Assembly (NCBI RefSeq): GCF_021533215.1
Contig: NZ_JAJNKA010000001.1
Location: forward strand, 496,001-560,000
Length of the DNA: 64,000 nt
Source: Portibacter lacus
GTDB taxonomy: Bacteria > Bacteroidota > Bacteroidia > Chitinophagales > Saprospiraceae
Direction of reading: 5' to 3'
Of this stretch, positions 1 to 64,000 are shown one piece after another. A model generated the notes under the pieces. That model made no database searches. It saw only the letters and a program-made list of their open reading frames with translations, and was not told the origin of the DNA. A program made the translations under genes and the position numbers. Each line of letters begins with the position of its first letter. Position 1 is the stretch's first letter.

Positions 1-111
1 GATCAGCGTTTCTGGGTCTAGATTTCCGCCAATACCAAGTAAGCCCTGATCATCAGCTAAAGAAGGGTCCGGAAAAATAGGTTGTTCTTCCGAAATATGA
101 AAAATAGGCAT
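1..111 (-). CDS. aat: Leucyl/phenylalanyl-tRNA--protein transferase, N-terminal part (partial)
   Basis: Only the first 37 codons lie in the window; the gene runs off the left edge. Reading the minus strand from the ATG at 111 gives a short lead, then IFPDPSLADDQGLLGIGGNL, which matches the conserved start of Aat (FPxPxxA...GLLAxGGDL). Aat adds Leu or Phe from charged tRNA to proteins with N-terminal Lys or Arg, making them N-degron substrates. The start lies 3 nt after the stop of clpS, whose product recognises such N-termini, so the two genes probably share a transcript and a pathway. The motif is distinctive although the fragment is short. Confidence 0.85.
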   Translation of the reverse strand, partial: MPIFHISEEQPIFPDPSLADDQGLLGIGGNLDPETLI

Positions 112-114
112 GAT

Positions 115-423
115 CTATTTTCTAGATCCTGCCATACTTTCGATTGCAGCAGAAAGACCTCTATCTATAAGAGCATCTTTCATCGGTTTTAATTTTTCGT
201 ATTCACCTGTCTTAACAATAGCTTTTCCTTTAAAGTGTACCATTAAAGAAAGCTGTTCTGCTTGAGTGAAAGCGTGATTACATACTTGAATAAAAGATTC
301 AATTACCCAGTCAAAGGTATTGAAGTCATCATTGTATACAATCAATTCGGAAAGATTACCGATGTCTGTAATTTCTTCGGCAATTTGAACCTCTTCCAGT
401 TCTAAGGATTCGAAAATGTTCAT
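115..423 (-). CDS. clpS: ATP-dependent Clp protease adaptor ClpS
   Basis: The product is 102 residues, normal for ClpS. The core reads LIVYNDDFNTFDWVI (about residues 28-42), matching the family's NDDxTxxxxV segment that contacts the N-degron. It is followed by the HxxGxAxVxxGxxExxKxxKxxL helix-strand segment (about 63-86). ClpS delivers proteins with bulky hydrophobic N-termini to the ClpA/ClpC unfoldase. It sits between a peroxiredoxin (8 nt upstream) and aat (3 nt downstream), all on the minus strand, so an operon is likely. The acidic N-terminal 25 residues look like the flexible extension typical of the family. Confidence 0.93.
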   Translation of the reverse strand: MNIFESLELEEVQIAEEITDIGNLSELIVYNDDFNTFDWVIESFIQVCNHAFTQAEQLSLMVHFKGKAIVKTGEYEKLKPMKDALIDRGLSAAIESMAGSRK

Positions 424-431
424 AAGGGCAA

Positions 432-902
432 TTAGTTTAGTTCAGTTAAAGTTTTTTTGACGTTGTCAAAATTAGGCTGTTCTCCAGCATTGTCTAATAC
501 TTCAGCATATTTTACAATACCTTCTTTGTCTATTACAAATGCAGAACGTTTAGCTACTCCTTTCATTCCTAGTACGAATTCATCATAGTAAGAACCGTAT
601 GCGCGGCACACTTCCTTATTGAAATCAGAAAGTAATTTAAAATTGTAACCTTGTTCTGTTTTGAATTTATCTAAAACCATCACCGTGTCAATTGATATAC
701 CTAATACCTCAGCATTTAAATCATCATATTTGCTTTTCTCATCACGAATAGAACATAGTTCATTCGTACAAACACTAGTAAACGCCAAGGGAAAAAAAAG
801 AATAATAACATTCTTTCCGTGGTAGTCACTGAGGCTTACCTTTTCCTTGTCTGACGAGTACAAAGAGAAATCGGGTGCTTTATCTCCTCGCTTAATTGTC
901 AT
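432..902 (-). CDS. Peroxiredoxin (AhpC/TSA, AhpE/PrxQ-like)
   Basis: A 156-residue thioredoxin-fold peroxidase. The active site reads PLAFTSVCTNELC, placing the peroxidatic cysteine at residue 45 in a PxxxT/S-x-x-C context and a second cysteine at residue 50. That C-x4-C spacing is the one PrxQ/Bcp enzymes use for the intramolecular disulfide. A third cysteine lies near residue 95. The protein reduces hydrogen peroxide or organic peroxides in the cytoplasm. There is no signal peptide. It is the first gene of a probable peroxiredoxin-clpS-aat transcript. Subfamily (AhpE-like versus Bcp) cannot be settled by eye. Confidence 0.88.
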   Translation of the reverse strand: MTIKRGDKAPDFSLYSSDKEKVSLSDYHGKNVIILFFPLAFTSVCTNELCSIRDEKSKYDDLNAEVLGISIDTVMVLDKFKTEQGYNFKLLSDFNKEVCRAYGSYYDEFVLGMKGVAKRSAFVIDKEGIVKYAEVLDNAGEQPNFDNVKKTLTELN

Positions 903-1039
903 TGTAAGTTGTAATTAGTTTTAGAATCCGATCAAAAATACTAGAAATACCTAAATATTGAAATTTATAATTAATAATTGAGCAGGAAGTTTACAAAAAA
1001 ATAGTGATCATTGTGAAGTCTTGCAAATGCATTAAAGTA

Positions 1040-1930
1040 GTGGATAAACAGAAAAGAGCATATTTAGAACTTCACTTAGCGGTGCTGCTGTTTGGGTTTA
1101 CAGCGATTTTGGGTGATTTAATGGACCTTCCTGCAATCGTTATTGTATGGTGGAGATTGTTAATTACATCCATCAGTTTTATTTTTATAATTAAATCCAT
1201 TCGCCACTTAGGTTCCTTTTCAAAAAATCAAATTCTTCGATTTATGGGAATAGGAATCATCACAAGTCTTCATTGGGTTCTTTTCTTTGCAGCCATCCAG
1301 TATTCTAACGCCTCCATTACATTAGTCGCGCTAGCATGTACTTCGTTTTTTGTCTCGTTGGTCGAGCCCATCATTATGAAAAGAAAATTTGAATGGATAG
1401 AAGTTGTGATTGGATTAATCATAGTTCCAGCCATGATTCTCATAGTGAATAATATAGAGGATGGTTATGTGATCGGTGTTTTTCTGGGACTACTATCAGC
1501 ATTTCTAGCAGCCATTTTTACGAGTCTAAACAAAAAATACATTGTGGACGGGAAGGAGCGTATCATCAGTTTTCTGGAGTTAGGTGGCGCATGGATCTTT
1601 CTTTCCTTGCTCTTGCCTATTTATCATATGTGGCAGCCGATAGAGGCATTCTGGCCAAGTAATATGGATTGGGTTTATCTTTTGATTCTGGCATTATTAT
1701 GCACTACATTGGCCTATGTAATGGCTATGAAAGCATTAAACTATATCAGTGCATTCGCTTCTGCATTAACGATCAATCTAGAACCAGTATACGGAATATT
1801 TCTGGCTGTTTTTTTATTGAAAGAGCACAAAGAACTTAACTTAGAATTCTACCTTGGTGTTGTAATTATCATTGCAGCAGTTACCATCTATCCTTTACTA
1901 ATGAGAAGGAGAAAAAGGAAATTAATATGA
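1040..1930 (+). CDS. EamA/DMT-family transporter
   Basis: A membrane protein with about ten hydrophobic helices in two repeated halves, as in drug/metabolite (EamA) transporters. The first half starts ELHLAVLLFGFTAILGDL and carries the typical NASITLVALACTSFF loop; the second half ends LNLEPVYGIFLAVFLLKEH, which matches the conserved EamA end. It probably exports a small metabolite; the substrate is unknown. The frame is open from a GTG at 1004. I prefer the GTG at 1040 because the family begins directly at xxKRAYxELH. The stop overlaps the next gene's ATG (ATGA), so translation is coupled. Confidence 0.85.
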   Translation: MDKQKRAYLELHLAVLLFGFTAILGDLMDLPAIVIVWWRLLITSISFIFIIKSIRHLGSFSKNQILRFMGIGIITSLHWVLFFAAIQYSNASITLVALACTSFFVSLVEPIIMKRKFEWIEVVIGLIIVPAMILIVNNIEDGYVIGVFLGLLSAFLAAIFTSLNKKYIVDGKERIISFLELGGAWIFLSLLLPIYHMWQPIEAFWPSNMDWVYLLILALLCTTLAYVMAMKALNYISAFASALTINLEPVYGIFLAVFLLKEHKELNLEFYLGVVIIIAAVTIYPLLMRRRKRKLI

Positions 1931-2556
1931 ATGAAGAAGAATTATACGAATACTGTGTATCTAATGGAACAGACTTACCTTCTTACCTGAAAGAACTACG
2001 GCGAGAAACTTACTTGAAAACCATGAGGCCGCATATGATTTCAAGCCCGCTTCAAGGACAAATGCTTAGATTACTTGTGAAGTTGTTTAAATCGAAAAGC
2101 ATTCTTGAAATCGGCACTTTTACAGGGTATGCTACGATGTGTCTTGCTTCTGGTTTAGAGGACGACGGAATGGTTTATACGATTGAAAAAAAAGAAGAAT
2201 TTAGTTATTTTCATGAGAAATATTTTGAAAGATCTGGATTAGGGGAAAAGATAACTTGTTATTACGGAGATGGAAATGAAGTTATTCAGAATATCAACAC
2301 CACTTTCGATTTTGTTTTCATGGACGCAGGAAAGAAAGATTACAAAGAACAATTGGATTTATTACTGAGCAAGGTTAGTAAAGGCGGCGTAATTTTATCG
2401 GATAATGTGCTCTGGAAAGGTAAAATATTAGAAGACAAAAAAGACAAAATGACTTTTCATATTCATGAATTTAATGAGTATGTGAAAGCTCATCCTAGAG
2501 TAGAAAACGTGATACTACCAATTCGAGATGGGATTAATATCATGATGGTGAAGTAA
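1927..2556 (+). CDS. SAM-dependent O-methyltransferase (class I, methyltransf_3 type)
   Basis: A 209-residue enzyme of the caffeoyl-CoA/catechol O-methyltransferase type. Visible motifs are LEIGTFTGYATMCLA (SAM-binding motif I, about 60-74), TIEKKEE (acidic motif II), FDFVFMDAGKKDY (metal-binding Asp and Lys) and VILSDNVLWKGK (second metal site, DN). The divalent metal and SAM would methylate a hydroxyl on a small aromatic substrate that cannot be named. Its ATG overlaps the stop of the EamA transporter, and the Gfo/Idh/MocA gene begins 31 nt after it, so the three are probably co-transcribed. Confidence 0.9.
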   Translation: MNEEELYEYCVSNGTDLPSYLKELRRETYLKTMRPHMISSPLQGQMLRLLVKLFKSKSILEIGTFTGYATMCLASGLEDDGMVYTIEKKEEFSYFHEKYFERSGLGEKITCYYGDGNEVIQNINTTFDFVFMDAGKKDYKEQLDLLLSKVSKGGVILSDNVLWKGKILEDKKDKMTFHIHEFNEYVKAHPRVENVILPIRDGINIMMVK

Positions 2557-2587
2557 GTTTTTAAAGACAATATGAAAATGTTATAGA

Positions 2588-3583
2588 ATGGGAGACGAAA
2601 ATGTAAAATTTGTAATTATTGGTAGCGGAAATATTGCGAATACTTATGGCGATGCGCTGCAGAAAGTACAGAATGCTGAATTAGTTGGCGTGGTATCTTC
2701 GTCTATGAAAAAAATAAGCAAGTACAGTCACCTTCCATCATTTCCTAGTATTTCAGAAGTCACCGTTGACTTCGATGCGATAATCATTTGCACGCCTAAT
2801 GGTCTGCACCACCATAGCGCGATAGAAGCGGCAGCGCTGAAGAAGCATGTGCTGTGTGAAAAACCTATTGACATTACCGTAGAAGCAATCGATCAGATGA
2901 TTGATGCGTGTAAGGCTAATGAAGTGAAATTAGGTGTTGCGTATCAGCGAAGATATAGTTCTGATAATCCAGCGATCAAGAAATTGATCAATGAGAATAA
3001 ATTAGGGAGAATTTTTTCTGTAGATCTTGCCGTGAAAAACTATCGAGATGACGCGTATTATGAGTCTGCACCTTATCGAGGAACCTATGATATAGATGGA
3101 GGTGGACCCTTCATACAACAAGCTTGTCATTATATAGATTTATACTATTGGTACTTTGGTAAGCCGATAAAACTCGTGAGTGCATTGTCTACATTTGTTC
3201 ATGATATAGAAGTAGAAGACCATGGTGCGGTTATTTGTCTTCATAAATCAGGAATGATCGGGACAATTACTGCCTCTACGGCAACTAAACCAGGGTTTCC
3301 AGCGAAGCTAGAATTGTATTCTGATAAAGGATATGTAATCTTAGAGAATGATGTGATCACACATTGGGAGATGGATGGAGTAGAAAATCCAACTTCCGCG
3401 ACCGCTAGTGACAATAAACATACTGGTTCTTCTAATGCCTTGGTGAATGACACAACGAATCACGAAACTATATTGAATGATTTTGTAGAATCGATCCAGA
3501 CGGGTAAGGATCCTCTGATCACGGGAGAATCTGCGAAAAATGCAACAGAAATGATTTTAGAAATTTATAATGGTCAATTTTAG
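2588..3583 (+). CDS. Gfo/Idh/MocA-family oxidoreductase
   Basis: A 331-residue NAD(P)-dependent dehydrogenase. The N-terminal Rossmann domain begins KFVIIGSGNIANTYGDAL, and the catalytic lysine is in the family motif LCEKPID (about residues 95-101). The second half has the oxidoreductase C-terminal domain, with GGGPFIQQACHYIDLYYWYFG as the substrate-site helix. Members act on sugars, sugar nucleotides or related polyols; the VEDHG and KLELYSDKGYVIL pieces recall sugar-nucleotide dehydrogenases such as WlbA, but that is only a resemblance. It follows the O-methyltransferase in the same direction. Confidence 0.88.
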   Translation: MGDENVKFVIIGSGNIANTYGDALQKVQNAELVGVVSSSMKKISKYSHLPSFPSISEVTVDFDAIIICTPNGLHHHSAIEAAALKKHVLCEKPIDITVEAIDQMIDACKANEVKLGVAYQRRYSSDNPAIKKLINENKLGRIFSVDLAVKNYRDDAYYESAPYRGTYDIDGGGPFIQQACHYIDLYYWYFGKPIKLVSALSTFVHDIEVEDHGAVICLHKSGMIGTITASTATKPGFPAKLELYSDKGYVILENDVITHWEMDGVENPTSATASDNKHTGSSNALVNDTTNHETILNDFVESIQTGKDPLITGESAKNATEMILEIYNGQF

Positions 3584-3715
3584 ATCACGGATTGCAAGTT
3601 AGGTCTTTTGCTTATCTATATATTCTGATACAGATACTGAATTCTTAATGATTTTTGTAAATTTAATGGGTTAACTCACCACTCTTATATTAACTATAAA
3701 TAAAATGAGCGCTTT

Positions 3716-4135
3716 ATGAACCCAATTTTAAGGAATGTTTTAGCCGTTGTTGCAGGATGGATCGGTGGGAGTTTTGTTAACATGGGACTTATACAATTAG
3801 GTCATACTGTTCTGCCTATTAGTGGATTAGATCCTAGTGATATGGAGGCTTATGCCGAAATGATGCCATCTCTAGATGCGAAACACTTTATCTTTCCTTT
3901 TCTCGCGCATGCTCTAGGGACTTTAGTGGGTGCGGCAATTGCATGTGTATATGCTGCTAATAATAAGATGAAATTTGCGATGGGAATAGGTGGTCTCTTT
4001 CTGCTAGGTGGAATCATGATCAATTATATGTTGCCAGGTCCTACTTGGTTTGCTATTGCTGATATCGCTCTTGCATATATTCCGATGGCTTATATCGGTG
4101 GGAAAATTGGAGAAAAATTGGCCACTAAAATTTGA
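3716..4135 (+). CDS. Small integral membrane protein of unknown function
   Basis: Not recognised as a named family. The 139 residues contain four hydrophobic segments (about 6-30, 58-80, 86-104 and 112-132) rich in Gly and Ala, with GWIGGSF and YIGGKIGEKL at the two ends. There is no signal peptide cleavage site, so it is probably a four-helix inner-membrane protein. It stands alone on the plus strand, and the convergent T9SS gene ends 9 nt beyond it. Coding is supported by a normal start context after an AT-rich gap and by the coherent hydrophobic pattern. Confidence 0.6.
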   Translation: MNPILRNVLAVVAGWIGGSFVNMGLIQLGHTVLPISGLDPSDMEAYAEMMPSLDAKHFIFPFLAHALGTLVGAAIACVYAANNKMKFAMGIGGLFLLGGIMINYMLPGPTWFAIADIALAYIPMAYIGGKIGEKLATKI

Positions 4136-4144
4136 ATTAGTTTT

Positions 4145-5353
4145 CTACTTAATAAATGGCACGCCCACAAAGCTCTTTTCGCTAGATAATTGGAGAAAAT
4201 ACATGCCAGATTGAAGATGAGTTACATCGATCGCTGAGCTCTGCACGGTTCCTGATGCGATTGTTTTTCCGTCAATACTTATGATATTATAATATTCGTA
4301 TTGATTATCGTTTAATTTAATTTCATCGATTACAGGATTTGGAAAGAATAATTGATTTGCTATTTGAGTATGCTTAATGTTTGATACAGATGGATCGAGC
4401 TCCCAAAGTCCTCTTCCGGATAAGTACCATTTATCATTGATAAAATGTGTCCTAATGGGTTCATTGTTAAATTCCTGGATGAGTTTAAAACTTTGAGCTT
4501 GGTCTTTAGAGAAATAAGCTTTGTCGCCAATAATCATAAAAATTTCATTTTCAGAAGTAACTAGAAATAAATTAATAAATTCCCCAGAAAATATATCTAA
4601 AGAAATGGAGTCGTAAGTAGCAAAATTATCTTTACTAGAATAGAATATTGGTATACCATTAGGTGAATCATAATAAGGGCTAAGACCAAAAACCACGCTG
4701 TCCGGACAAATTTGAAAATCTATCAAGTAGTTTTTCTTTATGATTTTCCATGTCTGACCGCCATCATCAGTATAATTTAGACCTGCATTATCATTGTAGA
4801 ACCATTCTTTCTCATTGAGAATTTCTATTTTCTGAAGTGCACTAGGGCTAATAAAGCTGTTGATGCACTCCCATGAACTTCCTCGATTTTTCGTTACTCT
4901 TAGATGTGCAGCATTTAAAGGGACTAGTACAGCAGTAGTATCATTAACCACTGTAATTTTTAGTGGCATGAATCCAGTACTGCAACTTTCATTATTTTCA
5001 TGTTCTAATATTGCCCAGTTATCACCAGAATCGGCTGTAGATAAGAGTTGGTAAGAATTAAAAGGATTTCTAATTCCTATTATTCCATTTTTGTCATCGA
5101 AGAAAGCGATGGTCATGAAAATTGGATTATCCAATGTAGATACATTTCTGATATCTTTAATGGTCCAGTTTTCTCCGTTGTCTTCTGAAACTGAAAATAG
5201 TCCAAGATTGGAAATGGTATATATCTTACCATCAAATTCTGTAACATCGGAAACATTTCCAAGGGATTCATTAACGTTCGTCCATTGCTGGGCGCAAATC
5301 TGGGAAATTAGACACCAGGCAAAAATGAATGTACTAACTCTTTTTAGTTTCAT
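4145..5353 (-). CDS. Secreted BNR/YCF48-like repeat protein with T9SS type A sorting domain
   Basis: I take the ATG at 5353 because it gives a clean signal peptide (MKLKRVSTFIFAWCLISQICAQ); an in-frame ATG at 5386 only adds 11 polar residues. The body has several BNR/Asp-box-like turns (SEDNGENWTI, STADSGDNWAI, TDDGGQTWKI, and a weaker one around 297), the pattern of a beta-propeller as in YCF48/sialidase-type proteins. The last 75 residues form a T9SS type A signal: FFPNPVIDEIKL, then SIDGKTIASG, then LQSGMYFLQL and a short basic end. It should be exported through the outer membrane and anchored or released. Its ligand is unknown. Confidence 0.82.
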   Translation of the reverse strand: MKLKRVSTFIFAWCLISQICAQQWTNVNESLGNVSDVTEFDGKIYTISNLGLFSVSEDNGENWTIKDIRNVSTLDNPIFMTIAFFDDKNGIIGIRNPFNSYQLLSTADSGDNWAILEHENNESCSTGFMPLKITVVNDTTAVLVPLNAAHLRVTKNRGSSWECINSFISPSALQKIEILNEKEWFYNDNAGLNYTDDGGQTWKIIKKNYLIDFQICPDSVVFGLSPYYDSPNGIPIFYSSKDNFATYDSISLDIFSGEFINLFLVTSENEIFMIIGDKAYFSKDQAQSFKLIQEFNNEPIRTHFINDKWYLSGRGLWELDPSVSNIKHTQIANQLFFPNPVIDEIKLNDNQYEYYNIISIDGKTIASGTVQSSAIDVTHLQSGMYFLQLSSEKSFVGVPFIK

Positions 5354-5426
5354 TAAATCAAAATTTTGAGATAAAGCGTTATTCAAAGATATTAATAATA
5401 ACAGAAATGAGAATGTACCGATTAGG

Positions 5427-5861
5427 CTAGAAAATGCTTTGTTGGATATTTTTGAATTCTTCAGTTGCTTCTATAAGCGCTTCTAATTTTTCATCACCAT
5501 TCCTGAAAAAGCTTAGGTTTTCTAGATTAGCTATTTGGTAACCCATTAATCTATTCACGGACATGAGATATCCGATTTCCATAACTTCTGATTGAATATT
5601 CATCCTAATAATTTCATTCAGATTCTCAGTAATTTCTTGGACGATTGCATCCTTTGTATTTCCTGGATTTATACTTAGATCGTTAAGGAGTAACGTTATA
5701 TTTTCTTGTAACTCACCTGAAAACTTGATAAAGTAAGTGAGCATTAACTGATTCTTATCCGTTAGAAAACTGATTGCGGCTTTATTAAAGTAGTTGTTAG
5801 ACTGTTTGAAAATTGCATACAAGTTGCTAAGTTCCTTTTTTCTTAATGCATTAATATCCAT
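5427..5861 (-). CDS. Helical protein of unknown function
   Basis: Not recognised. The 144 residues are almost wholly alpha-helical by composition, with about four amphipathic helices (roughly 2-35, 40-65, 70-105 and 118-142) and no signal peptide or membrane segment. The layout suggests a four-helix bundle, but the metal-binding Glu/His pairs expected of a ferritin-like fold are not apparent. It lies alone between the T9SS cargo gene and a divergent GNAT gene. Confidence 0.5.
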   Translation of the reverse strand: MDINALRKKELSNLYAIFKQSNNYFNKAAISFLTDKNQLMLTYFIKFSGELQENITLLLNDLSINPGNTKDAIVQEITENLNEIIRMNIQSEVMEIGYLMSVNRLMGYQIANLENLSFFRNGDEKLEALIEATEEFKNIQQSIF

Positions 5862-5996
5862 GATTATTTTTTATCTTTCTAAAGCTTTTAAAGTGCCGGA
5901 TGTTCGATAAAGATGAAATTCAATTATTTAGGATTTTATACAGGGAATTGATTGGTTTTACTTGAGCTTTTTATCAGTTGATAATATCTCGAAACC

Positions 5997-6539
5997 TTGA
6001 ATACAGAATATAGACAAGATGCCTTGACACACTTTGATTTTATTGAATTTCATCAGCTGTTTGATAGAAATAGAGATAGATTAAAAAGATATTTTCCTAA
6101 TACAGTGGCAGCGAATGAAACATTAGAAGATAGTTTGGCTCATTTAATTGAGGCGGATGAGCAGCGTAGGAAGAAAGAAAAGTATCTGTTTGGGGTTTTT
6201 GATTCGAAGCATATAATTGCTTATGTCAATGTAAAAAACATTGAATGGGATCTTAAGAAATGTGAGATTGGATATTTCATAGATCAAGCGTATGAAGGGA
6301 AGGGGATAATGACTGAACAGATAAGAACCGCAGTAAGATTTTGTTTTGATGACCTCGGGATGAATAAGGTGTTTTTAAGGATAGCAGAAGAGAACATTGG
6401 TAGCAAAAAAGTTGCACAGAAGTTGGGATTCGTTCAGGAAGGTATGAAGAAAAACGGTTTTCGAGTTGGAACAGGAGAAATGGTCAATGTAGAATTTCAC
6501 ATAATCTTAAAGAAAATAAATCAAGAATATGAGTTTTAG
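5997..6539 (+). CDS. GNAT-family N-acetyltransferase (RimJ/RimL type)
   Basis: A 180-residue acetyltransferase. The acetyl-CoA-binding region reads EIGYFIDQAYEGKGIMTEQI (motif A with Q/RxxGxG/A variant EGKGIM, about 97-116), followed by NKVFLRIAEENIGSKKVAQKLGF (motif B), as in RimJ/RimL and YdaF-like enzymes. It acetylates an N-terminal or small-molecule amine; the target is unknown. The start must be the TTG at 5997, since a TAA sits five codons upstream in frame and no ATG lies near the domain start. The last 11 nt overlap the next gene, so the two are translationally linked. Confidence 0.85.
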   Translation: MNTEYRQDALTHFDFIEFHQLFDRNRDRLKRYFPNTVAANETLEDSLAHLIEADEQRRKKEKYLFGVFDSKHIIAYVNVKNIEWDLKKCEIGYFIDQAYEGKGIMTEQIRTAVRFCFDDLGMNKVFLRIAEENIGSKKVAQKLGFVQEGMKKNGFRVGTGEMVNVEFHIILKKINQEYEF

Positions 6540-6945
6540 AAAGATAACAATCGAAACCATCATTGATGATGATATAAAGAAGATATGGTTGTGGTATAAT
6601 GAACCGGAGCACATTACACATTGGAATTTTGCTGGTGATGACTGGCATTGCCCAAGCGCAGAGAATGATTTGCGAGTTGGAGGCAAATTTAAATCTAGAA
6701 TGGAAGCAAAAGATGGTAGCTTTGGGTTTGATTTTGAGGGTGTATATGAGGATGTTGTTGATCAAGAAAAGATTACTTATGGTTTAGCTGACGGTAGAAA
6801 AGTAACGACTACATTTGAAGAATTAGATGGTAAAACCAAGGTGACGACAGTATTTGATGCGGAAAACGAGAACCCTATGGAAATGCAAAAGGGAGGCTGG
6901 CAGATGATCCTGGACAGATTCAAGAGGTACGTGGAAGGGGAGTAG
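6529..6945 (+). CDS. SRPBCC/AHSA1-like domain protein
   Basis: A 138-residue START-like protein. It shows the usual order of the family: an N-terminal strand with an Ile/Thr-rich face, IKKIWLWYNEPEHITHWNFA (helix and W), DLRVGGKFKSRMEAKDG (beta-hairpin), TYGLADGRKVTTTFEE and a C-terminal helix MQKGGWQMILDRFKRYVE. Such proteins bind lipids or small hydrophobic ligands, or assist chaperones; the specific role here is unknown. It overlaps the GNAT gene by 11 nt in another frame. Confidence 0.85.
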   Translation: MSFRKITIETIIDDDIKKIWLWYNEPEHITHWNFAGDDWHCPSAENDLRVGGKFKSRMEAKDGSFGFDFEGVYEDVVDQEKITYGLADGRKVTTTFEELDGKTKVTTVFDAENENPMEMQKGGWQMILDRFKRYVEGE

Positions 6946-7156
6946 GAAGTAAGAAGTTTTGCAATGCTAAAAATACTGTGAATTTTATAATGTTACTAAG
7001 AATAAAAATCTTCATACACCCACTAATATACCGCCGTTTTCCTACAACCTTCTCGACCTTAGAATTGTTATATATATGAAGATAATAATCGTGATGTAGC
7101 ACCGAAATATATGATGCCCACACGATATCCGATTAACAATATATCAATACAATAAT

Positions 7157-7624
7157 ATGAAAAATCTAGTAGGAATAGACCAACAAAAAGCTCAAAAGTT
7201 AGTAGTGAAATTAAATGATTTATTAGCTAATTATCAATTGTTTTATCAGAATTTGAGAGGGCTGCACTGGAATATTAAAGGAAAAGAATTTTTTGAACTT
7301 CACATAAAATTTGAAGAATTATACAACGATGCGATTCTGAAAGTAGATGAAATTGCAGAACGAATTTTGACGCTGGAAGGAGAGCCATTACATACATTTA
7401 CTGATTATTTGAAAACTGCTCAAATCAAAGAAGAATGTGGCGTTGCGAATGGTATTAAAGGTGTGAAAATTGTAGTAAAGAATTTTTCTACATTGATCAA
7501 AAAAGAAAGAAGTATACTTTCCTTAGCGGCAAGTGCTGATGATGAAGGAACCGTAAGTCTAATGAGTGATTATATCTCTCAGACTGAGAAAACATTATGG
7601 ATGCTTAATTCGTATCTAAAATAA
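7157..7624 (+). CDS. dps: Dps-family ferritin-like DNA-binding/iron-storage protein
   Basis: The 155-residue protein has the Dps ferroxidase ligands with the exact family spacing: His37 (in GLHWNIKG), His49, Asp64 and Glu68 (DEIAERI), corresponding to H51/H63/D78/E82 of E. coli Dps. Dps oxidises Fe(II) with hydrogen peroxide at the dimer interface and stores iron in a dodecamer, protecting DNA. The basic N-terminus is short, so DNA binding is uncertain. It is monocistronic: a strong intrinsic terminator follows 45 nt after the stop. Confidence 0.92.
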   Translation: MKNLVGIDQQKAQKLVVKLNDLLANYQLFYQNLRGLHWNIKGKEFFELHIKFEELYNDAILKVDEIAERILTLEGEPLHTFTDYLKTAQIKEECGVANGIKGVKIVVKNFSTLIKKERSILSLAASADDEGTVSLMSDYISQTEKTLWMLNSYLK

Positions 7625-7668
7625 GAATAGATGTATTTTCGCTTCTTTTGTAATAGAAAAATATGATA

Positions 7669-7702
7669 GGCTAGTTCTTTTCTGAGAACTAGCCTTTTTT
7701 TT
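7669..7702 (+). terminator. Intrinsic terminator after dps
   Basis: A perfect 10-bp stem (GGCTAGTTCT / AGAACTAGCC) encloses a 6-nt loop and is followed by eight T residues. It lies 45 nt after the dps stop codon and before the GH5 gene, so it should end the dps transcript. Confidence 0.9.
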
Positions 7703-7746
7703 AAGATTGTTTTAAGTCTGATATTAAAATTGAATATATTGTGTAT

Positions 7747-8790
7747 ATGGAATTCATTAATTATCAAATCAGAGAAGTATATAAATTACCAAGAAATCAA
7801 TTTCAAAGACTTTTGTTTCTATTCATTGTCTTAACTTTCAATTTTTCAGCCCTTCAAAGTCAAGACTTACCTTGGATCAAAGTCGATGGTAATCGATTTG
7901 TTACTGAAAATAATGAGACCATCGTATTCAAAGCTTTAGATGCAAGTGATCCTGATAAGTTAGAGAAGCAAGGCCACTGGAATCAAGAATATTTTAGCCA
8001 GATAAAAAGCTGGAATACGAATATGGTTAGGTTTCCGATCCACCCGAAAGCATGGAGAGCAAGAGGTGAAGAAGCCTATTTTGAATTGTTGGATAACGGA
8101 ATTGAAATGGCTAGGAAAGAAGGGCTTTATGTGATTCTTGATTGGCATAGTATAGGAAATCTTCGCTCAGAATTGTTCCAACATGAAATGTACAACACCA
8201 CAAAAAAAGAGACTTTCGAATTTTGGACAGCAATTGCGAAACGTTATGGTGATCATTCAACTGTAGCGATGTTCGAACTTTTTAATGAACCGACGACTGG
8301 AAGCGGAAAGTATGGGACTTGTTCATGGGAGCAATGGAAGGAAATCATGGAAGAACTTATTATTATCATTCGAGCTCATGGAGCGAAGAATATTCCTTTA
8401 GTCGCAGGTTTTAATTGGGCTTATTTCTTAACAGATGTTGTGAATGATCCTATTAATGCTGATAATATTGCATACGTGAGTCATCCCTATCCTCAAAAAA
8501 GAAAGAAGCCATGGGAAGTGCAATGGGAAGCTGATTTCGGCCATGTTGCTGATCATTATCCAGTTGTTCTTACCGAGATAGGATATTGTGAAGAAGGTGA
8601 TAAGGGAGCGCATATTCCCGTGATAAGTGATCCAAGTTATGTGGAAAGTATTCTAGGGTATGCAGAAAAGAAAGGAATCTCATATTGTGTATGGGTATTC
8701 GATGCGGAATGGTCACCAATGTTGCTGAAAGATTGGGATTACAACCTGACAGAGCCGGGGAAAGTTTGGAAAGAAGCCATGAAGAAGTAG
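7747..8790 (+). CDS. Secreted glycoside hydrolase family 5 (cellulase-like)
   Basis: A secreted (beta/alpha)8 glycosidase. The N-terminus is a signal peptide (RLLFLFIVLTFNFSALQSQ), then VDGNRFVTENNETIVFKALD, the usual GH5 opening. The acid/base Glu is in FELFNEPTT (about residue 181) and the nucleophile Glu in VVLTEIGYCEEG (about 277). YVSHPYP and DWHSIGN are further GH5 signature pieces. It probably hydrolyses a beta-1,4-glucan or mannan. There is no T9SS tail, so it may act in the periplasm. The frame also opens at a GTG at 7741. Confidence 0.92.
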   Translation: MEFINYQIREVYKLPRNQFQRLLFLFIVLTFNFSALQSQDLPWIKVDGNRFVTENNETIVFKALDASDPDKLEKQGHWNQEYFSQIKSWNTNMVRFPIHPKAWRARGEEAYFELLDNGIEMARKEGLYVILDWHSIGNLRSELFQHEMYNTTKKETFEFWTAIAKRYGDHSTVAMFELFNEPTTGSGKYGTCSWEQWKEIMEELIIIIRAHGAKNIPLVAGFNWAYFLTDVVNDPINADNIAYVSHPYPQKRKKPWEVQWEADFGHVADHYPVVLTEIGYCEEGDKGAHIPVISDPSYVESILGYAEKKGISYCVWVFDAEWSPMLLKDWDYNLTEPGKVWKEAMKK

Positions 8791-8915
8791 ATAGTTTTAA
8801 ATTGAACTGTGATGTAAGCAGTGTGCGACGAGATAGGTCTTTACACCTAAAGCATGTGCTCTAGAATCTATATTGGTAAATGGATTTTACTTTACTTAAA
8901 ATTAAAAAAAATCAG

Positions 8916-9608
8916 ATGCTCTCATCTAAACATTTAATAATTGTTCTTCTTGTAATTTGTGCTTTTCTGAAGGAGACGCAGGCACAAATTGAGCGTAGCG
9001 ACCGAAATGAAAGATATTCAGATATGGAATTAATCTCTATGTTAGATGCTGTTTTCAGATCTGAACAAGAGCCTATTACCCGTCGAGATAGTTTAATAGA
9101 CCTGTATGGAATAGAATCTGAATTGGCCAATGAGCAACAACTTATTTATGAGCACAATCATGAAATTAATGAGCAGAAGATAATAGAGCTTTTAGATAAT
9201 TTCGGTTGGCCTAAGAAGGAGATCATCGGTGTAAGAGGAAATAGAACCATATGTAATGTTATTCAACATTCAGATAATTGCATTAGAATCAAATACCTGC
9301 CGATGATGAAAGCTGCTGTAATGGATGGAAACCTAGATCCTCAACTACTGGCAAGGACTGAGGATCGCATTGCAACAGAAAGTGGTGAGTTACAAATCTA
9401 TGGTGGTCAGATGAAATATTATCCAGAAACTAAAAGTTTCAATGTTTGGCCAGTTTATGACCCTGTAAATATTGACAAAAGAAGGGCAGAAATAGGTCTT
9501 GGTCCTATTAAGGAATTTTTGAAAAATAGGTTTAATTTTGAATGGAATGTGGAAGAGCAGTTAGCAAGAAGTGCACATTTTAATGAAAAAATGGCAAGGA
9601 AAAGGTGA
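8916..9608 (+). CDS. Exported protein resembling DUF6624
   Basis: The ATG at 8916 gives a good signal peptide (MLSSKHLIIVLLVICAFLKE, cleaved after TQAQ); an earlier in-frame ATG is at 8880. The mature part contains NVIQHSDNCIRIKYLPMMKA, a DPQLLARTEDRIA segment, QIYGGQMKYYP, and the end segment DPVNIDKRRAEIGLGPIKEF. This order matches what I know of the uncharacterised DUF6624 family (QHxD...KYLP, LxDR, QxYGTQ, ExVDxRRxxxGL). No catalytic residues are known for it. It precedes rsgA in the same direction. Confidence 0.7.
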   Translation: MLSSKHLIIVLLVICAFLKETQAQIERSDRNERYSDMELISMLDAVFRSEQEPITRRDSLIDLYGIESELANEQQLIYEHNHEINEQKIIELLDNFGWPKKEIIGVRGNRTICNVIQHSDNCIRIKYLPMMKAAVMDGNLDPQLLARTEDRIATESGELQIYGGQMKYYPETKSFNVWPVYDPVNIDKRRAEIGLGPIKEFLKNRFNFEWNVEEQLARSAHFNEKMARKR

Positions 9609-9673
9609 GATGGAAAGATGTGCAAGACACACCAGATAGAAACCAAACGTTTTATTTTCAAATTAATCAACAA

Positions 9674-10738
9674 ATGACCATAGAAGATTTAGGTTATAAT
9701 GAGGTTTTAGAGGATCAGCGGAAAGAAAATGGATTTGCAGCATTTGATTTTGGAAGGATCATTTCAGAACATAAAGAGCGATATACCATTAAGACTCCAG
9801 AAGCTGAATACGAAGCCGAATTGCTAGGAAGGCTGAGATTTACAGCCGAAACGCGATATGACTTTCCTGCTGTCGGAGACTGGGTCGCTTTTTCTGAATA
9901 CGATGAAGGCAAAGCCTTAATTCATGGAATTTTTCCAAGGTATTCAGTCATAGAACGCCAAGCTGTGGGGAAATCTAGCGATGTCCAGATTATCGCTACG
10001 AATATAGATTATGGCATCATAGTTCAAGCGGTGGATCGTGATTTCAATTTGAATAGACTTGAGAGATATTTAATCATTTGTAATGCTTCTCGAGTATCGC
10101 CGATTATAGTATTGAGTAAGATCGATCTGGTGGATGAAAAAGTTCTGAATGAATATATCGGATCTGTCCATACACGTATGAAGGATGTTCCCGTTGTTTG
10201 CGTTAGTCATGACGCTGGTGGTTACAAAGCGTTAACTCCGTATATAAAAAAAGGAAAAACTTATTGTTTGTTAGGGTCTTCTGGTGTAGGGAAATCTACC
10301 TTACTTAACAATCTTGCTGGTGCTGATGTGATGGAAACGAGTGAAATCAGTACGAGTGTCAACAAGGGTCGACACACAACAAGTCATAGAGAATTATCAG
10401 TCTTAGAAAATGGTGCGATCATTATTGATAATCCAGGAATGAGGGAGGTTGGAATTTCTGACAGTAATCAAGGATTAGAAATTACTTTTGACACGATAAT
10501 GGAATACGCAAATCAGTGCAAGTACTCGGACTGTAGGCACGTAGAGGAAAGAGGTTGTGCTGTATTGGCAGCCTTAGAGAATGGAGAAATAGATGAAGCT
10601 GCATATGATAATTTTCGGAAATTAGAGAAAGAGAAAATGTACTTTGAGGCGAATAAAATTGATCGGAAAAAGAAAGAAAAAGATTTTGGAAAAATGATAA
10701 AGAATATTCAGAAAGATAGAAGAAAAAATAAGTATTGA
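9674..10738 (+). CDS. rsgA: Small ribosomal subunit biogenesis GTPase RsgA
   Basis: A circularly permuted GTPase that checks late maturation of the 30S subunit. After an OB-fold N-terminus the G motifs appear in permuted order: VLSKIDLVD (G4), GSSGVGKSTLLNNL (Walker A, about 220-233), TTSHREL and DNPGMREVG (G3). The C-terminal zinc site reads C-x4-C-x-H-x5-C (QCKYSDCRHVEERGC). The C-terminus is strongly basic, suited to rRNA binding. The frame is open from 9605, but I take the ATG at 9674, which begins MTIEDLGYNE as in Bacteroidota homologues. About 354 residues, normal length. Confidence 0.94.
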   Translation: MTIEDLGYNEVLEDQRKENGFAAFDFGRIISEHKERYTIKTPEAEYEAELLGRLRFTAETRYDFPAVGDWVAFSEYDEGKALIHGIFPRYSVIERQAVGKSSDVQIIATNIDYGIIVQAVDRDFNLNRLERYLIICNASRVSPIIVLSKIDLVDEKVLNEYIGSVHTRMKDVPVVCVSHDAGGYKALTPYIKKGKTYCLLGSSGVGKSTLLNNLAGADVMETSEISTSVNKGRHTTSHRELSVLENGAIIIDNPGMREVGISDSNQGLEITFDTIMEYANQCKYSDCRHVEERGCAVLAALENGEIDEAAYDNFRKLEKEKMYFEANKIDRKKKEKDFGKMIKNIQKDRRKNKY

Positions 10739-11033
10739 TTTTAAAAAATCTCCGAGTAATAAATTGATGTTATTGCACAATGATAATCTCAAAACAAAGG
10801 GGATGTTTAATTATTCTTTCTAAATTAGCGGCTGAATTCAATTTCAACTTTGAAAAGGATCTATAGTCCGTAATTTAGTCCTGTTTCTAAAGAAATGAAT
10901 CAGACTTATTTGCTTTTTCAAGGTAAGAAATTGAGCTTCGAAACAACAATATAACACATACCAACCCCCGCATCTTATGTTAAAAAAAACGGATATTTCG
11001 AATATTGATACTAAAAGTTCCATTCGCCTTAGT

Positions 11034-11540
11034 ATGAAGCTTTTACCTTTCTTTGTATTATTCATGCTATTCGGTTGTGAACCTATCGAAAAACCTCCTA
11101 TTAAAATAGACCCAGAAAATTGGTCGGAAAGAAGTATTGAATTGCCTAATTTAGATTCTCTTGAATTCGGCTCTTCATACCTGTCTGTATATTCTCAAAT
11201 ATATAGTTTTACCCTAGCAAAGAAATACAATTTGACGGCAATGATTAGCCTTCGAAATACGAGCGAAACAGATACAATATACCTGTCCAGAATCGAGTAT
11301 TTTAATACAGAAGGAGACAAGCTTAGATCATATTTTAAAAATGTAGTTTACTTAGCTCCGATGGAAACCATAGAAATCGTCATCGAGCAAACGGATTCCG
11401 AAGGAGGAACTGGAGCTAATTTTATGATCGATTGGTATATCCCGAAAGGCAGTCCGGAGCCACTTTTCGAAGGGGTAATGAATTCTATGCAAGCAACTCA
11501 AGGCCTCTCTTTTACAACGGAGGGCAAACGAATTAAGTAA
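11034..11540 (+). CDS. DUF3124 lipoprotein
   Basis: Starting at the ATG at 11034 gives a lipoprotein signal: hydrophobic core, then lipobox LFGC with the lipid-modified Cys near residue 15. The earlier ATG at 10977 adds 19 polar residues that would spoil the signal. The body matches DUF3124: YLSVYSQIYSFTLAKKYNL, then LRNTSETDTIYLSRIEYFNT, PMETIEIVIEQTDSEGGTGA and a QGLSFTTEGKRI end. Its function is unknown. The stop is 3 nt before marC, so the two are probably co-transcribed. Confidence 0.82.
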   Translation: MKLLPFFVLFMLFGCEPIEKPPIKIDPENWSERSIELPNLDSLEFGSSYLSVYSQIYSFTLAKKYNLTAMISLRNTSETDTIYLSRIEYFNTEGDKLRSYFKNVVYLAPMETIEIVIEQTDSEGGTGANFMIDWYIPKGSPEPLFEGVMNSMQATQGLSFTTEGKRIK

Positions 11541-11543
11541 TTT

Positions 11544-12152
11544 ATGGCAGAACTATTTGCAACATTTTTCTTTTTATTCGCTGTAATAGATCCTATTGGA
11601 TCCGTTCCAGTCTATCTTGAAGCAACGAAAGAGTTTGACTTGAAATATAGAAAAAGAATCGCCATCCGCGCATCTTTTGTCGCGTTTGGGATTTTACTAT
11701 TCTTTATTGTAGTTGGTCAGATTATTTTTGAAGGGATGGACGTATCTCTGGATGCATTTCAGATTTCAGGAGGAGTAATATTATTTCTCTTCGCATTAAC
11801 GATGATTTTTGGAGATGGAAAACCAGAGTCAGAAAAGAAAGGAATTACAGATTATAAACATGTGGTTATATTTCCTGTTGCCATACCTTCTATCGCATCA
11901 CCTGGAGCAATTATGGCTGTGGTTATTATGACAGATAATCATTTATATGGCTTTCAGCAGCAAGCAGTTACAACTGTAATGGTTATGGTAGTCGTTGCAG
12001 TAACAGCCCTCATTCTTTTGGCGGCTAACAAAGTACAGGAGGTTATCGGAACATATGGGATTACGGTGATTAGTAAAATTATGGGACTTATCCTTGCTTC
12101 TTATGCCGTTCAGAATATCATAAGTGGTCTAAGGGATTTTTACGTTTCTTGA
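11544..12152 (+). CDS. MarC family integral membrane protein
   Basis: The 202-residue protein has six hydrophobic helices in two similar halves. Family signatures are FAVIDPIGSVPVYLEAT (about 12-28) and FPVAIPSIASPGAIMAVVIM (about 108-127), the paired DPxGxxP / PxxxPGxI motifs of MarC/UPF0056. Despite the name, MarC proteins are not known to confer multidrug resistance; transport of an unknown solute is assumed. The gene starts 3 nt after the DUF3124 lipoprotein. Confidence 0.9.
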   Translation: MAELFATFFFLFAVIDPIGSVPVYLEATKEFDLKYRKRIAIRASFVAFGILLFFIVVGQIIFEGMDVSLDAFQISGGVILFLFALTMIFGDGKPESEKKGITDYKHVVIFPVAIPSIASPGAIMAVVIMTDNHLYGFQQQAVTTVMVMVVVAVTALILLAANKVQEVIGTYGITVISKIMGLILASYAVQNIISGLRDFYVS

Positions 12153-12200
12153 TATTTGAGATTTTGATATCACTTTCTTTTATGTCAATTTTAGACTTGA

Positions 12201-12614
12201 ATGAATAAAGAAAAGCAAGTCAGGATGAAGAAAATACCTTTTAATAAAAAGGACTTAGTCAAGCGGAAACCAATCTGGATCGCTATTTCTAATCTTTATT
12301 TAGATACTGAATTACAGGATTATCAGCACAAGAATATTGCGAAAATTATCAATGAAAGTCCATATTCATTAGCTGAAGTTCAAGCCATCGATAAGTATGA
12401 AGTCTTTCCCATATTGAAAACCAATTTGATTAGTGTCGCTGGAGCGTGGAGTGGCTTTAAAGAAGATTGGTTAGTGAAGTCAATTTTAGAAAAACTCGAA
12501 AAGCAAAATTTCTATAACGATAGCATGATCAAAATCTCTTATTATTTTATGGGAAAAATAACTAGAGAAAGCTGGGAAAAAATAAGGGCTGAATTTCTGA
12601 GATTACAATCGTAA
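12201..12614 (+). CDS. Uncharacterised cytosolic protein (DUF7079-like)
   Basis: A 137-residue soluble protein without signal or membrane segments. It carries RKPIWIAISNLYLDTELQDY, IINESPYSLAEVQAI and TNLISVAGAWSGFKEDWL, a set of motifs I associate with a small uncharacterised family (xRxPVWxALSxLFLDTEL), often listed as DUF7079; the label is tentative. A second ATG at 12225 would shorten it by eight residues. It follows marC by 48 nt. Confidence 0.6.
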   Translation: MNKEKQVRMKKIPFNKKDLVKRKPIWIAISNLYLDTELQDYQHKNIAKIINESPYSLAEVQAIDKYEVFPILKTNLISVAGAWSGFKEDWLVKSILEKLEKQNFYNDSMIKISYYFMGKITRESWEKIRAEFLRLQS

Positions 12615-12790
12615 TCCTTGATTTATTGCTGGCTTTTTATTCATAATTCTACCTTCTTTCAACTTCTTTTGTATATTTAGAATCAATGATCATTGATGAA
12701 TAAAAGTCTTGGATATTTACATAGATATTTTAATAAAGTATCAATAAAATCCTAACTCTTAAATGATGTATAATGCACATTTAAGGGAAT

Positions 12791-15163
12791 ATGACCATGA
12801 AAATACAGGAACTTATGCAATTAAGAATTTTACTATCCTTTTTCTTTATCTGTAGCTATATCTTTGCGAGTGGACAAAGAGCAGAAGACTACAAGACATT
12901 ATCTGAAGATGGATCTTGGTGCTGGTTCTCCGATCCAAGATCAGTATATCATCAAGGGAAAAAAGAATGCACTTATACTGGATTTGTAACTTCAGAAGGA
13001 GACATTGTAATTACATCTAAGGATCATAAATCTGGTCTAGAATCCAGGCACACCATTTACAAAAATCTTGAGGTAGATGACCATGTGAATCCTTCCATTC
13101 TATTCCTCCCTGATGGGAGATTAATGGTTTTCTTTACGAAACATAATGGCTTACTTTATTATACCACTTCAGAATTGCCAGAAGACATATCTAAGTTTGG
13201 AAAAGTGAATTCATTGAATTTAGGAAAAATGAGTTGCTATACCAATCCTGTATTGTTGAGCGGTGAGGCGAATCGGATATATTTGTTTTATAGAGGTGGG
13301 TATGACTGGAAACCTTCTTACATCACATCTGATGATTTAGGAAAGAATTGGTCTAAGCCAAAATCTTTCGTTTCGAAAGAGATAAATGTTAGTTCTAATC
13401 GCCCTTATACTAAAGTTGTTTCAGATGGTATAGCTAATATTCATTTTGCATTTACCGATGGACATCCACGAGATGAAAGTCAGAACTCTATCTATTATTT
13501 GCGATATGAAGGTGGAAGTTTTTATGATGCTAGTGGCAAAGTATTAGGCGATGTTAATCATTTGCCTATTAGACAGGAATCCATTCCCAAGGCTTATGAC
13601 GGAGTAGAACATAACCAAAGAGCTTGGATCTGGGATATCGCTTTAAATGAGCAAAGCAATCCAGTAATCGCATTTACCACCATGCCTGAAGAAACCAACC
13701 ATTTTTATAATTATGGAATATGGAATGGTAAGGAATGGATTACTAATCAAATCTGTAGTGCAGGAAGTTCATTTCCACGATTTGTAAGGAAAAAGGAGGA
13801 GAGAAATCGGGAACCACATTATTCTGGTGGCATTTCCATTGACCATAATAAAACGAATACAGTTTATCTTTCGAAACCGCATAACGATCGATATGAAATA
13901 GAAGAATGGACGACAATGGATAATGGTAAGTCCTTTTCATCTAACTCAGTAACTACAAATTCGTTAAGAGATAATATTCGACCTGTCGTCGTAAGAAATG
14001 CGCCGAAAGAATTATCACCGAGAGTGCTTTGGATGAATGTAGATCACTACGAGCACTACACTAAATTTCACACGGCTATTAAAGGAAACCAACCAGCAAA
14101 TAAGTTTAGTGGGAAAATTTCTGAAGATTCCGTAAAAGCGGTTTTGACGGCAGTTGCGGATTGGCAGATCGATAATTTTCATTTGGTGAAGCATCATACT
14201 TTAGACTGGACGAATGGAGCACTTTATGCTGGGATGATGACTTGGGCTAAGACAAGTTCAGATAAGAAATATTTGGATTGGTTAAATAGGATCGGTTGGA
14301 AATTTCATTGGCAACCGTATTATCGAATGTATCATGCAGATGATGTGGTCGTCAGTCAGATGTACTTAGATATGTATGAGGAAAAGAAAGCTGATAAAAA
14401 TAGTTACCGAATTCTGGGGCCGACTAAAGCGAGACTAGATTATGTGATCAATAATCCTTCGAAGGGAACATTGCTTTTGAATTATAGAGATGCGCAAACA
14501 TTGGAACGTTGGTCGTGGTGTGATGCATTATTTATGGCACCACCTGTATATGTAAAAATGGCCAATATTACTGGCGATGATAAGTATTTGTCCTTCATGG
14601 ATCAAGAATTTAAGGCGACGTATGATTTTTTATATGACCAAGAGGAACATTTGTTTTATAGAGATCACCGGTTTTTTCCAGATGTAAAATTGGAATCGAA
14701 TGGAGAAAAGATCTTTTGGGGCCGAGGGAATGGATGGGTGTTAGGTGGATTGGTTTCGATGCTTAAAGACTTACCGAAGGACAGTAAATATAGACCATTC
14801 TATGAGGAGCTTTTCAAGGAAATGTCGGAGAAAGTTGTTGAATGTCAAGGTAAGGAGGGATTCTGGCATGCAAGTATGCTTGATCCAGGAAGTTACCCGA
14901 ATCCTGAAACGAGTTCTAGCGCATTTTTCTGTTATGCACTAGCATATGGGATTAATTCTGGATTATTAGAAAAAGATAAATACTTACCGGTGGTGACAAA
15001 GTCATGGGAAGCATTAGTGAGTGCAGTTCATCCAGATGGTAAACTTGGTTGGGTTCAGCCAATAGGAGAGGATCCTAAAAAAGTGACTGCTGAAATGACG
15101 GAAGTATATGGAGTCGGCGCATTCTTATTAGCTGGTACGGAGATGTTGGAGTTGATAGAGTAA
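12791..15163 (+). CDS. Secreted BNR-4 domain + GH105 (unsaturated glycuronyl hydrolase-like) fusion
   Basis: A 790-residue two-domain enzyme. After a signal peptide (the ATG at 12815, MQLRILLSFFFICSYIFAS, may be the true start), residues about 35-435 form a BNR_4-type domain opening DGSWCWFSDPRSVYHQGKK. Residues about 445-790 are a GH105/GH88-type (alpha/alpha)6 barrel: HHTLDWTNGALYAGM, YHADDVVVSQMYLDMYE, RWSWCDALFMAPPVY (catalytic Asp near 577) and FWGRGNGWVLGGL. GH105 enzymes remove unsaturated uronic acids left by polysaccharide lyases. There is no T9SS tail. The upstream domain may bind or cleave the same pectin- or ulvan-like polymer. Confidence 0.85.
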   Translation: MTMKIQELMQLRILLSFFFICSYIFASGQRAEDYKTLSEDGSWCWFSDPRSVYHQGKKECTYTGFVTSEGDIVITSKDHKSGLESRHTIYKNLEVDDHVNPSILFLPDGRLMVFFTKHNGLLYYTTSELPEDISKFGKVNSLNLGKMSCYTNPVLLSGEANRIYLFYRGGYDWKPSYITSDDLGKNWSKPKSFVSKEINVSSNRPYTKVVSDGIANIHFAFTDGHPRDESQNSIYYLRYEGGSFYDASGKVLGDVNHLPIRQESIPKAYDGVEHNQRAWIWDIALNEQSNPVIAFTTMPEETNHFYNYGIWNGKEWITNQICSAGSSFPRFVRKKEERNREPHYSGGISIDHNKTNTVYLSKPHNDRYEIEEWTTMDNGKSFSSNSVTTNSLRDNIRPVVVRNAPKELSPRVLWMNVDHYEHYTKFHTAIKGNQPANKFSGKISEDSVKAVLTAVADWQIDNFHLVKHHTLDWTNGALYAGMMTWAKTSSDKKYLDWLNRIGWKFHWQPYYRMYHADDVVVSQMYLDMYEEKKADKNSYRILGPTKARLDYVINNPSKGTLLLNYRDAQTLERWSWCDALFMAPPVYVKMANITGDDKYLSFMDQEFKATYDFLYDQEEHLFYRDHRFFPDVKLESNGEKIFWGRGNGWVLGGLVSMLKDLPKDSKYRPFYEELFKEMSEKVVECQGKEGFWHASMLDPGSYPNPETSSSAFFCYALAYGINSGLLEKDKYLPVVTKSWEALVSAVHPDGKLGWVQPIGEDPKKVTAEMTEVYGVGAFLLAGTEMLELIE

Positions 15164-15764
15164 GATGGTTTAGGAAAACCACTTGATCGTCTCATCTCCA
15201 GTGATCCGATGAACTGTGATTAAGCGATTTTGAATTAAACTCGACCTGACATTTTTTAAGAGGAGTCTTGTGAGTAAGCGAGAATCCGTTGGTAAGCGGA
15301 CAGGGTGTAAGGTCTTTAGTGGTAGAATAGAAACAGAATACTAGATCGTCGAGCCGAAACGAAGTGTACGGATCGGCGAGCTAATCGAGGAATCCTAATG
15401 TTACAACTTGAGCCCAGCGATCCCTTCGTCTCTCGGGCTCAGTGATCTAATTACAATGTTTTCTTGCTTCTCTTACTTTCCACGCTTGATTCCTCTGCGA
15501 ACTCCGCGCCTTGGCGAAATTTCTATTTTTTAGAATCGTAAGACTTCTAATACTTCCTTGCAAGATTGATGTCATCGCTAAAAGCGATAACATCAGGAAT
15601 TCTGAGTAAGGGCAGATGTTGTTTTAGCCTATCTGTTAGGCTCACTAAAGTTGATTCTATGGAGTTTTTTCCTCTATCCACTATCCACTAACTAGCGGCC
15701 GCAGCCGCTTTCGCGGTTCACTCCTTGGAAAACTGTCGTATTCCAGCCTTCGGCATCGTCGTTC
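15164..15764 (+). other. Noncoding stretch with interspersed-repeat-like sequence
   Basis: No convincing gene in 600 bp. It is less AT-rich than its surroundings. It contains a 25-bp motif shared with position 23993, an imperfect inverted repeat GAGCCC...GGGCTC (about 15412-15440), and a stretch about 15487-15522 (CTCTGCGAACTCCGCGCCTT) of the kind that recurs in intergenic regions of many Bacteroidota. A small GC-rich palindromic patch (CTAGCGGCCGCAGCCGC) lies near 15692. The stretch separates the converging GH105 fusion and the esterase/peptidase gene. Confidence 0.55.
15183..15207 (+). repeat. 25-bp dispersed repeat, copy 1
   Basis: TTGATCGTCTCATCTCCAGT plus GATCC. It matches 22 of 25 positions with 23993-24017, with the final 16 bases identical. 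Both copies lie 20-45 nt after the stop codon of a plus-strand reading frame in the polysaccharide region. Confidence 0.6.
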
Positions 15765-18338
15765 TTACTTCCACTGGAAATCTCCTGTCTCCATACTCCA
15801 GTCATTGCCAAAAAATCCAGCACACTTAATAGCATCTAAGCCAATCTGTAATGCCGAAGAATCAAACAAAGTAAAGTCAGGAAACGAGGTCCCGTTAACC
15901 ATATAGTGATTCGGATAAGTCGCCTTCATGCCCGCAAGTCCAGTTCCAGTAACAACACCGATTGTCGCTACATCACTATCCTGTCTTGGATATACAAAAT
16001 AACTTCCCCATTGTTTTCCACTAAGAGTTACTCCATTGATAACTACTTTTCCTGTTTCTACCTGTATCGGACAATCTTTTAGAAGCGCTTTCCACGCTCC
16101 ATTGCTATCACTATTTCCGTAAATAACAACGTTTCTATCCTTGTAAGTCGCCGCCGAAAAATCAGTATCACGGATCACTTCCACTTTCCCATTTGCTCTA
16201 TAATAGAACGTTTCCGCATCAAACATAGCCTTCATTTTATTCCAATCATTCTCTTGCGCACTCCCTTTCGTTCCATAAACAAAAACCACATTATTTCTAA
16301 AAGCATCCTTAAAGCCACCATTTCTGTGTGGCCCTTTCTCACTTTTCGGTGCAGCGCTTCCTATTTCCCACTTGTCATCTACATGTTTTAAAACCAATTT
16401 TTTAGCACTTCCAGTTTTTATTTCTTGGTCATTCACTACAATTGTTTCTGGAACACTTTCGAAACTTGACAAATCAAGCTCAGCAGTCGCTGTATTTTCA
16501 AAATCAATCGTGAATCCTTCCTCATTATTGAAATTGAAACTACTTAACTCGAAAGGCTTCTCCTGCTGTTGAATAGTAACAAAGTGAGAACTAGCAGAAA
16601 CACCTGGCGATGTGGTATAGAATTCTAATTTCTTTAAAGAACTGGTTTCTGGAATTTTTCGTGCTTTGAAAAAATCAAATAACTGTGGCCAGTCCACGCT
16701 GTGATCTCCATACCAGTGTGTACCATCAGGGTACTCATAATAAACAAAATCATTGTGATATTCACCCAACGTTTTTCTCATATCTTGTGCGATGAAAGTC
16801 GGTACAACATTGTCTTTTTCTCCATGAAGAATATAAACACCCAGATGTAAGTAATTTCGTTTAATTTTTAACGTTCTAGAAGGATTTCCAGCTCTCTGAA
16901 CCATCGCGTCCATTGGCAATAAAGCAGGTGGATTACTCATTTCTGCGACCATTTCTGGAGTCATTCCGAATCGCTTCAGTTGTTCCGCATTCATTGTTCT
17001 TAATCTCCTTGTGAAACTGTTACGGTATTCTAATAAATCAGGATATCCAGCACATGGTGCAATTGCCGCAAAATGATCAGGATAGGTTGCACCTAAGTAC
17101 CATGTTCCATGTCCACCCATCGAGTGTCCTGTTAAATAAACTTTCTGTGGATCCGGCTTGTAAATTGATTTTGCCTCGGCTAAAACTTCCATTGCATCGA
17201 TTCGACCCCAATCTTCCCACGCAAACCCAAACGGTCTTCTGTTCGTCGGAGCAATTAACGTCCCCCAATCTTTCTTTTTATATGCTCGAGCTTGATTCGT
17301 GGCCTCTACAGACGCGCCGTGCACCGAAAGAAATAGCGCCTGATTTTCAGTTGCAGGCTCTGTTGTCGGAGTGACACTGAAATACTGAACACTGTTGTCT
17401 ATTTCACTTAAGAAAGTGCGCTTATGGTAATCATTTTTTGATTTTACTTTCAATGTTACCTCCGTAGCCGCAAGAGATTTTCCCTTTGAATCAATAAGAT
17501 CAAGGTTTATTAAAGCTTCTTCTTCCGAAAGCCCTCCGATTGTTGGAGTTCTGAATGCAATTTTAGTTACTGATAAAGGTGGCAAGTCAATTAGTCCTAA
17601 TCTTAAGCCATCAGATTTGCCCTCTAACGCTGCTTTTACGCTTGAGTTTTTAATCCATTCTTCACTAGAATTAACAACCCTAATTCCACCTAAATATTGC
17701 ATGGATTCCTCATTCAGAATATCTGGTAAGGTCATGTCTCTTGAAGTAAATAACTGGGGAGCACTTGGCTCTATTAGCCTTGCTCGTATTCTTGGGAACC
17801 TTCCTACTTTCATTACAAAGGTATTAAGACCCTTTTTTAGCTTGATCGGAATCAAAGAATATCCAAAATCGTAATGATCACCTTCATGAGGAAAACCATT
17901 GACCAACGCCACAGAATGACCCGATGCTTCGAATAAAACGATCTTTTCTTTTTCTGATGTAAACGATAAATATACAAATGAAGACCGCAAACTTCGATCA
18001 CTGAATGAACTAGTGGAGTCTACACTAATCGCTTCCCATTTCATGGCATCTCCTCTTCCGTCGATATCAAAAATATCACCTGCACTTGGATTGTAACTGC
18101 CATCATTTAAGAATTTATCAAAAACTTGATCCTTAGGGAAGTTGATAGGAGCTCTGCCTTGGACTTTTACAGCCAGACCTTTTTGGAAGACGTGAAAGAG
18201 TTTTCCTTCATTTATTTCATTCACCTTTTCTTTGCCAAAGTATTCGACAATATTTCCTTGCCTATCTTGGCCTGTGGCAAGAAAAAACATTGACATAAAA
18301 AAGAATAAGAAGGGAATAGATCGTAAGTAAGTTTTCAT
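15765..18338 (-). CDS. Secreted alpha/beta-hydrolase (prolyl-oligopeptidase/esterase type)
   Basis: An 857-residue exported protein (signal MKTYLRSIPFLFFFMSMFFL, then TGQ). The N-terminal 300 residues look like beta-sandwich sensor/carbohydrate-binding-like domains. A central alpha/beta-hydrolase domain carries the nucleophile in YLTGHSMGGHGTW (GxSxG, about residue 405), a probable acid in LHGEKDNVVP and a probable base in GTHWYGDHS. The last 200 residues resemble the C-terminal domain seen beside such hydrolases in Planctomycetes and Bacteroidota. It may deacylate polysaccharides or cleave peptides; the polysaccharide genes around it favour an esterase. No T9SS signal. Confidence 0.78.
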   Translation of the reverse strand: MKTYLRSIPFLFFFMSMFFLATGQDRQGNIVEYFGKEKVNEINEGKLFHVFQKGLAVKVQGRAPINFPKDQVFDKFLNDGSYNPSAGDIFDIDGRGDAMKWEAISVDSTSSFSDRSLRSSFVYLSFTSEKEKIVLFEASGHSVALVNGFPHEGDHYDFGYSLIPIKLKKGLNTFVMKVGRFPRIRARLIEPSAPQLFTSRDMTLPDILNEESMQYLGGIRVVNSSEEWIKNSSVKAALEGKSDGLRLGLIDLPPLSVTKIAFRTPTIGGLSEEEALINLDLIDSKGKSLAATEVTLKVKSKNDYHKRTFLSEIDNSVQYFSVTPTTEPATENQALFLSVHGASVEATNQARAYKKKDWGTLIAPTNRRPFGFAWEDWGRIDAMEVLAEAKSIYKPDPQKVYLTGHSMGGHGTWYLGATYPDHFAAIAPCAGYPDLLEYRNSFTRRLRTMNAEQLKRFGMTPEMVAEMSNPPALLPMDAMVQRAGNPSRTLKIKRNYLHLGVYILHGEKDNVVPTFIAQDMRKTLGEYHNDFVYYEYPDGTHWYGDHSVDWPQLFDFFKARKIPETSSLKKLEFYTTSPGVSASSHFVTIQQQEKPFELSSFNFNNEEGFTIDFENTATAELDLSSFESVPETIVVNDQEIKTGSAKKLVLKHVDDKWEIGSAAPKSEKGPHRNGGFKDAFRNNVVFVYGTKGSAQENDWNKMKAMFDAETFYYRANGKVEVIRDTDFSAATYKDRNVVIYGNSDSNGAWKALLKDCPIQVETGKVVINGVTLSGKQWGSYFVYPRQDSDVATIGVVTGTGLAGMKATYPNHYMVNGTSFPDFTLFDSSALQIGLDAIKCAGFFGNDWSMETGDFQWK

Positions 18339-18531
18339 CGTTTATTTATAGTTTATTTTGCAAAATCATATTCAGATAACTGTCTTTATATGATAAAAAT
18401 AGTAAATTACTAAAATTAGTGTGTTAACGTTAACATTCCCATAAAAATAGGGAGAAAAAAATGAATATGTTGCATATTATCCAAGAAATTGTATTCATTG
18501 AAATCAATATGTAGCATAAAACATAAGTAAA

Positions 18532-19245
18532 ATGGAAATTAAAAAGAAAATTTTTCAAGCTTATGAAAAATTGGCAAAAAGTTATAATAATAAAATTGAC
18601 CATAAACCGCATAATGCTTACTACGATAGACCTAATACCCTCAGCCTCTTAAAAGAAGTCAAAGGAAAGAAAATATTAGATGCAGCTTGTGGCCCGGGAA
18701 AATACGCTGAGATCTTAAGTGGAGCAGGAGCAGAAGTAATCGGTTACGATATCAGTCCGAAAATGATCGCATTTGCAAAAGAAAGAAATCCAGGAAATGA
18801 TCAATTCTATGTACATGATATTTCGGAGCCATTTGATAAGATCGAAGATGGTGAAATGGATGTAGTATTGTGTGCATTGGCCTTGCATTATTTAGAAGAC
18901 TGGACGATAACGATGTCTGAATTTTTTAGAGTTTTAAAGGCAGGTGGCCAATTGGTTATTTCGATAGAACATCCATTTTTTGAATACACTTACTTTAAGT
19001 CTGAGAAGTATTTCGAAGTGGAGCATGTTCGGGCGGAGTGGGGCGGTTTCGGAAAACCTGTAGAAGTTAACAGTTATCGTCGACCACTTGCGGAATGCAT
19101 TAACCCGATTTTGCAAGCTGGATTTATGCTCGAAAAAGTACTAGAACCGAAACCCACGGAAGAATTTAAGAAAGCAGATCGCAGATATTATGATAGACTC
19201 AATAAGTTTCCTTCTTTTATGTGCATAAGCGCAGTGAAACCTTAA
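18532..19245 (+). CDS. Class I SAM-dependent methyltransferase
   Basis: A 237-residue methyltransferase of the UbiE/Methyltransf_11 type. Motif I is ILDAACGPGKYAEIL (about 48-62), acidic motif II is VIGYDISPKMI, and motif IV is MDVVLCALALHYLEDW, followed by FRVLKAGGQLVIS. The C-terminal half has a YTYFKSEKYFEVEHVRAEWG insertion that probably shapes the substrate site. The methyl acceptor is unknown. It begins 193 nt after the divergent esterase gene and 31 nt before the sulfatase; a shared transcript with the sulfatase operon is possible. Confidence 0.88.
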   Translation: MEIKKKIFQAYEKLAKSYNNKIDHKPHNAYYDRPNTLSLLKEVKGKKILDAACGPGKYAEILSGAGAEVIGYDISPKMIAFAKERNPGNDQFYVHDISEPFDKIEDGEMDVVLCALALHYLEDWTITMSEFFRVLKAGGQLVISIEHPFFEYTYFKSEKYFEVEHVRAEWGGFGKPVEVNSYRRPLAECINPILQAGFMLEKVLEPKPTEEFKKADRRYYDRLNKFPSFMCISAVKP

Positions 19246-19276
19246 TATTTTTAAAAATTAATACTAATTTTCTCAG

Positions 19277-20815
19277 ATGAAAAGAATTCCTATTTATTTT
19301 TTACTGATAGCATTACTTACTGTAAGTTGTAAGTCAGATGAAAAGAAAACAACGGAAGATGGAAAGCCCAATATCGTTTTCCTCTTTGCTGATGACATGA
19401 CCTATACCGCAATCCATGCGCTCGGAAATGAAGAAATTCACACCCCTAACTTGGATAGACTAGTCCAGAACGGAACAAGCTTTACACATACTTATAACAT
19501 GGGTGGATGGAATGGTGCCATTTGCGCAGCTTCTAGAGCGATGATGATCTCAGGTAGACACTTGTGGAGAGCAAATGAATATAAAAAGAACTGGGGTAAG
19601 GATGATACGGTTGCCATCCATAATACTTGGGGAAAGCTAATGGAGAAAGGTGGATATGATACATACATGACTGGAAAGTGGCATGTGGGAGCACCTGCAG
19701 ATAAAGTTTTCCAACATTCGAAGCACATCAGACCAGGAATGCCGAAGGACGCTTGGGGGAAAGCTCAAGTTGGACGGAAATTTAATGAAGTAGTTGGGAA
19801 GCAAAAAATAGATGGTAGATTAGTAACTGCGGACGATATCATGCCAGTAGGTTATAATCGACCGAAGAGCGAGGATGATGATTCTTGGGATCCAGCAGAT
19901 CCAAAGTTTGGAGGTTTCTGGGAAGGCGGAAAACACTGGAGTGAAGTTTTAAAAGATGATGCGCTAGAATACATCGACATGGCGAAGGATAAAGACAATC
20001 CGTTCTTCATGTACTTAGCATTTAATGCACCTCATGACCCAAGACAAGCACCACAAGAATATTTAGATATGTATTCATTGGATAATATATCAGTTCCAGC
20101 AAGTTTTTTACCTGAATATCCTGATAAGGAATTAATGGGGAATGGACGTGGACTTAGAGATGAAGCCTTGGCTCCTTATCCAAGAACAGAATATGCAGTT
20201 AAAGTAAATATTAAAGAATATTACGCAATCATCACACACTTAGATGCACAGATCGGAGAAATATTGGATGCTTTAGAAGCTTCTGGGAAAATGGATAATA
20301 CCTATATTTTCTTTTCGGCGGATCACGGATTAGCAGTAGGGAAGCATGGATTAATCGGCAAGCAGTCTATGTATGATCACAGCGTGCGACCACCTATGAT
20401 GGTGATGGGTCCAGGTATTCCCAAAGGAGAACGTATTGATTCAGATGTATATCTACAAGATATTATGGCGACTTCTTTAGACATAGCGGGAATTGAAAAA
20501 CCAGATTACGTGGAGTTCAAAAGTTTCCTGCCGCAAGCAAAGGGAATATCGAAAGAAAAGAATTACGACGAAATATATGGTGCATATATTAATGTTCAGC
20601 GAATGATCAGAAAAGATGGTTACAAGCTCATTGTTTATCCTAAAAGCGAAACGGTGTTGTTATTTGACCTTACTGAAGATCCTGAAGAAATTACGAATAT
20701 TGCTGCCAATGATGATCAGCACGATCGAGTAAAGTCGATGTTTGAAGATTTGATGAAGTTGCAGGTTGAAATGGATGATAAACTTTCCCTTCAAGAAATC
20801 TACAATCAAATATGA
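19277..20815 (+). CDS. Sulfatase lipoprotein (formylglycine-dependent, type I)
   Basis: A 512-residue sulfatase. The N-terminus is a lipoprotein signal with lipobox TVSC (Cys18), so the enzyme should be membrane-anchored. NIVFLFADDMTY supplies the metal-binding Asp pair (39-40). Cys83 in the motif CAASRAMMISGR would become formylglycine (C-x-A-x-R variant), with the following GKWHVG, a DHG motif and KQSMYDHS completing the active site. It removes sulfate esters from a polysaccharide or other organosulfate. Its stop overlaps the ATG of the FAD oxidoreductase by 4 nt. Confidence 0.92.
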   Translation: MKRIPIYFLLIALLTVSCKSDEKKTTEDGKPNIVFLFADDMTYTAIHALGNEEIHTPNLDRLVQNGTSFTHTYNMGGWNGAICAASRAMMISGRHLWRANEYKKNWGKDDTVAIHNTWGKLMEKGGYDTYMTGKWHVGAPADKVFQHSKHIRPGMPKDAWGKAQVGRKFNEVVGKQKIDGRLVTADDIMPVGYNRPKSEDDDSWDPADPKFGGFWEGGKHWSEVLKDDALEYIDMAKDKDNPFFMYLAFNAPHDPRQAPQEYLDMYSLDNISVPASFLPEYPDKELMGNGRGLRDEALAPYPRTEYAVKVNIKEYYAIITHLDAQIGEILDALEASGKMDNTYIFFSADHGLAVGKHGLIGKQSMYDHSVRPPMMVMGPGIPKGERIDSDVYLQDIMATSLDIAGIEKPDYVEFKSFLPQAKGISKEKNYDEIYGAYINVQRMIRKDGYKLIVYPKSETVLLFDLTEDPEEITNIAANDDQHDRVKSMFEDLMKLQVEMDDKLSLQEIYNQI

Positions 20816-22593
20816 AAAGAACTTTAATTGTTTTCCTAAGCTTGGTTATAAGTATTGCGACTTCTTTTGCGCAAGATCGATTTTTAATAGAAGCAGAGTC
20901 ATTTTCTGATAAAGGAGGATGGGTTGTAGATCCTCAATTTGTTGAGCAAGTTGGATCTTCTTATTTAATGGCACATGGCATGGGTATTCCAGTTCGGAAT
21001 GCATCTACAGAAATAGAAGTTACAAGTAAAGGGGAATACCAAGTTTGGGTTCGAACTAAAGATTGGGCGCCTGGACCTTGGGATGCGCCGGGCCGTTTTT
21101 TCTTAAAGGTCAATGGGATTCAGTTAAGCCAAGAGTTGGGTGTGATTCCAGAATGGAATTGGCAGAAAGCAGGTAGTGTAACTTTTGATAAGAAGGTCAA
21201 TGTTATCGAATTAGTTGATCTGACAGGATTTAATGGTCGATGTGATGCGATTTATTTTACAAAAGGTACGGATGTTCCTCCGAATGAATGGGAAGAGTTA
21301 TTGGCCTGGAGACAGGAAATCGGAAAAGAGCCAATGGTTCCTGCTAAAACGCAGCATTATGATTTAGTTATCACTGGTGGAGGAATAGCAGGTTGTGCAG
21401 CGGCAATTGCGGCAGCAGAAGAAGGGCTTAAAGTTGCATTGATTCATGATCGACCTTTACTTGGTGGAAATGCGAGCAGTGAAATAAGAGTTCATACGCT
21501 TGGAATTTACGGGAAATACGAGCGAATTCTTAGAAAAATAGATACAGAGCATTATCCGAATGGCTCGATCGAAGCAGAAAAAGATCAGGAAAAACGAGAC
21601 CTTAATGTAAAGAGTTATCAGAATATTGATCTTCATTTAAACTGGAGAGCATATGATGCGCATGCAGAAAATGAAGAAATTAAATATGTGGATGCTAGAC
21701 ATACGCATACAGGAGAAAGAATCAGGTTCGAAGCTCCTTTGTTCGTTGATGCGACGGGAGATGGATGGATTGGTTATTGGGCAGGAGCGGATTATTCCTA
21801 TGGGCGAGAAAGTGTGTATAAATATGGAGAGGAATGGACGAAGCACGGTGAATTATGGAGTCCGGAGAAGGCGGATAATGTGGTTATGGGATCTTCGATT
21901 CTGTTTCAAACGTCAAAGAGGGCTGCTAAAAGTGAGTTCCCTGATGTTCCCTGGGCAAAACCTGTAGCTCAAGAGCATAAGGCTGTCGCAGGGGAATGGT
22001 ATTGGGAGTTTTCCAGAAATGACTTACACCAAATTGACGATGCAGAAGAAATTAGAGACCATATGTTAAAGGCTATTTATGGTTCTTTTTCTAATGCCAA
22101 AGAACTCACCGAAAATGATGAATATGCTTTGGATTGGGTATCTTATCTGGTAGGGAAACGAGAGTCTAGACGATTAATTGGGGATCATGTATTTACCTTC
22201 AATGATGTAACAGGATTAACCAAATTTCAAGATTCAGTTGTACAGGAAGAAAGAGAAGTTGACATTCATTTTCAGCAAAACTTAAAAGACGAAAGTAAAC
22301 CAGATTTTCTTTCGAAGGCCTTGTTTTATAGAACACCGAAATACTATATTCCTTACCGAAGTTTATATTCTCGGAACATTAGTAACTTGTTTATGGCTGG
22401 GAGGAATTTTAGTTGTTCACACGTGGGCCTGGGTGGTCCAAGAGTAATGAGAACAACAGGTCAGATGGGAGCAGCGGTAGGTTTTGCAGCTTCTATTTGT
22501 AAGAAATACAATGCTAATCCGCGGGACGTTTACGAAAAGTACCTAGCAGAATACATGCAACTTATTGAAGATCAGAAATATCTTAAACCATAA
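20812..22593 (+). CDS. Exported FAD-dependent oxidoreductase with N-terminal carbohydrate-binding-like domain
   Basis: A 593-residue protein with a signal peptide (MKRTLIVFLSLVISIATSFA). Residues about 22-160 form a beta-sandwich resembling golvesin or CBM-like domains (LIEAESFSDKGGW ... GEYQVWVRTKDW). From about 182 the FAD domain begins DLVITGGGIAGCAAAIAAAE (Rossmann GxGxxG) and PLLGGNASSEIRVH; near the end MAGRNFSCSHVGLGGPRVM closes the flavin site. Such FAD_oxidored proteins are common in polysaccharide loci of marine bacteria and Planctomycetes. It is translationally coupled to the sulfatase, implying a common substrate. Confidence 0.85.
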   Translation: MKRTLIVFLSLVISIATSFAQDRFLIEAESFSDKGGWVVDPQFVEQVGSSYLMAHGMGIPVRNASTEIEVTSKGEYQVWVRTKDWAPGPWDAPGRFFLKVNGIQLSQELGVIPEWNWQKAGSVTFDKKVNVIELVDLTGFNGRCDAIYFTKGTDVPPNEWEELLAWRQEIGKEPMVPAKTQHYDLVITGGGIAGCAAAIAAAEEGLKVALIHDRPLLGGNASSEIRVHTLGIYGKYERILRKIDTEHYPNGSIEAEKDQEKRDLNVKSYQNIDLHLNWRAYDAHAENEEIKYVDARHTHTGERIRFEAPLFVDATGDGWIGYWAGADYSYGRESVYKYGEEWTKHGELWSPEKADNVVMGSSILFQTSKRAAKSEFPDVPWAKPVAQEHKAVAGEWYWEFSRNDLHQIDDAEEIRDHMLKAIYGSFSNAKELTENDEYALDWVSYLVGKRESRRLIGDHVFTFNDVTGLTKFQDSVVQEEREVDIHFQQNLKDESKPDFLSKALFYRTPKYYIPYRSLYSRNISNLFMAGRNFSCSHVGLGGPRVMRTTGQMGAAVGFAASICKKYNANPRDVYEKYLAEYMQLIEDQKYLKP

Positions 22594-22599
22594 GAGGAA

Positions 22600-23688
22600 T
22601 TGAAATTTATCATCACTTTCGTATTAATGGTCAGCATCCTTGGGTATAGCCATCTTCCGAAGAATCCCACCAAGTTTCTTTCTGGAGATCGCTTGCAAAA
22701 GGACTGGGTGGAAAGTGAGTTAACATTTATTGATCATGGATTAGATACGCTGTATGGTCAGGAAGTTTATTTGTTGTATAATGACAGCGGGATTCCTCAG
22801 ATATACTATGCGGATGTCTTAGCGGATGTGTGCATTGACGGACTATGTAAGCCACTGTTCATAGAGTTGTACTGGGATCTTTTAGGTCAATATTCAGGTT
22901 TCGGTGTATATCCAGATGAACTTTTGAGCAAATTTGACCACGATTTATTTACAGAACAAGATTATGAAAAACTAGATCGATTACTTGCTGATCCATATTC
23001 CAAATTAGAAGGCAAGAAACTGACCGATTTATATGATCCTAGTAAGAAAAGAGAAAAAGTTATTGAGTTTAAAGGAAAGGAGGTGGATGGGATAAGTGGA
23101 GCTACGAAGAAAGAGATCAAAGAGACGGTTGTAGAAGGTGCTTTGTATTCTTGTTTTACGCTATGGCAATTGGCCAATGGAGAAATTAGCGTAAGAATAA
23201 AGGAAAATTTGTCTGGCATTTATACGCCAGCATTAGCTCAGGATTTCATGGAATCTGGAATTTCTGATTATCAGGTTTATGCGATAAAGCAATTTGACGA
23301 TCAAGATTTTACTAGATATTTAAAGGAAGTGACAATGGTAATTCTGCAGGCAAGACCATTAGATCGAGCTTGGATTTTGAAGGAATTACCTTTAGAAATA
23401 TGGAAGAACACAACTTTTGTAGATTCGATTTATTCAAATTATGCGGGCTTTGATTCGAATACCAAAACACTTTTGGTGAATAAGTTAAGTTTGTCGACAG
23501 AAAAGGCAGCTTTGTATTTATCATCTAACTTGAAGGAGATGACTAAAAATCAGATCAAAACCTTTCTAGATTCACTTTCAGAAATAACGCCAGAAATCAT
23601 GGAGAATTTGGTCGCTTTTTCAGAGGATGAGCAGAATATTTATGGGTATTTGGGTATTTGGTGGATGATGGAGTACAAGCGGAGGTGA
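22600..23688 (+). CDS. Exported protein with FMN-binding-like motif
   Basis: A 362-residue protein that starts at a TTG 6 nt after the oxidoreductase stop, preceded by GAGGA. The N-terminus is a signal peptide (FIITFVLMVSILGYS). I do not recognise the family with certainty. Residues about 165-190 read VDGISGATKKEIKETVVEGA, resembling the DxxSGAT(S/T) site of FMN-binding domains where flavin is attached to Thr, but the residue after SGAT is Lys. The segment CIDGLCKPLFIELYWDLLG lies before it. The C-terminal 150 residues are helical repeats. Being third in the sulfatase/FAD operon, it may pass electrons or bind a flavin. Confidence 0.6.
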   Translation: MKFIITFVLMVSILGYSHLPKNPTKFLSGDRLQKDWVESELTFIDHGLDTLYGQEVYLLYNDSGIPQIYYADVLADVCIDGLCKPLFIELYWDLLGQYSGFGVYPDELLSKFDHDLFTEQDYEKLDRLLADPYSKLEGKKLTDLYDPSKKREKVIEFKGKEVDGISGATKKEIKETVVEGALYSCFTLWQLANGEISVRIKENLSGIYTPALAQDFMESGISDYQVYAIKQFDDQDFTRYLKEVTMVILQARPLDRAWILKELPLEIWKNTTFVDSIYSNYAGFDSNTKTLLVNKLSLSTEKAALYLSSNLKEMTKNQIKTFLDSLSEITPEIMENLVAFSEDEQNIYGYLGIWWMMEYKRR

Positions 23689-23951
23689 CGATCTGGAGGA
23701 AAGAATTAAAAATTAAGGATTTTGCCAAAGGAAGGAAGTTGAGAATTGAGACGGTTTCACCTGCATTCATCAAATGGACGAAGGATGACTGGAAGACCGT
23801 TAATGAAGTAGACACAGAGGATATGTGTTTGGGGATTCATTATACGGATCTACCTACGGAATCGATGGAAGAAGGGCAACTCAAATTTACTATTTATTGG
23901 AAAGAATCTGAAAAATGGGATGGTAAGAACTATGAAGTGAATATTGTTTAG
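23658..23951 (+). pseudogene. Orphan fragment resembling the C-terminus of GH15 glucan 1,4-alpha-glucosidases
   Basis: An open stretch of 97 codons in a different frame from the gene before it, overlapping that gene's end by 31 nt. No good start: only a TTG at 23658, and the frame is closed upstream by TGA at 23628. The residues GRKLRIETVSPAFIKWTKDD, KTVNEVDTEDMCLGIHYTDL and KFTIYWKESEKWDGKNYEV match what I know of the C-terminal beta domain of bacterial GH15 glucoamylases (LRIELxxPAxVxWxxDxW...TxDTGLGxHVxDLP...FTxxWxxxxxWEGxxFxV). The catalytic (alpha/alpha)6 barrel is absent, so it is either a remnant or a small standalone protein. Confidence 0.55.
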
Positions 23952-23992
23952 AGGGGGAAAGCATTGAGTGGTGAGCTTTGAGTTTAAAAAAT

Positions 23993-24017
23993 TTGATAGA
24001 ATCATCTCCAGTGATCC
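23993..24017 (+). repeat. 25-bp dispersed repeat, copy 2
   Basis: TTGATAGAATCATCTCCAGT plus GATCC; 22 of 25 positions match 15183-15207. It lies 42 nt after the stop of the GH15-like fragment. Confidence 0.6.
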
Positions 24018-24231
24018 TAGGAAATTTTTTAGGACGAAATTTAATCAAAAAATAAAAGGAAAGTAGGGAACCATGAATGACGTGCTTTGATGGTAATGAT
24101 TTGATAGACTGACTTCCATAGAAATGCATCACTTTTTCGCGTCCCACAAATCCTAGCTTGAAAAGCGACACATTAGATCAGTGCCTGATGTTATCACTTT
24201 CCGTGAGACTCAATGATCCATCTGTAATTTA

Positions 24232-25221
24232 TCATAAGCAAATGATTGTAAGATCTCCTGAAATATAGTCATTTTCTATAGTCTGTGTTCCAGCATAAAC
24301 TTTGTTTTGAGATAAATTTTGAGCCATTTGAACTGCAGCATAAGCATTTATCTTACCTGCTCTTGTTATACTCGAGTTTGCATTTGGTGGAATAGGATCT
24401 GCAGTTTGTACAAGAATTTCTTCTATAGCTGCAGGTGTAAGGCAAGGATTTACATCGATCATGAGCGAAACTACACCAGCTAATAATGGAGTTCCCATTG
24501 ACGTCCCTGCTGTTATACCATTTCCACCAGGACCACAACCTTGTCCTTCCTTTGTACTATTTAATCCTTCAGTGTCAACTAGAACATCAAGATTCTGATT
24601 GTGTCCTGAACCTCCTGAACTATTGTATTGATTGTATTGTCCATTTCTATAGCATCTTCCTACATGTATTACACCAGGTACATCTTCATAGGCCTGGTGA
24701 TATTAATCTAGACCAGCAACTAATACAACAGTTCCATTTTGAGTTGCTGTTACCATAGTTGCTCTAGAAATAGTATTCCAAGCAGAAATGCTTATAATTT
24801 GATAACCTTTATTTGATGCATCAATAATATTACTATTATTAGCATACTGCCCCCTATAAGCAGCTACTCTTGAGTTTCCGCCAGAACCAGCACTGCAAGT
24901 TCCATTATTTCGGATACCAACCGCAGCTCCAACAGACTGTACACCATGATTAAGATCTTGATTTATAGGGTTGTTTGTACCATATTTGTATGGAATTTTT
25001 CCCACCAAATCAAAATGTTCATCATCGATATATTTATCCATAATTGCAATAATGATATTTTGATTTCCATTACTCAAGGTCCAAGCGCATGGAATTTGCA
25101 TGCCATTAAATAAAGCGCTGTTTGCCATCGGATCAGTCGGTGGGGAACAGCTTTGAGAAATTAAATTGGGGGTAATCATTATTAAAGAAATGAAAAGCCC
25201 TAGAATTTAAAATTTTTTCAT
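24232..25221 (-). pseudogene. Subtilisin-like (S8) serine protease, interrupted by two in-frame TAA codons
   Basis: Read from the ATG at 25221 the frame is MKKF-TAA (25207-25209), then ILGLFISLIMITPNLISQ, which together make a proper signal peptide. It continues through IIIAIMDKYIDDEHFDL (catalytic Asp), LNHGVQSVGAAVG (catalytic His) and VVLVAGLD to a second TAA (24703-24705), then YHQAYEDVPGVIHVGRCYR and GITAGTSMGTPLLAGVVSLM (catalytic Ser). All pieces are in one frame, with no indel. The oxyanion Asn usual after AG is Leu here. The 3' end stops after SGDLTIICL and seems truncated relative to a sorting domain. The longest unbroken stretches are 25179-24703 and 24498-24232. Confidence 0.8.
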
Positions 25222-25467
25222 ATAAATAATTTAAAATGTTAAAAAATTAAATAAGGTGTTAATTCACTATGTTAATATTTAATTACTAATAAATCATTAT
25301 TTGCAATGTTAAGTTTTTTTCAAATTTGTCATTTTTGTCTTATAGGTTTATGTTTTAAAATGAATATTAAAATTATGTGGAATCAGAGGTAACATAAATT
25401 ATTTTCATATTAATTTTTAATACTTTGAAAATATTCAACTTTAATTTCTGATTCCCATTGTAAATAT

Positions 25468-25475
25468 TATCTTTG
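25468..25475 (+). promoter_or_regulatory. Bacteroidota -7 element (TATCTTTG) for yceD-rpmF
   Basis: TATCTTTG matches the Bacteroidota -7 consensus TAnnTTTG and lies 25 nt before the ATG of the yceD-like gene, fitting a short leader. A clear -33 TTTG was not seen. Confidence 0.55.
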
Positions 25476-25500
25476 CACTCCTTTTGAAAAGTAAATTGTT

Positions 25501-26046
25501 ATGAAGAGTCATAATATTTTCAACATTCCCTTTAAAACGGCGAAATTAGGTCTTCATGAATATCATTTTCAAGTGGACGATAATTTCTTTGCTAATTTTG
25601 AAGATAGTGTTGTTGAGAAAGGGAAATTTGACATAAAAGTGAACATGGATAAGAAGGAAACCATGTTGGACCTTGAATTTGAAATTAAAGGTTCGATAAA
25701 TAATCCTTGTGATCGATGTTTAGCATCTATAGATGTTCCAGTGGAAGCAATGGAAAGAATAGTTGTCAAATTTGATGATTTTGGTAAAGAAGATACCGAC
25801 GAAGTAATTTATATTAGTACTGAAGAAACCAATCTGAATGTTGCTAATCTGATTTATGAATTTGTTTCACTCTCTCTACCGATATCAAATACCATTGATT
25901 GTGAAGCAAATGATTATGAGTTTTGTGATCAAAAAGTTTTAGATTACTACGATGAACTCGAAGAACAATCTGAAAAATTAGAAGAAGAAGAAATAGAGGA
26001 ACAGAGTAAAATCTGGGACGCATTAAAAGATATTAAGTTAAACTAA
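25501..26046 (+). CDS. yceD: YceD/DUF177 family protein
   Basis: A 181-residue protein of the YceD (DUF177) family, nearly always found just before the gene for ribosomal protein L32, as here (12 nt). The family core is visible: a beta-rich N-terminal part, the CDRC pair (about residues 75-78) preceded by GSINNP, and a second Cys pair (about 140-148) near NTIDCEANDYEFC that could complete a metal site. The C-terminus is a Glu-rich helix ending IWDALKDIKL. Relatives in other bacteria and plants are linked to 23S rRNA metabolism. Confidence 0.88.
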   Translation: MKSHNIFNIPFKTAKLGLHEYHFQVDDNFFANFEDSVVEKGKFDIKVNMDKKETMLDLEFEIKGSINNPCDRCLASIDVPVEAMERIVVKFDDFGKEDTDEVIYISTEETNLNVANLIYEFVSLSLPISNTIDCEANDYEFCDQKVLDYYDELEEQSEKLEEEEIEEQSKIWDALKDIKLN

Positions 26047-26058
26047 AAATATAGGGAT

Positions 26059-26250
26059 ATGGCACATCCAAAGTCGAGGATCTCAAAACAGAGAAAAAGA
26101 AAGAGAAGAACGCACAAAAAGGCGACTGCTCCTCAGATTGCTATCTGTAAAAATACAGGTGAAGCACATCTTTACCACAGAGCTTACTGGTCAGAAGGTA
26201 GTATGTTCTATAAGGGTAAGGTAGTGATACAAGCAGCAGAGGAAGTATAA
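26059..26250 (+). CDS. rpmF: 50S ribosomal protein L32
   Basis: 63 residues, beginning [20 protein letters not shown], the standard bacterial L32 start (xxPKxRxSxxRxxxRRxH). It goes on to [14 protein letters not shown] and YKGKVVI. Only one cysteine is present, so this is the zinc-free (C-minus) form. It is co-transcribed with yceD and followed by an intrinsic terminator. The plsX/fabH genes often found after rpmF in other phyla are not here. Confidence 0.96.
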
Positions 26251-26272
26251 ACTTCCACTTAAGAAATATAGA

Positions 26273-26317
26273 ATAGCTCCTTTTCCTTTATGGATTAGGG
26301 GCTATTTGTGTTTTTTT
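26273..26317 (+). terminator. Intrinsic terminator after rpmF
   Basis: An 8-bp stem (ATAGCTCC / GGGGCTAT, one G-U pair) with a 17-nt loop, followed by a T-rich run ending in seven Ts. It lies 23 nt after the rpmF stop. Confidence 0.75.
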
Positions 26318-26439
26318 GAAAATATTTTCACTTGACTAAATTCTACATTTTTTGGGATAGCCATAGCTTGATTGAAGAAAATGTAAGATTTATTCGAATT
26401 CTTAGCCGCATTTTTACCTAACAATAAAAAATCAATCCA

Positions 26440-26820
26440 ATGAAAAAAATTATAAACACAGAGAAAGCGCCTTCACCTGTTGGACCTTATAATCAGTCCG
26501 TGATGGCTGGAAATACACTTTATGTTTCTGGACAGATTGCCTTAGATCCATCAAGTGGGGAATTAATCACCTCTGATATTGAAACGGAAACACATCAAGT
26601 CATGAAAAATTTGACAGCTGTGCTTGAAGCAGCTGATATGACTTTCGATAATATCGTTAAGTGTTCTGTTTTTGTCGCTGATATGGAAATGTACAGTAGA
26701 ATTAATGCAGTGTATGCAGAATATTTTGATGAAGATACTGCTCCAGCAAGGGAATTAGTGGAAGTCGCTAACTTACCGAAATATGTCAATGTAGAGATTT
26801 CTGTAATTGCCGTAAAGTAA
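26440..26820 (+). CDS. RidA family enamine/imine deaminase
   Basis: 126 residues, typical RidA (YjgF/YER057c/UK114) length. Signature pieces: PSPVGPYNQSVMAGNTLYVS, GQIALDPSSGEL, and APARELVEVANLPKYVNVEI, which contains the substrate-binding Arg104 and the downstream Glu. RidA hydrolyses reactive 2-aminoacrylate and related imines made by PLP enzymes, protecting them from damage. It has its own intergenic space upstream and sits 51 nt before trpS. The usual PARS/T is PARE here, a small deviation. Confidence 0.92.
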   Translation: MKKIINTEKAPSPVGPYNQSVMAGNTLYVSGQIALDPSSGELITSDIETETHQVMKNLTAVLEAADMTFDNIVKCSVFVADMEMYSRINAVYAEYFDEDTAPARELVEVANLPKYVNVEISVIAVK

Positions 26821-26871
26821 AATTGGTCGAAGTAGAAGGCTAATAATAAATAACAAATAACAAAAGACTAG

Positions 26872-27876
26872 ATGAAAAGCGTACTCTCTTGTATACAACC
26901 CACTGGTGACATGCACTTAGGGAACTACTTTGGTGCTGTAAAAAACTGGGTAGATCTGCAGAAAGATTACAAATGCTACTACGGTGTTGTGGACTATCAT
27001 GCGATGACCATGCCCTATGACATTAAGAAGTTGAGAAACAACACTTGGGAGTTGATTTTCAATTTGCTAGCAGTGGGAGTTAAAGCGGAGAATCTTTTCG
27101 TCCAATCTTTAATTCCAGAACATTCAGAACTGGGATGGATATTTAATTGCTTTTGTTCATATGGTCAGTTGACAAGAATGACCCAATTCAAAGACAAGAG
27201 TTCGCAGGTGAGTGAGTCAGGAAGTGATAAGTATATTTCTGTAGGTTTACTGGATTATCCAGTACTACAAGCAGCAGATATATTGATTTATAGAGCGGAT
27301 TATGTACCAGTTGGAAAAGACCAAGAGCAGCATCTAGAATTAACACGAGATATCGCTGGGAGATTCAATCACTCTGTAGGGAAAGAATACTTTGTTCTGC
27401 CAGAAGGACTTTACACAGAAACCCCTAAAATTAGATCTACAGCGGATCCATTGAGAAAAATGAGTAAATCTGCTGGGGAGAAACACTATATTTCTTTATT
27501 CCAGGATGAAGCAAGGATAAGGAAACAAATTAAGTCAGCAGTAACGGATGCCGGAGATGCAGTAGAAGGAAAAATGTCTGAAGGGGTTTACAATCTGTTC
27601 GAGCTATTGAAAATTAGTGGTGGTGCACAAGCGCATGAAAGTCTAACTCATGACTACAATGCCGGAAATCTTAAATATTCGGATTTGAAAGCTGCGACTG
27701 CTGATCAATTGGTGCTACTAACGGATCAATTCAAAGATCAGAAAAGTGATGTAGTTAAGAATAAGAAAGATATCAAATATCAGGTAAAGCAATCTTCTGC
27801 TGAGATTAGAAAGAGAGCACAGGAAACGTTAAGGGAGGTGAAAGATCTGGTAGGATTGTTGAATGTGAAATTGTGA
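26872..27876 (+). CDS. trpS: Tryptophan--tRNA ligase
   Basis: 334 residues, normal for bacterial TrpRS. The class I signatures are SCIQPTGDMHLGNYFGAV (HIGH-like HLGN, residues 15-18) and RKMSKSAG (KMSKS, about 197-201). The indole-site region reads DYPVLQAADILIYRADYVPVG, followed by KDQEQHLELTRDIAGRFN. It charges tRNA-Trp in the cytoplasm. The stop codon is the first part of a heptamer repeat array that fills the gap to the next gene. Confidence 0.96.
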   Translation: MKSVLSCIQPTGDMHLGNYFGAVKNWVDLQKDYKCYYGVVDYHAMTMPYDIKKLRNNTWELIFNLLAVGVKAENLFVQSLIPEHSELGWIFNCFCSYGQLTRMTQFKDKSSQVSESGSDKYISVGLLDYPVLQAADILIYRADYVPVGKDQEQHLELTRDIAGRFNHSVGKEYFVLPEGLYTETPKIRSTADPLRKMSKSAGEKHYISLFQDEARIRKQIKSAVTDAGDAVEGKMSEGVYNLFELLKISGGAQAHESLTHDYNAGNLKYSDLKAATADQLVLLTDQFKDQKSDVVKNKKDIKYQVKQSSAEIRKRAQETLREVKDLVGLLNVKL

Positions 27877-28004
27877 GTCGTGAGTCGTGAGTCTTGAGTC
27901 GTAAGTCGTGAGACGTGAGTCTTGAGTCTGAAGTTAAAATCTGAAATCTGAAATCTGAAATCTGAAATCGTAAATCGTAAATCGTAAATCCAAAATCGTA
28001 AATC
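27873..28004 (+). repeat. Heptanucleotide tandem array filling the trpS-FAH gap
   Basis: Nineteen consecutive units with a 7-nt period (one unit of 6 nt). The units drift from GTGAGTC/TTGAGTC (27873-27928) through TGAAATC (27942-27969) to GTAAATC (27970-28004). The array begins inside the stop codon of trpS (TGA at 27874) and ends 3 nt before the ATG of the FAH-family gene. Confidence 0.9.
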
Positions 28005-28007
28005 AAC

Positions 28008-28616
28008 ATGAAAATAATTTGCATCGGAAGAAATTACATTGATCACGCAAAGGAATTAAGCAATCCGGTCCCGAAGGAACCATTGATTTTTATGAAGCCT
28101 AAAACGGCCATTCCAAGAAACGGAAATGAGTTTTACATTCCAGAATTTAGCAATGACATTCACTACGAATTAGAATTGGTACTCAAGATCGTTAAGAATG
28201 GCAAACATGTTGCAGAAAAATTTGCGAGTAGTTATTACGAAGAAATTGGACTTGGGATTGACTTTACAGCAAGAGATGTTCAGAATAGATGTAAAGAAAA
28301 AGGTCATCCATGGGAAATTGCGAAGGCCTTCGATAATTCAGCTATCGTCGGCGAATTCATTTCGAAGGAAGATTTAGATGAAAGGAATATTGATTTCAAA
28401 TTGACAAAAAACGAAGAAGCAGTGCAAGTCGGAAACTCGAAAGATTTAATTTTTTCGTTTGATTACCTCATATCTTATGTGTCTAGATACTTCACTCTTA
28501 ATAAGGGAGACCTATTATATACAGGCACTCCAGCAGGTGTAGGGCCTGTTACTATCGGTGATAAATTAGAAGGATTTATAGGAAATCGATCATTATTAAC
28601 GTGTTATATTAAATGA
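28008..28616 (+). CDS. Fumarylacetoacetate hydrolase (FAH) family protein
   Basis: A 202-residue enzyme of the short FAH family (acylpyruvase or 2-hydroxyhepta-2,4-diene-1,7-dioate isomerase type). It begins IICIGRNYIDHAKEL, and the metal ligands are in DIHYELELVLKI (E-x-E, about 46-48) and GIDFTARDVQ (Asp, about 77), with KGHPWEIAKAFDNSA and LYTGTPAGVGPV closing the site. It hydrolyses or decarboxylates a beta-dicarbonyl acid. No pathway partners are adjacent, so the substrate is open. Confidence 0.9.
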   Translation: MKIICIGRNYIDHAKELSNPVPKEPLIFMKPKTAIPRNGNEFYIPEFSNDIHYELELVLKIVKNGKHVAEKFASSYYEEIGLGIDFTARDVQNRCKEKGHPWEIAKAFDNSAIVGEFISKEDLDERNIDFKLTKNEEAVQVGNSKDLIFSFDYLISYVSRYFTLNKGDLLYTGTPAGVGPVTIGDKLEGFIGNRSLLTCYIK

Positions 28617-28631
28617 TTTCTATATAAATAA

Positions 28632-28639
28632 TATCTTTG
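28632..28639 (+). promoter_or_regulatory. Bacteroidota -7 element (TATCTTTG) for metK
   Basis: TATCTTTG matches TAnnTTTG and lies 39 nt before the metK ATG. The gap of 62 nt between genes leaves no space for a SAM riboswitch. Confidence 0.55.
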
Positions 28640-28678
28640 CGGTCTATTTATAAATTGATAATAATCTAAATATATATA

Positions 28679-29932
28679 ATGGCTTATTTATTTACTTCTG
28701 AATCTGTATCTGAGGGACATCCTGATAAAGTTGCTGATCAAATTTCTGATGCATTAGTTGATCACTTTATTGCATTCGATCCTGAATCTAAAGTAGCATG
28801 TGAGACTTTGGTAACCACAGGGCAAGTAGTTCTTGCAGGTGAGGTGAAATCCAATACTTATCTTGATGTGCAGACCATTGCAAGAGATGTAATCAAAAGA
28901 ATTGGTTATACCAAGTCAGAATATATGTTTGAGGCGAATTCGTGTGGTGTATTTTCAGCTATCCATGAACAATCTCCAGATATTAATCAAGGAGTAGATA
29001 GAGCAAGTAAAGAAGAGCAAGGAGCGGGTGACCAAGGAATGATGTTTGGCTATGCGACGAACGAAACAGAGAACTACATGCCACTTGCATTAGATATTTC
29101 TCATAAAATATTAGAAGAGCTTGCGAGAGTAAGAAAAGAAGGAAAGATTCTTACTTACCTAAGACCCGATGCTAAGTCACAAGTTACTATCGAATATTCT
29201 GATGATAATAAGCCACAAAAAATAGATAGTATAGTAGTTTCTACGCAACATGATGATTTCGATGAGGATGAAAAGATGCTTGCTCAGATTAAGAAAGATA
29301 TCGTAGAAGTCATTATTCCGAGTGTGAAAAGCCAACTTTCACCTGAAATTCAGGCTTTATTCACAGATGATGTTGTATATCATATTAACCCAACTGGAAA
29401 ATTCGTAATCGGAGGACCACATGGTGATACGGGTTTAACAGGAAGAAAAATAATCGTAGATACTTATGGTGGAAAAGGCGCGCATGGTGGAGGAGCTTTC
29501 TCTGGAAAAGATCCTTCTAAAGTGGATAGATCTGCTGCTTATGCGACAAGACATATTGCAAAGAATATGGTAGCGGCAGGACTTTGTTCTGAAGTACTGG
29601 TTCAAGTTTCTTATGCAATCGGTGTCGTGAAACCTACCAACTTATACATCAATACTTATGGTACTTCTAATGTGAAAATTTCGGATGGCGACATCGCCGA
29701 CAAGATTTATGACATTTTTGATATGCGTCCATATGCGATTGAAACTCGTCTTAAATTAAGAACTCCTATTTATTCTGAAACTGCTGCTTATGGTCACATG
29801 GGTAGAAGTCCAGAAACTAAGACGGTAAGCTTTACAGACGGTTCAGGGAATACTAAGGAAATGGAAGTAGAAACTTTCACTTGGGAGAAACTGGATTATG
29901 TAGACAAAGTAAAAGCTGCTTTCGGTATATAG
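28679..29932 (+). CDS. metK: S-adenosylmethionine synthetase
   Basis: 417 residues, the Bacteroidota MetK length. Signatures: [20 protein letters not shown] (ATP site), [16 protein letters not shown] (about 119-134) and [19 protein letters not shown] (the phosphate-binding loop). It forms SAM from methionine and ATP for the methyltransferases in the cell, several of which are encoded in this window. It stands alone under its own promoter motif. Confidence 0.97.
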
Positions 29933-30427
29933 GTTCCTATTCGTTTTCAAAATTTTATTCTGGCGCTGAGAATGTAATGTCTATTTTTCAATCTTATAGC
30001 TGAATGTGATACATCAGTTTCGCAGTTGTATATTACTACACTGTAGATGCTAGTGTGCAGATTCTTGTAGAGTGTGATTTATGTTGAAGTGCAGGATTGA
30101 TAACTAGTCAATGCTGACCTATATATTACAGTGCTCCATAGAATTTAAATTTTAATATAAGGATTGGCAAAACGAATTTATAGGCACCGTATGTGTGGCC
30201 CTAAAATTTACAATTAAGACCTTAGATGAAATGACAACCGTTAATTTTCATTTGATGTTCTTCTTTTACTATTTAGTTTATTGATTATTGCGTTTCATTC
30301 GCCCCCTCCCTTCTAAACAAATATGAAAAAATTATATTTACTTAATATATATTTATTCTATAAACAATAACAATGTTTTGTTTTGAAATTAATAGCTTTG
30401 CAGCTGTTATAAACCAAGCCATACGAT
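29933..30427 (+). other. Noncoding stretch between metK and gcvP
   Basis: 495 bp with no credible reading frame, RNA gene or repeat that I can see. The last 35 bp carry the promoter motif for gcvP. No glycine-riboswitch core was recognised upstream of gcvP, though covariance models were not available. Confidence 0.5.
30393..30400 (+). promoter_or_regulatory. Bacteroidota -7 element (TAGCTTTG) for gcvP
   Basis: TAGCTTTG fits TAnnTTTG and lies 27 nt before the gcvP ATG. Confidence 0.5.
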
Positions 30428-33307
30428 ATGCAGATAACATCTAAAGGGGATCAGTTTAGTGATAGACACATTGGTCCAACTAAAGAGGCACTGTACGAAA
30501 TGTTACAGACCTTAAAAATTGACAGTTTAGATACGCTAATAGACGAAACTATTCCTACAGATATTAGGATGATAAAGTCCTTAGAAATTGATGAAGCGCT
30601 CTCTGAATTCGAATATCTGCAGCACATCGAAGCACTAGGTGCTAAGAACATTATCGCAGAAAATTATATCGGTCAAGGTTATTACGGAACGATTACTCCT
30701 TCCGTGATTTCTAGAAATATTTTTCAGAATCCAGGATGGTATACACAGTATACACCATACCAAGCTGAAATCTCTCAGGGAAGATTAGAAGCGTTATTGA
30801 ATTATCAGACGATGCTTTCAGATCTTACAGGAATGCCGCTAGCAAATGCTTCACTTTTAGATGAAGGCACTGCAGCAGCAGAAGCAATGGCCATGTTTTA
30901 TAGCATTAAGAATAAGAGAGTAAAAGACGAGCCGATCAATAAAATATTTGTTGACAATGGTGTGTTTGACCAGACGATAGATATTCTCTATACCAGAGCA
31001 TTACCTATTGATGTAGAAGTAGTTGTTGGAGACTGGAAAGACATTGACATAGAAGACAATTACTTTGCAGTACTACTACAATATCCTAATAAAGAAGGAG
31101 AAATCACAGACTTCAGAGCTTTCACAGAAGTATTGAACGAAAAAGGGATTTATTCTATTTTTGCTGCTGATTTATTGAGTTTGGCATTGATCACTCCTCC
31201 AGGAGAGTTTGGAGCAGATGCAGTGGTAGGATTAACACAAAGATTCGGCGTCCCTATGGGTTTCGGTGGTCCACATGCAGCCTATTTTGCGACAAGAGAG
31301 GAATTCAAAAGAAGCATTCCAGGAAGAATCATAGGTGTGTCTAAAGATATAGATGGTAATTTCGCTTTGCGTATGGCATTGCAGACGAGAGAGCAACACA
31401 TCAAAAGAGATAAAGCAACTTCTAATATTTGTACTGCTCAAGCATTGCTTGCGATTATGGCAGGTATGTATGCCGTTTATCATGGTCCTGATGGGATTAA
31501 AACGATTGCTGAAAATGTACACCAAAGAACAGCATTCTTATATGCAGGCCTGAAATCACTAGGCTACGAAATGGCGAATGAACATTTCTTCGATACGATT
31601 TCCATTAATGCAAATGATACATTGATTAATGATATCAAGAATGCAGCAACAGAGAAAAATATCAACTTCTTTTATGATGATGCACAGATTCGAGTTTCTA
31701 TCGATGAAACTGTTTCGGATGCGCAAGTAAGGAATTTGCTAAGTTTTTTCTCGAAATTCAAGACCGGAGCTATCGATCATAACGTGATGTTAGATGATTT
31801 CCAAATTCCTCAGTCACTTCAGAGAACTTCGGAATATTTAACACATGAAATATTTAATGCTCATCATTCAGAAACGAAGATGATGCGATATATTAAGTCT
31901 TTAGAAAATAAGGATCTTTCCTTAATGCATACCATGATTCCACTTGGTTCTTGCACGATGAAATTAAATGCAGCTTCGGAATTAATTCCCGTAAGTGCTC
32001 CAGAGTTTGCAAATATACACCCATTCGCACCTGTTCACCAGACGAAAGGGTATCTAGAAATGATCAAGCAGTTAGAGAAAGATCTCAGCGTAATCACTGG
32101 ATTTACAGCTTGTTCTTTGCAACCTAATTCTGGTGCACAAGGAGAATATACTGGTTTGCTGACTATTTCAGCATACCATAAACACCATGGAAATGCGCAT
32201 AGAAATATTGCTTTAATTCCTTCATCTGCACATGGAACAAATCCAGCAAGTGCGGTAATGACTGGTATGAAAGTGGTCGTTGTTAAATGTGATGACCATG
32301 GAAATATTGATGTAGAGGATTTAAAAGAGAAAGCGGAGAAACATCAGAATGATTTAGCAGCTTTGATGGTAACTTATCCATCGACTCATGGGGTTTTCGA
32401 ATCACGGATCAAAGAAATCTGTCAGATCATTCATGATAATGGGGGGCTAGTTTATATGGATGGAGCGAATATGAATGCTCAGGTAGGACTTACTTCTCCT
32501 GGTCATATCAATGCGGATGTTTGCCACTTGAATTTACACAAGACATTCGCTATTCCCCACGGTGGTGGAGGACCTGGAATGGGACCGATCTGTGTGAATG
32601 ATAAACTAAAACCATTTTTGCCAGGACATAAATACGCGGATTGCGGAGGAGAGAATGCGATAAAAGCTGTTTCTTCAGCACCATACGGTAGCGCAAGTAT
32701 ATTGCTCATATCATATGGTTATATTAAAATGCTTGGAGCGAAAGGACTTACAGCGGCTACGAAATATGCAATTCTTAATGCGAATTATATTAAGGCGAGA
32801 CTGGAGTCTGAATACCAAGTTCTATATACTGGTGAGAAGGGTAGGGCGGCACATGAGTTGATTATCGATATGAATCCATTCAAGAGCCTTAATATTACTG
32901 CAGAAGATATTGCTAAGAGGTTAATAGATTATGGCTTCCATGCGCCGACATTGTCCTTTCCAGTAGCAGGAACGTTAATGATCGAGCCTACGGAAAGTGA
33001 AGGCATAGAGGAATTAGATCGATTCTGCGATGCACTGTTAGAAATAAAGAAAGAGTTAAATGAAATCGCAGAAGGAAAAGCAGATCCAGAAAATAATGTT
33101 TTGGTGAATGCTCCACACACGCTTGGTATGTTAACTTCAGATGAATGGAACTTGCCATATGAAAGATCGAAAGCAGCATATCCGCTTGATTATTTAAGAA
33201 GCAGTAAGTTTTGGGCTTCAGTAAGGCGCGTGGACAATGCTTATGGAGATAGAAATCTAATTTGTACATGTCCTTCTATAGAGGCTTACGAAGAAGCAGA
33301 AGCATAA
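30428..33307 (+). CDS. gcvP: Glycine dehydrogenase (decarboxylating), P protein
   Basis: 959 residues, the single-chain form of the P protein. The N-terminal half begins DRHIGPTKEALYEML and has the YIGQGYYGTITPSVI segment; the C-terminal half has the PLP lysine in NLHKTFAIPHGGGGPGMGP (about residue 704). It decarboxylates glycine and passes the aminomethyl group to lipoylated H protein. gcvT and gcvH are not in the window. hldD starts 3 nt after the stop, so the two may be co-transcribed although unrelated in function. Confidence 0.97.
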   Translation: MQITSKGDQFSDRHIGPTKEALYEMLQTLKIDSLDTLIDETIPTDIRMIKSLEIDEALSEFEYLQHIEALGAKNIIAENYIGQGYYGTITPSVISRNIFQNPGWYTQYTPYQAEISQGRLEALLNYQTMLSDLTGMPLANASLLDEGTAAAEAMAMFYSIKNKRVKDEPINKIFVDNGVFDQTIDILYTRALPIDVEVVVGDWKDIDIEDNYFAVLLQYPNKEGEITDFRAFTEVLNEKGIYSIFAADLLSLALITPPGEFGADAVVGLTQRFGVPMGFGGPHAAYFATREEFKRSIPGRIIGVSKDIDGNFALRMALQTREQHIKRDKATSNICTAQALLAIMAGMYAVYHGPDGIKTIAENVHQRTAFLYAGLKSLGYEMANEHFFDTISINANDTLINDIKNAATEKNINFFYDDAQIRVSIDETVSDAQVRNLLSFFSKFKTGAIDHNVMLDDFQIPQSLQRTSEYLTHEIFNAHHSETKMMRYIKSLENKDLSLMHTMIPLGSCTMKLNAASELIPVSAPEFANIHPFAPVHQTKGYLEMIKQLEKDLSVITGFTACSLQPNSGAQGEYTGLLTISAYHKHHGNAHRNIALIPSSAHGTNPASAVMTGMKVVVVKCDDHGNIDVEDLKEKAEKHQNDLAALMVTYPSTHGVFESRIKEICQIIHDNGGLVYMDGANMNAQVGLTSPGHINADVCHLNLHKTFAIPHGGGGPGMGPICVNDKLKPFLPGHKYADCGGENAIKAVSSAPYGSASILLISYGYIKMLGAKGLTAATKYAILNANYIKARLESEYQVLYTGEKGRAAHELIIDMNPFKSLNITAEDIAKRLIDYGFHAPTLSFPVAGTLMIEPTESEGIEELDRFCDALLEIKKELNEIAEGKADPENNVLVNAPHTLGMLTSDEWNLPYERSKAAYPLDYLRSSKFWASVRRVDNAYGDRNLICTCPSIEAYEEAEA

Positions 33308-33310
33308 TTT

Positions 33311-34276
33311 ATGATTATAGTTACAGGAGCTGCTGGTTTTATTGGTTCATGCATGATAAGTTACTTGCAAAGTGAACAAATTAGCGATATCATTGCGATC
33401 GATGACTTTGATCAGGAATATAAAGAAGCAAACTATATTCATAAAGAAGGTATTCTGAAAGTTGATCGAAAGGAAGCTTTTAAGTTTATCGAAACGAATG
33501 CAAATGAGCTGGACACTATTATTCATTTAGGTGCGAGAACGGATACTGTTGATCCTGATCCTCAGATTTTCCTAGAATTAAACATTGACTATTCGAAGCA
33601 AATATGGGAGTTGTGTGCTAAGCACCAAATCCAACTAATATATGCTTCCAGTGCAGCGACCTATGGTGATGGCGCATTTGGGTTCAGTGACCAGATGGAA
33701 GATATTTCTGTGCTGAAGCCTCTTAATGAATATGGAAGATCTAAGCAGATTTTTGATGAATGGCTTTTAGAACAAGATGAAGCTCCGACGAATTGGATTG
33801 GTCTCAAATTTTTCAACGTTTACGGTCCTAACGAATACCATAAAGCACGAATGGCTTCGGTTATATTTCATGCTTATAATCAGATCAAGGAAACGGGAAA
33901 AATGAAACTTTTCAGATCTCACAGAGCCGATTTCGAAAATGGAATGCAACTCAGAGACTTCATCTATGTGAAAGATGTTTGTTCTACAATCGTAAGTTTA
34001 ATGCAGAACCCGATCAAATCTGGTATCTATAACTTAGGAACAGGAAAAGCAAGAAGCTTTCTAGACTTAGTTACGGCTACATTCGATGCGATGGATATCA
34101 CACCCAATATAGAATACATTGACATTCCTAAAGATATTAGAGATAATTATCAATACTTCACGGAAGCAAACATGGTGAAATTATCCGATGAAATGGGGGA
34201 AATTGAATTTTCAAGTTTGGAGGATGGTGTGACGGACTATGTGAAAAATTATCTGATAAGCCATAAATACCTGTAA
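33311..34276 (+). CDS. hldD: ADP-L-glycero-D-manno-heptose 6-epimerase
   Basis: A 321-residue extended short-chain dehydrogenase. The NADP site is IIVTGAAGFIGS at the N-terminus, the catalytic YxxxK is in NEYGRSKQIFDEW (about 140), and the family-specific stretches are GPNEYHKARMASVIFHAYNQ, MKLFRSHRADFENG and QLRDFIYVKDV, diagnostic of HldD/RfaD. It converts ADP-D-glycero- to ADP-L-glycero-manno-heptose for the lipopolysaccharide inner core. It follows gcvP directly. Confidence 0.95.
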   Translation: MIIVTGAAGFIGSCMISYLQSEQISDIIAIDDFDQEYKEANYIHKEGILKVDRKEAFKFIETNANELDTIIHLGARTDTVDPDPQIFLELNIDYSKQIWELCAKHQIQLIYASSAATYGDGAFGFSDQMEDISVLKPLNEYGRSKQIFDEWLLEQDEAPTNWIGLKFFNVYGPNEYHKARMASVIFHAYNQIKETGKMKLFRSHRADFENGMQLRDFIYVKDVCSTIVSLMQNPIKSGIYNLGTGKARSFLDLVTATFDAMDITPNIEYIDIPKDIRDNYQYFTEANMVKLSDEMGEIEFSSLEDGVTDYVKNYLISHKYL

Positions 34277-34342
34277 AGAATCTAAGAATAGTAGGGCAGT
34301 TTATAAAGGATCGAATCTATAAACTTAAGTCTTTAACACTTC

Positions 34343-34774
34343 CTACCACGTTTTTTCTGTCGTCCCATAATAGATCAAGCTCCATGTCGAATCTACCTTT
34401 CCCCATCTACGCTCGATGGTAAACAAACCCATATCATCCTGCATTTTTTCTATCACCAGATCTCCCATTGCGGTAAAACTTCTATTGAATCCAGCATCCG
34501 CATTAAATGGCTTATGCAGTTTCCAGTTCTCCGCTACATACTCTTTATCCAGCGTTATGGTTTCCATCGAATCTTTTTTAGTAGCGGTCCCTTTCAATGG
34601 AAAAATGATGTGTTGCATTTGAAAATTGGAATCACTATGAAATTGATCATAAAAATCGTGAAATCCTTGCGGAAGCTCTGTACTGAGCACTGGTTCTTCT
34701 TCTACTTGCACAGTCTTTTCTTCTCGACAAGCGCCTAGAAATACAACTAATGCGATAAATAAAATCTTCTTCAT
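34343..34774 (-). CDS. DUF4348-like lipoprotein
   Basis: The ATG at 34774 gives MKKILFIALVVFLGACREEK, a lipoprotein signal with lipobox LGAC. The mature part has GFHDFYDQFHSDSNFQMQHI and IIFPLKGT, then a repeat of conserved Trp and Phe positions (ENWKLH, ERRWGKVDSTWSLIYYG). This recalls the Bacteroidota DUF4348 family (FxxFxxxFxxDxxFQxxRIxFPL). Function unknown. It is downstream of the phosphopantetheinyl transferase on the same strand (22 nt) and convergent with hldD. Confidence 0.7.
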   Translation of the reverse strand: MKKILFIALVVFLGACREEKTVQVEEEPVLSTELPQGFHDFYDQFHSDSNFQMQHIIFPLKGTATKKDSMETITLDKEYVAENWKLHKPFNADAGFNRSFTAMGDLVIEKMQDDMGLFTIERRWGKVDSTWSLIYYGTTEKTW

Positions 34775-34796
34775 TTCTTGATATTTATTATGCAAT

Positions 34797-35459
34797 CTAT
34801 TCGATTACTTCATTTGTTTCTTCAGCATAAACTAAGATGTGATTCAAAATCTTCATCGCTTCTAATCGAAAATTCTTGCAGTAGTCAGCTTTATCAAATT
34901 GACCTGAAAAACTCCCCGCTTCACCATTCCATTCCGTAATGTGTAGTGTCATGTGCTTCTTGAAATCAACAGATTTTTTTCCGTATGCCTTGAATAAGGA
35001 TTCCTTAGCTCCCCATATAATATGCATCACATCTAGGTGCAGAGACTTATCCATTTTGTCAATGTTTGACACTTCTACTTCGTTCATGAATTTAGGAGCA
35101 ATTCGCGTGATCTTCGGAACAATGTACTGAATGTCTATTCCCACAGGTTTCAAGGAAGCAATCGCCGCTGACATTCCGTGTGAATGACTGAAAGAAATAT
35201 GGTGTTCTGAATCGTGGATATATGGTTTCCCATGTTCGTCTTTTAATATCTCCGCCCGTTCAGTTCGAGCAGACATCAAGTGAATCAGGTGCCTAGATGA
35301 AAGCCATTCGATTTTCCTTCGGCCTTTCATGCTGTCCACAAACAAATGCTCCTCATCGGTCAAGGCAAGCGCATCTGAAAAATACTGTTCCTCTTCCGCA
35401 ATTTCCCAGACACCCAACTTCGCACTTTCAAAAACAGTTTTGCTTAGATATAACGACAT
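34797..35459 (-). CDS. 4'-phosphopantetheinyl transferase superfamily protein
   Basis: About 220 residues from the ATG at 35459; the frame is open to 35492. It has the Sfp-type signatures: ISFSHSHGMSAAIAS (substrate loop), PVGIDIQYI (Mg-binding Asp) and WGAKESLFKAYG (WxxKES with the second acidic ligand). It moves phosphopantetheine from CoA to a Ser of acyl or peptidyl carrier proteins. Whether it serves the fatty-acid ACP or a secondary pathway is not visible; no carrier protein is nearby. Confidence 0.9.
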   Translation of the reverse strand: MSLYLSKTVFESAKLGVWEIAEEEQYFSDALALTDEEHLFVDSMKGRRKIEWLSSRHLIHLMSARTERAEILKDEHGKPYIHDSEHHISFSHSHGMSAAIASLKPVGIDIQYIVPKITRIAPKFMNEVEVSNIDKMDKSLHLDVMHIIWGAKESLFKAYGKKSVDFKKHMTLHITEWNGEAGSFSGQFDKADYCKNFRLEAMKILNHILVYAEETNEVIE

Positions 35460-35668
35460 ACTCAAATGTACGTCAATTTTAATTTCAACCAAAGATTCAG
35501 CAGCTCTGAAAAGGGTTTTTCAATCGATTTACTGCACATCGTCGGTAATTTTTGATTTTTTATTAGAAGTAAAAATCGTTTTTAGGTCAATTTTAGAACT
35601 TGGTCGCAAATGAAAAAAGGAGTAATCGAAGAATTTTTGTTTCTTTGCAGCTACGAAATTTAACCCGA

Positions 35669-36205
35669 ATGATTTTAACAGATGTAAGTATAAAGCGTGC
35701 CATCGAAAATGGTGAAATTGTAGTCGAACCTTATCGTCCTGAGTGTTTGGGTACGAACTCGTACGATGTCCATCTAGGAAAGTACTTAGCAGTCTATGAT
35801 GATGAGGTGCTAGATGCGAAAAAACACAATAAGATCACTGAGATTATTATCGGTGAAGAAGGTTATGTTTTGCAACCAGGTGAACTTTATCTTGGTGTAA
35901 CGGAAGAGTATACAGAGACACACAACTCTGTTCCATTCTTAGAAGGAAAGTCTAGCGTAGGAAGATTAGGAATCGATATCCATGCAACTGCTGGAAAAGG
36001 TGACGTTGGCTTCTGTAATACCTGGACCCTTGAAATATCGTGCACTAAACCAGTAAGAGTTTATGCAGGAATGCCGATCGGCCAGTTGATTTACTTCATG
36101 ATAGATGGAGAAGTGAATAATTACTATAATAAAAAGAAGAATGCTAAGTACACAGAAAGAACGATTCGTCCAGTAGAATCGATGATGTGGAAGAATAAAT
36201 TCTAG
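35669..36205 (+). CDS. dcd: dCTP deaminase
   Basis: 178 residues from the ATG at 35669 (frame open from 35600). Begins MILTDVSIKRAIENGEIVVE. The trimeric dUTPase-fold motifs are LGTNSYDVHLGKYLAVYDD, FLEGKSSVGRLGIDIHATAG and GFCNTWTLEISC, where the Glu of LEISC is the deamination base. It turns dCTP into dUTP, feeding dTMP synthesis. The usual GFxG turn reads GFCN, a slight change, so whether it also has dUTPase activity cannot be read. A near-consensus TTTCTTTG lies at 35640. It is convergent with the AlgJ-like gene (3 nt). Confidence 0.9.
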   Translation: MILTDVSIKRAIENGEIVVEPYRPECLGTNSYDVHLGKYLAVYDDEVLDAKKHNKITEIIIGEEGYVLQPGELYLGVTEEYTETHNSVPFLEGKSSVGRLGIDIHATAGKGDVGFCNTWTLEISCTKPVRVYAGMPIGQLIYFMIDGEVNNYYNKKKNAKYTERTIRPVESMMWKNKF

Positions 36206-36208
36206 ATA

Positions 36209-37312
36209 TTAGTCATCGATAAAACCAGTTCCTAGATTATTTAAATTAAAGGTAGAATACAGCAATAGCACAACTTCGGCATCATCGAGTAACGCATTTC
36301 GTTTTGCTCTATTGACCCAAGTTCCATGATCTTCTGTTTCGGTCAGTTCCCATAATTCTCGGTTGTAATATAAAAACCTACTTTTCATATCCCAGTACTC
36401 ATGCGGTACCCACTGTCCCCACAGTGTCCAGCAAAAACTATCTCCGATCATCAGAACTTTAGGTTTATATAAAGTCGAATCTGCTCGCAACGAATATTCT
36501 GGATAATGATACATTTCCTTGGCTAATGGCTGTATTAAGTTCAGACTTTCACCTATGTCAACATCTTCTTTCGCTGGAATATCAGTGATTGTAATGGAAT
36601 CGAAATGTACTTTATTTAGCTTCTTGCCTAGTAACGCTCCCATTTTTTTGTTTAAGGTATCAGCCGCAAGTAATCCACCAAACTTACTCCAGTGTATTCC
36701 ATTTTTATAGGTCAATGGATGATCAAATTCCGGAGCTAAGTTTTTAATATATTCATGTAGATCAATGTAGGGGATGTCGTAATATTGGAAAGCCTCTAGA
36801 TACGATTCATAATTTGTAGTATCAGGGGGTGTATTTTGAATCTTTTCTGGTAGCTTATCAAGGTGTATCATGGCTTTATTAATTGCTAATGCAACCAATA
36901 CTTTAGTTCCTTTTTTTTCTAGTGTGTCAATTTTTGCTTTTAACTTTTTCGTTTGCGCCCAGATGGAATCTTTGCCAATATAGTCTTTACCTAGGTAAGA
37001 TTCAATGTAACCTGATTCAAATAAGTAACCATCTTTACCTTCGATCATGCCTGGCCTTAATTCGCCATAAATATCGTACTTCAATTGATTGTGGAATCTT
37101 ACAGCCGATGGTGTCCATCGAATATTCTGCTTGAGGAATTTCTCGGACTGGTCTTGAAACGTGAAATCAAATAAGGCCTTCTTCGTTAAAGTAGGCTTAG
37201 CTTCTACTGGAATGAAACCTTTCAGTGGCGCAACTTCTAAGTTAGGAATAAGCTGCAGGATGATACTTACTAAAAGCGTAAGAATAATTAATATGACTTG
37301 GAGAGCTTTCAT
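36209..37312 (-). CDS. AlgJ/AlgX-like SGNH acyltransferase component
   Basis: About 367 residues from the ATG at 37312, which begins MKALQVILIILTLLVSIILQ, a membrane anchor; the frame is open to 37396. It carries the AlgX/AlgJ/DHHW features: FDFTFQDQSEKFLKQNI, a KDGYLFESGYIE segment, YKNGIHWSKFGG (catalytic His region) and VLMIGDSFCWTLWG (nucleophile Ser in GDS). Such proteins move acyl groups from an MBOAT partner to an exopolysaccharide. The MBOAT gene is directly upstream, 4 nt away. Confidence 0.85.
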   Translation of the reverse strand: MKALQVILIILTLLVSIILQLIPNLEVAPLKGFIPVEAKPTLTKKALFDFTFQDQSEKFLKQNIRWTPSAVRFHNQLKYDIYGELRPGMIEGKDGYLFESGYIESYLGKDYIGKDSIWAQTKKLKAKIDTLEKKGTKVLVALAINKAMIHLDKLPEKIQNTPPDTTNYESYLEAFQYYDIPYIDLHEYIKNLAPEFDHPLTYKNGIHWSKFGGLLAADTLNKKMGALLGKKLNKVHFDSITITDIPAKEDVDIGESLNLIQPLAKEMYHYPEYSLRADSTLYKPKVLMIGDSFCWTLWGQWVPHEYWDMKSRFLYYNRELWELTETEDHGTWVNRAKRNALLDDAEVVLLLYSTFNLNNLGTGFIDD

Positions 37313-37316
37313 ACGA

Positions 37317-38690
37317 TTAGAATCTAAAGTATATAAATGATTGCAAATCTGATGAAAGGACGATGGATAAGCTGAAAGCAAAAAACAGTATGGCAAGGAG
37401 TGTCTGAACCACCGAAAATTTCTTCAAAGTTAATTCTGCTTTTGAAACTAATATTCGTACTTTTTTCGAAGAAGGCAGAAAACTTAGCATAGCTGCAAAT
37501 AATAGTACACTCAACTGTCTTTCATATAAGAAGCGAGGCATTTGTATTAAGGTAGAAATACTTTCAAAATCAAACATCTTATAAATATGAATAAACGCTG
37601 CACCCATAGAGTCAGCTCTGAAAATAACCCAACCGATCAGTACAAATAAGAAGGTTGGTAGCCATCCAATTTTCCGATTGGAAATTCGATCGATGACTAG
37701 AAATAAGCCATTATACAATCCCCAAACGATAAAATTCCATTCTGCTCCATGCCAGAAACCAGATAATAAAAATACAATCCACAAGTTTAAATACAACCTG
37801 AGTTTTGAGTTTACCTGATTCCCGCCAAGTGGAATATATAGATAATCTTTCATCCATGCACTCAATGTCATGTGCCATCTCCTCCAGAATTCTGTAAAAT
37901 TTCTAGAGATATAAGGATAATTAAAATTTTCGGGTAGGCGGAAACCCATCATTAACCCGATCCCTAATGCCATATCTGTATATCCTGAAAAATCAAAGTA
38001 GATCTGAAAAGCATATGCTATTGCACCAAGCCATGCTTGTCCCATGGTTAACATTTCTGGATCGATCCGAAACACACGATCTGCGACTTCGGCAATTTGG
38101 TCGGCAATAAAAACTTTCTTAGTAAGTCCTACTGAAAATCGATAGAACCCTTGCGTGATCTGATCAGCACGGAATCGATCTTTTATATTTTCGATCTGTG
38201 TTTTTATTTCTCCATATCTAACGATAGGTCCTGCAATGAGCTGAGGAAAGAAAAGAATGTATAACGCAAAATCTTGAATTTTCTTGAAGGGTGGGTTTTT
38301 ACCTTGATATACATCAACGATGTAACTGATCTTTTGAAAGGTGAAAAATGAAATCCCTAGCGGCAACACTATGGTTTCCCACGTAAAACCAAGATTGGTA
38401 ATAAAGAAATTCGCATATTTGAAATAAGCGAGTAATCCAATATTAAGTATGAGTGAAATTAGCAGATAAGACTTTTTTCCTACGCCATCTTGCCTCATGT
38501 TTTTACTCAAGTAAAAATCAGCAATGATACTAACTATAAGTATTGGTGTGAATTGCGGAGCTCCCCAGAAAAAGAAAAACAAGCTAAATATTAGCGCCGT
38601 GAGATTTTTAAAACGATTTGGAGTAATCCAATAAGATATTAGTGCAACGGGTAGAAAATAAACGAGGAAGATTGCACTACTGAAAACCAT
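37317..38690 (-). CDS. MBOAT family O-acyltransferase (AlgI-like)
   Basis: 457 residues with about ten hydrophobic helices. The MBOAT/AlgI signatures are clear: IAGPIVRYGEI, YTDMALGIGLMMGFRLPENF, FWRRWHMTLSAWMKDYLYIP and LLSGFWHGAEWNFIVWGLYN with the catalytic His. It imports acyl groups across the inner membrane for O-acylation of a polysaccharide. It starts at the base next to the rhodanese stop and is followed at 4 nt by the AlgJ-like gene, so the pair is one acylation system. Confidence 0.93.
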   Translation of the reverse strand: MVFSSAIFLVYFLPVALISYWITPNRFKNLTALIFSLFFFFWGAPQFTPILIVSIIADFYLSKNMRQDGVGKKSYLLISLILNIGLLAYFKYANFFITNLGFTWETIVLPLGISFFTFQKISYIVDVYQGKNPPFKKIQDFALYILFFPQLIAGPIVRYGEIKTQIENIKDRFRADQITQGFYRFSVGLTKKVFIADQIAEVADRVFRIDPEMLTMGQAWLGAIAYAFQIYFDFSGYTDMALGIGLMMGFRLPENFNYPYISRNFTEFWRRWHMTLSAWMKDYLYIPLGGNQVNSKLRLYLNLWIVFLLSGFWHGAEWNFIVWGLYNGLFLVIDRISNRKIGWLPTFLFVLIGWVIFRADSMGAAFIHIYKMFDFESISTLIQMPRFLYERQLSVLLFAAMLSFLPSSKKVRILVSKAELTLKKFSVVQTLLAILFFAFSLSIVLSSDLQSFIYFRF

Positions 38691-38990
38691 CTATCCTAGT
38701 CTCCTATTCCATTCTAACATTCCGCCAATCAGGTTTCGGACATTTTTAAAACCTAATTGTTCCATGTAAGCTTTGGCTTGACCACTTCTGTTTCCAGAAC
38801 GGCAGTAAACTACAATTTCTTGATCCTTATATTCTTCGAGATCTTCTATGTTTAATGGAAGAGAACCAAGTGGAATATGTGTGCCGCCGACATTGAATTC
38901 TGCTCTCTCATGATCTTCTCTTACATCGATAAGTACGAATTCCTCATTCGCATCTAATTTATCTTTTAACTCTTCTATTTGAATGTCCAT
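38691..38990 (-). CDS. Rhodanese-like domain protein
   Basis: A 99-residue single rhodanese domain. It has VLIDVREDHERAEFNVGGTH and the active-site loop IVVYCRSGNRSGQAKAYM, with Cys in CRSGNRS. It would carry a persulfide or act in sulfur transfer or redox sensing. It lies in a run of four minus-strand genes with gaps of 2 nt upstream and none downstream, but no link between sulfur transfer and acylation is known to me. Confidence 0.92.
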   Translation of the reverse strand: MDIQIEELKDKLDANEEFVLIDVREDHERAEFNVGGTHIPLGSLPLNIEDLEEYKDQEIVVYCRSGNRSGQAKAYMEQLGFKNVRNLIGGMLEWNRRLG

Positions 38991-38992
38991 TT

Positions 38993-39805
38993 CTAATTAC
39001 AATTTGCAGGCTTCTCCTGACTGATGGTTAATTTTATTTCGTCTCCGATCTGAATGAGTCCGTCAGGCGTGAATGCTGGGTCCTGTGCAATTACATATGC
39101 CGTAGACTGGTCTGTAATGACTCCGGAATTAATGATCTCACTTACTTTCAACTTTAAGTTTTCTATTAAAAAGAAAGCTGATTCGTATTCCATACATTCT
39201 ACATTCGGAATACCCATTTCTCCACCGTACCTTTTACTAAGTACAAACTCAAGTGTTCCGCCCTTCTCGATATTGATATCTGCATCTCTACCTTCACTTG
39301 AAATGATTCGTTCTCCTTTGTAGTAAACTTCTAGGATATGGTTGGGTTCACCTGGATCGTAAACGTAATCTTTTACAGCTGCGTTTAGATCCATAAAAGA
39401 AAGTTCTTTGCTTTTTCGCTCGAAATCACGACCGTAAAGACTTGGTAGTGCGCTCACTTTTATCTGATCAGCGATATACTTAGTCGTCGTCACATACACC
39501 TTCCTATTTTCCTTAACCTTCGAATCTGGTTTAGGATTTTGGTCAATGATTATGCCTCCTGGTTTTCCAATCATATGTACTGAATCATTCACAATCAGGT
39601 GAAAACTTTCTTCCTCTGCAGCTGATGTAGCTTCTGAAAGTGACATTTCTACATAATTTGGTAATACCAATTTCTGTCCATGATTAGTGTACATACGTAA
39701 CCATAGCAATACTAAAAAAAAGATAGCCAGAAAAAACAGGCCTATAAAAAACAGATTTTTTATAAAAGACTTACTTGTCAAAAATTTGAAAATTGAACTT
39801 GCCAA
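38993..39805 (-). CDS. Membrane-anchored PASTA-domain protein
   Basis: 270 residues. One transmembrane helix (about 16-36, FIGLFFLAIFFLVLLWL) precedes three PASTA-like modules (about 42-110, 113-185 and 195-265): LVLPNYVEMSLSEATSAAEE, IKVSALPSLYGRDFERKSKE and GIPNVECMEYESAFFLIENL, with QNPKPDSKV and QDPAFTPDGLIQIGDEIKLT endings. PASTA domains bind peptidoglycan or beta-lactams in other proteins. There is no kinase or transpeptidase domain, as is usual for Bacteroidota PASTA proteins. First gene of the four-gene minus-strand run. Confidence 0.88.
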   Translation of the reverse strand: MASSIFKFLTSKSFIKNLFFIGLFFLAIFFLVLLWLRMYTNHGQKLVLPNYVEMSLSEATSAAEEESFHLIVNDSVHMIGKPGGIIIDQNPKPDSKVKENRKVYVTTTKYIADQIKVSALPSLYGRDFERKSKELSFMDLNAAVKDYVYDPGEPNHILEVYYKGERIISSEGRDADINIEKGGTLEFVLSKRYGGEMGIPNVECMEYESAFFLIENLKLKVSEIINSGVITDQSTAYVIAQDPAFTPDGLIQIGDEIKLTISQEKPANCN

Positions 39806-39881
39806 TAATAAATAAAATTTGAAAGGCGAAAGATAGTTATTAAAGGTGATTAATCAATGATATATTGTGCATTTATAGTAT

Positions 39882-41174
39882 ATGAACAAAGAAATTCTAC
39901 GTCTAGCTATTCCGAATATCATAAGTAATATCTCTATACCATTGCTTTCTTCGGTCGATACAATTCTAATGGGGCACCTCTCAGCAGTAGAATTAGGCGC
40001 GGTAGGAATAGGTTCTATGATCTTCAATTTTGTGTACTGGAATTTCGGATTTCTTAGGATGGGGACGACAGGAATGACAGCCCAGGCGTATGGACGAAAA
40101 GATCAGCATGAGATTTCTGCATTACTACAACGATCATTATTGTTATCTTTTGTTATCGCAGCTTTGATCATGCTATTAATGTTGCCGATCGCTCAGGCTT
40201 CCTCGTACTTAATGAATGTCCCTGCTGATCAACAATCCTTTGTAAATGATTATTTCTTTACTCGAATATGGGCGGCTCCTGCTTCTCTAGGATTATACGC
40301 GTTGCTTGGTTGGTACTTCGGGATGCAAAATGCCAAGATTCCTTTGTTGATAACGGTTGTCATTAATTTGACGAATATAATTCTAAGTTACTATCTGGTT
40401 AAGATTCAAGGATATGGTATTCGAGGTGTTGCACTAGGAACAGTGATTGCTCAGTATCTCGGATTTTTTCTTGCACTCTTTATAATTGCTTGGCAGTACC
40501 GGATTTATGTGGAGCGGATTCCGCTTAAGTTACTTATTGCAAAGGAGAAAATAGGTCGCTTCTTAAATATCAATAGAGATATATTTCTAAGAACGATCTG
40601 CTTGACTTTTGCATTTGCATTCTTATATAGTCAGGCTGCTCTAGAAGGAGAATTGTTTTTAGCGGCCAATGTTATTTTGCTACAATTTATGAACTGGATG
40701 AGCTACGCAATAGATGGTTTTGCTTATGCTGCGGAAAGCTTAGTTGGTAAATTTCATGGAGCTAGTGATGAGCGAAATACCAAAAAGTCGATTCGGTATT
40801 TGTTCTCATGGGGACTGGGCTTTGCGATCTTATTTACAATAGTTTTTTGGGGATTAGGGGATCATATCATTCGTTTATTTAGCAATCAAGCGGATGTTAT
40901 AGAAAAAACCAAGAGTATGATAGTTTGGGTGATTTTGCTTCCGATTGTATCTTTTGCTTGTTATATCTGGGATGGCATATTTATAGGATTAACAGCTTCA
41001 CAGTCTATGAGAAATGCAATGGTTATTTCAATCTTAATTTACCTAGGAAGCTATTTTGGAATGGAATACTTCTTTGGAATCAAAGATATTTGGCTGGCAA
41101 TGCTCATTTTTATGGGTGCACGAGGATTAATACAGACGCTGTTTTATGCCAAGCATGGCTTAGCATTGAAATAG
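39882..41174 (+). CDS. MATE family efflux transporter (DinF-like)
   Basis: 430 residues with twelve hydrophobic helices in two halves. The MATE features include LAIPNIISNISIPLLSSVDT, ILMGHLSAVELGAVGIGSMI, RMGTTGMTAQAYGRKDQHEI and, in the second half, YAIDGFAYAAESLVGKFHGA. It exports cationic drugs or metabolites with a Na+ or H+ gradient. It is divergent from the PASTA gene and stands alone. Confidence 0.93.
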   Translation: MNKEILRLAIPNIISNISIPLLSSVDTILMGHLSAVELGAVGIGSMIFNFVYWNFGFLRMGTTGMTAQAYGRKDQHEISALLQRSLLLSFVIAALIMLLMLPIAQASSYLMNVPADQQSFVNDYFFTRIWAAPASLGLYALLGWYFGMQNAKIPLLITVVINLTNIILSYYLVKIQGYGIRGVALGTVIAQYLGFFLALFIIAWQYRIYVERIPLKLLIAKEKIGRFLNINRDIFLRTICLTFAFAFLYSQAALEGELFLAANVILLQFMNWMSYAIDGFAYAAESLVGKFHGASDERNTKKSIRYLFSWGLGFAILFTIVFWGLGDHIIRLFSNQADVIEKTKSMIVWVILLPIVSFACYIWDGIFIGLTASQSMRNAMVISILIYLGSYFGMEYFFGIKDIWLAMLIFMGARGLIQTLFYAKHGLALK

Positions 41175-41285
41175 TAATGCAACCTTAATAGTTCTAGACT
41201 AACTTTCCGCTAGATACGCTCTGTTATTAAGATCAGTTCTTGATATTTACAAGAATCAACATTGACATAAATCAAATGCCTTATC

Positions 41286-44200
41286 TTATTCTACCACTAT
41301 TTTTCGAACGCCTTTATACTGATCACTTTCTACAACGACAAAGTAAATCCCTTTCTGAATTCCAGTGATATTAACTTCTAATTGATCATTTCTAGTAAGA
41401 ATGGAATGCTTTATTTTTCTACCTGCTACATCTACTAAGGAAACATTCAGATTATCTTGAATACCATCAAATACAATGCTGAAATGACCAGAGGCCGGAT
41501 TCGGGAATATATCGAAAGCCAGTTGGCTAATTTCATCAACTCCTAAAACAGTATTGTTATCGATCACGATATCAAATGTGGTTAGCGCTATCCAGCCACC
41601 TTCGCCATCTTCTACCGTAAATTTAAAGTAATCATTATCTCCTTCACCGTTGTTAGAATATCTTAAAGAAAGATTATCGATGTCTAATTGCGAAAATTGA
41701 CTTCCTACATATAACGTATCATTATTAATCAGAAGCATACCATTTTCTGGCAATGAAACTAGAGTATACACTAGTTCATCGTTCGTGTTGTTATCATCTT
41801 CAGATAATAGAAAGTCACTTGAAATTCGTCTGCCCACACCGGAAGGAAGTGGCATTTCTATATTATTTACGATGTACGGATTTTCAAGGACTGCATTAGA
41901 ACAAAGCTCTAAAGTGTATTCTTGGACGGACCCACCGTTACCAACTTTCGTATCGGTCAGACTGAACAGCCATTTGCCAGCTATATCCTCACCGATGAAA
42001 GTATCTAACTTCTCTTCTGGTTGGTAAAACTTACCTTGATTAAGCGGGCAAGTTATTCCTGTTAATGCATCGTCATCAAATCCGGCATTAAAGTCGGATT
42101 GGTTTCCGCATTTTTTATTAAATAAAAGCACTTTAGTTCCAGCGGGACTGGTTAGCTCTCCTTTTAATTCGCTTACCCATGAATGCGAACCTCTTATTTT
42201 CTGAATGTTTACGTCCTTTACTTGGCCCTCGCCGATAACTTCGATCGGCATATCTATGGTAATTACTCCAGATTGAGATATACCTAAAGGAACATCGTTG
42301 TATTCGTAAGTGGAGCAGCTTACAGACTCCGTAGCAAAAGTGTATATTTCACTTGGTGCTGATTCTACGCATTCATTTACTCCGATTACTGTCCAGTAAT
42401 AAACAGTGTTTTTTGATAGTATATCAGGTAGGTTTAGGAAGGTATCTTGGGTAGAGAATTCATAAAGGTATCCTGATAAATCTTCACGGAATGATGGATT
42501 GTCTGAAATCTTAAATGTATACTCACTTGCATCTGAATCAGGTAGCCATGTGAATTGCGATGAAACGACATTTCCTGAAGACCCAAGTAGTGGAGTAACT
42601 GCAGCGATGTCAGAAAAATCTGAACTAAGTAAATCTAAAGTTATAGATCTTCTCACCGTATCACTCGTGGTCTGCGCTTCTATGTCAAGTTTTATTATTC
42701 CACTGATAGATGGATCTGAGAAACTAATAGTTGCACTGTTTGATTCTCCGGGATTAATTACATTCTTGTCAAAATTGACCTCCATACCTTCTACAATTCC
42801 GCTTGTTACCTTGAAAGAAATGTCTTCGCTAAAATCCAATAAAGCTTCTGAACCGAAATCGAGAACGATATCATCTGGGACACAGTTTCTAGTATAACTA
42901 GGCGAATAAGTAAAGATAAAACCTGGATTCTCTGCTTCTTCTATCGTGATGTTCTGGTTAGAAATATCAAAAAAGATATTGTTAGCTGCTTTTATTTTAA
43001 ATCGTGCCTGTGTGGTGACAACGTTAGGAACAAATATTTTCTCTATTCCATCATTAGGAGTTCCTGTGAGGATCGGATAATCATAGGTGAATCCACCGTC
43101 GGTCGATAAGAAAATATCTACAGATTGGCAATTAATAATATCATTATCTGTATTCGCTACCTCCCAAGTGATCTCTATTTCCTCTCCAGCATGCACTGTG
43201 ACGGCACTATCTGGAAAAGAAACTAAAAATGGTCCTGCTGAAGAACTTGCATAAAATTCAATTTCTTCCCAAGCAACACCACCAGATTCTGTATTGTTAT
43301 CTCTAGCGATGAATTGGAAATTAAGATCTCTGTCATAAGTTGGGAGCACTTCCGTTTTGTCATAAACATTAGTTATTATGGACTCTATCTTAGGAAAAAC
43401 TCTTGTAGGGCTAGTATTCGGATACGCAGAAATAAATAAAGGACTATTATCTACTGGCTCCCCTGGAGTGGCCTTTGGGCCTAGATTGAATTGCTCCCAG
43501 TTGTAGGTGAGTTCATCTTCAGGATCATCTGTTGCAATGCCAGTTAATTCAAATGGTGTACTGATCGGAATGGAAAAACCACCTTCTATAGGAATATTAA
43601 CTTCTGGAATATTATTAGTTGTTTCGACTAATGTAGCACAATTGTTACCAAAAAATGCTCTCGTATATTCGGTTATTTCTATGAGGGAACTCACATGATA
43701 ATAATCGTCAGCCACACCCACAACATTCAATTCAGAACCGCATAAACCTCCATAAGACATTATAGTGCTTCCACTGCCTGGCTCGTATGCTGTACTAGAA
43801 CTTTCATTTCCATTACAATTGTTAAAGGTATGATTAGAACCCAGTTGGTGGCCGACTTCATGCGCAGCAACTCTGATGGCCATTGCAGTAATATCATTGC
43901 TATAATGACAAGTAACTCCGCCACCTTTATTTCCTGAACAGGCACTTCTGATAAATGCTATTCCTCCAGTATCGTCACATCCTCTCGTATATACATGTCC
44001 GATATCAAAATTAGCAAAGCCAATTCGATCGCTTATTACTTTCGTGTTCTCACTTAAAAGTGTTCCACCTGTATTGCCATCAGGGTATGGATCTGTGTCA
44101 GCATCTGAAAAGATTAATTGGTCATTTTCATCAACAATGATTAATCGAATTGCGAAATCATTCTCTAAAGCTTGATTCATTCTGTTCACAGATTTCATCA

Positions 44201-44867
44201 TTTCGCCTAGGACATCTTCTTTCGAAGGCCCATAAAAGGCACCAAACTCTCCAGTACATGCCAGAGCGAATCGATAAGTTCTTAATGGAAGGTTCTCACC
44301 TGTACTTCTCGTAGAAACACTTAGCTCACTTTCTTTAATTTCTGAAGCCAAAGTCCCACAAGTGTAACTCATGGCATTTTCATCTACGAAATCACTCAAG
44401 AAATAAGAAATATAAAAGCGATCCTCTTTGTCTGCATATCGGTCTATCGAATAACTAGCACCCGGAGAAGCAACCGTCGCATAGAAACCGGTGTTGCTGA
44501 TACCTAAATTTATTTTTGCTCTTTTATTATGTGGATTGTAACCTTTATATGTTCTTATGTTAGGATATCTAGCGGCAATTCCGTCTTCCATCATCTTAAC
44601 CTCCTTCACAACATATTCTTCCATTTCACCAGCTGGATTAAAAAGAGTGATCTTTTTATAGTCGCCATCTGCGCTAACATTCTGAGTTAGGTAGTTTTTA
44701 ATTGCATTGATATCCAACTGAGCAACGCTGTATTTATTCGGAATAATAGAACGTTGATTCCTATTTGACAATGTTAGATCTGACTCAAGAATAGGTTTGA
44801 AATAGGATTGTCCTACAGAAACATTGACAATGAATAGAAAAATTAGTGTTGCAGAAAATATTTTCAT
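41286..44867 (-). CDS. Secreted M12B-type metalloprotease with P-domain and T9SS type A signal
   Basis: 1193 residues. Signal peptide MKIFSATLIFLFIVNVSVGQ, then a propeptide-like region, then a reprolysin-type catalytic domain with AAHEVGHQLGSNHTF (HExxHxxGxxH, about residues 332-343) and Met-turn STIMSYGG. Beta-sandwich (Fn3-like) domains follow; about 865-1000 is a proprotein-convertase P-domain (INIQKIRGSHSWVSELKGEL-like: VNIQKIRGSHSWVSELKG, GKWLFSLTD). A cadherin-like stretch lies about 1030-1105, and a T9SS type A tail begins FDIFPNPASGHFS. It is a predicted surface or released zinc protease. Confidence 0.9.
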   Translation of the reverse strand: MKIFSATLIFLFIVNVSVGQSYFKPILESDLTLSNRNQRSIIPNKYSVAQLDINAIKNYLTQNVSADGDYKKITLFNPAGEMEEYVVKEVKMMEDGIAARYPNIRTYKGYNPHNKRAKINLGISNTGFYATVASPGASYSIDRYADKEDRFYISYFLSDFVDENAMSYTCGTLASEIKESELSVSTRSTGENLPLRTYRFALACTGEFGAFYGPSKEDVLGEMMKSVNRMNQALENDFAIRLIIVDENDQLIFSDADTDPYPDGNTGGTLLSENTKVISDRIGFANFDIGHVYTRGCDDTGGIAFIRSACSGNKGGGVTCHYSNDITAMAIRVAAHEVGHQLGSNHTFNNCNGNESSSTAYEPGSGSTIMSYGGLCGSELNVVGVADDYYHVSSLIEITEYTRAFFGNNCATLVETTNNIPEVNIPIEGGFSIPISTPFELTGIATDDPEDELTYNWEQFNLGPKATPGEPVDNSPLFISAYPNTSPTRVFPKIESIITNVYDKTEVLPTYDRDLNFQFIARDNNTESGGVAWEEIEFYASSSAGPFLVSFPDSAVTVHAGEEIEITWEVANTDNDIINCQSVDIFLSTDGGFTYDYPILTGTPNDGIEKIFVPNVVTTQARFKIKAANNIFFDISNQNITIEEAENPGFIFTYSPSYTRNCVPDDIVLDFGSEALLDFSEDISFKVTSGIVEGMEVNFDKNVINPGESNSATISFSDPSISGIIKLDIEAQTTSDTVRRSITLDLLSSDFSDIAAVTPLLGSSGNVVSSQFTWLPDSDASEYTFKISDNPSFREDLSGYLYEFSTQDTFLNLPDILSKNTVYYWTVIGVNECVESAPSEIYTFATESVSCSTYEYNDVPLGISQSGVITIDMPIEVIGEGQVKDVNIQKIRGSHSWVSELKGELTSPAGTKVLLFNKKCGNQSDFNAGFDDDALTGITCPLNQGKFYQPEEKLDTFIGEDIAGKWLFSLTDTKVGNGGSVQEYTLELCSNAVLENPYIVNNIEMPLPSGVGRRISSDFLLSEDDNNTNDELVYTLVSLPENGMLLINNDTLYVGSQFSQLDIDNLSLRYSNNGEGDNDYFKFTVEDGEGGWIALTTFDIVIDNNTVLGVDEISQLAFDIFPNPASGHFSIVFDGIQDNLNVSLVDVAGRKIKHSILTRNDQLEVNITGIQKGIYFVVVESDQYKGVRKIVVE

Positions 44868-44979
44868 GGATATGATTTAGAACTAGATATTGTATTCATT
44901 AACGAAAAAATGGAAACAAAGTTAGAAAGTCTTCCAACTTTATAAGTAGATTTTTAGATTATTCCTCTGTTATGTACAT

Positions 44980-47900
44980 CTAGAAACTACTCTTTACTTG
45001 AGCTCTACCCACGTGAACAGTGTCTTTATCTCCTGTCTTTCTGCCTTCATAGGAAATACTGACATCTATATTTTTACGAATTCGTTTAGAGTAGTCTATA
45101 GACCATAATATGTTTTGGCCATCCTTAAGGCCGTCTAGCATACTCAACTCTAAGGAAGTATTAGGCACGCCATTATAATTGACATCGGCATATTTTATTT
45201 CGGCCATAATACGAGAGTCGCTTTTCTGAGAATAAGTCAGACCAAGGTTGAGATCGTTAATTAGCGCTGCTTCTCCTTCTAAGCCGTCCAGATTCTCTTT
45301 GTTTTCATACTTGTAGTCAACATTCAGACGGAATTGCTGGCCTATTCGGTAAGCAAGTTGAGGTTCTACTCGGTTACCTTTTATCAGGAAGTCATTATTA
45401 GAATACGTTTCGGAGGTAAGTGACCGCTGAGCTAAAGTTGCGATTACGATGAAATCCACATTTCTACTTATGGCTATTCTATTTCTCCAGTAGTATTCCT
45501 TGAACCCCCTTTGCTCATAGCCCTGGGTTTGCACAAGTTTATTGTTGTTATTTCGCATTCCTACTTGCGAGTCAAACTTTGGATTTCCTTTATTGAAAAA
45601 TAAGATGCCATTGTATAAAGAACTATAGCTAACCAAGGATGTATCTTGATCCGTAAATTGGCTTGTAGAAAAAACATTACTACTTCCTTTGTTCTTATTG
45701 TCTAAGCGGTAATTCGAAATGATAGACCATCTGGAAATGAAATTTTTAACCCTAGTTTTCTCCTTTTGAGCTCGGAAGAAAATTTTTGGCTCGATTCTCA
45801 AGGATTGGGTTAAGCCCGAGTTATTCGTTCTTATAAATTCATTGTTGAATAGATTAATTCTAACGAAGTTAGCTTCATCCTTATACGGTGCAATTTGGAA
45901 TTCATTTCGTTGTTGAACACCGTCTCCATCATCGATCCAGATGTACTCTCCTTCTCCAGGTAGAACTTCCCGAAAGTCAAATTCTATTTTGGGCTCTTGA
46001 CCACTGGAAACTTTATAATTGATACTGCTATTAAATGCGCCTTTCCAGAATCGAAGAATGTGATTTAGATTTCCTAGCAAGACCGTGTTATTGGTTTCTT
46101 CAGTCAATGTTTCATCGCGAATCATTAAATCTCTAAAGGTAAATGCCCAGCTCGCAGAGGAGAAAGTCTTTAAGTTCCAACTTCCATTTAATTCATATTC
46201 ATTGGCAGTAGTGGTCAATGTGAATTCCCCAGGCTTAGGAGAGTAATCGTTTCGTTGATTAAAGCCTACACCGAATCTAAATTTATCTTTTTCATCACTC
46301 TTTATGAAGAACTTGGAATAGTCATATAGGAAGCTGGTCGCGTTCAGAGTATCCACTTGTAGTTGTCTAATTTCATTCCTTTCTTGCTCTCTATAATAAC
46401 CAATGCTCCAGTTATCCAGCTTAGAGAATTTCTTAGTAATATTGATTTTTGGCCTTGCAAATGTTGTGTTAATTGTTTTCGAAGTAGATGTTAAGTAGTT
46501 GTTGTTAAAGTTCACTTCGAATCCACTATTCTTAGCATTGGCAGTAACGTTATGCCTGTTTCCTTCATAGAAACCAAACTGGGAAAAATTAGAATAAGTG
46601 TACCCCAGAGAAGCAAGATCTTTCACTTGCTTCAGATTGAATCCGAAATCACCGAGAAACTCACCAGTTAAGACTTCAGGATCCACATTCCAGTCTCTAT
46701 TAAATTCCGCATTTCTGTAAGGATTAAATGCTCTGAAATTCTCTCCCTTGGATTCCACGAGCAATTGTGGAGAAAAGGTCCAGTTTTTCTTTTTTCCGAA
46801 AGCTATTTTATTAACAAATTCCATTCTGCCACTTAAGCCAACATTATCATTATCCTGAATCTCAGAAAACCTATTCAGATCAAAATAGGACATTCCTAAT
46901 TCCATATTAGCTCTAGCATTTTTGTTAAAGGAGTAGGTTCCTTTTAGTGCATACATTTGTTTCTGTTCAGGAGCTACAAGTCTAATAAAAGGTTCATAGT
47001 TACCCTGCCCTGGGCCGACAAATTTATACACTCTTCCGTTTGCATTTATGGCGGTATTTATGGCATAGGATCCTGCCTTTTCACCAACATCTGAAAAGCT
47101 TGCTTGATATTTCGCACTGTCAGGATTGCTAGTGAAAACAAGAATGGAGTCAGCAAGGATAGGATTGTATTCTTTTTTATAATAAATTTGATTTGCGCTG
47201 TATTCATCTAAGTTGGTCCTAACTCCTGACCGAATCGCGGTTTCGTCTTGGTCGCCAGCTTGACTAAGTAGAAACAGGTCAGTAGAATCTAGTTCAATAT
47301 TACCAGTAGTGCTTTTGCTATCTTGTTCACTAACCATATTGAAATCGAGATTAAATTTCCCTTTTTTATATGCGGAGTTGTATTGGTATAAAGATCGCAG
47401 GTATTTCTGATCAGCGTATTCGAATTCGACAATAATCCTACTATCTTTTGTGACAAGTCTATTCGTGGTGAAAATAATTTCTGCTCTATCGTAAAAGATA
47501 ACATAATCATTTTCTTCACCTCTAGTTAGCAATTTACCATCGAAGTAAACCTTTTCAGTTCCGGAAAGAATAATTAAAAATCGTTCTCCCTCGCTACCGG
47601 TTAACTTATACGGACCTTGATTTCCCTCTGCAACTTTTAGCGTGTTTCTTGAAAATTTACCTCTAGAAATCGCTGCACTTCCTTTTTGGAATAGACTGCC
47701 ATTTTTACCGAAGTCATTTTCTTGGATAACAGAAACTCCTTGCAGCTTTTTATAATAATTAATAAAGTATGAATTAGGACGCGCTATTTCATAATCACCG
47801 GCGAGGAGGGTAGTGTTTTTTCTTTTTAGTTGGATGAATACTTTATCGAAATCTTGAAGCTGCTGCGTCGTTCCTTCAGGCTGAATAGGAATGTTAGCAT

Positions 47901-48450
47901 CAGAAATGGAAGCTAGAATTTCTAAGTCATCTGACAATTTTCCACCTAGTTGTAGATTAAAACTAGAATTCAGTACCAAGCTTTGGCTATTACCAAAAGA
48001 AAGTCCTCTAGAAAAACTACCATCATATTCTAGACCTTTAGAAAATAGTAATTCGTTGTCTTTTTGGTCATAAATATTGAAATCATAACCAATATATATT
48101 TCATCTGGTCGCGGAAGAACTTTAGTGCTGTCTAGATGAGAATAAGGAATTCCAAAGCGAACAGGAAAAACCCTATACATAATATTTATACTATCTGAGA
48201 TAGTGGTATCATCAGGGTTTATTGGTCTAATATGTAGACTATCATTAAAAATATTAAATAAAAATTGATCATTTATTAATGAGTCGCCTTGAAATAATTG
48301 CAGTGATCCACTTACGACACTTAAGGTGTCTAGAGGAATCGGAGAATCTTTTACGTTTATTTTTTTTAACCTGATATTAGACAAGTCACCTTGCGCAAAG
48401 GCAGACATGTAGGTACTTAGGCCAATAAAAAAGATTAAAAAGATTCTCAT
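44980..48450 (-). CDS. Large outer-membrane beta-barrel protein of unknown function
   Basis: 1156 residues with signal peptide MRIFLIFFIGLSTYMSAFAQ. The segment LEYDGSFSRGLSFGNSQSLV, NLQLGGKLSDDLEILASISD and TTQQLQDFDKVFIQLKRKNT (about 140-215) is a conserved start in a family of large Bacteroidota outer-membrane proteins. The rest is long alternating polar/aromatic beta strands ending in Phe (GRAQVKSSF), as outer-membrane barrels do. There is no TonB plug and no T9SS tail. It may be a translocon or polymer-export barrel; part of the layout recalls SprA but it is half that length. Confidence 0.7.
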   Translation of the reverse strand: MRIFLIFFIGLSTYMSAFAQGDLSNIRLKKINVKDSPIPLDTLSVVSGSLQLFQGDSLINDQFLFNIFNDSLHIRPINPDDTTISDSINIMYRVFPVRFGIPYSHLDSTKVLPRPDEIYIGYDFNIYDQKDNELLFSKGLEYDGSFSRGLSFGNSQSLVLNSSFNLQLGGKLSDDLEILASISDANIPIQPEGTTQQLQDFDKVFIQLKRKNTTLLAGDYEIARPNSYFINYYKKLQGVSVIQENDFGKNGSLFQKGSAAISRGKFSRNTLKVAEGNQGPYKLTGSEGERFLIILSGTEKVYFDGKLLTRGEENDYVIFYDRAEIIFTTNRLVTKDSRIIVEFEYADQKYLRSLYQYNSAYKKGKFNLDFNMVSEQDSKSTTGNIELDSTDLFLLSQAGDQDETAIRSGVRTNLDEYSANQIYYKKEYNPILADSILVFTSNPDSAKYQASFSDVGEKAGSYAINTAINANGRVYKFVGPGQGNYEPFIRLVAPEQKQMYALKGTYSFNKNARANMELGMSYFDLNRFSEIQDNDNVGLSGRMEFVNKIAFGKKKNWTFSPQLLVESKGENFRAFNPYRNAEFNRDWNVDPEVLTGEFLGDFGFNLKQVKDLASLGYTYSNFSQFGFYEGNRHNVTANAKNSGFEVNFNNNYLTSTSKTINTTFARPKINITKKFSKLDNWSIGYYREQERNEIRQLQVDTLNATSFLYDYSKFFIKSDEKDKFRFGVGFNQRNDYSPKPGEFTLTTTANEYELNGSWNLKTFSSASWAFTFRDLMIRDETLTEETNNTVLLGNLNHILRFWKGAFNSSINYKVSSGQEPKIEFDFREVLPGEGEYIWIDDGDGVQQRNEFQIAPYKDEANFVRINLFNNEFIRTNNSGLTQSLRIEPKIFFRAQKEKTRVKNFISRWSIISNYRLDNKNKGSSNVFSTSQFTDQDTSLVSYSSLYNGILFFNKGNPKFDSQVGMRNNNNKLVQTQGYEQRGFKEYYWRNRIAISRNVDFIVIATLAQRSLTSETYSNNDFLIKGNRVEPQLAYRIGQQFRLNVDYKYENKENLDGLEGEAALINDLNLGLTYSQKSDSRIMAEIKYADVNYNGVPNTSLELSMLDGLKDGQNILWSIDYSKRIRKNIDVSISYEGRKTGDKDTVHVGRAQVKSSF

Positions 48451-48639
48451 AAAGTAACTTTGCGAAAAGTTCTATTCGTGCTATAAGTAACGATTACCGA
48501 CTTCGCATATTCTAAAAAAATGAAAAAAATGCAATTTGAATTCAATAAATTAAGCACATATTACATATATTTGTAATATGTTCAGTGGTTTTTGTGCAAA
48601 ATTAAACATATAAATGGTAGACATATTTAGCTAAATGTT

Positions 48640-48647
48640 TATCTTTG
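48640..48647 (+). promoter_or_regulatory. Bacteroidota -7 element (TATCTTTG) for the peroxidase gene
   Basis: TATCTTTG fits TAnnTTTG. Transcription beginning a few bases later would exclude the in-frame TTG at 48652, favouring the ATG at 48667. Confidence 0.55.
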
Positions 48648-48666
48648 CCCTTTGATTGATTATCTC

Positions 48667-50595
48667 ATGAAGCAGAACAGTAGATATACAACTTTTAGAT
48701 TTTTCCTATGTGCACTTCTTGCACTTGTTAGTGTATATGGATATAGTCAAGATACAAGGACTTTAGATGGTTCAGGAAATAATACCCTCAATGCAAGTAA
48801 AGGTGCATCGGGAACGATTTTAAATAATATAACAAAGGTAGATTTTGCAGATGGTTATTCTATGCCATCGGCTCCAGATAGAGAAAATCCTAGAGTAATT
48901 AGCAATTTATTGTTTGCTCAGGAGGAAATCATGAATAATAAGGCACTGCTTAGTGATTACAATTGGGTTTTCGGGTTATTTATTGATCACGAGATTCACT
49001 TGATTAAAAATGCAGACGCTTCTGATCTTAGTGAGAATCTAGATATTACTCCTCCCGCAGATGACGAATTTTTCCTTCCGAATGAAAAGATTTTGATGAC
49101 TAGAAGCAGATATGCTGAAAGTACTGGCACTGAGGAAGGAAATCCTAGAAGATATGTTAATGAAAATACAGCTTTTTTAGATGGTTCAGCCATTTATGGA
49201 GTTGATGAGGAAAGAGCTAACTGGTTAAGAAGTCACGTTGATGGTAAGTTGAAAGTTTCTGAGAATAATTTATTACCATGGAATACGACAGATGGTAAGT
49301 TTAATTCTCCAGTTGATGTTTCTGCACCATTCATGAAAGATGAAACTCATAAATTAGTCAAGTATTATGTTGCTGGAGATACAAGAGCAAATAAGACGCC
49401 ATTGCTAATTGGCTTACACACTCTATTTGTGAGAGAGCATAATCGTAATTGTGATATTATAAAGAATAATAGGCCAGACTGGAATGATGAAGAGATTTAT
49501 CAACATGCGAAAAGGATTACCTCTGGAATTCTACAGTCTATCGTATACAATGAATGGTTACCTGCGCAAGGAATTAGTATTCCTCCGTATCAAGGTTATA
49601 ATGAATTAATAGATCCTTCGATTTCTAATATTTTCTCTGCTGCTGCATTTGATATGGGAGCCACATTTATCAATTCTAATGTTATTAGAATGAATAATAA
49701 TGGAGATGAAATATTAGGATCTCTTTCATATAGAGACGGATATTACAATCCAGATGCAGTTTGGCTTTCAGGTGGAATCGAGCCATTCCTTAAGGGGATG
49801 GGAACTCAGTTGCAACAAGAAGCTGATTGTAAAATGATCGATGATATTAGGAACTTCAGATTAGGAGAACCTGGTGAAGGAGGAATGGATATTGCTGCTA
49901 TTAATATTAATAGAGGCAGAGATAGAGGGATTTCGGATTACAACACGGTAAGACAAGATTTAGGTTTGCCAGCGATAAACCAGTTTTCAGATATTTGTGC
50001 TGATCCAACTGTTACCGCTAAAATGGAACAGATTTACGGAAATATTAACAATATAGATCCGTATGTTGGAATGTTGGCGGAAGATCACAAGAATAATGCT
50101 ACTTACGGAGAGTTAGGAATTACGATTCTAGCTAGACAGTTTAGAATGATTAGAGATGGAGATCGTTTCTTCTACCTGAATGATCCTTTGTTATCCAATA
50201 GTGAAAAGGAACAAATCACGAATACGAAGTTGTATCATGTAATATCTAGAAATACAGATATTGAGCTAATGCAAGAGAATGTTTTTCTTGCGATGTTGCA
50301 TGAAAACATTCCTAATGGTCCGGATTTAGAAAGATTGCAACTAAATGCAGCAATTTTCCCTAATCCTATTATCAATGGAGAAACTAACATTAAAGTTTAT
50401 ACTGAAAGAGATTCAGAGCTTAGTCTTCAGTTATTTGATAATATGGGTAGGCTTATCAGAAGTGCTACAGTCGAAATCACAAAAGGTGATAATATCATCC
50501 CAGTAAATTATTTTAATGATTTACCAAAGGGCGCTTATAACTTTAAGCTTGAGAATGACATAGGAATTTTCACAGTCGTTAAAGCCATTAAGTAA
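48667..50595 (+). CDS. Animal haem peroxidase homologue with T9SS type A signal, atypical proximal site
   Basis: About 642 residues from the ATG at 48667 (an open TTG lies at 48652, but the promoter motif argues against it). Signal peptide FRFFLCALLALVSVYGYSQ. Animal-peroxidase features: VFGLFIDHEIHLI (distal His near 106), ENTAFLDGSAIYG, LHTLFVREHNRNC (R-x-x-E) and NINRGRDRGISDYNTVRQDL. The proximal-His segment, normally AAFRFGHxxI, reads AAAFDMGATFINSNV, so both Arg and His are absent. The C-terminus begins NAAIFPNPIINGE and is a T9SS type A sorting signal. Confidence 0.85.
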   Translation: MKQNSRYTTFRFFLCALLALVSVYGYSQDTRTLDGSGNNTLNASKGASGTILNNITKVDFADGYSMPSAPDRENPRVISNLLFAQEEIMNNKALLSDYNWVFGLFIDHEIHLIKNADASDLSENLDITPPADDEFFLPNEKILMTRSRYAESTGTEEGNPRRYVNENTAFLDGSAIYGVDEERANWLRSHVDGKLKVSENNLLPWNTTDGKFNSPVDVSAPFMKDETHKLVKYYVAGDTRANKTPLLIGLHTLFVREHNRNCDIIKNNRPDWNDEEIYQHAKRITSGILQSIVYNEWLPAQGISIPPYQGYNELIDPSISNIFSAAAFDMGATFINSNVIRMNNNGDEILGSLSYRDGYYNPDAVWLSGGIEPFLKGMGTQLQQEADCKMIDDIRNFRLGEPGEGGMDIAAININRGRDRGISDYNTVRQDLGLPAINQFSDICADPTVTAKMEQIYGNINNIDPYVGMLAEDHKNNATYGELGITILARQFRMIRDGDRFFYLNDPLLSNSEKEQITNTKLYHVISRNTDIELMQENVFLAMLHENIPNGPDLERLQLNAAIFPNPIINGETNIKVYTERDSELSLQLFDNMGRLIRSATVEITKGDNIIPVNYFNDLPKGAYNFKLENDIGIFTVVKAIK

Positions 50596-50730
50596 ATATT
50601 ATCAGGTATTTATTTTCTCGTTATCCTTAAGAGTTTTCCATCTAAAGAATTACAGACATAAGCTTAGAGATTTGCGTAATCTGCGGGTCACTTTTTCACT
50701 GTCCACTTTTCTCTAATTTACACACCCTAT
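50596..50730 (+). other. Left flank of the tandem array
   Basis: No gene. It carries a degenerate copy (about 50664-50690) of the 30-bp AAATCTGCGTTAATCTGTGT-type element that recurs in each array unit. Confidence 0.5.
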
Positions 50731-51955
50731 CAAAAAATATTCATAGCATCCGCTGGTAATCGGACAAGTTCCGCTGGTAATCGGGCAAGTTATTCATGTG
50801 GTACCGAGAGTTTTTTACTATCCTGCCATGCCATCTATGCTGTTCCTGTATTTCTGAGATTAGGTTTTTTTATGAAAACAGGAAATGAACGTGACTTTAT
50901 GTTTTAAATCTGCGTTAATCTGTGTGATTTGCGGGCATCTTTTTATGCAGCAGACCATTCAACATTAAAAAAATATTCATAATATCCGCTGGTAAACGGA
51001 CAGGTTCTTCATGTGAAACCAAGAGTTTTTTACTATCCAGCTATGCCATCTATGCTGTTCCTGTATTTCTGAGATTAGGCTATTTTTATGAAAACAGGAA
51101 ATGAACGTGACTTTATGTTTTAAATCTGCGTTAATCTGTGTGATTTGCGGGCATCTTTTTATGCAGCAGACCATTCAACATTAAAAAAACATTCATAGTG
51201 TCCGCTGGTAATCTGGCAGGTTCTTCATGTGAAACCAAGAGTTTTTTACTATCCAGCTATGCCATCTTAGCTGTCCCTATATTTCTGAGATTAGGCTTTT
51301 TGTGAAAGCAGGAAATGAACGTGACTTTATGTTTTAAATCTGCGTTAATCTGTGTGATTTGCGGGCATCTTTTTATGCAGCAGACCATTCAACATTAAAA
51401 AAACATTCATAGTGTCCGCTGGTAATCGGACAAGTTCCGCTGGTAATCTGGCAAGTTATTCATGTGGTATCGAGAGTTTTTACTATCCAGCTATGCCATC
51501 TAAGCTGTCCCTATATTTCTGAGATTAGGCTTTTTGTGAAAGCAGGAAATGTACTTGACTTTTATGTTTTAAAATCTGCGTTAATCTGTGTGATTTGCGG
51601 GCATCTTTTATGCAGCAGTCCATTCAACATTAAAAAAAACATTCATAGTGTCCGCTGGTAATAGGACAAGTTCCGCTGGTAATCGGGCAAGCTATTCATG
51701 TGTGGTATCGAGAGTTTTTTACTATTCAGCTATTCCATCTAAGCTGTCCCTATATTTCTGAGATTAGGCTTTTTGTGAAAGCAGGAAATGTACTTGATTT
51801 TATGTTTTAAATTTGCGTTAATCTGTGTGATTTGCGGGCATCTTTTATGCAGCAGACCATTCAACATTAAAAAATATTCATAGCATCCCCTGGTAATCGG
51901 ACAAGTTCCGCTGGTAATCTGGCAGGTTCTTCATGTGAAACCAAGAGTTTTACTA
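50731..51955 (+). repeat. Tandem array of five full and one partial noncoding unit, about 215/236 bp each
   Basis: Counting from the TCCGCTGGTAA anchor, units begin at 50749, 50985, 51201, 51415, 51651 and 51886, giving periods 236, 216, 214, 236 and 235. The long form has an extra 21-bp copy of CCGCTGGTAATCGGACAAGTT; the short form has one copy. Each unit also contains AAATCTGCGTTAATCTGTGT (50906, 51122, 51336, 51572, 51809), TATGCAGCAG and an AGGAAATGAACGTGAC-like segment. Most periods are not multiples of 3, and the only frame (about 65 codons on the minus strand) is not kept, so it is noncoding. The partial sixth unit ends at the acyltransferase stop codon. Confidence 0.92.
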
Positions 51956-52855
51956 GATATTATCTACTACTTCCTCCCCATTATATTGATGTTTCCATCG
52001 CTTATGACTCCATAGCCAGCTCCCTGGATTTTCTAGAATATCCTTTTCTAGACGGTGCATAAATGCGAGCGTAATTTGGCCATCACCAAATTCATTCGGA
52101 TCTGTAACGAGCCATTCTAATACTAATTCATATTTGCCCCGGCCTTTACGAATAGGACAGCAATAGACAATGGGCATGTTGTATAGTCTAGCATATTTCT
52201 CAGGTCCATGAAGACAAGGAGTTTTTTGATTGAGAAAATCAATCCAATAACCAGACGCGGTATTAGACGGACTTTGGTCAGCAGCAAGGAGAAATAAAGC
52301 TGGTGGATTTGCATGAACATGCTTATCAAAAGCCAATTGCGTCTCTTTTAATTCGTAAAGCGATTCACCAGTATGGGACCTGGTTCTTTTCATATAATCT
52401 TCTAAGTATTTATTATGTAACTTTTTATAGAGCGCAACAGTGTGATGTTTTATGAAGTAGGGTGGTGATAATGCAGCCCATTCCCAGTTGTTGTAATGCC
52501 CAGCCACAAGAATAACTGATTGCTCAGATTCAAAGCAGCCATCTAATAATTCAGGATTCATAAATCTGTAACGATCCATGATTTGCTTTTTATTCATAGA
52601 AGCACCTTTAATCCCTTCCACCATAATGTCCGCTAGGTTTTTATATGCGGATTTGGCAATCAAATTAATGTCTGCATCGGACTTATCAGGAAAAGAATTT
52701 TTTAAGTTTGTAACGATAACTTTTTTTCTATATCCAGTAACTCTGAATAATAGAAAGTAAAGTAAATCAGCGATTTTGTATACTACCCAGAAAGGAAGTA
52801 GTTTAAAAATGAAAAGGAAGATTCTAAATGTGATATAACTTATGTATTTGCCCAT
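51953..52855 (-). CDS. Lysophospholipid/lipid A acyltransferase (LpxL/HtrB family)
   Basis: A 300-residue acyltransferase with an N-terminal membrane helix. The catalytic HxxxxD/E motif is GHYNNWEWAA (about residue 119). Other family pieces are ALYKKLHNKYLEDYMKRTRS, LLAADQSPSN and GSWLWSHKRWKH. It adds secondary acyl chains to lipid A or a related lipid at the inner membrane. The stop codon TAG (51955-51953) lies in the last bases of the tandem array. Confidence 0.92.
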   Translation of the reverse strand: MGKYISYITFRIFLFIFKLLPFWVVYKIADLLYFLLFRVTGYRKKVIVTNLKNSFPDKSDADINLIAKSAYKNLADIMVEGIKGASMNKKQIMDRYRFMNPELLDGCFESEQSVILVAGHYNNWEWAALSPPYFIKHHTVALYKKLHNKYLEDYMKRTRSHTGESLYELKETQLAFDKHVHANPPALFLLAADQSPSNTASGYWIDFLNQKTPCLHGPEKYARLYNMPIVYCCPIRKGRGKYELVLEWLVTDPNEFGDGQITLAFMHRLEKDILENPGSWLWSHKRWKHQYNGEEVVDNI

Positions 52856-52997
52856 ATTTTAGCAAATATAAAACTATTGAATGTTTACTTATCATGGTTT
52901 TGTAAATAGCTGGCATCTAATTTGCATCTAATGTTTTAGCCTATGCTTAATCAAAGTCTGGTGTATATTTAGGAATCACGAAATCTTACTTTTCTTT

Positions 52998-53654
52998 ATG
53001 TTAAATACAGTAATAATAGACAGTCAAAATCTCTTTACCGAAGGATTTAAATTATTACTGAATAACATGGAGCAACATAAGTTTAACTTTCTTAGTCTAA
53101 GCTTTGATGACCTTTTGAAAAAAGACCAAAGTGCAAAAGTTGATCTGCTTTTTTTGGAGTTAGATATGAAGCTACTGGAAGAACAAAAGCAGATTAGGAA
53201 GATTAGGAGGTTAAGAAAAGATACGAAAATTGCAATATTATCGACGTTTGATAATACGAAGGTTGTAAGAGAATCGTTTCAAAGTGGTATCGATGCTTAT
53301 TTCTTGAAAAATACAACACTTGAAGAAGTGGAAAAGGGAATAAGTGAAGTACTAAAAGGGAAGACCTTTATGACAGAAGGTTTAAGACTTACCCCTAAAA
53401 TAGGACATAAACCTAAATCTGAGGTAAGACAGAACCTTTTTGGTGATCATTATCAGATTAAACAAAAATTGACCAAGAGAGAAAAAGAGGTGCTAGAACA
53501 AATAGTTTTGGCAAAATCAAATATTGAAATTGGAGAACTATTATTTATTAGCGAGCAAACAGTAGGAGTACATAAAAAAAATATCATGAGAAAATTAGGA
53601 GTACACAATACAGTTTCGCTAGTTAGGTTCGCCATAGATAACAACTTGGCATAA
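52998..53654 (+). CDS. LuxR/NarL-type response regulator with degenerate receiver domain
   Basis: 218 residues. The N-terminal receiver domain (1-120) has VIIDSQNLF, LLFLELDM, ILSTFDN and YFLKNTT: the Thr/Ser and Lys conserved residues are kept. The phosphoacceptor Asp is replaced by Glu54 and one of the two N-terminal acidic residues by Ser9. The C-terminal HTH (about 153-212) reads LTKREKEVLEQIVLAKSNIE, then ISEQTVGVHKKNIMRKLGVH. No histidine kinase is adjacent. It may act without phosphorylation; its targets are unknown. Confidence 0.9.
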   Translation: MLNTVIIDSQNLFTEGFKLLLNNMEQHKFNFLSLSFDDLLKKDQSAKVDLLFLELDMKLLEEQKQIRKIRRLRKDTKIAILSTFDNTKVVRESFQSGIDAYFLKNTTLEEVEKGISEVLKGKTFMTEGLRLTPKIGHKPKSEVRQNLFGDHYQIKQKLTKREKEVLEQIVLAKSNIEIGELLFISEQTVGVHKKNIMRKLGVHNTVSLVRFAIDNNLA

Positions 53655-53779
53655 GTATTGTATTAGGATAATTGCTAATATTAGCCTACTTGAATTCAAG
53701 TGGCACGAATATTGGTTTTAATATACATGAAATACGAGTCTGGAAAATCTTAGAAATGAGTTTATGATAAAACTATTTC

Positions 53780-53787
53780 TATCTTTG
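53780..53787 (+). promoter_or_regulatory. Bacteroidota -7 element (TATCTTTG) for the cohesin/SprB gene
   Basis: TATCTTTG matches TAnnTTTG and lies 29 nt before the ATG at 53817. Confidence 0.55.
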
Positions 53788-53816
53788 TGTCCGTATTTTA
53801 CAATTAAAAAATTAAT

Positions 53817-56800
53817 ATGCAAATCACAAAAAGTCCCTATAACATGGTAAAGAAATGCGCTCTATTTTTACTTGGACTATTCGCAATAATTCAAGTTTCT
53901 ACTGCTCAGGTCGTCGTTAAGATTAGTGACGATGCAACAGACGTAGGAGGAACAGTTGACATGGATGTTACGTTTGATAACTTTTCCGATATTATTGCTT
54001 TTCAATATTCTATCGACTGGGATGAAACAAAGTTTTCGTTTAATTCTATTGTAAATGTTACAACTGATTTAGATCAATTTACGGCAGGAGGAATAGGCAC
54101 ACCAGCAAGTGGTGGAGATGCAGGAGTTATTACTGTTTCTTGGAGTAAAACGAATACCCAACCAGAAACATTAGCTGATAATACAAGAATGTTCACATTA
54201 AGGTTGAATGCTATTGGTAGTGCTTGTGATGTTTCCGATGTGAAATTATCGAATACGCCTACGGTAATTGAATTTTCTGATAGTAATACGAATAATGTGG
54301 GAGCGACACCTGAAAATGGAGAAGCTTCTATTAATGGCACAGGATGTAATAGCGGAGGTGATGATCTAGTTATTACAGTAGACGATGTAACAGCTAATTC
54401 AGGAGATAATAAATGTGTACCGATTACAGTAAGTAATTTTATAGATATTCAAGGAGTTGTTTTTGGTGTGAAATTCGACCCATCTATAATAAAATATACA
54501 GGCTTTCAAAATGCAAATTTACCTGATTTTTCTTCAGGAAATATAGCAGATAATAATTCGGAAGCAGGAGAAGTAAATGTATTATGGTTTGATAATTCAG
54601 TAATGAATCCAGTAACTTTAGAAGGAACATTATTGGAATTGTGCTTTGATGCTATAGGAAGTGGTGGAGATGTAAGTGATGTAGAGATTGTTGATCCAGC
54701 AACTTCTGAAATTGAATTTACAAACTCAGATGAAAATGCGGTTCCATATGAAGTTAACCAAGGATCATTTACGATAGAAGGAATGGGAAATCCTAATGAT
54801 TTTATGTTAATCGCAGATGATATTAATATTAATATGGGTGAGACTGGTTGTGTACCTATTTCAGTTGCCAATTTTAATAGCATTCAGACGATGCAGTTTG
54901 TAGTGAAATGGGATCCAACTCAACTACTGTTTACAGAAGTGAAATCACTTAACCTTGATCAGTTATCTGATGATAACTTAACATTGAAAGATGATGATAG
55001 AATAAGAATATCATGGAGTAATGCTTCTAGTGCAACAGTTGCAGATGGTACAGTAATTTTTGAGGTTTGCTTAGAAGCAAAAGGAGATTGCGACGCAACA
55101 TCATCTATCGATTTTACAAGTGATCCGTTTTTCGCAATCGAAGTGAGTAATTCTTCGAATGATTTAGTACCTGTTAGCAGAACATCAGGATCTGTGAAGA
55201 TCGATTGTGATGGATGTAGCATAGCTATTCGCTCATTAGAGAAACCAAGCTGTCCAGGTGAAGCAGACGGAAATATACTTGTGAATGTGGGGAGCCCAGG
55301 AGTAACTTATAACTGTATATGGAAAAATAGTGCAGGAACAGTTATTCAAGAAAGCAGCTCTTGTGATCTTGAAAATGTTGCAGCAGGAACTTATACCTTA
55401 GAAATAGATGATGGTGCAAGTTGCCAAGAAACAAGAACATTTACACTAGAAGATCCAGGAACAATTGTTTTCGGAGGTTCTAAGTCTGATGAAGATGAGT
55501 CGTGTGATGGAAGTATTAATCTGGAAATGATAGGAGGAACTGGTCCGTATACTTTCTTGTGGGAAAATGCTTCTACAGGTGCTATTCGAACAGAGTTATG
55601 CGCAGGTGAATACTGTGTAACTGCAACGGATGCTAATGGTTGTGTTGCTGAGACGTGTTTTACCATTAATGCTAATGGTCCAGGAGCATGTAATGTAGAG
55701 GTGACAGATAATAGATGTTTCGGTGATGATGATGGAGCAATCGATATAGATTTTTGCGGGGGAACTGGTCCTTACACGATTACGTGGTCAGGTCCATCCG
55801 GTGATTACACAACAGAAGATATAAGTGGTCTTGCCGCTGGTGACTATAATTATACCATAACAGATTCTTCAAATCCTGCATTAACAGGGACAGGATCGGT
55901 TACTGTAGGTCAGCCAGCTGAAATAATGATATCAAGTATGACTACGGCTTCCGATGGAGATAACGGTGCAATTGATATAACAGTAACAGGTGGAGTTGGA
56001 CCTTACTCATATGTTTGGTCAGGAGGTCAGTTAACAGAGGATATTAGCGGGCTAGCTTCAGCAACTTATACGGTAATGGTTACTGATGAAAACAACTGTA
56101 GCGTAACTTCTGATCCTATTCAAGTTAATTCGAATACAATAAACTTTGTTAGAACAGGTGAATTTGATGCCTCATGTAATGGAGTTTGTGATGGTGTAAT
56201 AGAAGGAACAGTCAGTGGAGGTTCTGGTGGATATACTTATAAACTAAATGATTCAGGTATTACATTCCCAGTAACAGGCTTATGTCCTGGAGACTATACA
56301 TTTGAAATCACTGATGATAGTGGAGAAAGTATTACTTATCCGATAACGGTAGGTGATCCAGATCCACTTACCATTGAAATTCAAAATAAAATGAACTGTA
56401 CTTCTGGTAATCAAGATGGATTTATAGAAGTAGAAGCACTAGGAGGTACACCTGAATATACTTTTACTTGGAATGTTACGGGTACAGGAAAGAGACTATC
56501 AAATCTTGGAGATGGTAAGTATAATGTTCTGGTAACTGATGCAAGGGGATGTACAGCAGCTAGAGAAAATATACAGATTATATGTGATGGGGGTGAATGT
56601 TTTACTTCTAGAACAATTATAACGCCAAATGGAGATGGAAATAATGATGAATTTATCATTATGTGTTCTGATGACTTTGCTAATAAGTTACTCGTATTCG
56701 ATAGATGGGGGAAAACGGTTTTTTCACAAGATAGTTATGATAATACTTGGTTAGGAACCAATAGTAATGGAGATGAATTACCAGATGGTGGATATCTATG

Positions 56801-56879
56801 GATATTAGAAATCACTAATGGAGATGGCTCTAAAGAAATTAAGAAAGGAACAGTAAGTATTATAAGAGATCAGTTTTAA
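53817..56879 (+). CDS. Surface protein with three cohesin-like domains, SprB repeats and T9SS type B signal
   Basis: 1020 residues. Signal peptide CALFLLGLFAIIQVSTAQ (an internal ATG at 53844 could also start it). Three cohesin-like modules lie about 32-178, 184-327 and 330-470; each opens with a V-x-[V/I]-D/S-D-...-GG/GE strand, has an IQxxQFxVxWDPxxLxF-type strand and ends with a GxASI/GSFTI/GSVKI strand. About 475-925 are roughly six SprB-type repeats (GGTGPYTITWSGP, LAAGDYNYTITD, GGVGPYSYVWSGG). The C-terminus is a T9SS type B / gliding-motility CTD: ITPNGDGNNDEFIIMCSDDF, VFDRWGKTVF and LPDGGYLWILE. Its SprF partner follows at 34 nt. Confidence 0.85.
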   Translation: MQITKSPYNMVKKCALFLLGLFAIIQVSTAQVVVKISDDATDVGGTVDMDVTFDNFSDIIAFQYSIDWDETKFSFNSIVNVTTDLDQFTAGGIGTPASGGDAGVITVSWSKTNTQPETLADNTRMFTLRLNAIGSACDVSDVKLSNTPTVIEFSDSNTNNVGATPENGEASINGTGCNSGGDDLVITVDDVTANSGDNKCVPITVSNFIDIQGVVFGVKFDPSIIKYTGFQNANLPDFSSGNIADNNSEAGEVNVLWFDNSVMNPVTLEGTLLELCFDAIGSGGDVSDVEIVDPATSEIEFTNSDENAVPYEVNQGSFTIEGMGNPNDFMLIADDININMGETGCVPISVANFNSIQTMQFVVKWDPTQLLFTEVKSLNLDQLSDDNLTLKDDDRIRISWSNASSATVADGTVIFEVCLEAKGDCDATSSIDFTSDPFFAIEVSNSSNDLVPVSRTSGSVKIDCDGCSIAIRSLEKPSCPGEADGNILVNVGSPGVTYNCIWKNSAGTVIQESSSCDLENVAAGTYTLEIDDGASCQETRTFTLEDPGTIVFGGSKSDEDESCDGSINLEMIGGTGPYTFLWENASTGAIRTELCAGEYCVTATDANGCVAETCFTINANGPGACNVEVTDNRCFGDDDGAIDIDFCGGTGPYTITWSGPSGDYTTEDISGLAAGDYNYTITDSSNPALTGTGSVTVGQPAEIMISSMTTASDGDNGAIDITVTGGVGPYSYVWSGGQLTEDISGLASATYTVMVTDENNCSVTSDPIQVNSNTINFVRTGEFDASCNGVCDGVIEGTVSGGSGGYTYKLNDSGITFPVTGLCPGDYTFEITDDSGESITYPITVGDPDPLTIEIQNKMNCTSGNQDGFIEVEALGGTPEYTFTWNVTGTGKRLSNLGDGKYNVLVTDARGCTAARENIQIICDGGECFTSRTIITPNGDGNNDEFIIMCSDDFANKLLVFDRWGKTVFSQDSYDNTWLGTNSNGDELPDGGYLWILEITNGDGSKEIKKGTVSIIRDQF

Positions 56880-56913
56880 CTGGAATAAAATCCTTAACTT
56901 TCAAAGCAATAAC

Positions 56914-57828
56914 ATGAACAGAATAATAATAGCTTTAGTATTAATAATGGGTATGTTCCTGAATGGGAATGCGCAAGAGAGAAGTGTATATACTCACCAC
57001 TTTGTGAATCCTGTGCTAGTGAATCCAGCAGCGACTGGTTTTAGCGGTGATCATGGCATAGTACTTAATTACAATAATAAGTGGGCGGGCTTCGATAATG
57101 GGCCTAAAGCACTTACACTTTCGTATGATGGTCCGATTGCAAATCGACTTTCATTAGGTGGAATCTTATTTAGAGATGGATTTGCTGCAGAGGAGACGAT
57201 TAAAGGACAGTTGTCGTTTGCGTATAAAATTCCAGCGGAAAATTATGAAATCAGTTTTGGGATAGCTACAGAATATTTACAGTTTGGATTATCTGGTCCA
57301 GCTTTAACTTCTCCATTAGTAAGCTATGATGATCCATTGATAAAGGATCGTTTAGCTGGAGCAAGATTCTTTGATGTAGCTGTTGCAACATATGGGACTT
57401 TTAATGATAATATAAAATTTGGATTAGTGTTACCTGGTTTAGTTAGGGCAAGATTAGATGATAATGGTGGAGAATCAGCACGTACAATTAATTATATCCT
57501 TCACTTAGGTTATCAGTATGATGTTCCAAATTATGACTTTTATATAGAGCCGTCCCTTTTTATTAAGCAATTGAGAGGTGTACCATTCCATGCAGATGTG
57601 AATCTAAAATTTGGATTTATGGAAGAGCAATTAATAGGAGGATTATCTTATGCACTGGGTTATGACCGCTTTGGCTTTTTGCTAGGCACACAGGTGAATA
57701 ACTTTAAAGTGTTCTATTCATATAATGTATCACTAGAGGAGTCACAGGCTTATCATAATGGAATGCATGAAATAACGCTAGGATTTAACATAAGCAGGTT
57801 GAATCAAGAAGAAATAATGAATAAATAA
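56914..57828 (+). CDS. PorP/SprF family type IX secretion system membrane protein
   Basis: 304 residues with signal peptide MNRIIIALVLIMGMFLNGNA. The family start HHFVNPVLVNPAATGFSGDH and LNYNNKWAGFDNGPKALTLS is clear, followed by beta strands of an outer-membrane barrel (LSLGGILFRDG, FRFEISFGIATEYLQF-type) and ending TLGFNISRLN. PorP/SprF proteins attach T9SS cargo with type B CTDs to the cell surface; here the cargo is almost certainly the cohesin/SprB protein encoded just before it. Confidence 0.93.
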   Translation: MNRIIIALVLIMGMFLNGNAQERSVYTHHFVNPVLVNPAATGFSGDHGIVLNYNNKWAGFDNGPKALTLSYDGPIANRLSLGGILFRDGFAAEETIKGQLSFAYKIPAENYEISFGIATEYLQFGLSGPALTSPLVSYDDPLIKDRLAGARFFDVAVATYGTFNDNIKFGLVLPGLVRARLDDNGGESARTINYILHLGYQYDVPNYDFYIEPSLFIKQLRGVPFHADVNLKFGFMEEQLIGGLSYALGYDRFGFLLGTQVNNFKVFYSYNVSLEESQAYHNGMHEITLGFNISRLNQEEIMNK

Positions 57829-58160
57829 GAAACAATAGATATTGTAATGGATTAGTATTTAGATTACTTAGATATGAAACATTTCTATAATATGAAAAAT
57901 ACCAAAATGTTGGTATTAAATCACAAGATCGAAAATGTATCTTTGTGTTTGTGAGTGCTGGGGCAAAAGTGTTCCTAAGTATTCTATTTATAATAAGACA
58001 ACGAAAACTACAATTATTTTAAAGGCTATTTATTTTTGACGAAAGGTAGATAGTACTTACACAAGTTTTACTAGGGTAATTCCAAATTTTTTTGTCTTAA
58101 GTTAAATAAGGCTAACTTTTTTTTGAATTAAAATATATTTAATAACCAAAACTCAATCTC
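57829..58160 (+). other. Noncoding stretch and long leader before the dockerin gene
   Basis: 332 bp without a gene. A TAnnTTTG match (TATCTTTG, 57938-57945) lies 215 nt before the ATG, implying a long 5' leader. A similar distance (210 nt) separates the motif and start of the paralogous gene at 63269. No recognised riboswitch or stable hairpin was seen. Confidence 0.5.
57938..57945 (+). promoter_or_regulatory. Bacteroidota -7 element (TATCTTTG), dockerin gene
   Basis: TATCTTTG matches TAnnTTTG; the distance to the start codon is 215 nt. Confidence 0.45.
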
Positions 58161-61100
58161 ATGAATAAGGCGAATTTTACCTTCTTTCATTTGAAGAGGA
58201 CTAAGATGCGTGGCGTAAATGTTGCTAGCTCTTTGTTCTTATTCTTAAGTTTGTTCTTCTCTGTTAACCTGAGCGGACAAGCGGCACCTTCCTGTGTAGG
58301 AAGCGTGAATATTTCACCAGATCCAGCACTGTGTTCTGTTGATGTAAACGTTGCGACTTTCGGTCTTAACGCTGATGTTGTCTATATAGATGGACTTCCT
58401 GCAGCTGCTTTGACTGGAAATGGAACTGCAACTGTTAATATCGATGTGACATTAATTCCTGCATTTCAGGCAAGTGGTATGGTAATGGATATCACATACA
58501 GTTTAATCCAAGGTACAGTTGATGCTCCTACAAATTCTTGTTGGGGTGTATTTGCATTGGAGGACAAAGCTCCGCCAGCAATCGTTTGTGCGCCGGATGT
58601 AACTATCGACTGTGATGATTATGTTGATGATGGTACTATCTTTATTACTCCTACAGTAGGAGGAATGGTAGCTTCTATCATTGAATGTACAACTATTTCT
58701 ATTGATTCTTCAGATGCAAGAGTTAATGAAATGTGTGTAATGGATGTTATTACAAGAACTTATAGAGTAACTGACAGAAAAGGAAATGTTGCTACTTGTT
58801 CTCAATCAGTAACATTGAATCCTGAAGATCTTGCTGATCTTTCTTTACCTCCATTTTATGATGGTTTAGGTGATAGAGATGGTGTAGTTAGACCTGAAGT
58901 TACTATTAATGGAGTTGCATATACTGTTGTTGACAGTGGAATGATCCAGTGTAGTGATTTAGCTCTTTATAACTTATTAGCTAATGGTCATCCTTCACCG
59001 GATCCAAGTGCGTCTAACCCAGAATTGTTATATACTGGAAGACCTGGTGGATTTGAGTGTGGAACGATCAATGCAGAATTCGAAGATTTAAGAATCGAAA
59101 TTTGCTATGATGCAGGTGAACCATGTTTACAAAATAATCCTTCTTTCAAAGTAGTAAGAGAGTGGACTATTTTAGACTGGTGTTCAGGTGATATCTTAGA
59201 ATACAATCAAATTATTAAGGTAGCAGATACAATTGCTCCAGTAGCAACTGAGTTACCTGATGTAACTATTAGTACAGACCTTTGGGGTTGTGGTGCTACT
59301 TATACATTACCTGCAGCAGCTGCAACTGATAACTGTTCAGCTTCTTCAGCAATTACTGCTTCTTATGGTTCTTCTGAAGGAACAATCGTAGGAAACGTTT
59401 TAATCTTACCTTCTGTTGCTAAAACAATGCCAGGAGAAGAAGTTGAAGTATATGTAAATTACTCTGACTGTTGTGGAAACACTTCTATTGATACTTTCTT
59501 AGTAACTGTAGCGGATATGGTTCCTCCAGTTGTTGTAGCAGATGCACATACTGTAGTTTCTTTATCTCAGTATAATGAAGGTGGATTAGCAAAAATTTAT
59601 GCTAGTACATTTGATGATGGATCACACGATGGTTGTGGACCGATTGCAATGTCAGTACAAAGAATGGGTTCTGCTTGTTCTGGAGACCTTCCAGGAGAAG
59701 GAGTTATTCCAGGTGATGATGATGATTTAGAAAACGAAGATGGAACTGATGACTCTGAAACAGGAGCAACAGGACTATGGTTTGATTATGTACATTTCTG
59801 TTGTGAAGATGTTCAGTTTGACGAAAACGGAGATCAAATACCAGTAATGGTTGTATTCAGAGTTTGTGATGATGCAAACATGGATGGAGAGATAGGAAAT
59901 ACTGGAGATTACTGTAATACTGCAATGGTAGAAGTTATCGTTCAAGATAAATTGCCACCAGCATGTGCAGTACCTGCTAATACTTCTATTAATTGTATTG
60001 ATTTAGTAGCTATTCAAGATTTAGTTGACGCAGGTCCTTTATCTGAAGCTGACGTTGCTAAAGTAAATGCATTATTTGGTGAGTCAATCGGAGCTGCTAC
60101 TTGTAATGTTGAGCAATCTGTTCAATTAACAGGTGGTGAAGTATGTGGAGACGGTGAAATCGAAAGAACAGTTGTTGTAACAAACACTGTTAATGGTAAA
60201 ACTGCTACTTGTACTCAGACTATTGATGTTGTTGTTTTAGATGAGAACATCTTATCATGTGATGATATTACTTTCCCAGCTGGTTCTCCAGAAGCGACTG
60301 TAGTTAATCCTGATAACTCTATTGGTTACCACTGGTGTGATACAAACTACGATCAAATTGATGATACTGAAGACGGAACTTTCGTTGAAACTCAGAACTT
60401 TGGCGCAATCACTATCGATAACTGTGACGGTGTAACTATTACTCCTCCTGTTGTAAATATTGATAACCTTTGTTCAGAAGTAGGAATTAATCTTTCTTTA
60501 GATACATTTAACTTTAATGGTGGAGGATGTAAGAAAATCTTAGCTCATTGGGAAATTATTGACCAGTGTGTATTCCAAGAAAATTACTTACACAAACCAT
60601 CTACAGATCCTAAGACATGGGAGGTTAATCCTTTCGTTGCTGAAAACGGATACTTTGAATTATATGTAGAATATGACTTATTTGACACAGAAGGTCCAAT
60701 CATCGAATGTGGTGACGGAGCTGTAGTTGGATGTGGTGAAACATTAACTGGTGCATTAACTGCAACAGCAACTGATGCTTGTACTACTGATTCTCAGTTT
60801 TTTGGATGGTCTTGGAGACTTGATGTTGATGCAGATGGTGACATCGATGCACAAGGTGAAGGTTCTTCAGTGACTCCTGCTGATTTAGGTTTAACTTCTT
60901 TCCCAGAAGGAAATCACATAATTACTTGGATTGTTTCTGACGGATGTGGTAACATTTCTTCTAAAGATTGTCCTTTCGGATTAGAAATCAAAGATGAAAA
61001 AGCTCCTACTCCTTACTGTTATGACGGATTAGCTTCTGCTGTAATGTTAGGAAATGGATCAGTTACAATGTGGGCTTCTGATTTTGATAGAGGTTCTTTT

Positions 61101-62630
61101 GATGCATGTACTGATGTAACAGTAACTATTTTACCTGAGCAAGATGTTGTAGATGAAACTGATAACCCAAGAGCGAATCTTGAGAAATCAAAAGTAACTG
61201 TAACTAATGTAACAGATGGTGAAACAGTTTATGGTTGGGAATTTGGTTGTGAGTATATCGCAAACGGAGTTGCAGCTACTATCGATGTTAGATTGTATGT
61301 TGAAGATGAGGCTGGTAATTTCGATTACTGTACTGCAAGCTTTAGATTACAAGATAACTTAGGTGGATGTCCAGATGTTGATGGTGCATTACTTAATGTA
61401 GGTGGTAAAGTTGCTACTGAAGAAGGAAATTCTGTTGATAATGTTGTTGTTGAAGCAATGGCAGCTAATCCTGAATTCCCTAAGTATGCTAATACTGACG
61501 CTGACGGAAACTATGCATTCAATAACAATCCTGCTTTCTTAAGCTATGAAATCTCTTCAGTAAGAGATGATAGCCACATGAATGGAGTATCTACATTGGA
61601 TTTAGTATTAATTCAGAAGCACATCTTAAATATTGAATCTTTAGATTCTCCATATAAGAGAATTGCTGCTGACATCAACAATGATGGAAGTATCAAAGTT
61701 GCTGATTTATTACAATTGAGAAAATTAATCTTAGGATTATACAACGAGAATAAACTACCTTCTAACGAAGCGTGGAGATTTGTTGACGCTGACTTCCAGT
61801 TTGCTGATGCATCTAATCCATTCCCTTTTGATGAAGTAATCAATATTGAAAGCTTAGAAACAGATGTTATGTCTGAGAATTTCGTAGCAATTAAAGTTGG
61901 TGATGTTAACAGTAATGTATCTTTAAGCAGCAATACTAACGCTACTGTAAGATCTAACAAAGCTGTAACATTTGATTTAAATAATGCAGACTTTGCTGCT
62001 GGTGAGATAGTTGAATTAGAATTTACTTCTGCAGACTTCAATGAAGTTTACGGATACCAGTTTACTTTAGAATTTGCTAAAGGATTAACTTTCAATGACA
62101 TCGTACCAGGCGCATTAAACGTGACTGAAGCTAACTTTGGGTTGAATAAAATCTCTGAAGGTGTTATCACAACTTCTTACGACAATGTAAGAGGAGCAAC
62201 TGTTGACGCTAACGAAGTATTATTCACAGTTAAATTTACAGCTACAACTGCTGGTTCTTTAAGCGACATGATTAATGTTTCTTCTAAGAATACTGCTGCT
62301 GAAGCTTATGTAGGTGCTTCTCTTGAAGTAAGTAATGTAGATGCAACATTCAGAACGAATGAAAATAATGCAGCTTCTTACGCACTTTACCAGAATGAGC
62401 CTAACCCGTTCAAAGGTGCTACAGTTATCGGATACGAATTACCTTCTGCTGCTAACGCAACACTTAAGGTATATGATGTAACTGGAAAAGTATTGTACAC
62501 AACAACTGAAACAGGTGTTAAAGGATTTAACAGTATTACTGTTCAAAACTTAAACGCTTCAGGTGTTCTTTACTACCAGTTAGATTCTGATGATTTCACA
62601 GCTACTAAGAAAATGATTATCATCGAGTAA
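58161..62630 (+). CDS. Large surface protein with HYR-like domains, type I dockerin, cohesin-like domain and T9SS type A signal
   Basis: 1489 residues. Signal peptide VASSLFLFLSLFFSVNLSGQ after a MNKANFTFFHLKR start. The first 1080 residues are Cys-rich HYR/Ig-like modules: CWGVFALEDKAPPAIVC, TIDCDDY, VTDRKGNVATC, IDTFLVTVADMVPPV. About 1085-1130 is a carboxypeptidase-regulatory-like fold (VGGKVATEEGNSVDNVVVEA). A type I dockerin at about 1140-1195 has DSHMNGVSTLDLVLIQKHIL and the full Ca loop ADINNDGSIKVADLLQLRKL. A cohesin-like domain (about 1255-1395) includes EVYGYQFTLEFAKGLTF. The C-terminus, ALYQNEPNPFKGATVIGYEL to KKMIIIE, is a T9SS type A tail. Codon use is narrow (Arg almost always AGA), suggesting high expression. 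Confidence 0.85.
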   Translation: MNKANFTFFHLKRTKMRGVNVASSLFLFLSLFFSVNLSGQAAPSCVGSVNISPDPALCSVDVNVATFGLNADVVYIDGLPAAALTGNGTATVNIDVTLIPAFQASGMVMDITYSLIQGTVDAPTNSCWGVFALEDKAPPAIVCAPDVTIDCDDYVDDGTIFITPTVGGMVASIIECTTISIDSSDARVNEMCVMDVITRTYRVTDRKGNVATCSQSVTLNPEDLADLSLPPFYDGLGDRDGVVRPEVTINGVAYTVVDSGMIQCSDLALYNLLANGHPSPDPSASNPELLYTGRPGGFECGTINAEFEDLRIEICYDAGEPCLQNNPSFKVVREWTILDWCSGDILEYNQIIKVADTIAPVATELPDVTISTDLWGCGATYTLPAAAATDNCSASSAITASYGSSEGTIVGNVLILPSVAKTMPGEEVEVYVNYSDCCGNTSIDTFLVTVADMVPPVVVADAHTVVSLSQYNEGGLAKIYASTFDDGSHDGCGPIAMSVQRMGSACSGDLPGEGVIPGDDDDLENEDGTDDSETGATGLWFDYVHFCCEDVQFDENGDQIPVMVVFRVCDDANMDGEIGNTGDYCNTAMVEVIVQDKLPPACAVPANTSINCIDLVAIQDLVDAGPLSEADVAKVNALFGESIGAATCNVEQSVQLTGGEVCGDGEIERTVVVTNTVNGKTATCTQTIDVVVLDENILSCDDITFPAGSPEATVVNPDNSIGYHWCDTNYDQIDDTEDGTFVETQNFGAITIDNCDGVTITPPVVNIDNLCSEVGINLSLDTFNFNGGGCKKILAHWEIIDQCVFQENYLHKPSTDPKTWEVNPFVAENGYFELYVEYDLFDTEGPIIECGDGAVVGCGETLTGALTATATDACTTDSQFFGWSWRLDVDADGDIDAQGEGSSVTPADLGLTSFPEGNHIITWIVSDGCGNISSKDCPFGLEIKDEKAPTPYCYDGLASAVMLGNGSVTMWASDFDRGSFDACTDVTVTILPEQDVVDETDNPRANLEKSKVTVTNVTDGETVYGWEFGCEYIANGVAATIDVRLYVEDEAGNFDYCTASFRLQDNLGGCPDVDGALLNVGGKVATEEGNSVDNVVVEAMAANPEFPKYANTDADGNYAFNNNPAFLSYEISSVRDDSHMNGVSTLDLVLIQKHILNIESLDSPYKRIAADINNDGSIKVADLLQLRKLILGLYNENKLPSNEAWRFVDADFQFADASNPFPFDEVINIESLETDVMSENFVAIKVGDVNSNVSLSSNTNATVRSNKAVTFDLNNADFAAGEIVELEFTSADFNEVYGYQFTLEFAKGLTFNDIVPGALNVTEANFGLNKISEGVITTSYDNVRGATVDANEVLFTVKFTATTAGSLSDMINVSSKNTAAEAYVGASLEVSNVDATFRTNENNAASYALYQNEPNPFKGATVIGYELPSAANATLKVYDVTGKVLYTTTETGVKGFNSITVQNLNASGVLYYQLDSDDFTATKKMIIIE

Positions 62631-62684
62631 TATCGATCTAATCTCCTTCTTAGCAAGCCGAAGATAAAATCGGTTTTTGGGATG

Positions 62685-62719
62685 GCCTCTCTCTAGTTTT
62701 CTAGAGGGGGGCTTTTTTT
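62685..62719 (+). terminator. Intrinsic terminator after the dockerin gene
   Basis: A 12-bp stem (GCCTCTCTCTAG / CTAGAGGGGGGC, two G-U pairs) with a TTTT loop is followed by seven T residues, 54 nt after the stop. It is a strong terminator, fitting a highly expressed gene. Confidence 0.9.
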
Positions 62720-63268
62720 ATGTGCTTAACTCATGGTAATCCTACTATATTAAGTTTAATTTTTTTTCTTCCAAATTGTTATTTTATAGTAATCTATACT
62801 TTTAATGTAGAATTTTCTTTTACTTCTATTATCTCCTAATTGATGCTTCTATTTCACTAGATTTTACTCGTTAATCAATCTTTAGTGGATTTTATGTTCC
62901 CTAATGTATCACCTCGATTTCTTTGTTTTTCTACGTAGAGCTCCTATATGCTCTGTATTCGCACTTATTATTTCCTATCCGTTTTTACATTAAAATTCTC
63001 ATATATATTAAATACCTAAAATAAGGTACTATTACATATTATAAAAATATTATATTTGTATTTAGAAACAAGCCAACTGTTTATGGGTCATTTTATCTGA
63101 CCTGCACAAATCTGAGTGATATATAAGAATAATATAGCATGGAGAAACGACTGCTCTGTGTGATTTTGGACTTTTCGTCTAAGGTATTTAATAACTACAT
63201 TTTAATTTATTGTTGACTGCTGACTACAGTTAATTATTAACTCATTTTAAGTAAACTATAGAAGTCTC
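62720..63268 (+). other. Noncoding stretch before the paralogous surface gene
   Basis: 549 bp, AT-rich, with no credible gene. A TAnnTTTG match (TATATTTG, 63051-63058) gives a leader of about 210 nt before the ATG at 63269. Nothing else was recognised. Confidence 0.5.
63051..63058 (+). promoter_or_regulatory. Bacteroidota -7 element (TATATTTG), paralogous gene
   Basis: TATATTTG matches TAnnTTTG; it lies 210 nt before the start codon, close to the spacing in the upstream paralogue. Confidence 0.4.
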
Positions 63269-64000
63269 ATGAAGAAAGCGAATTTTACATTTCGGTTCTT
63301 TGAACAGTGTTTATCAACTATTCTCGTAGTAGTTGCTATAATTTTTAGCCCGGCACTTGCAAATGCATGTGAGTTGTCTTGTGGAGGGAAACAACAAGTT
63401 TCATTGGACGAAAACTGCGAAGCAGATATTACTGCTCAAATGATTTTAAGTGATGATGGTGCCTCTTGCCCTGATGGTGTCTTTACCGTAATAGCAAAGT
63501 TAACCATGAATGGTGCACCTATTGCTCAAGGGCCAACTGCATTATTAGATGGTACTTACATTAATCAAGATATTATCATTGAAATAGAAGCTGATGATAA
63601 TGGTAGCATTAATAGATGTTGGGGTGTTATTGTATTAGAAGATAAACTTGCACCTACTATAGAATGTGATGATATTACCGTATCATGTTCAGCTGATAAT
63701 GCACCAGCTCCTACATTTGAAAATATTGAATGTGGAACTGCACCAATTATTAATTTGATCAGTCAATCACCTGATAGAAATCTTTGTACAGATGATTTCT
63801 TAAAGGAATACGATCAAACTTTTACTGCTACTGATGCACAAGGTAATACTTCTGAAAACCCTTGTACTAGAACCGTAACAATACAAAGAATAGATACAGA
63901 TGCTATCATATTTCCAGCAAATTTAAGAGTATCTACCGCTAATGCCTTAGCATGTGATGGTGATTACCCAAGATTAGAGCCAGGCAGTATTATCCCAGAT
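63269..64000 (+). CDS. Paralogue of the dockerin surface protein, N-terminal part (partial)
   Basis: Open for 244 codons to the right edge of the window, so the C-terminus is unknown. It begins MKKANFTFRFFEQCLSTILV with a signal peptide ending FSPALANA. The mature part has CELSCGGKQQVSLDENCEAD, then CWGVIVLEDKLAPTIEC, ITVSCSADNAPAP and ATDAQGNTSENPC, aligning module by module with the first 190 residues of the 58161 gene product (CWGVFALEDKAPPAIVC and TIDC). The start segment MxKANFTF is shared with that gene. It is expected to continue with HYR-like modules and probably a T9SS tail. Confidence 0.82.
   Translation, partial: MKKANFTFRFFEQCLSTILVVVAIIFSPALANACELSCGGKQQVSLDENCEADITAQMILSDDGASCPDGVFTVIAKLTMNGAPIAQGPTALLDGTYINQDIIIEIEADDNGSINRCWGVIVLEDKLAPTIECDDITVSCSADNAPAPTFENIECGTAPIINLISQSPDRNLCTDDFLKEYDQTFTATDAQGNTSENPCTRTVTIQRIDTDAIIFPANLRVSTANALACDGDYPRLEPGSIIPD

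Follow-up and report, generated by a model that had tools for sequence, protein, structure and literature searches.

The array between two convergent genes

The window is the whole stretch analysed, 64,000 nucleotides of the Portibacter lacus genome (contig NZ_JAJNKA010000001.1, positions 496,001 to 560,000 of the forward strand). Two convergent genes in it are separated by 1357 bp, and most of this gap is occupied by a tandem array (50732-51955) of five units of 236, 216, 214, 236 and 235 bp, followed by a partial sixth of about 80 bp. The unit borders were set by splitting at the anchor ATTCATA (starts at 50739, 50975, 51191, 51405, 51641 and 51876), and Tandem Repeats Finder (TRF) independently returned periods of 216, 235 and 430 with scores of 1247-1587. 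The features are listed below, where E is an imperfect palindrome, carrying one (E1) or two (E2) copies of a 21-mer, and R1 is a CM of E with the 21-mer.

48652-50595, plus strand: left neighbour, animal-haem-peroxidase-like (named from translation); same neighbour in both congeners
50732-50816, minus strand: element E2 (two 21-mers); CM R1 match C11:546732-546816
50739-50974, no strand: unit 1, long form, 236 bp; TRF, anchor split and unit alignment
50749-50790, plus strand: two tandem 21-mers TCCGCTGGTAATCGGACAAGT, the long form; TRF period 21
50906-50935, plus strand: AAATCTGCGTTAATCTGTGTGATTTGCGGG motif of unit 1; recurs at 51122, 51336, 51572 and 51809
50968-51031, minus strand: element E1 (one 21-mer); CM R1, 66.0 bits
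50975-51190, no strand: unit 2, short form, 216 bp; anchor split and unit alignment
51184-51247, minus strand: element E1 (one 21-mer); CM R1, 65.9 bits
51191-51404, no strand: unit 3, short form, 214 bp; anchor split and unit alignment
51398-51481, minus strand: element E2; CM R1 match C11:547398-547481
51405-51640, no strand: unit 4, long form, 236 bp; anchor split and unit alignment
51634-51720, minus strand: element E2; CM R1 match C11:547634-547720
51641-51875, no strand: unit 5, long form, 235 bp; anchor split and unit alignment
51869-51951, minus strand: element E2, ending about 2 bp from the acyltransferase stop codon; CM R1 match C11:547869-547951
51876-51955, no strand: unit 6, partial; left half of E long-type, right half short-type
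51953-52855, minus strand: right neighbour, lysophospholipid-acyltransferase-like (named from translation); same neighbour in both congeners

The preliminary description had counted five full units and a partial sixth, which was borne out by the anchor split, and the order it gave (long, short, short, long, long, then a partial with the duplication) was correct. It had also called the array noncoding, and no ORF of at least 80 aa could be found within it. The long and short forms were said to differ by a 21-bp duplication (TCCGCTGGTAATCGGACAAGT). The duplication is present, but it is not the only difference, since the E segments of long and short units are just 79-82% identical at the shared sites, compared with 94-96% between long forms and 91% between the short ones. 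The unit bodies group otherwise (97% identity for units 1 and 2, 97% for units 3 and 4, 96% for units 4 and 5), and unit 6 is a hybrid, in which a long-type left half is joined to a short-type right half. Since the grouping of the bodies is unlike that of the E segments and unit 6 is a hybrid, the array is a mosaic. E and the unit body thus appear to have had separate histories, and the simplest account would be that units have exchanged segments, breaking near the 21-mers. The suggestion that the array could be a source of recombination is therefore supported by the mosaic units.

Tandem repeats are prone to errors of assembly, and some clusters of the same palindrome family lie close to contig ends (e.g. 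C6:383-951 and C3:220-340). In case of the window array the units diverge from one another by 4-11% and the array is interior to a 726-kb contig, thus a single unit duplicated by the assembler, the artefact considered in the preliminary description, is extremely improbable.

The gene pair is conserved in both congeners, G001 and G002, and so is the regulator next to it. Measured from stop to stop, the orthologous gap amounts to 39 bp in G001, to 294 bp in G002 and to 1357 bp in P. lacus. Because the congener gaps are so short, the window array is, as judged from this comparison, a lineage-specific gain. By inspection, the G002 gap contains a palindromic repeat of another kind, in about three copies (CTTTAAGAGCT...AGCTCTTAAAG, L116:1290-1440). 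Elsewhere in the window, simple repeat blocks occur at 27873-28004, first GTGAGTC (7 bp), then AAATCTG/AAATCGT (7 and 14 bp).

Dispersed palindromes and their clusters

A genome-wide search with the unit, as proposed in the preliminary description, revealed short partial matches elsewhere, mostly on the segment holding the 21-bp duplication. The shared core is the palindrome E, which is dispersed and transposase-associated and carries 0, 1 or 2 copies of the 21-mer in the aligned copies. On the minus strand of the window E reads AAAAAACTCATGGTATCACATNNAG-TTACCTGTCCGATYACCAGCGGA-GGCTATGAATGTTTTTT. The form lacking the 21-mer (E0) is the simple hairpin TCATGGTCTCAC-ATNNA-GTGAGGCTATGA. A second palindrome type, P, has the form TGATGGTCTGAC-CTCCA-GTCAGGCTATCA, and the 21-mer is present inside P-type hairpins too. 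P was not found in the window array, thus no inverted E/P pair is present there. The AATCTGCGTTAATCTGTG motif had been described as of a type widespread in Bacteroidota intergenic DNA; in the P. lacus genome it is not widely dispersed, its exact or one-mismatch matches lying solely inside the array. Looser relatives occur in few other places in 1.14 Mb of P. lacus sequence, nearly all of them tandem arrays, and none was seen in 0.59 Mb of the two congeners. As a candidate for the key shared element AAATCTGCG was rejected, being not dispersed past a few arrays.

The core stem of the palindrome is 12 bp long. In 34 distinct simple hairpins, which had been selected for pairing at 9 or more of 12 positions, 94.9% of the cells were paired, a figure inflated by that selection. 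The selection does not inflate changes on both sides of the stem, and these are the stronger point in the sequence comparison: compensatory C-G/G-C switches are seen at two positions of the stem, one in 15 and the other in 11 of the 34 hairpins, with no pair broken. When the partner was slid by 1-3 columns as a control, pairing dropped to 25-48%. Of 70 hairpins, about 50 retain non-Watson-Crick pairs, G.T and T.G, at two mid-stem positions. No constant tetranucleotide (GTAG/GTGG or CGTC tag) was found outside the stem at the foot of E in the copies listed.

The compensatory changes in related hairpins at other sites of the genome would favour a cluster of structured noncoding RNAs, another suggestion of the preliminary description. 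For the array Rfam gave no match at the gathering score, and its E copies, on both strands, fold no better than shuffled sequences, so a structured-RNA role is highly improbable. The earlier interpretation, which had also named a variable-number locus, is thus supported in part: recombination stands, but neither the structured RNA nor AAATCTGCG as the shared feature does.

For the census of the P. lacus genome we used CM R1 (107 matches at E<=1) and R2, a structural CM for the simple hairpin form (142 matches at E<=0.01). R1 had zero matches in 60 other genomes of the family, and R2 had zero matches in G001 and G002. Two further scans were discarded: a hairpin scan with fixed GGT/GCT was too permissive to tell genomes apart, and the two matches of a strict pattern scan of genome contigs proved on inspection to be chance inverted repeats. 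The merged R1 and R2 matches correspond to about 181 E/P elements at about 88 loci, of which 37 hold at least two elements and 20 at least three; about 179 loci would be expected if the elements were placed at random. None of the 49 classified loci lies inside a called ORF. Within 120 bp of each other, E and P neighbours are inverted in 17 cases genome-wide and direct in 2.

The clusters are often noncoding tandem arrays with units of 140-350 bp (at other clusters 144 bp x7, 153, 169, 173, 178 x5, 188 x6, 199 x5, 213/173, 252, 288 and 343 bp), and the bodies of the units are unrelated between loci. Since the clustering exceeds chance and the bodies are unrelated, the palindrome is the common factor. 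In the stretches surveyed, which are parts of the genomes, 24 noncoding arrays were counted in 738 kb of P. lacus regions chosen for E, compared with 3 in 400 kb of its own unselected sequence, 3 in 237 kb of G002 and 0 in 357 kb of G001. These data bear on the view that the array is an ordinary minisatellite, in which slippage or unequal crossing-over duplicated a stretch of 215 bp and E was a mere passenger. Mosaic units are expected under recombination, and some noncoding arrays have no E or P match (e.g. C43, 201 bp; C42, 262 bp), as such a view would have it. However, the clustering of E/P far above chance, in arrays of unrelated bodies, makes it unlikely as the whole explanation; the minisatellite-type duplication step itself is a component of the explanation that we prefer. 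On C40 a 308-bp tandem unit of about 85% identity is common to two arrays lying 14 kb apart, at about 176.6-178.2 kb (L087:8569-10181) and about 191.7-192.6 kb (L033), and both have E elements at their edges.

According to simple ORF calls, 17 loci are convergent, 24 co-directional and 5 divergent, and convergent gaps are modestly enriched (17/46 loci compared with 90/441 in the background, p=0.014). This preference, the resemblance of the simple form (A5-6, a 12-bp stem and T5-6) to a terminator and the position of the last E in the window, at the acyltransferase stop codon, would all suit a bidirectional transcription terminator (A-run, hairpin, T-run), the array being a reiterated 3'-UTR terminator. 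The A and T runs, however, are missing from many members of the family, and E is also found between divergent genes and directly upstream of genes; the idea that E always marks gene 3' ends was rejected on account of several such upstream copies. Moreover, the window region has a single terminator-like match (50669-50689), which lies outside the array, and the array copies show no excess stability over shuffles. We therefore regard a chiefly terminator role of E as quite unlikely.

The candidate transposase

A protein search started from one TnpA-like gene located a 217-aa REP-associated tyrosine transposase (RAYT) at G000:C2:96704-97357, with an inverted P/E pair on each side; the two pairs are 98% identical. 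Its motifs are MPNHFHW (HUH) and YIHENPVKAGLV (Tyr, YIHENP). The protein matched the NCBIfam family NF047646 (REP_Tyr_transpos) at 1.5e-10, which is under the curated cut-off, and this family was matched by all nine aligned members, i.e. the C2 RAYT and its eight closest relatives. Pfam gave no match for the C2 RAYT, and in the PDB search the single match was TnpA-REP 4er8 (E=0.34, not significant). PF01797 was rejected as a transposase census; since it misses the C2 RAYT, the three PF01797 genes are not the answer. The E/P copies beside the RAYT fold better than shuffles (z -5 to -10).

Relatives of the RAYT were found in 41 of 150 genomes of the family. In eight of the nine closest, long imperfect palindromes lie within 200 bp of the gene, at a density of 3.8 per kb compared with 0.36 per kb elsewhere in those loci, and their sequence is particular to each genome. 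The C2 RAYT has no ortholog in the two congeners, where the best score is at most 45 bits, compared with 355 bits for the protein itself. Distant TnpA/RAYT-like matches number 17 in G001, 1 in G002 and 5 in the P. lacus genome, the congeners having such genes yet no PF01797 match. The presence and absence of the RAYT and of E thus match in the three genomes of the genus, a number too small for a firm test of co-occurrence, and with the qualification that the congeners also hold distant TnpA-like genes.

The association with a RAYT gene is also relevant to the proposal that E is a miniature inverted-repeat element, on which a conventional transposase acts through the A-run and T-run ends. Terminal complementarity (AAAAAAC...GTTTTTT) and dispersal are in line with it. 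However, the ends of E vary by locus and often consist of other palindromic sequence (AATTTC..AATATT, ACCAC..GTGGT), a constant target duplication was not seen, and E/P flank a RAYT gene, all of which renders this proposal very unlikely.

The other TnpA-like genes of the P. lacus genome are surrounded by other palindrome families. At G000:C2 ~16500-17750 (L178:1000-2250) an IS200-like TnpA (156 aa) has GGTGCGCTGCACC-type palindromes on both sides; these are a separate repeat family, present beside E arrays too (L032, L036). Another IS200-like TnpA (153 aa; G000:C42 ~183270-184300, L179:1140-2170) is flanked by GGTGTCGCTCCTCTGGAGC and CCCCAGCGGGG palindromes. A RAYT-like gene of 214 aa (G000:C38 ~203900-205290, L180:820-2210) lies within a noncoding GACGTGTCGC...GTGATGCGTC palindrome array and one of 223 aa (G000:C13, L075:17600-18720) is flanked by CTCGGGTTAAAACCCGAG palindromes, a similar palindrome occurring in the 201-bp array of C43 (L039/L105).

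Origin of the array and relation to known REP systems

Taken together, we consider the array to be a BIME-like cluster of atypical REPs, spread by a RAYT and amplified by recombination, with the RAYT at C2:96704-97357 as the most likely cognate enzyme (probability about 0.78). We infer both a transposition and an amplification step. The RAYT, a single-strand HUH/Tyr nuclease, would cut and join folded E/P DNA and so seed copies in intergenic DNA; E, once seeded between the two convergent genes, would have been duplicated together with the adjoining DNA; recombination or slippage among the units and among the 21-mers would then have produced the long, short and hybrid forms. Since neither DNA strand of the E copies in the array folds better than shuffled sequence, we do not claim that they are substrates of the RAYT at present. 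They are probably decayed and no longer good substrates, and the array looks like a decayed member of the family, for which current mobility is not claimed.

RAYT and REP research has dealt mostly with Proteobacteria. In P. lacus a noncoding array that had no explanation becomes one visible product of a genome-wide repeat system with a candidate enzyme, and the about 88 loci, 37 clusters, congener gaps free of the system and graded 0/1/2 module of this Bacteroidota system make the question of how REPs form tandem arrays a testable one. A further-reaching proposal would be a Bacteroidota RAYT clade that recognises GTAG-less palindromes by their conserved mid-stem G.T/T.G pairs; these palindromes, E and P alike, would carry a 21-nt side-hairpin as an exchangeable module (0, 1 or 2 copies), and the system would actively make tandem arrays of 150-350 bp from flanking DNA. 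We put this forward tentatively, as possible though doubtful.

Canonical RAYTs act on folded single-stranded REPs, which they cut and join, and a BIME consists of two REPs in inverted orientation, BIMEs being frequent as consecutive tandem copies (PMC8266576, PMC3116915); in large REP clusters some units are reiterated together with flanking DNA (PMC3733652). By analogy, the E/P system fits this picture, the tag excepted. As in the REP/BIME and REPIN systems of E. coli and Pseudomonas (PMC3116915, PMC3733652, PMC8266576), the P. lacus genome holds many short extragenic imperfect palindromes, inverted pairs and clusters reiterated in tandem with flanking DNA; the elements are species-specific, have irregular mid-stem pairs and prefer convergent gaps. 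Copies flank a single RAYT gene, and this HUH and Tyr gene between its own palindromes corresponds to a RAYT/REPtron, binding and cleavage of the palindromes as single strands being predicted. Unlike canonical REPs, E/P lack the GTAG tag, have conserved G.T/T.G pairs where the E. coli REP has a mismatch bulge, and may contain inside the element the 21-nt module, which forms a short stem of its own. The unit periods of 140-350 bp differ from those of canonical REP clusters, the P. lacus RAYT, from Bacteroidota, is unlike canonical ones in falling under the NCBIfam cut-off, and the window array departs from a canonical BIME in having E alone, in decayed form.

The closest parallel in the phylum is found in the Bacteroidetes RAYTs of TnpA-Y1 subclass 2.6, whose associated structures are atypical and lack GTAG (Quentin et al. 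2018, PMC6006769). The word 'tandem' is absent from the text of that study (PMC6006769). The motifs of the subclass are NH[LIV]H, WQ and YIH[QN]NP, compared with NHFH and YIHENP in the P. lacus RAYT, where WQ was not placed. The two are alike in phylum, in the NHxH and YIHxNP-type motifs, in flanking structures without GT[AG]G and in copies of these structures elsewhere in the genome (PMC6006769).
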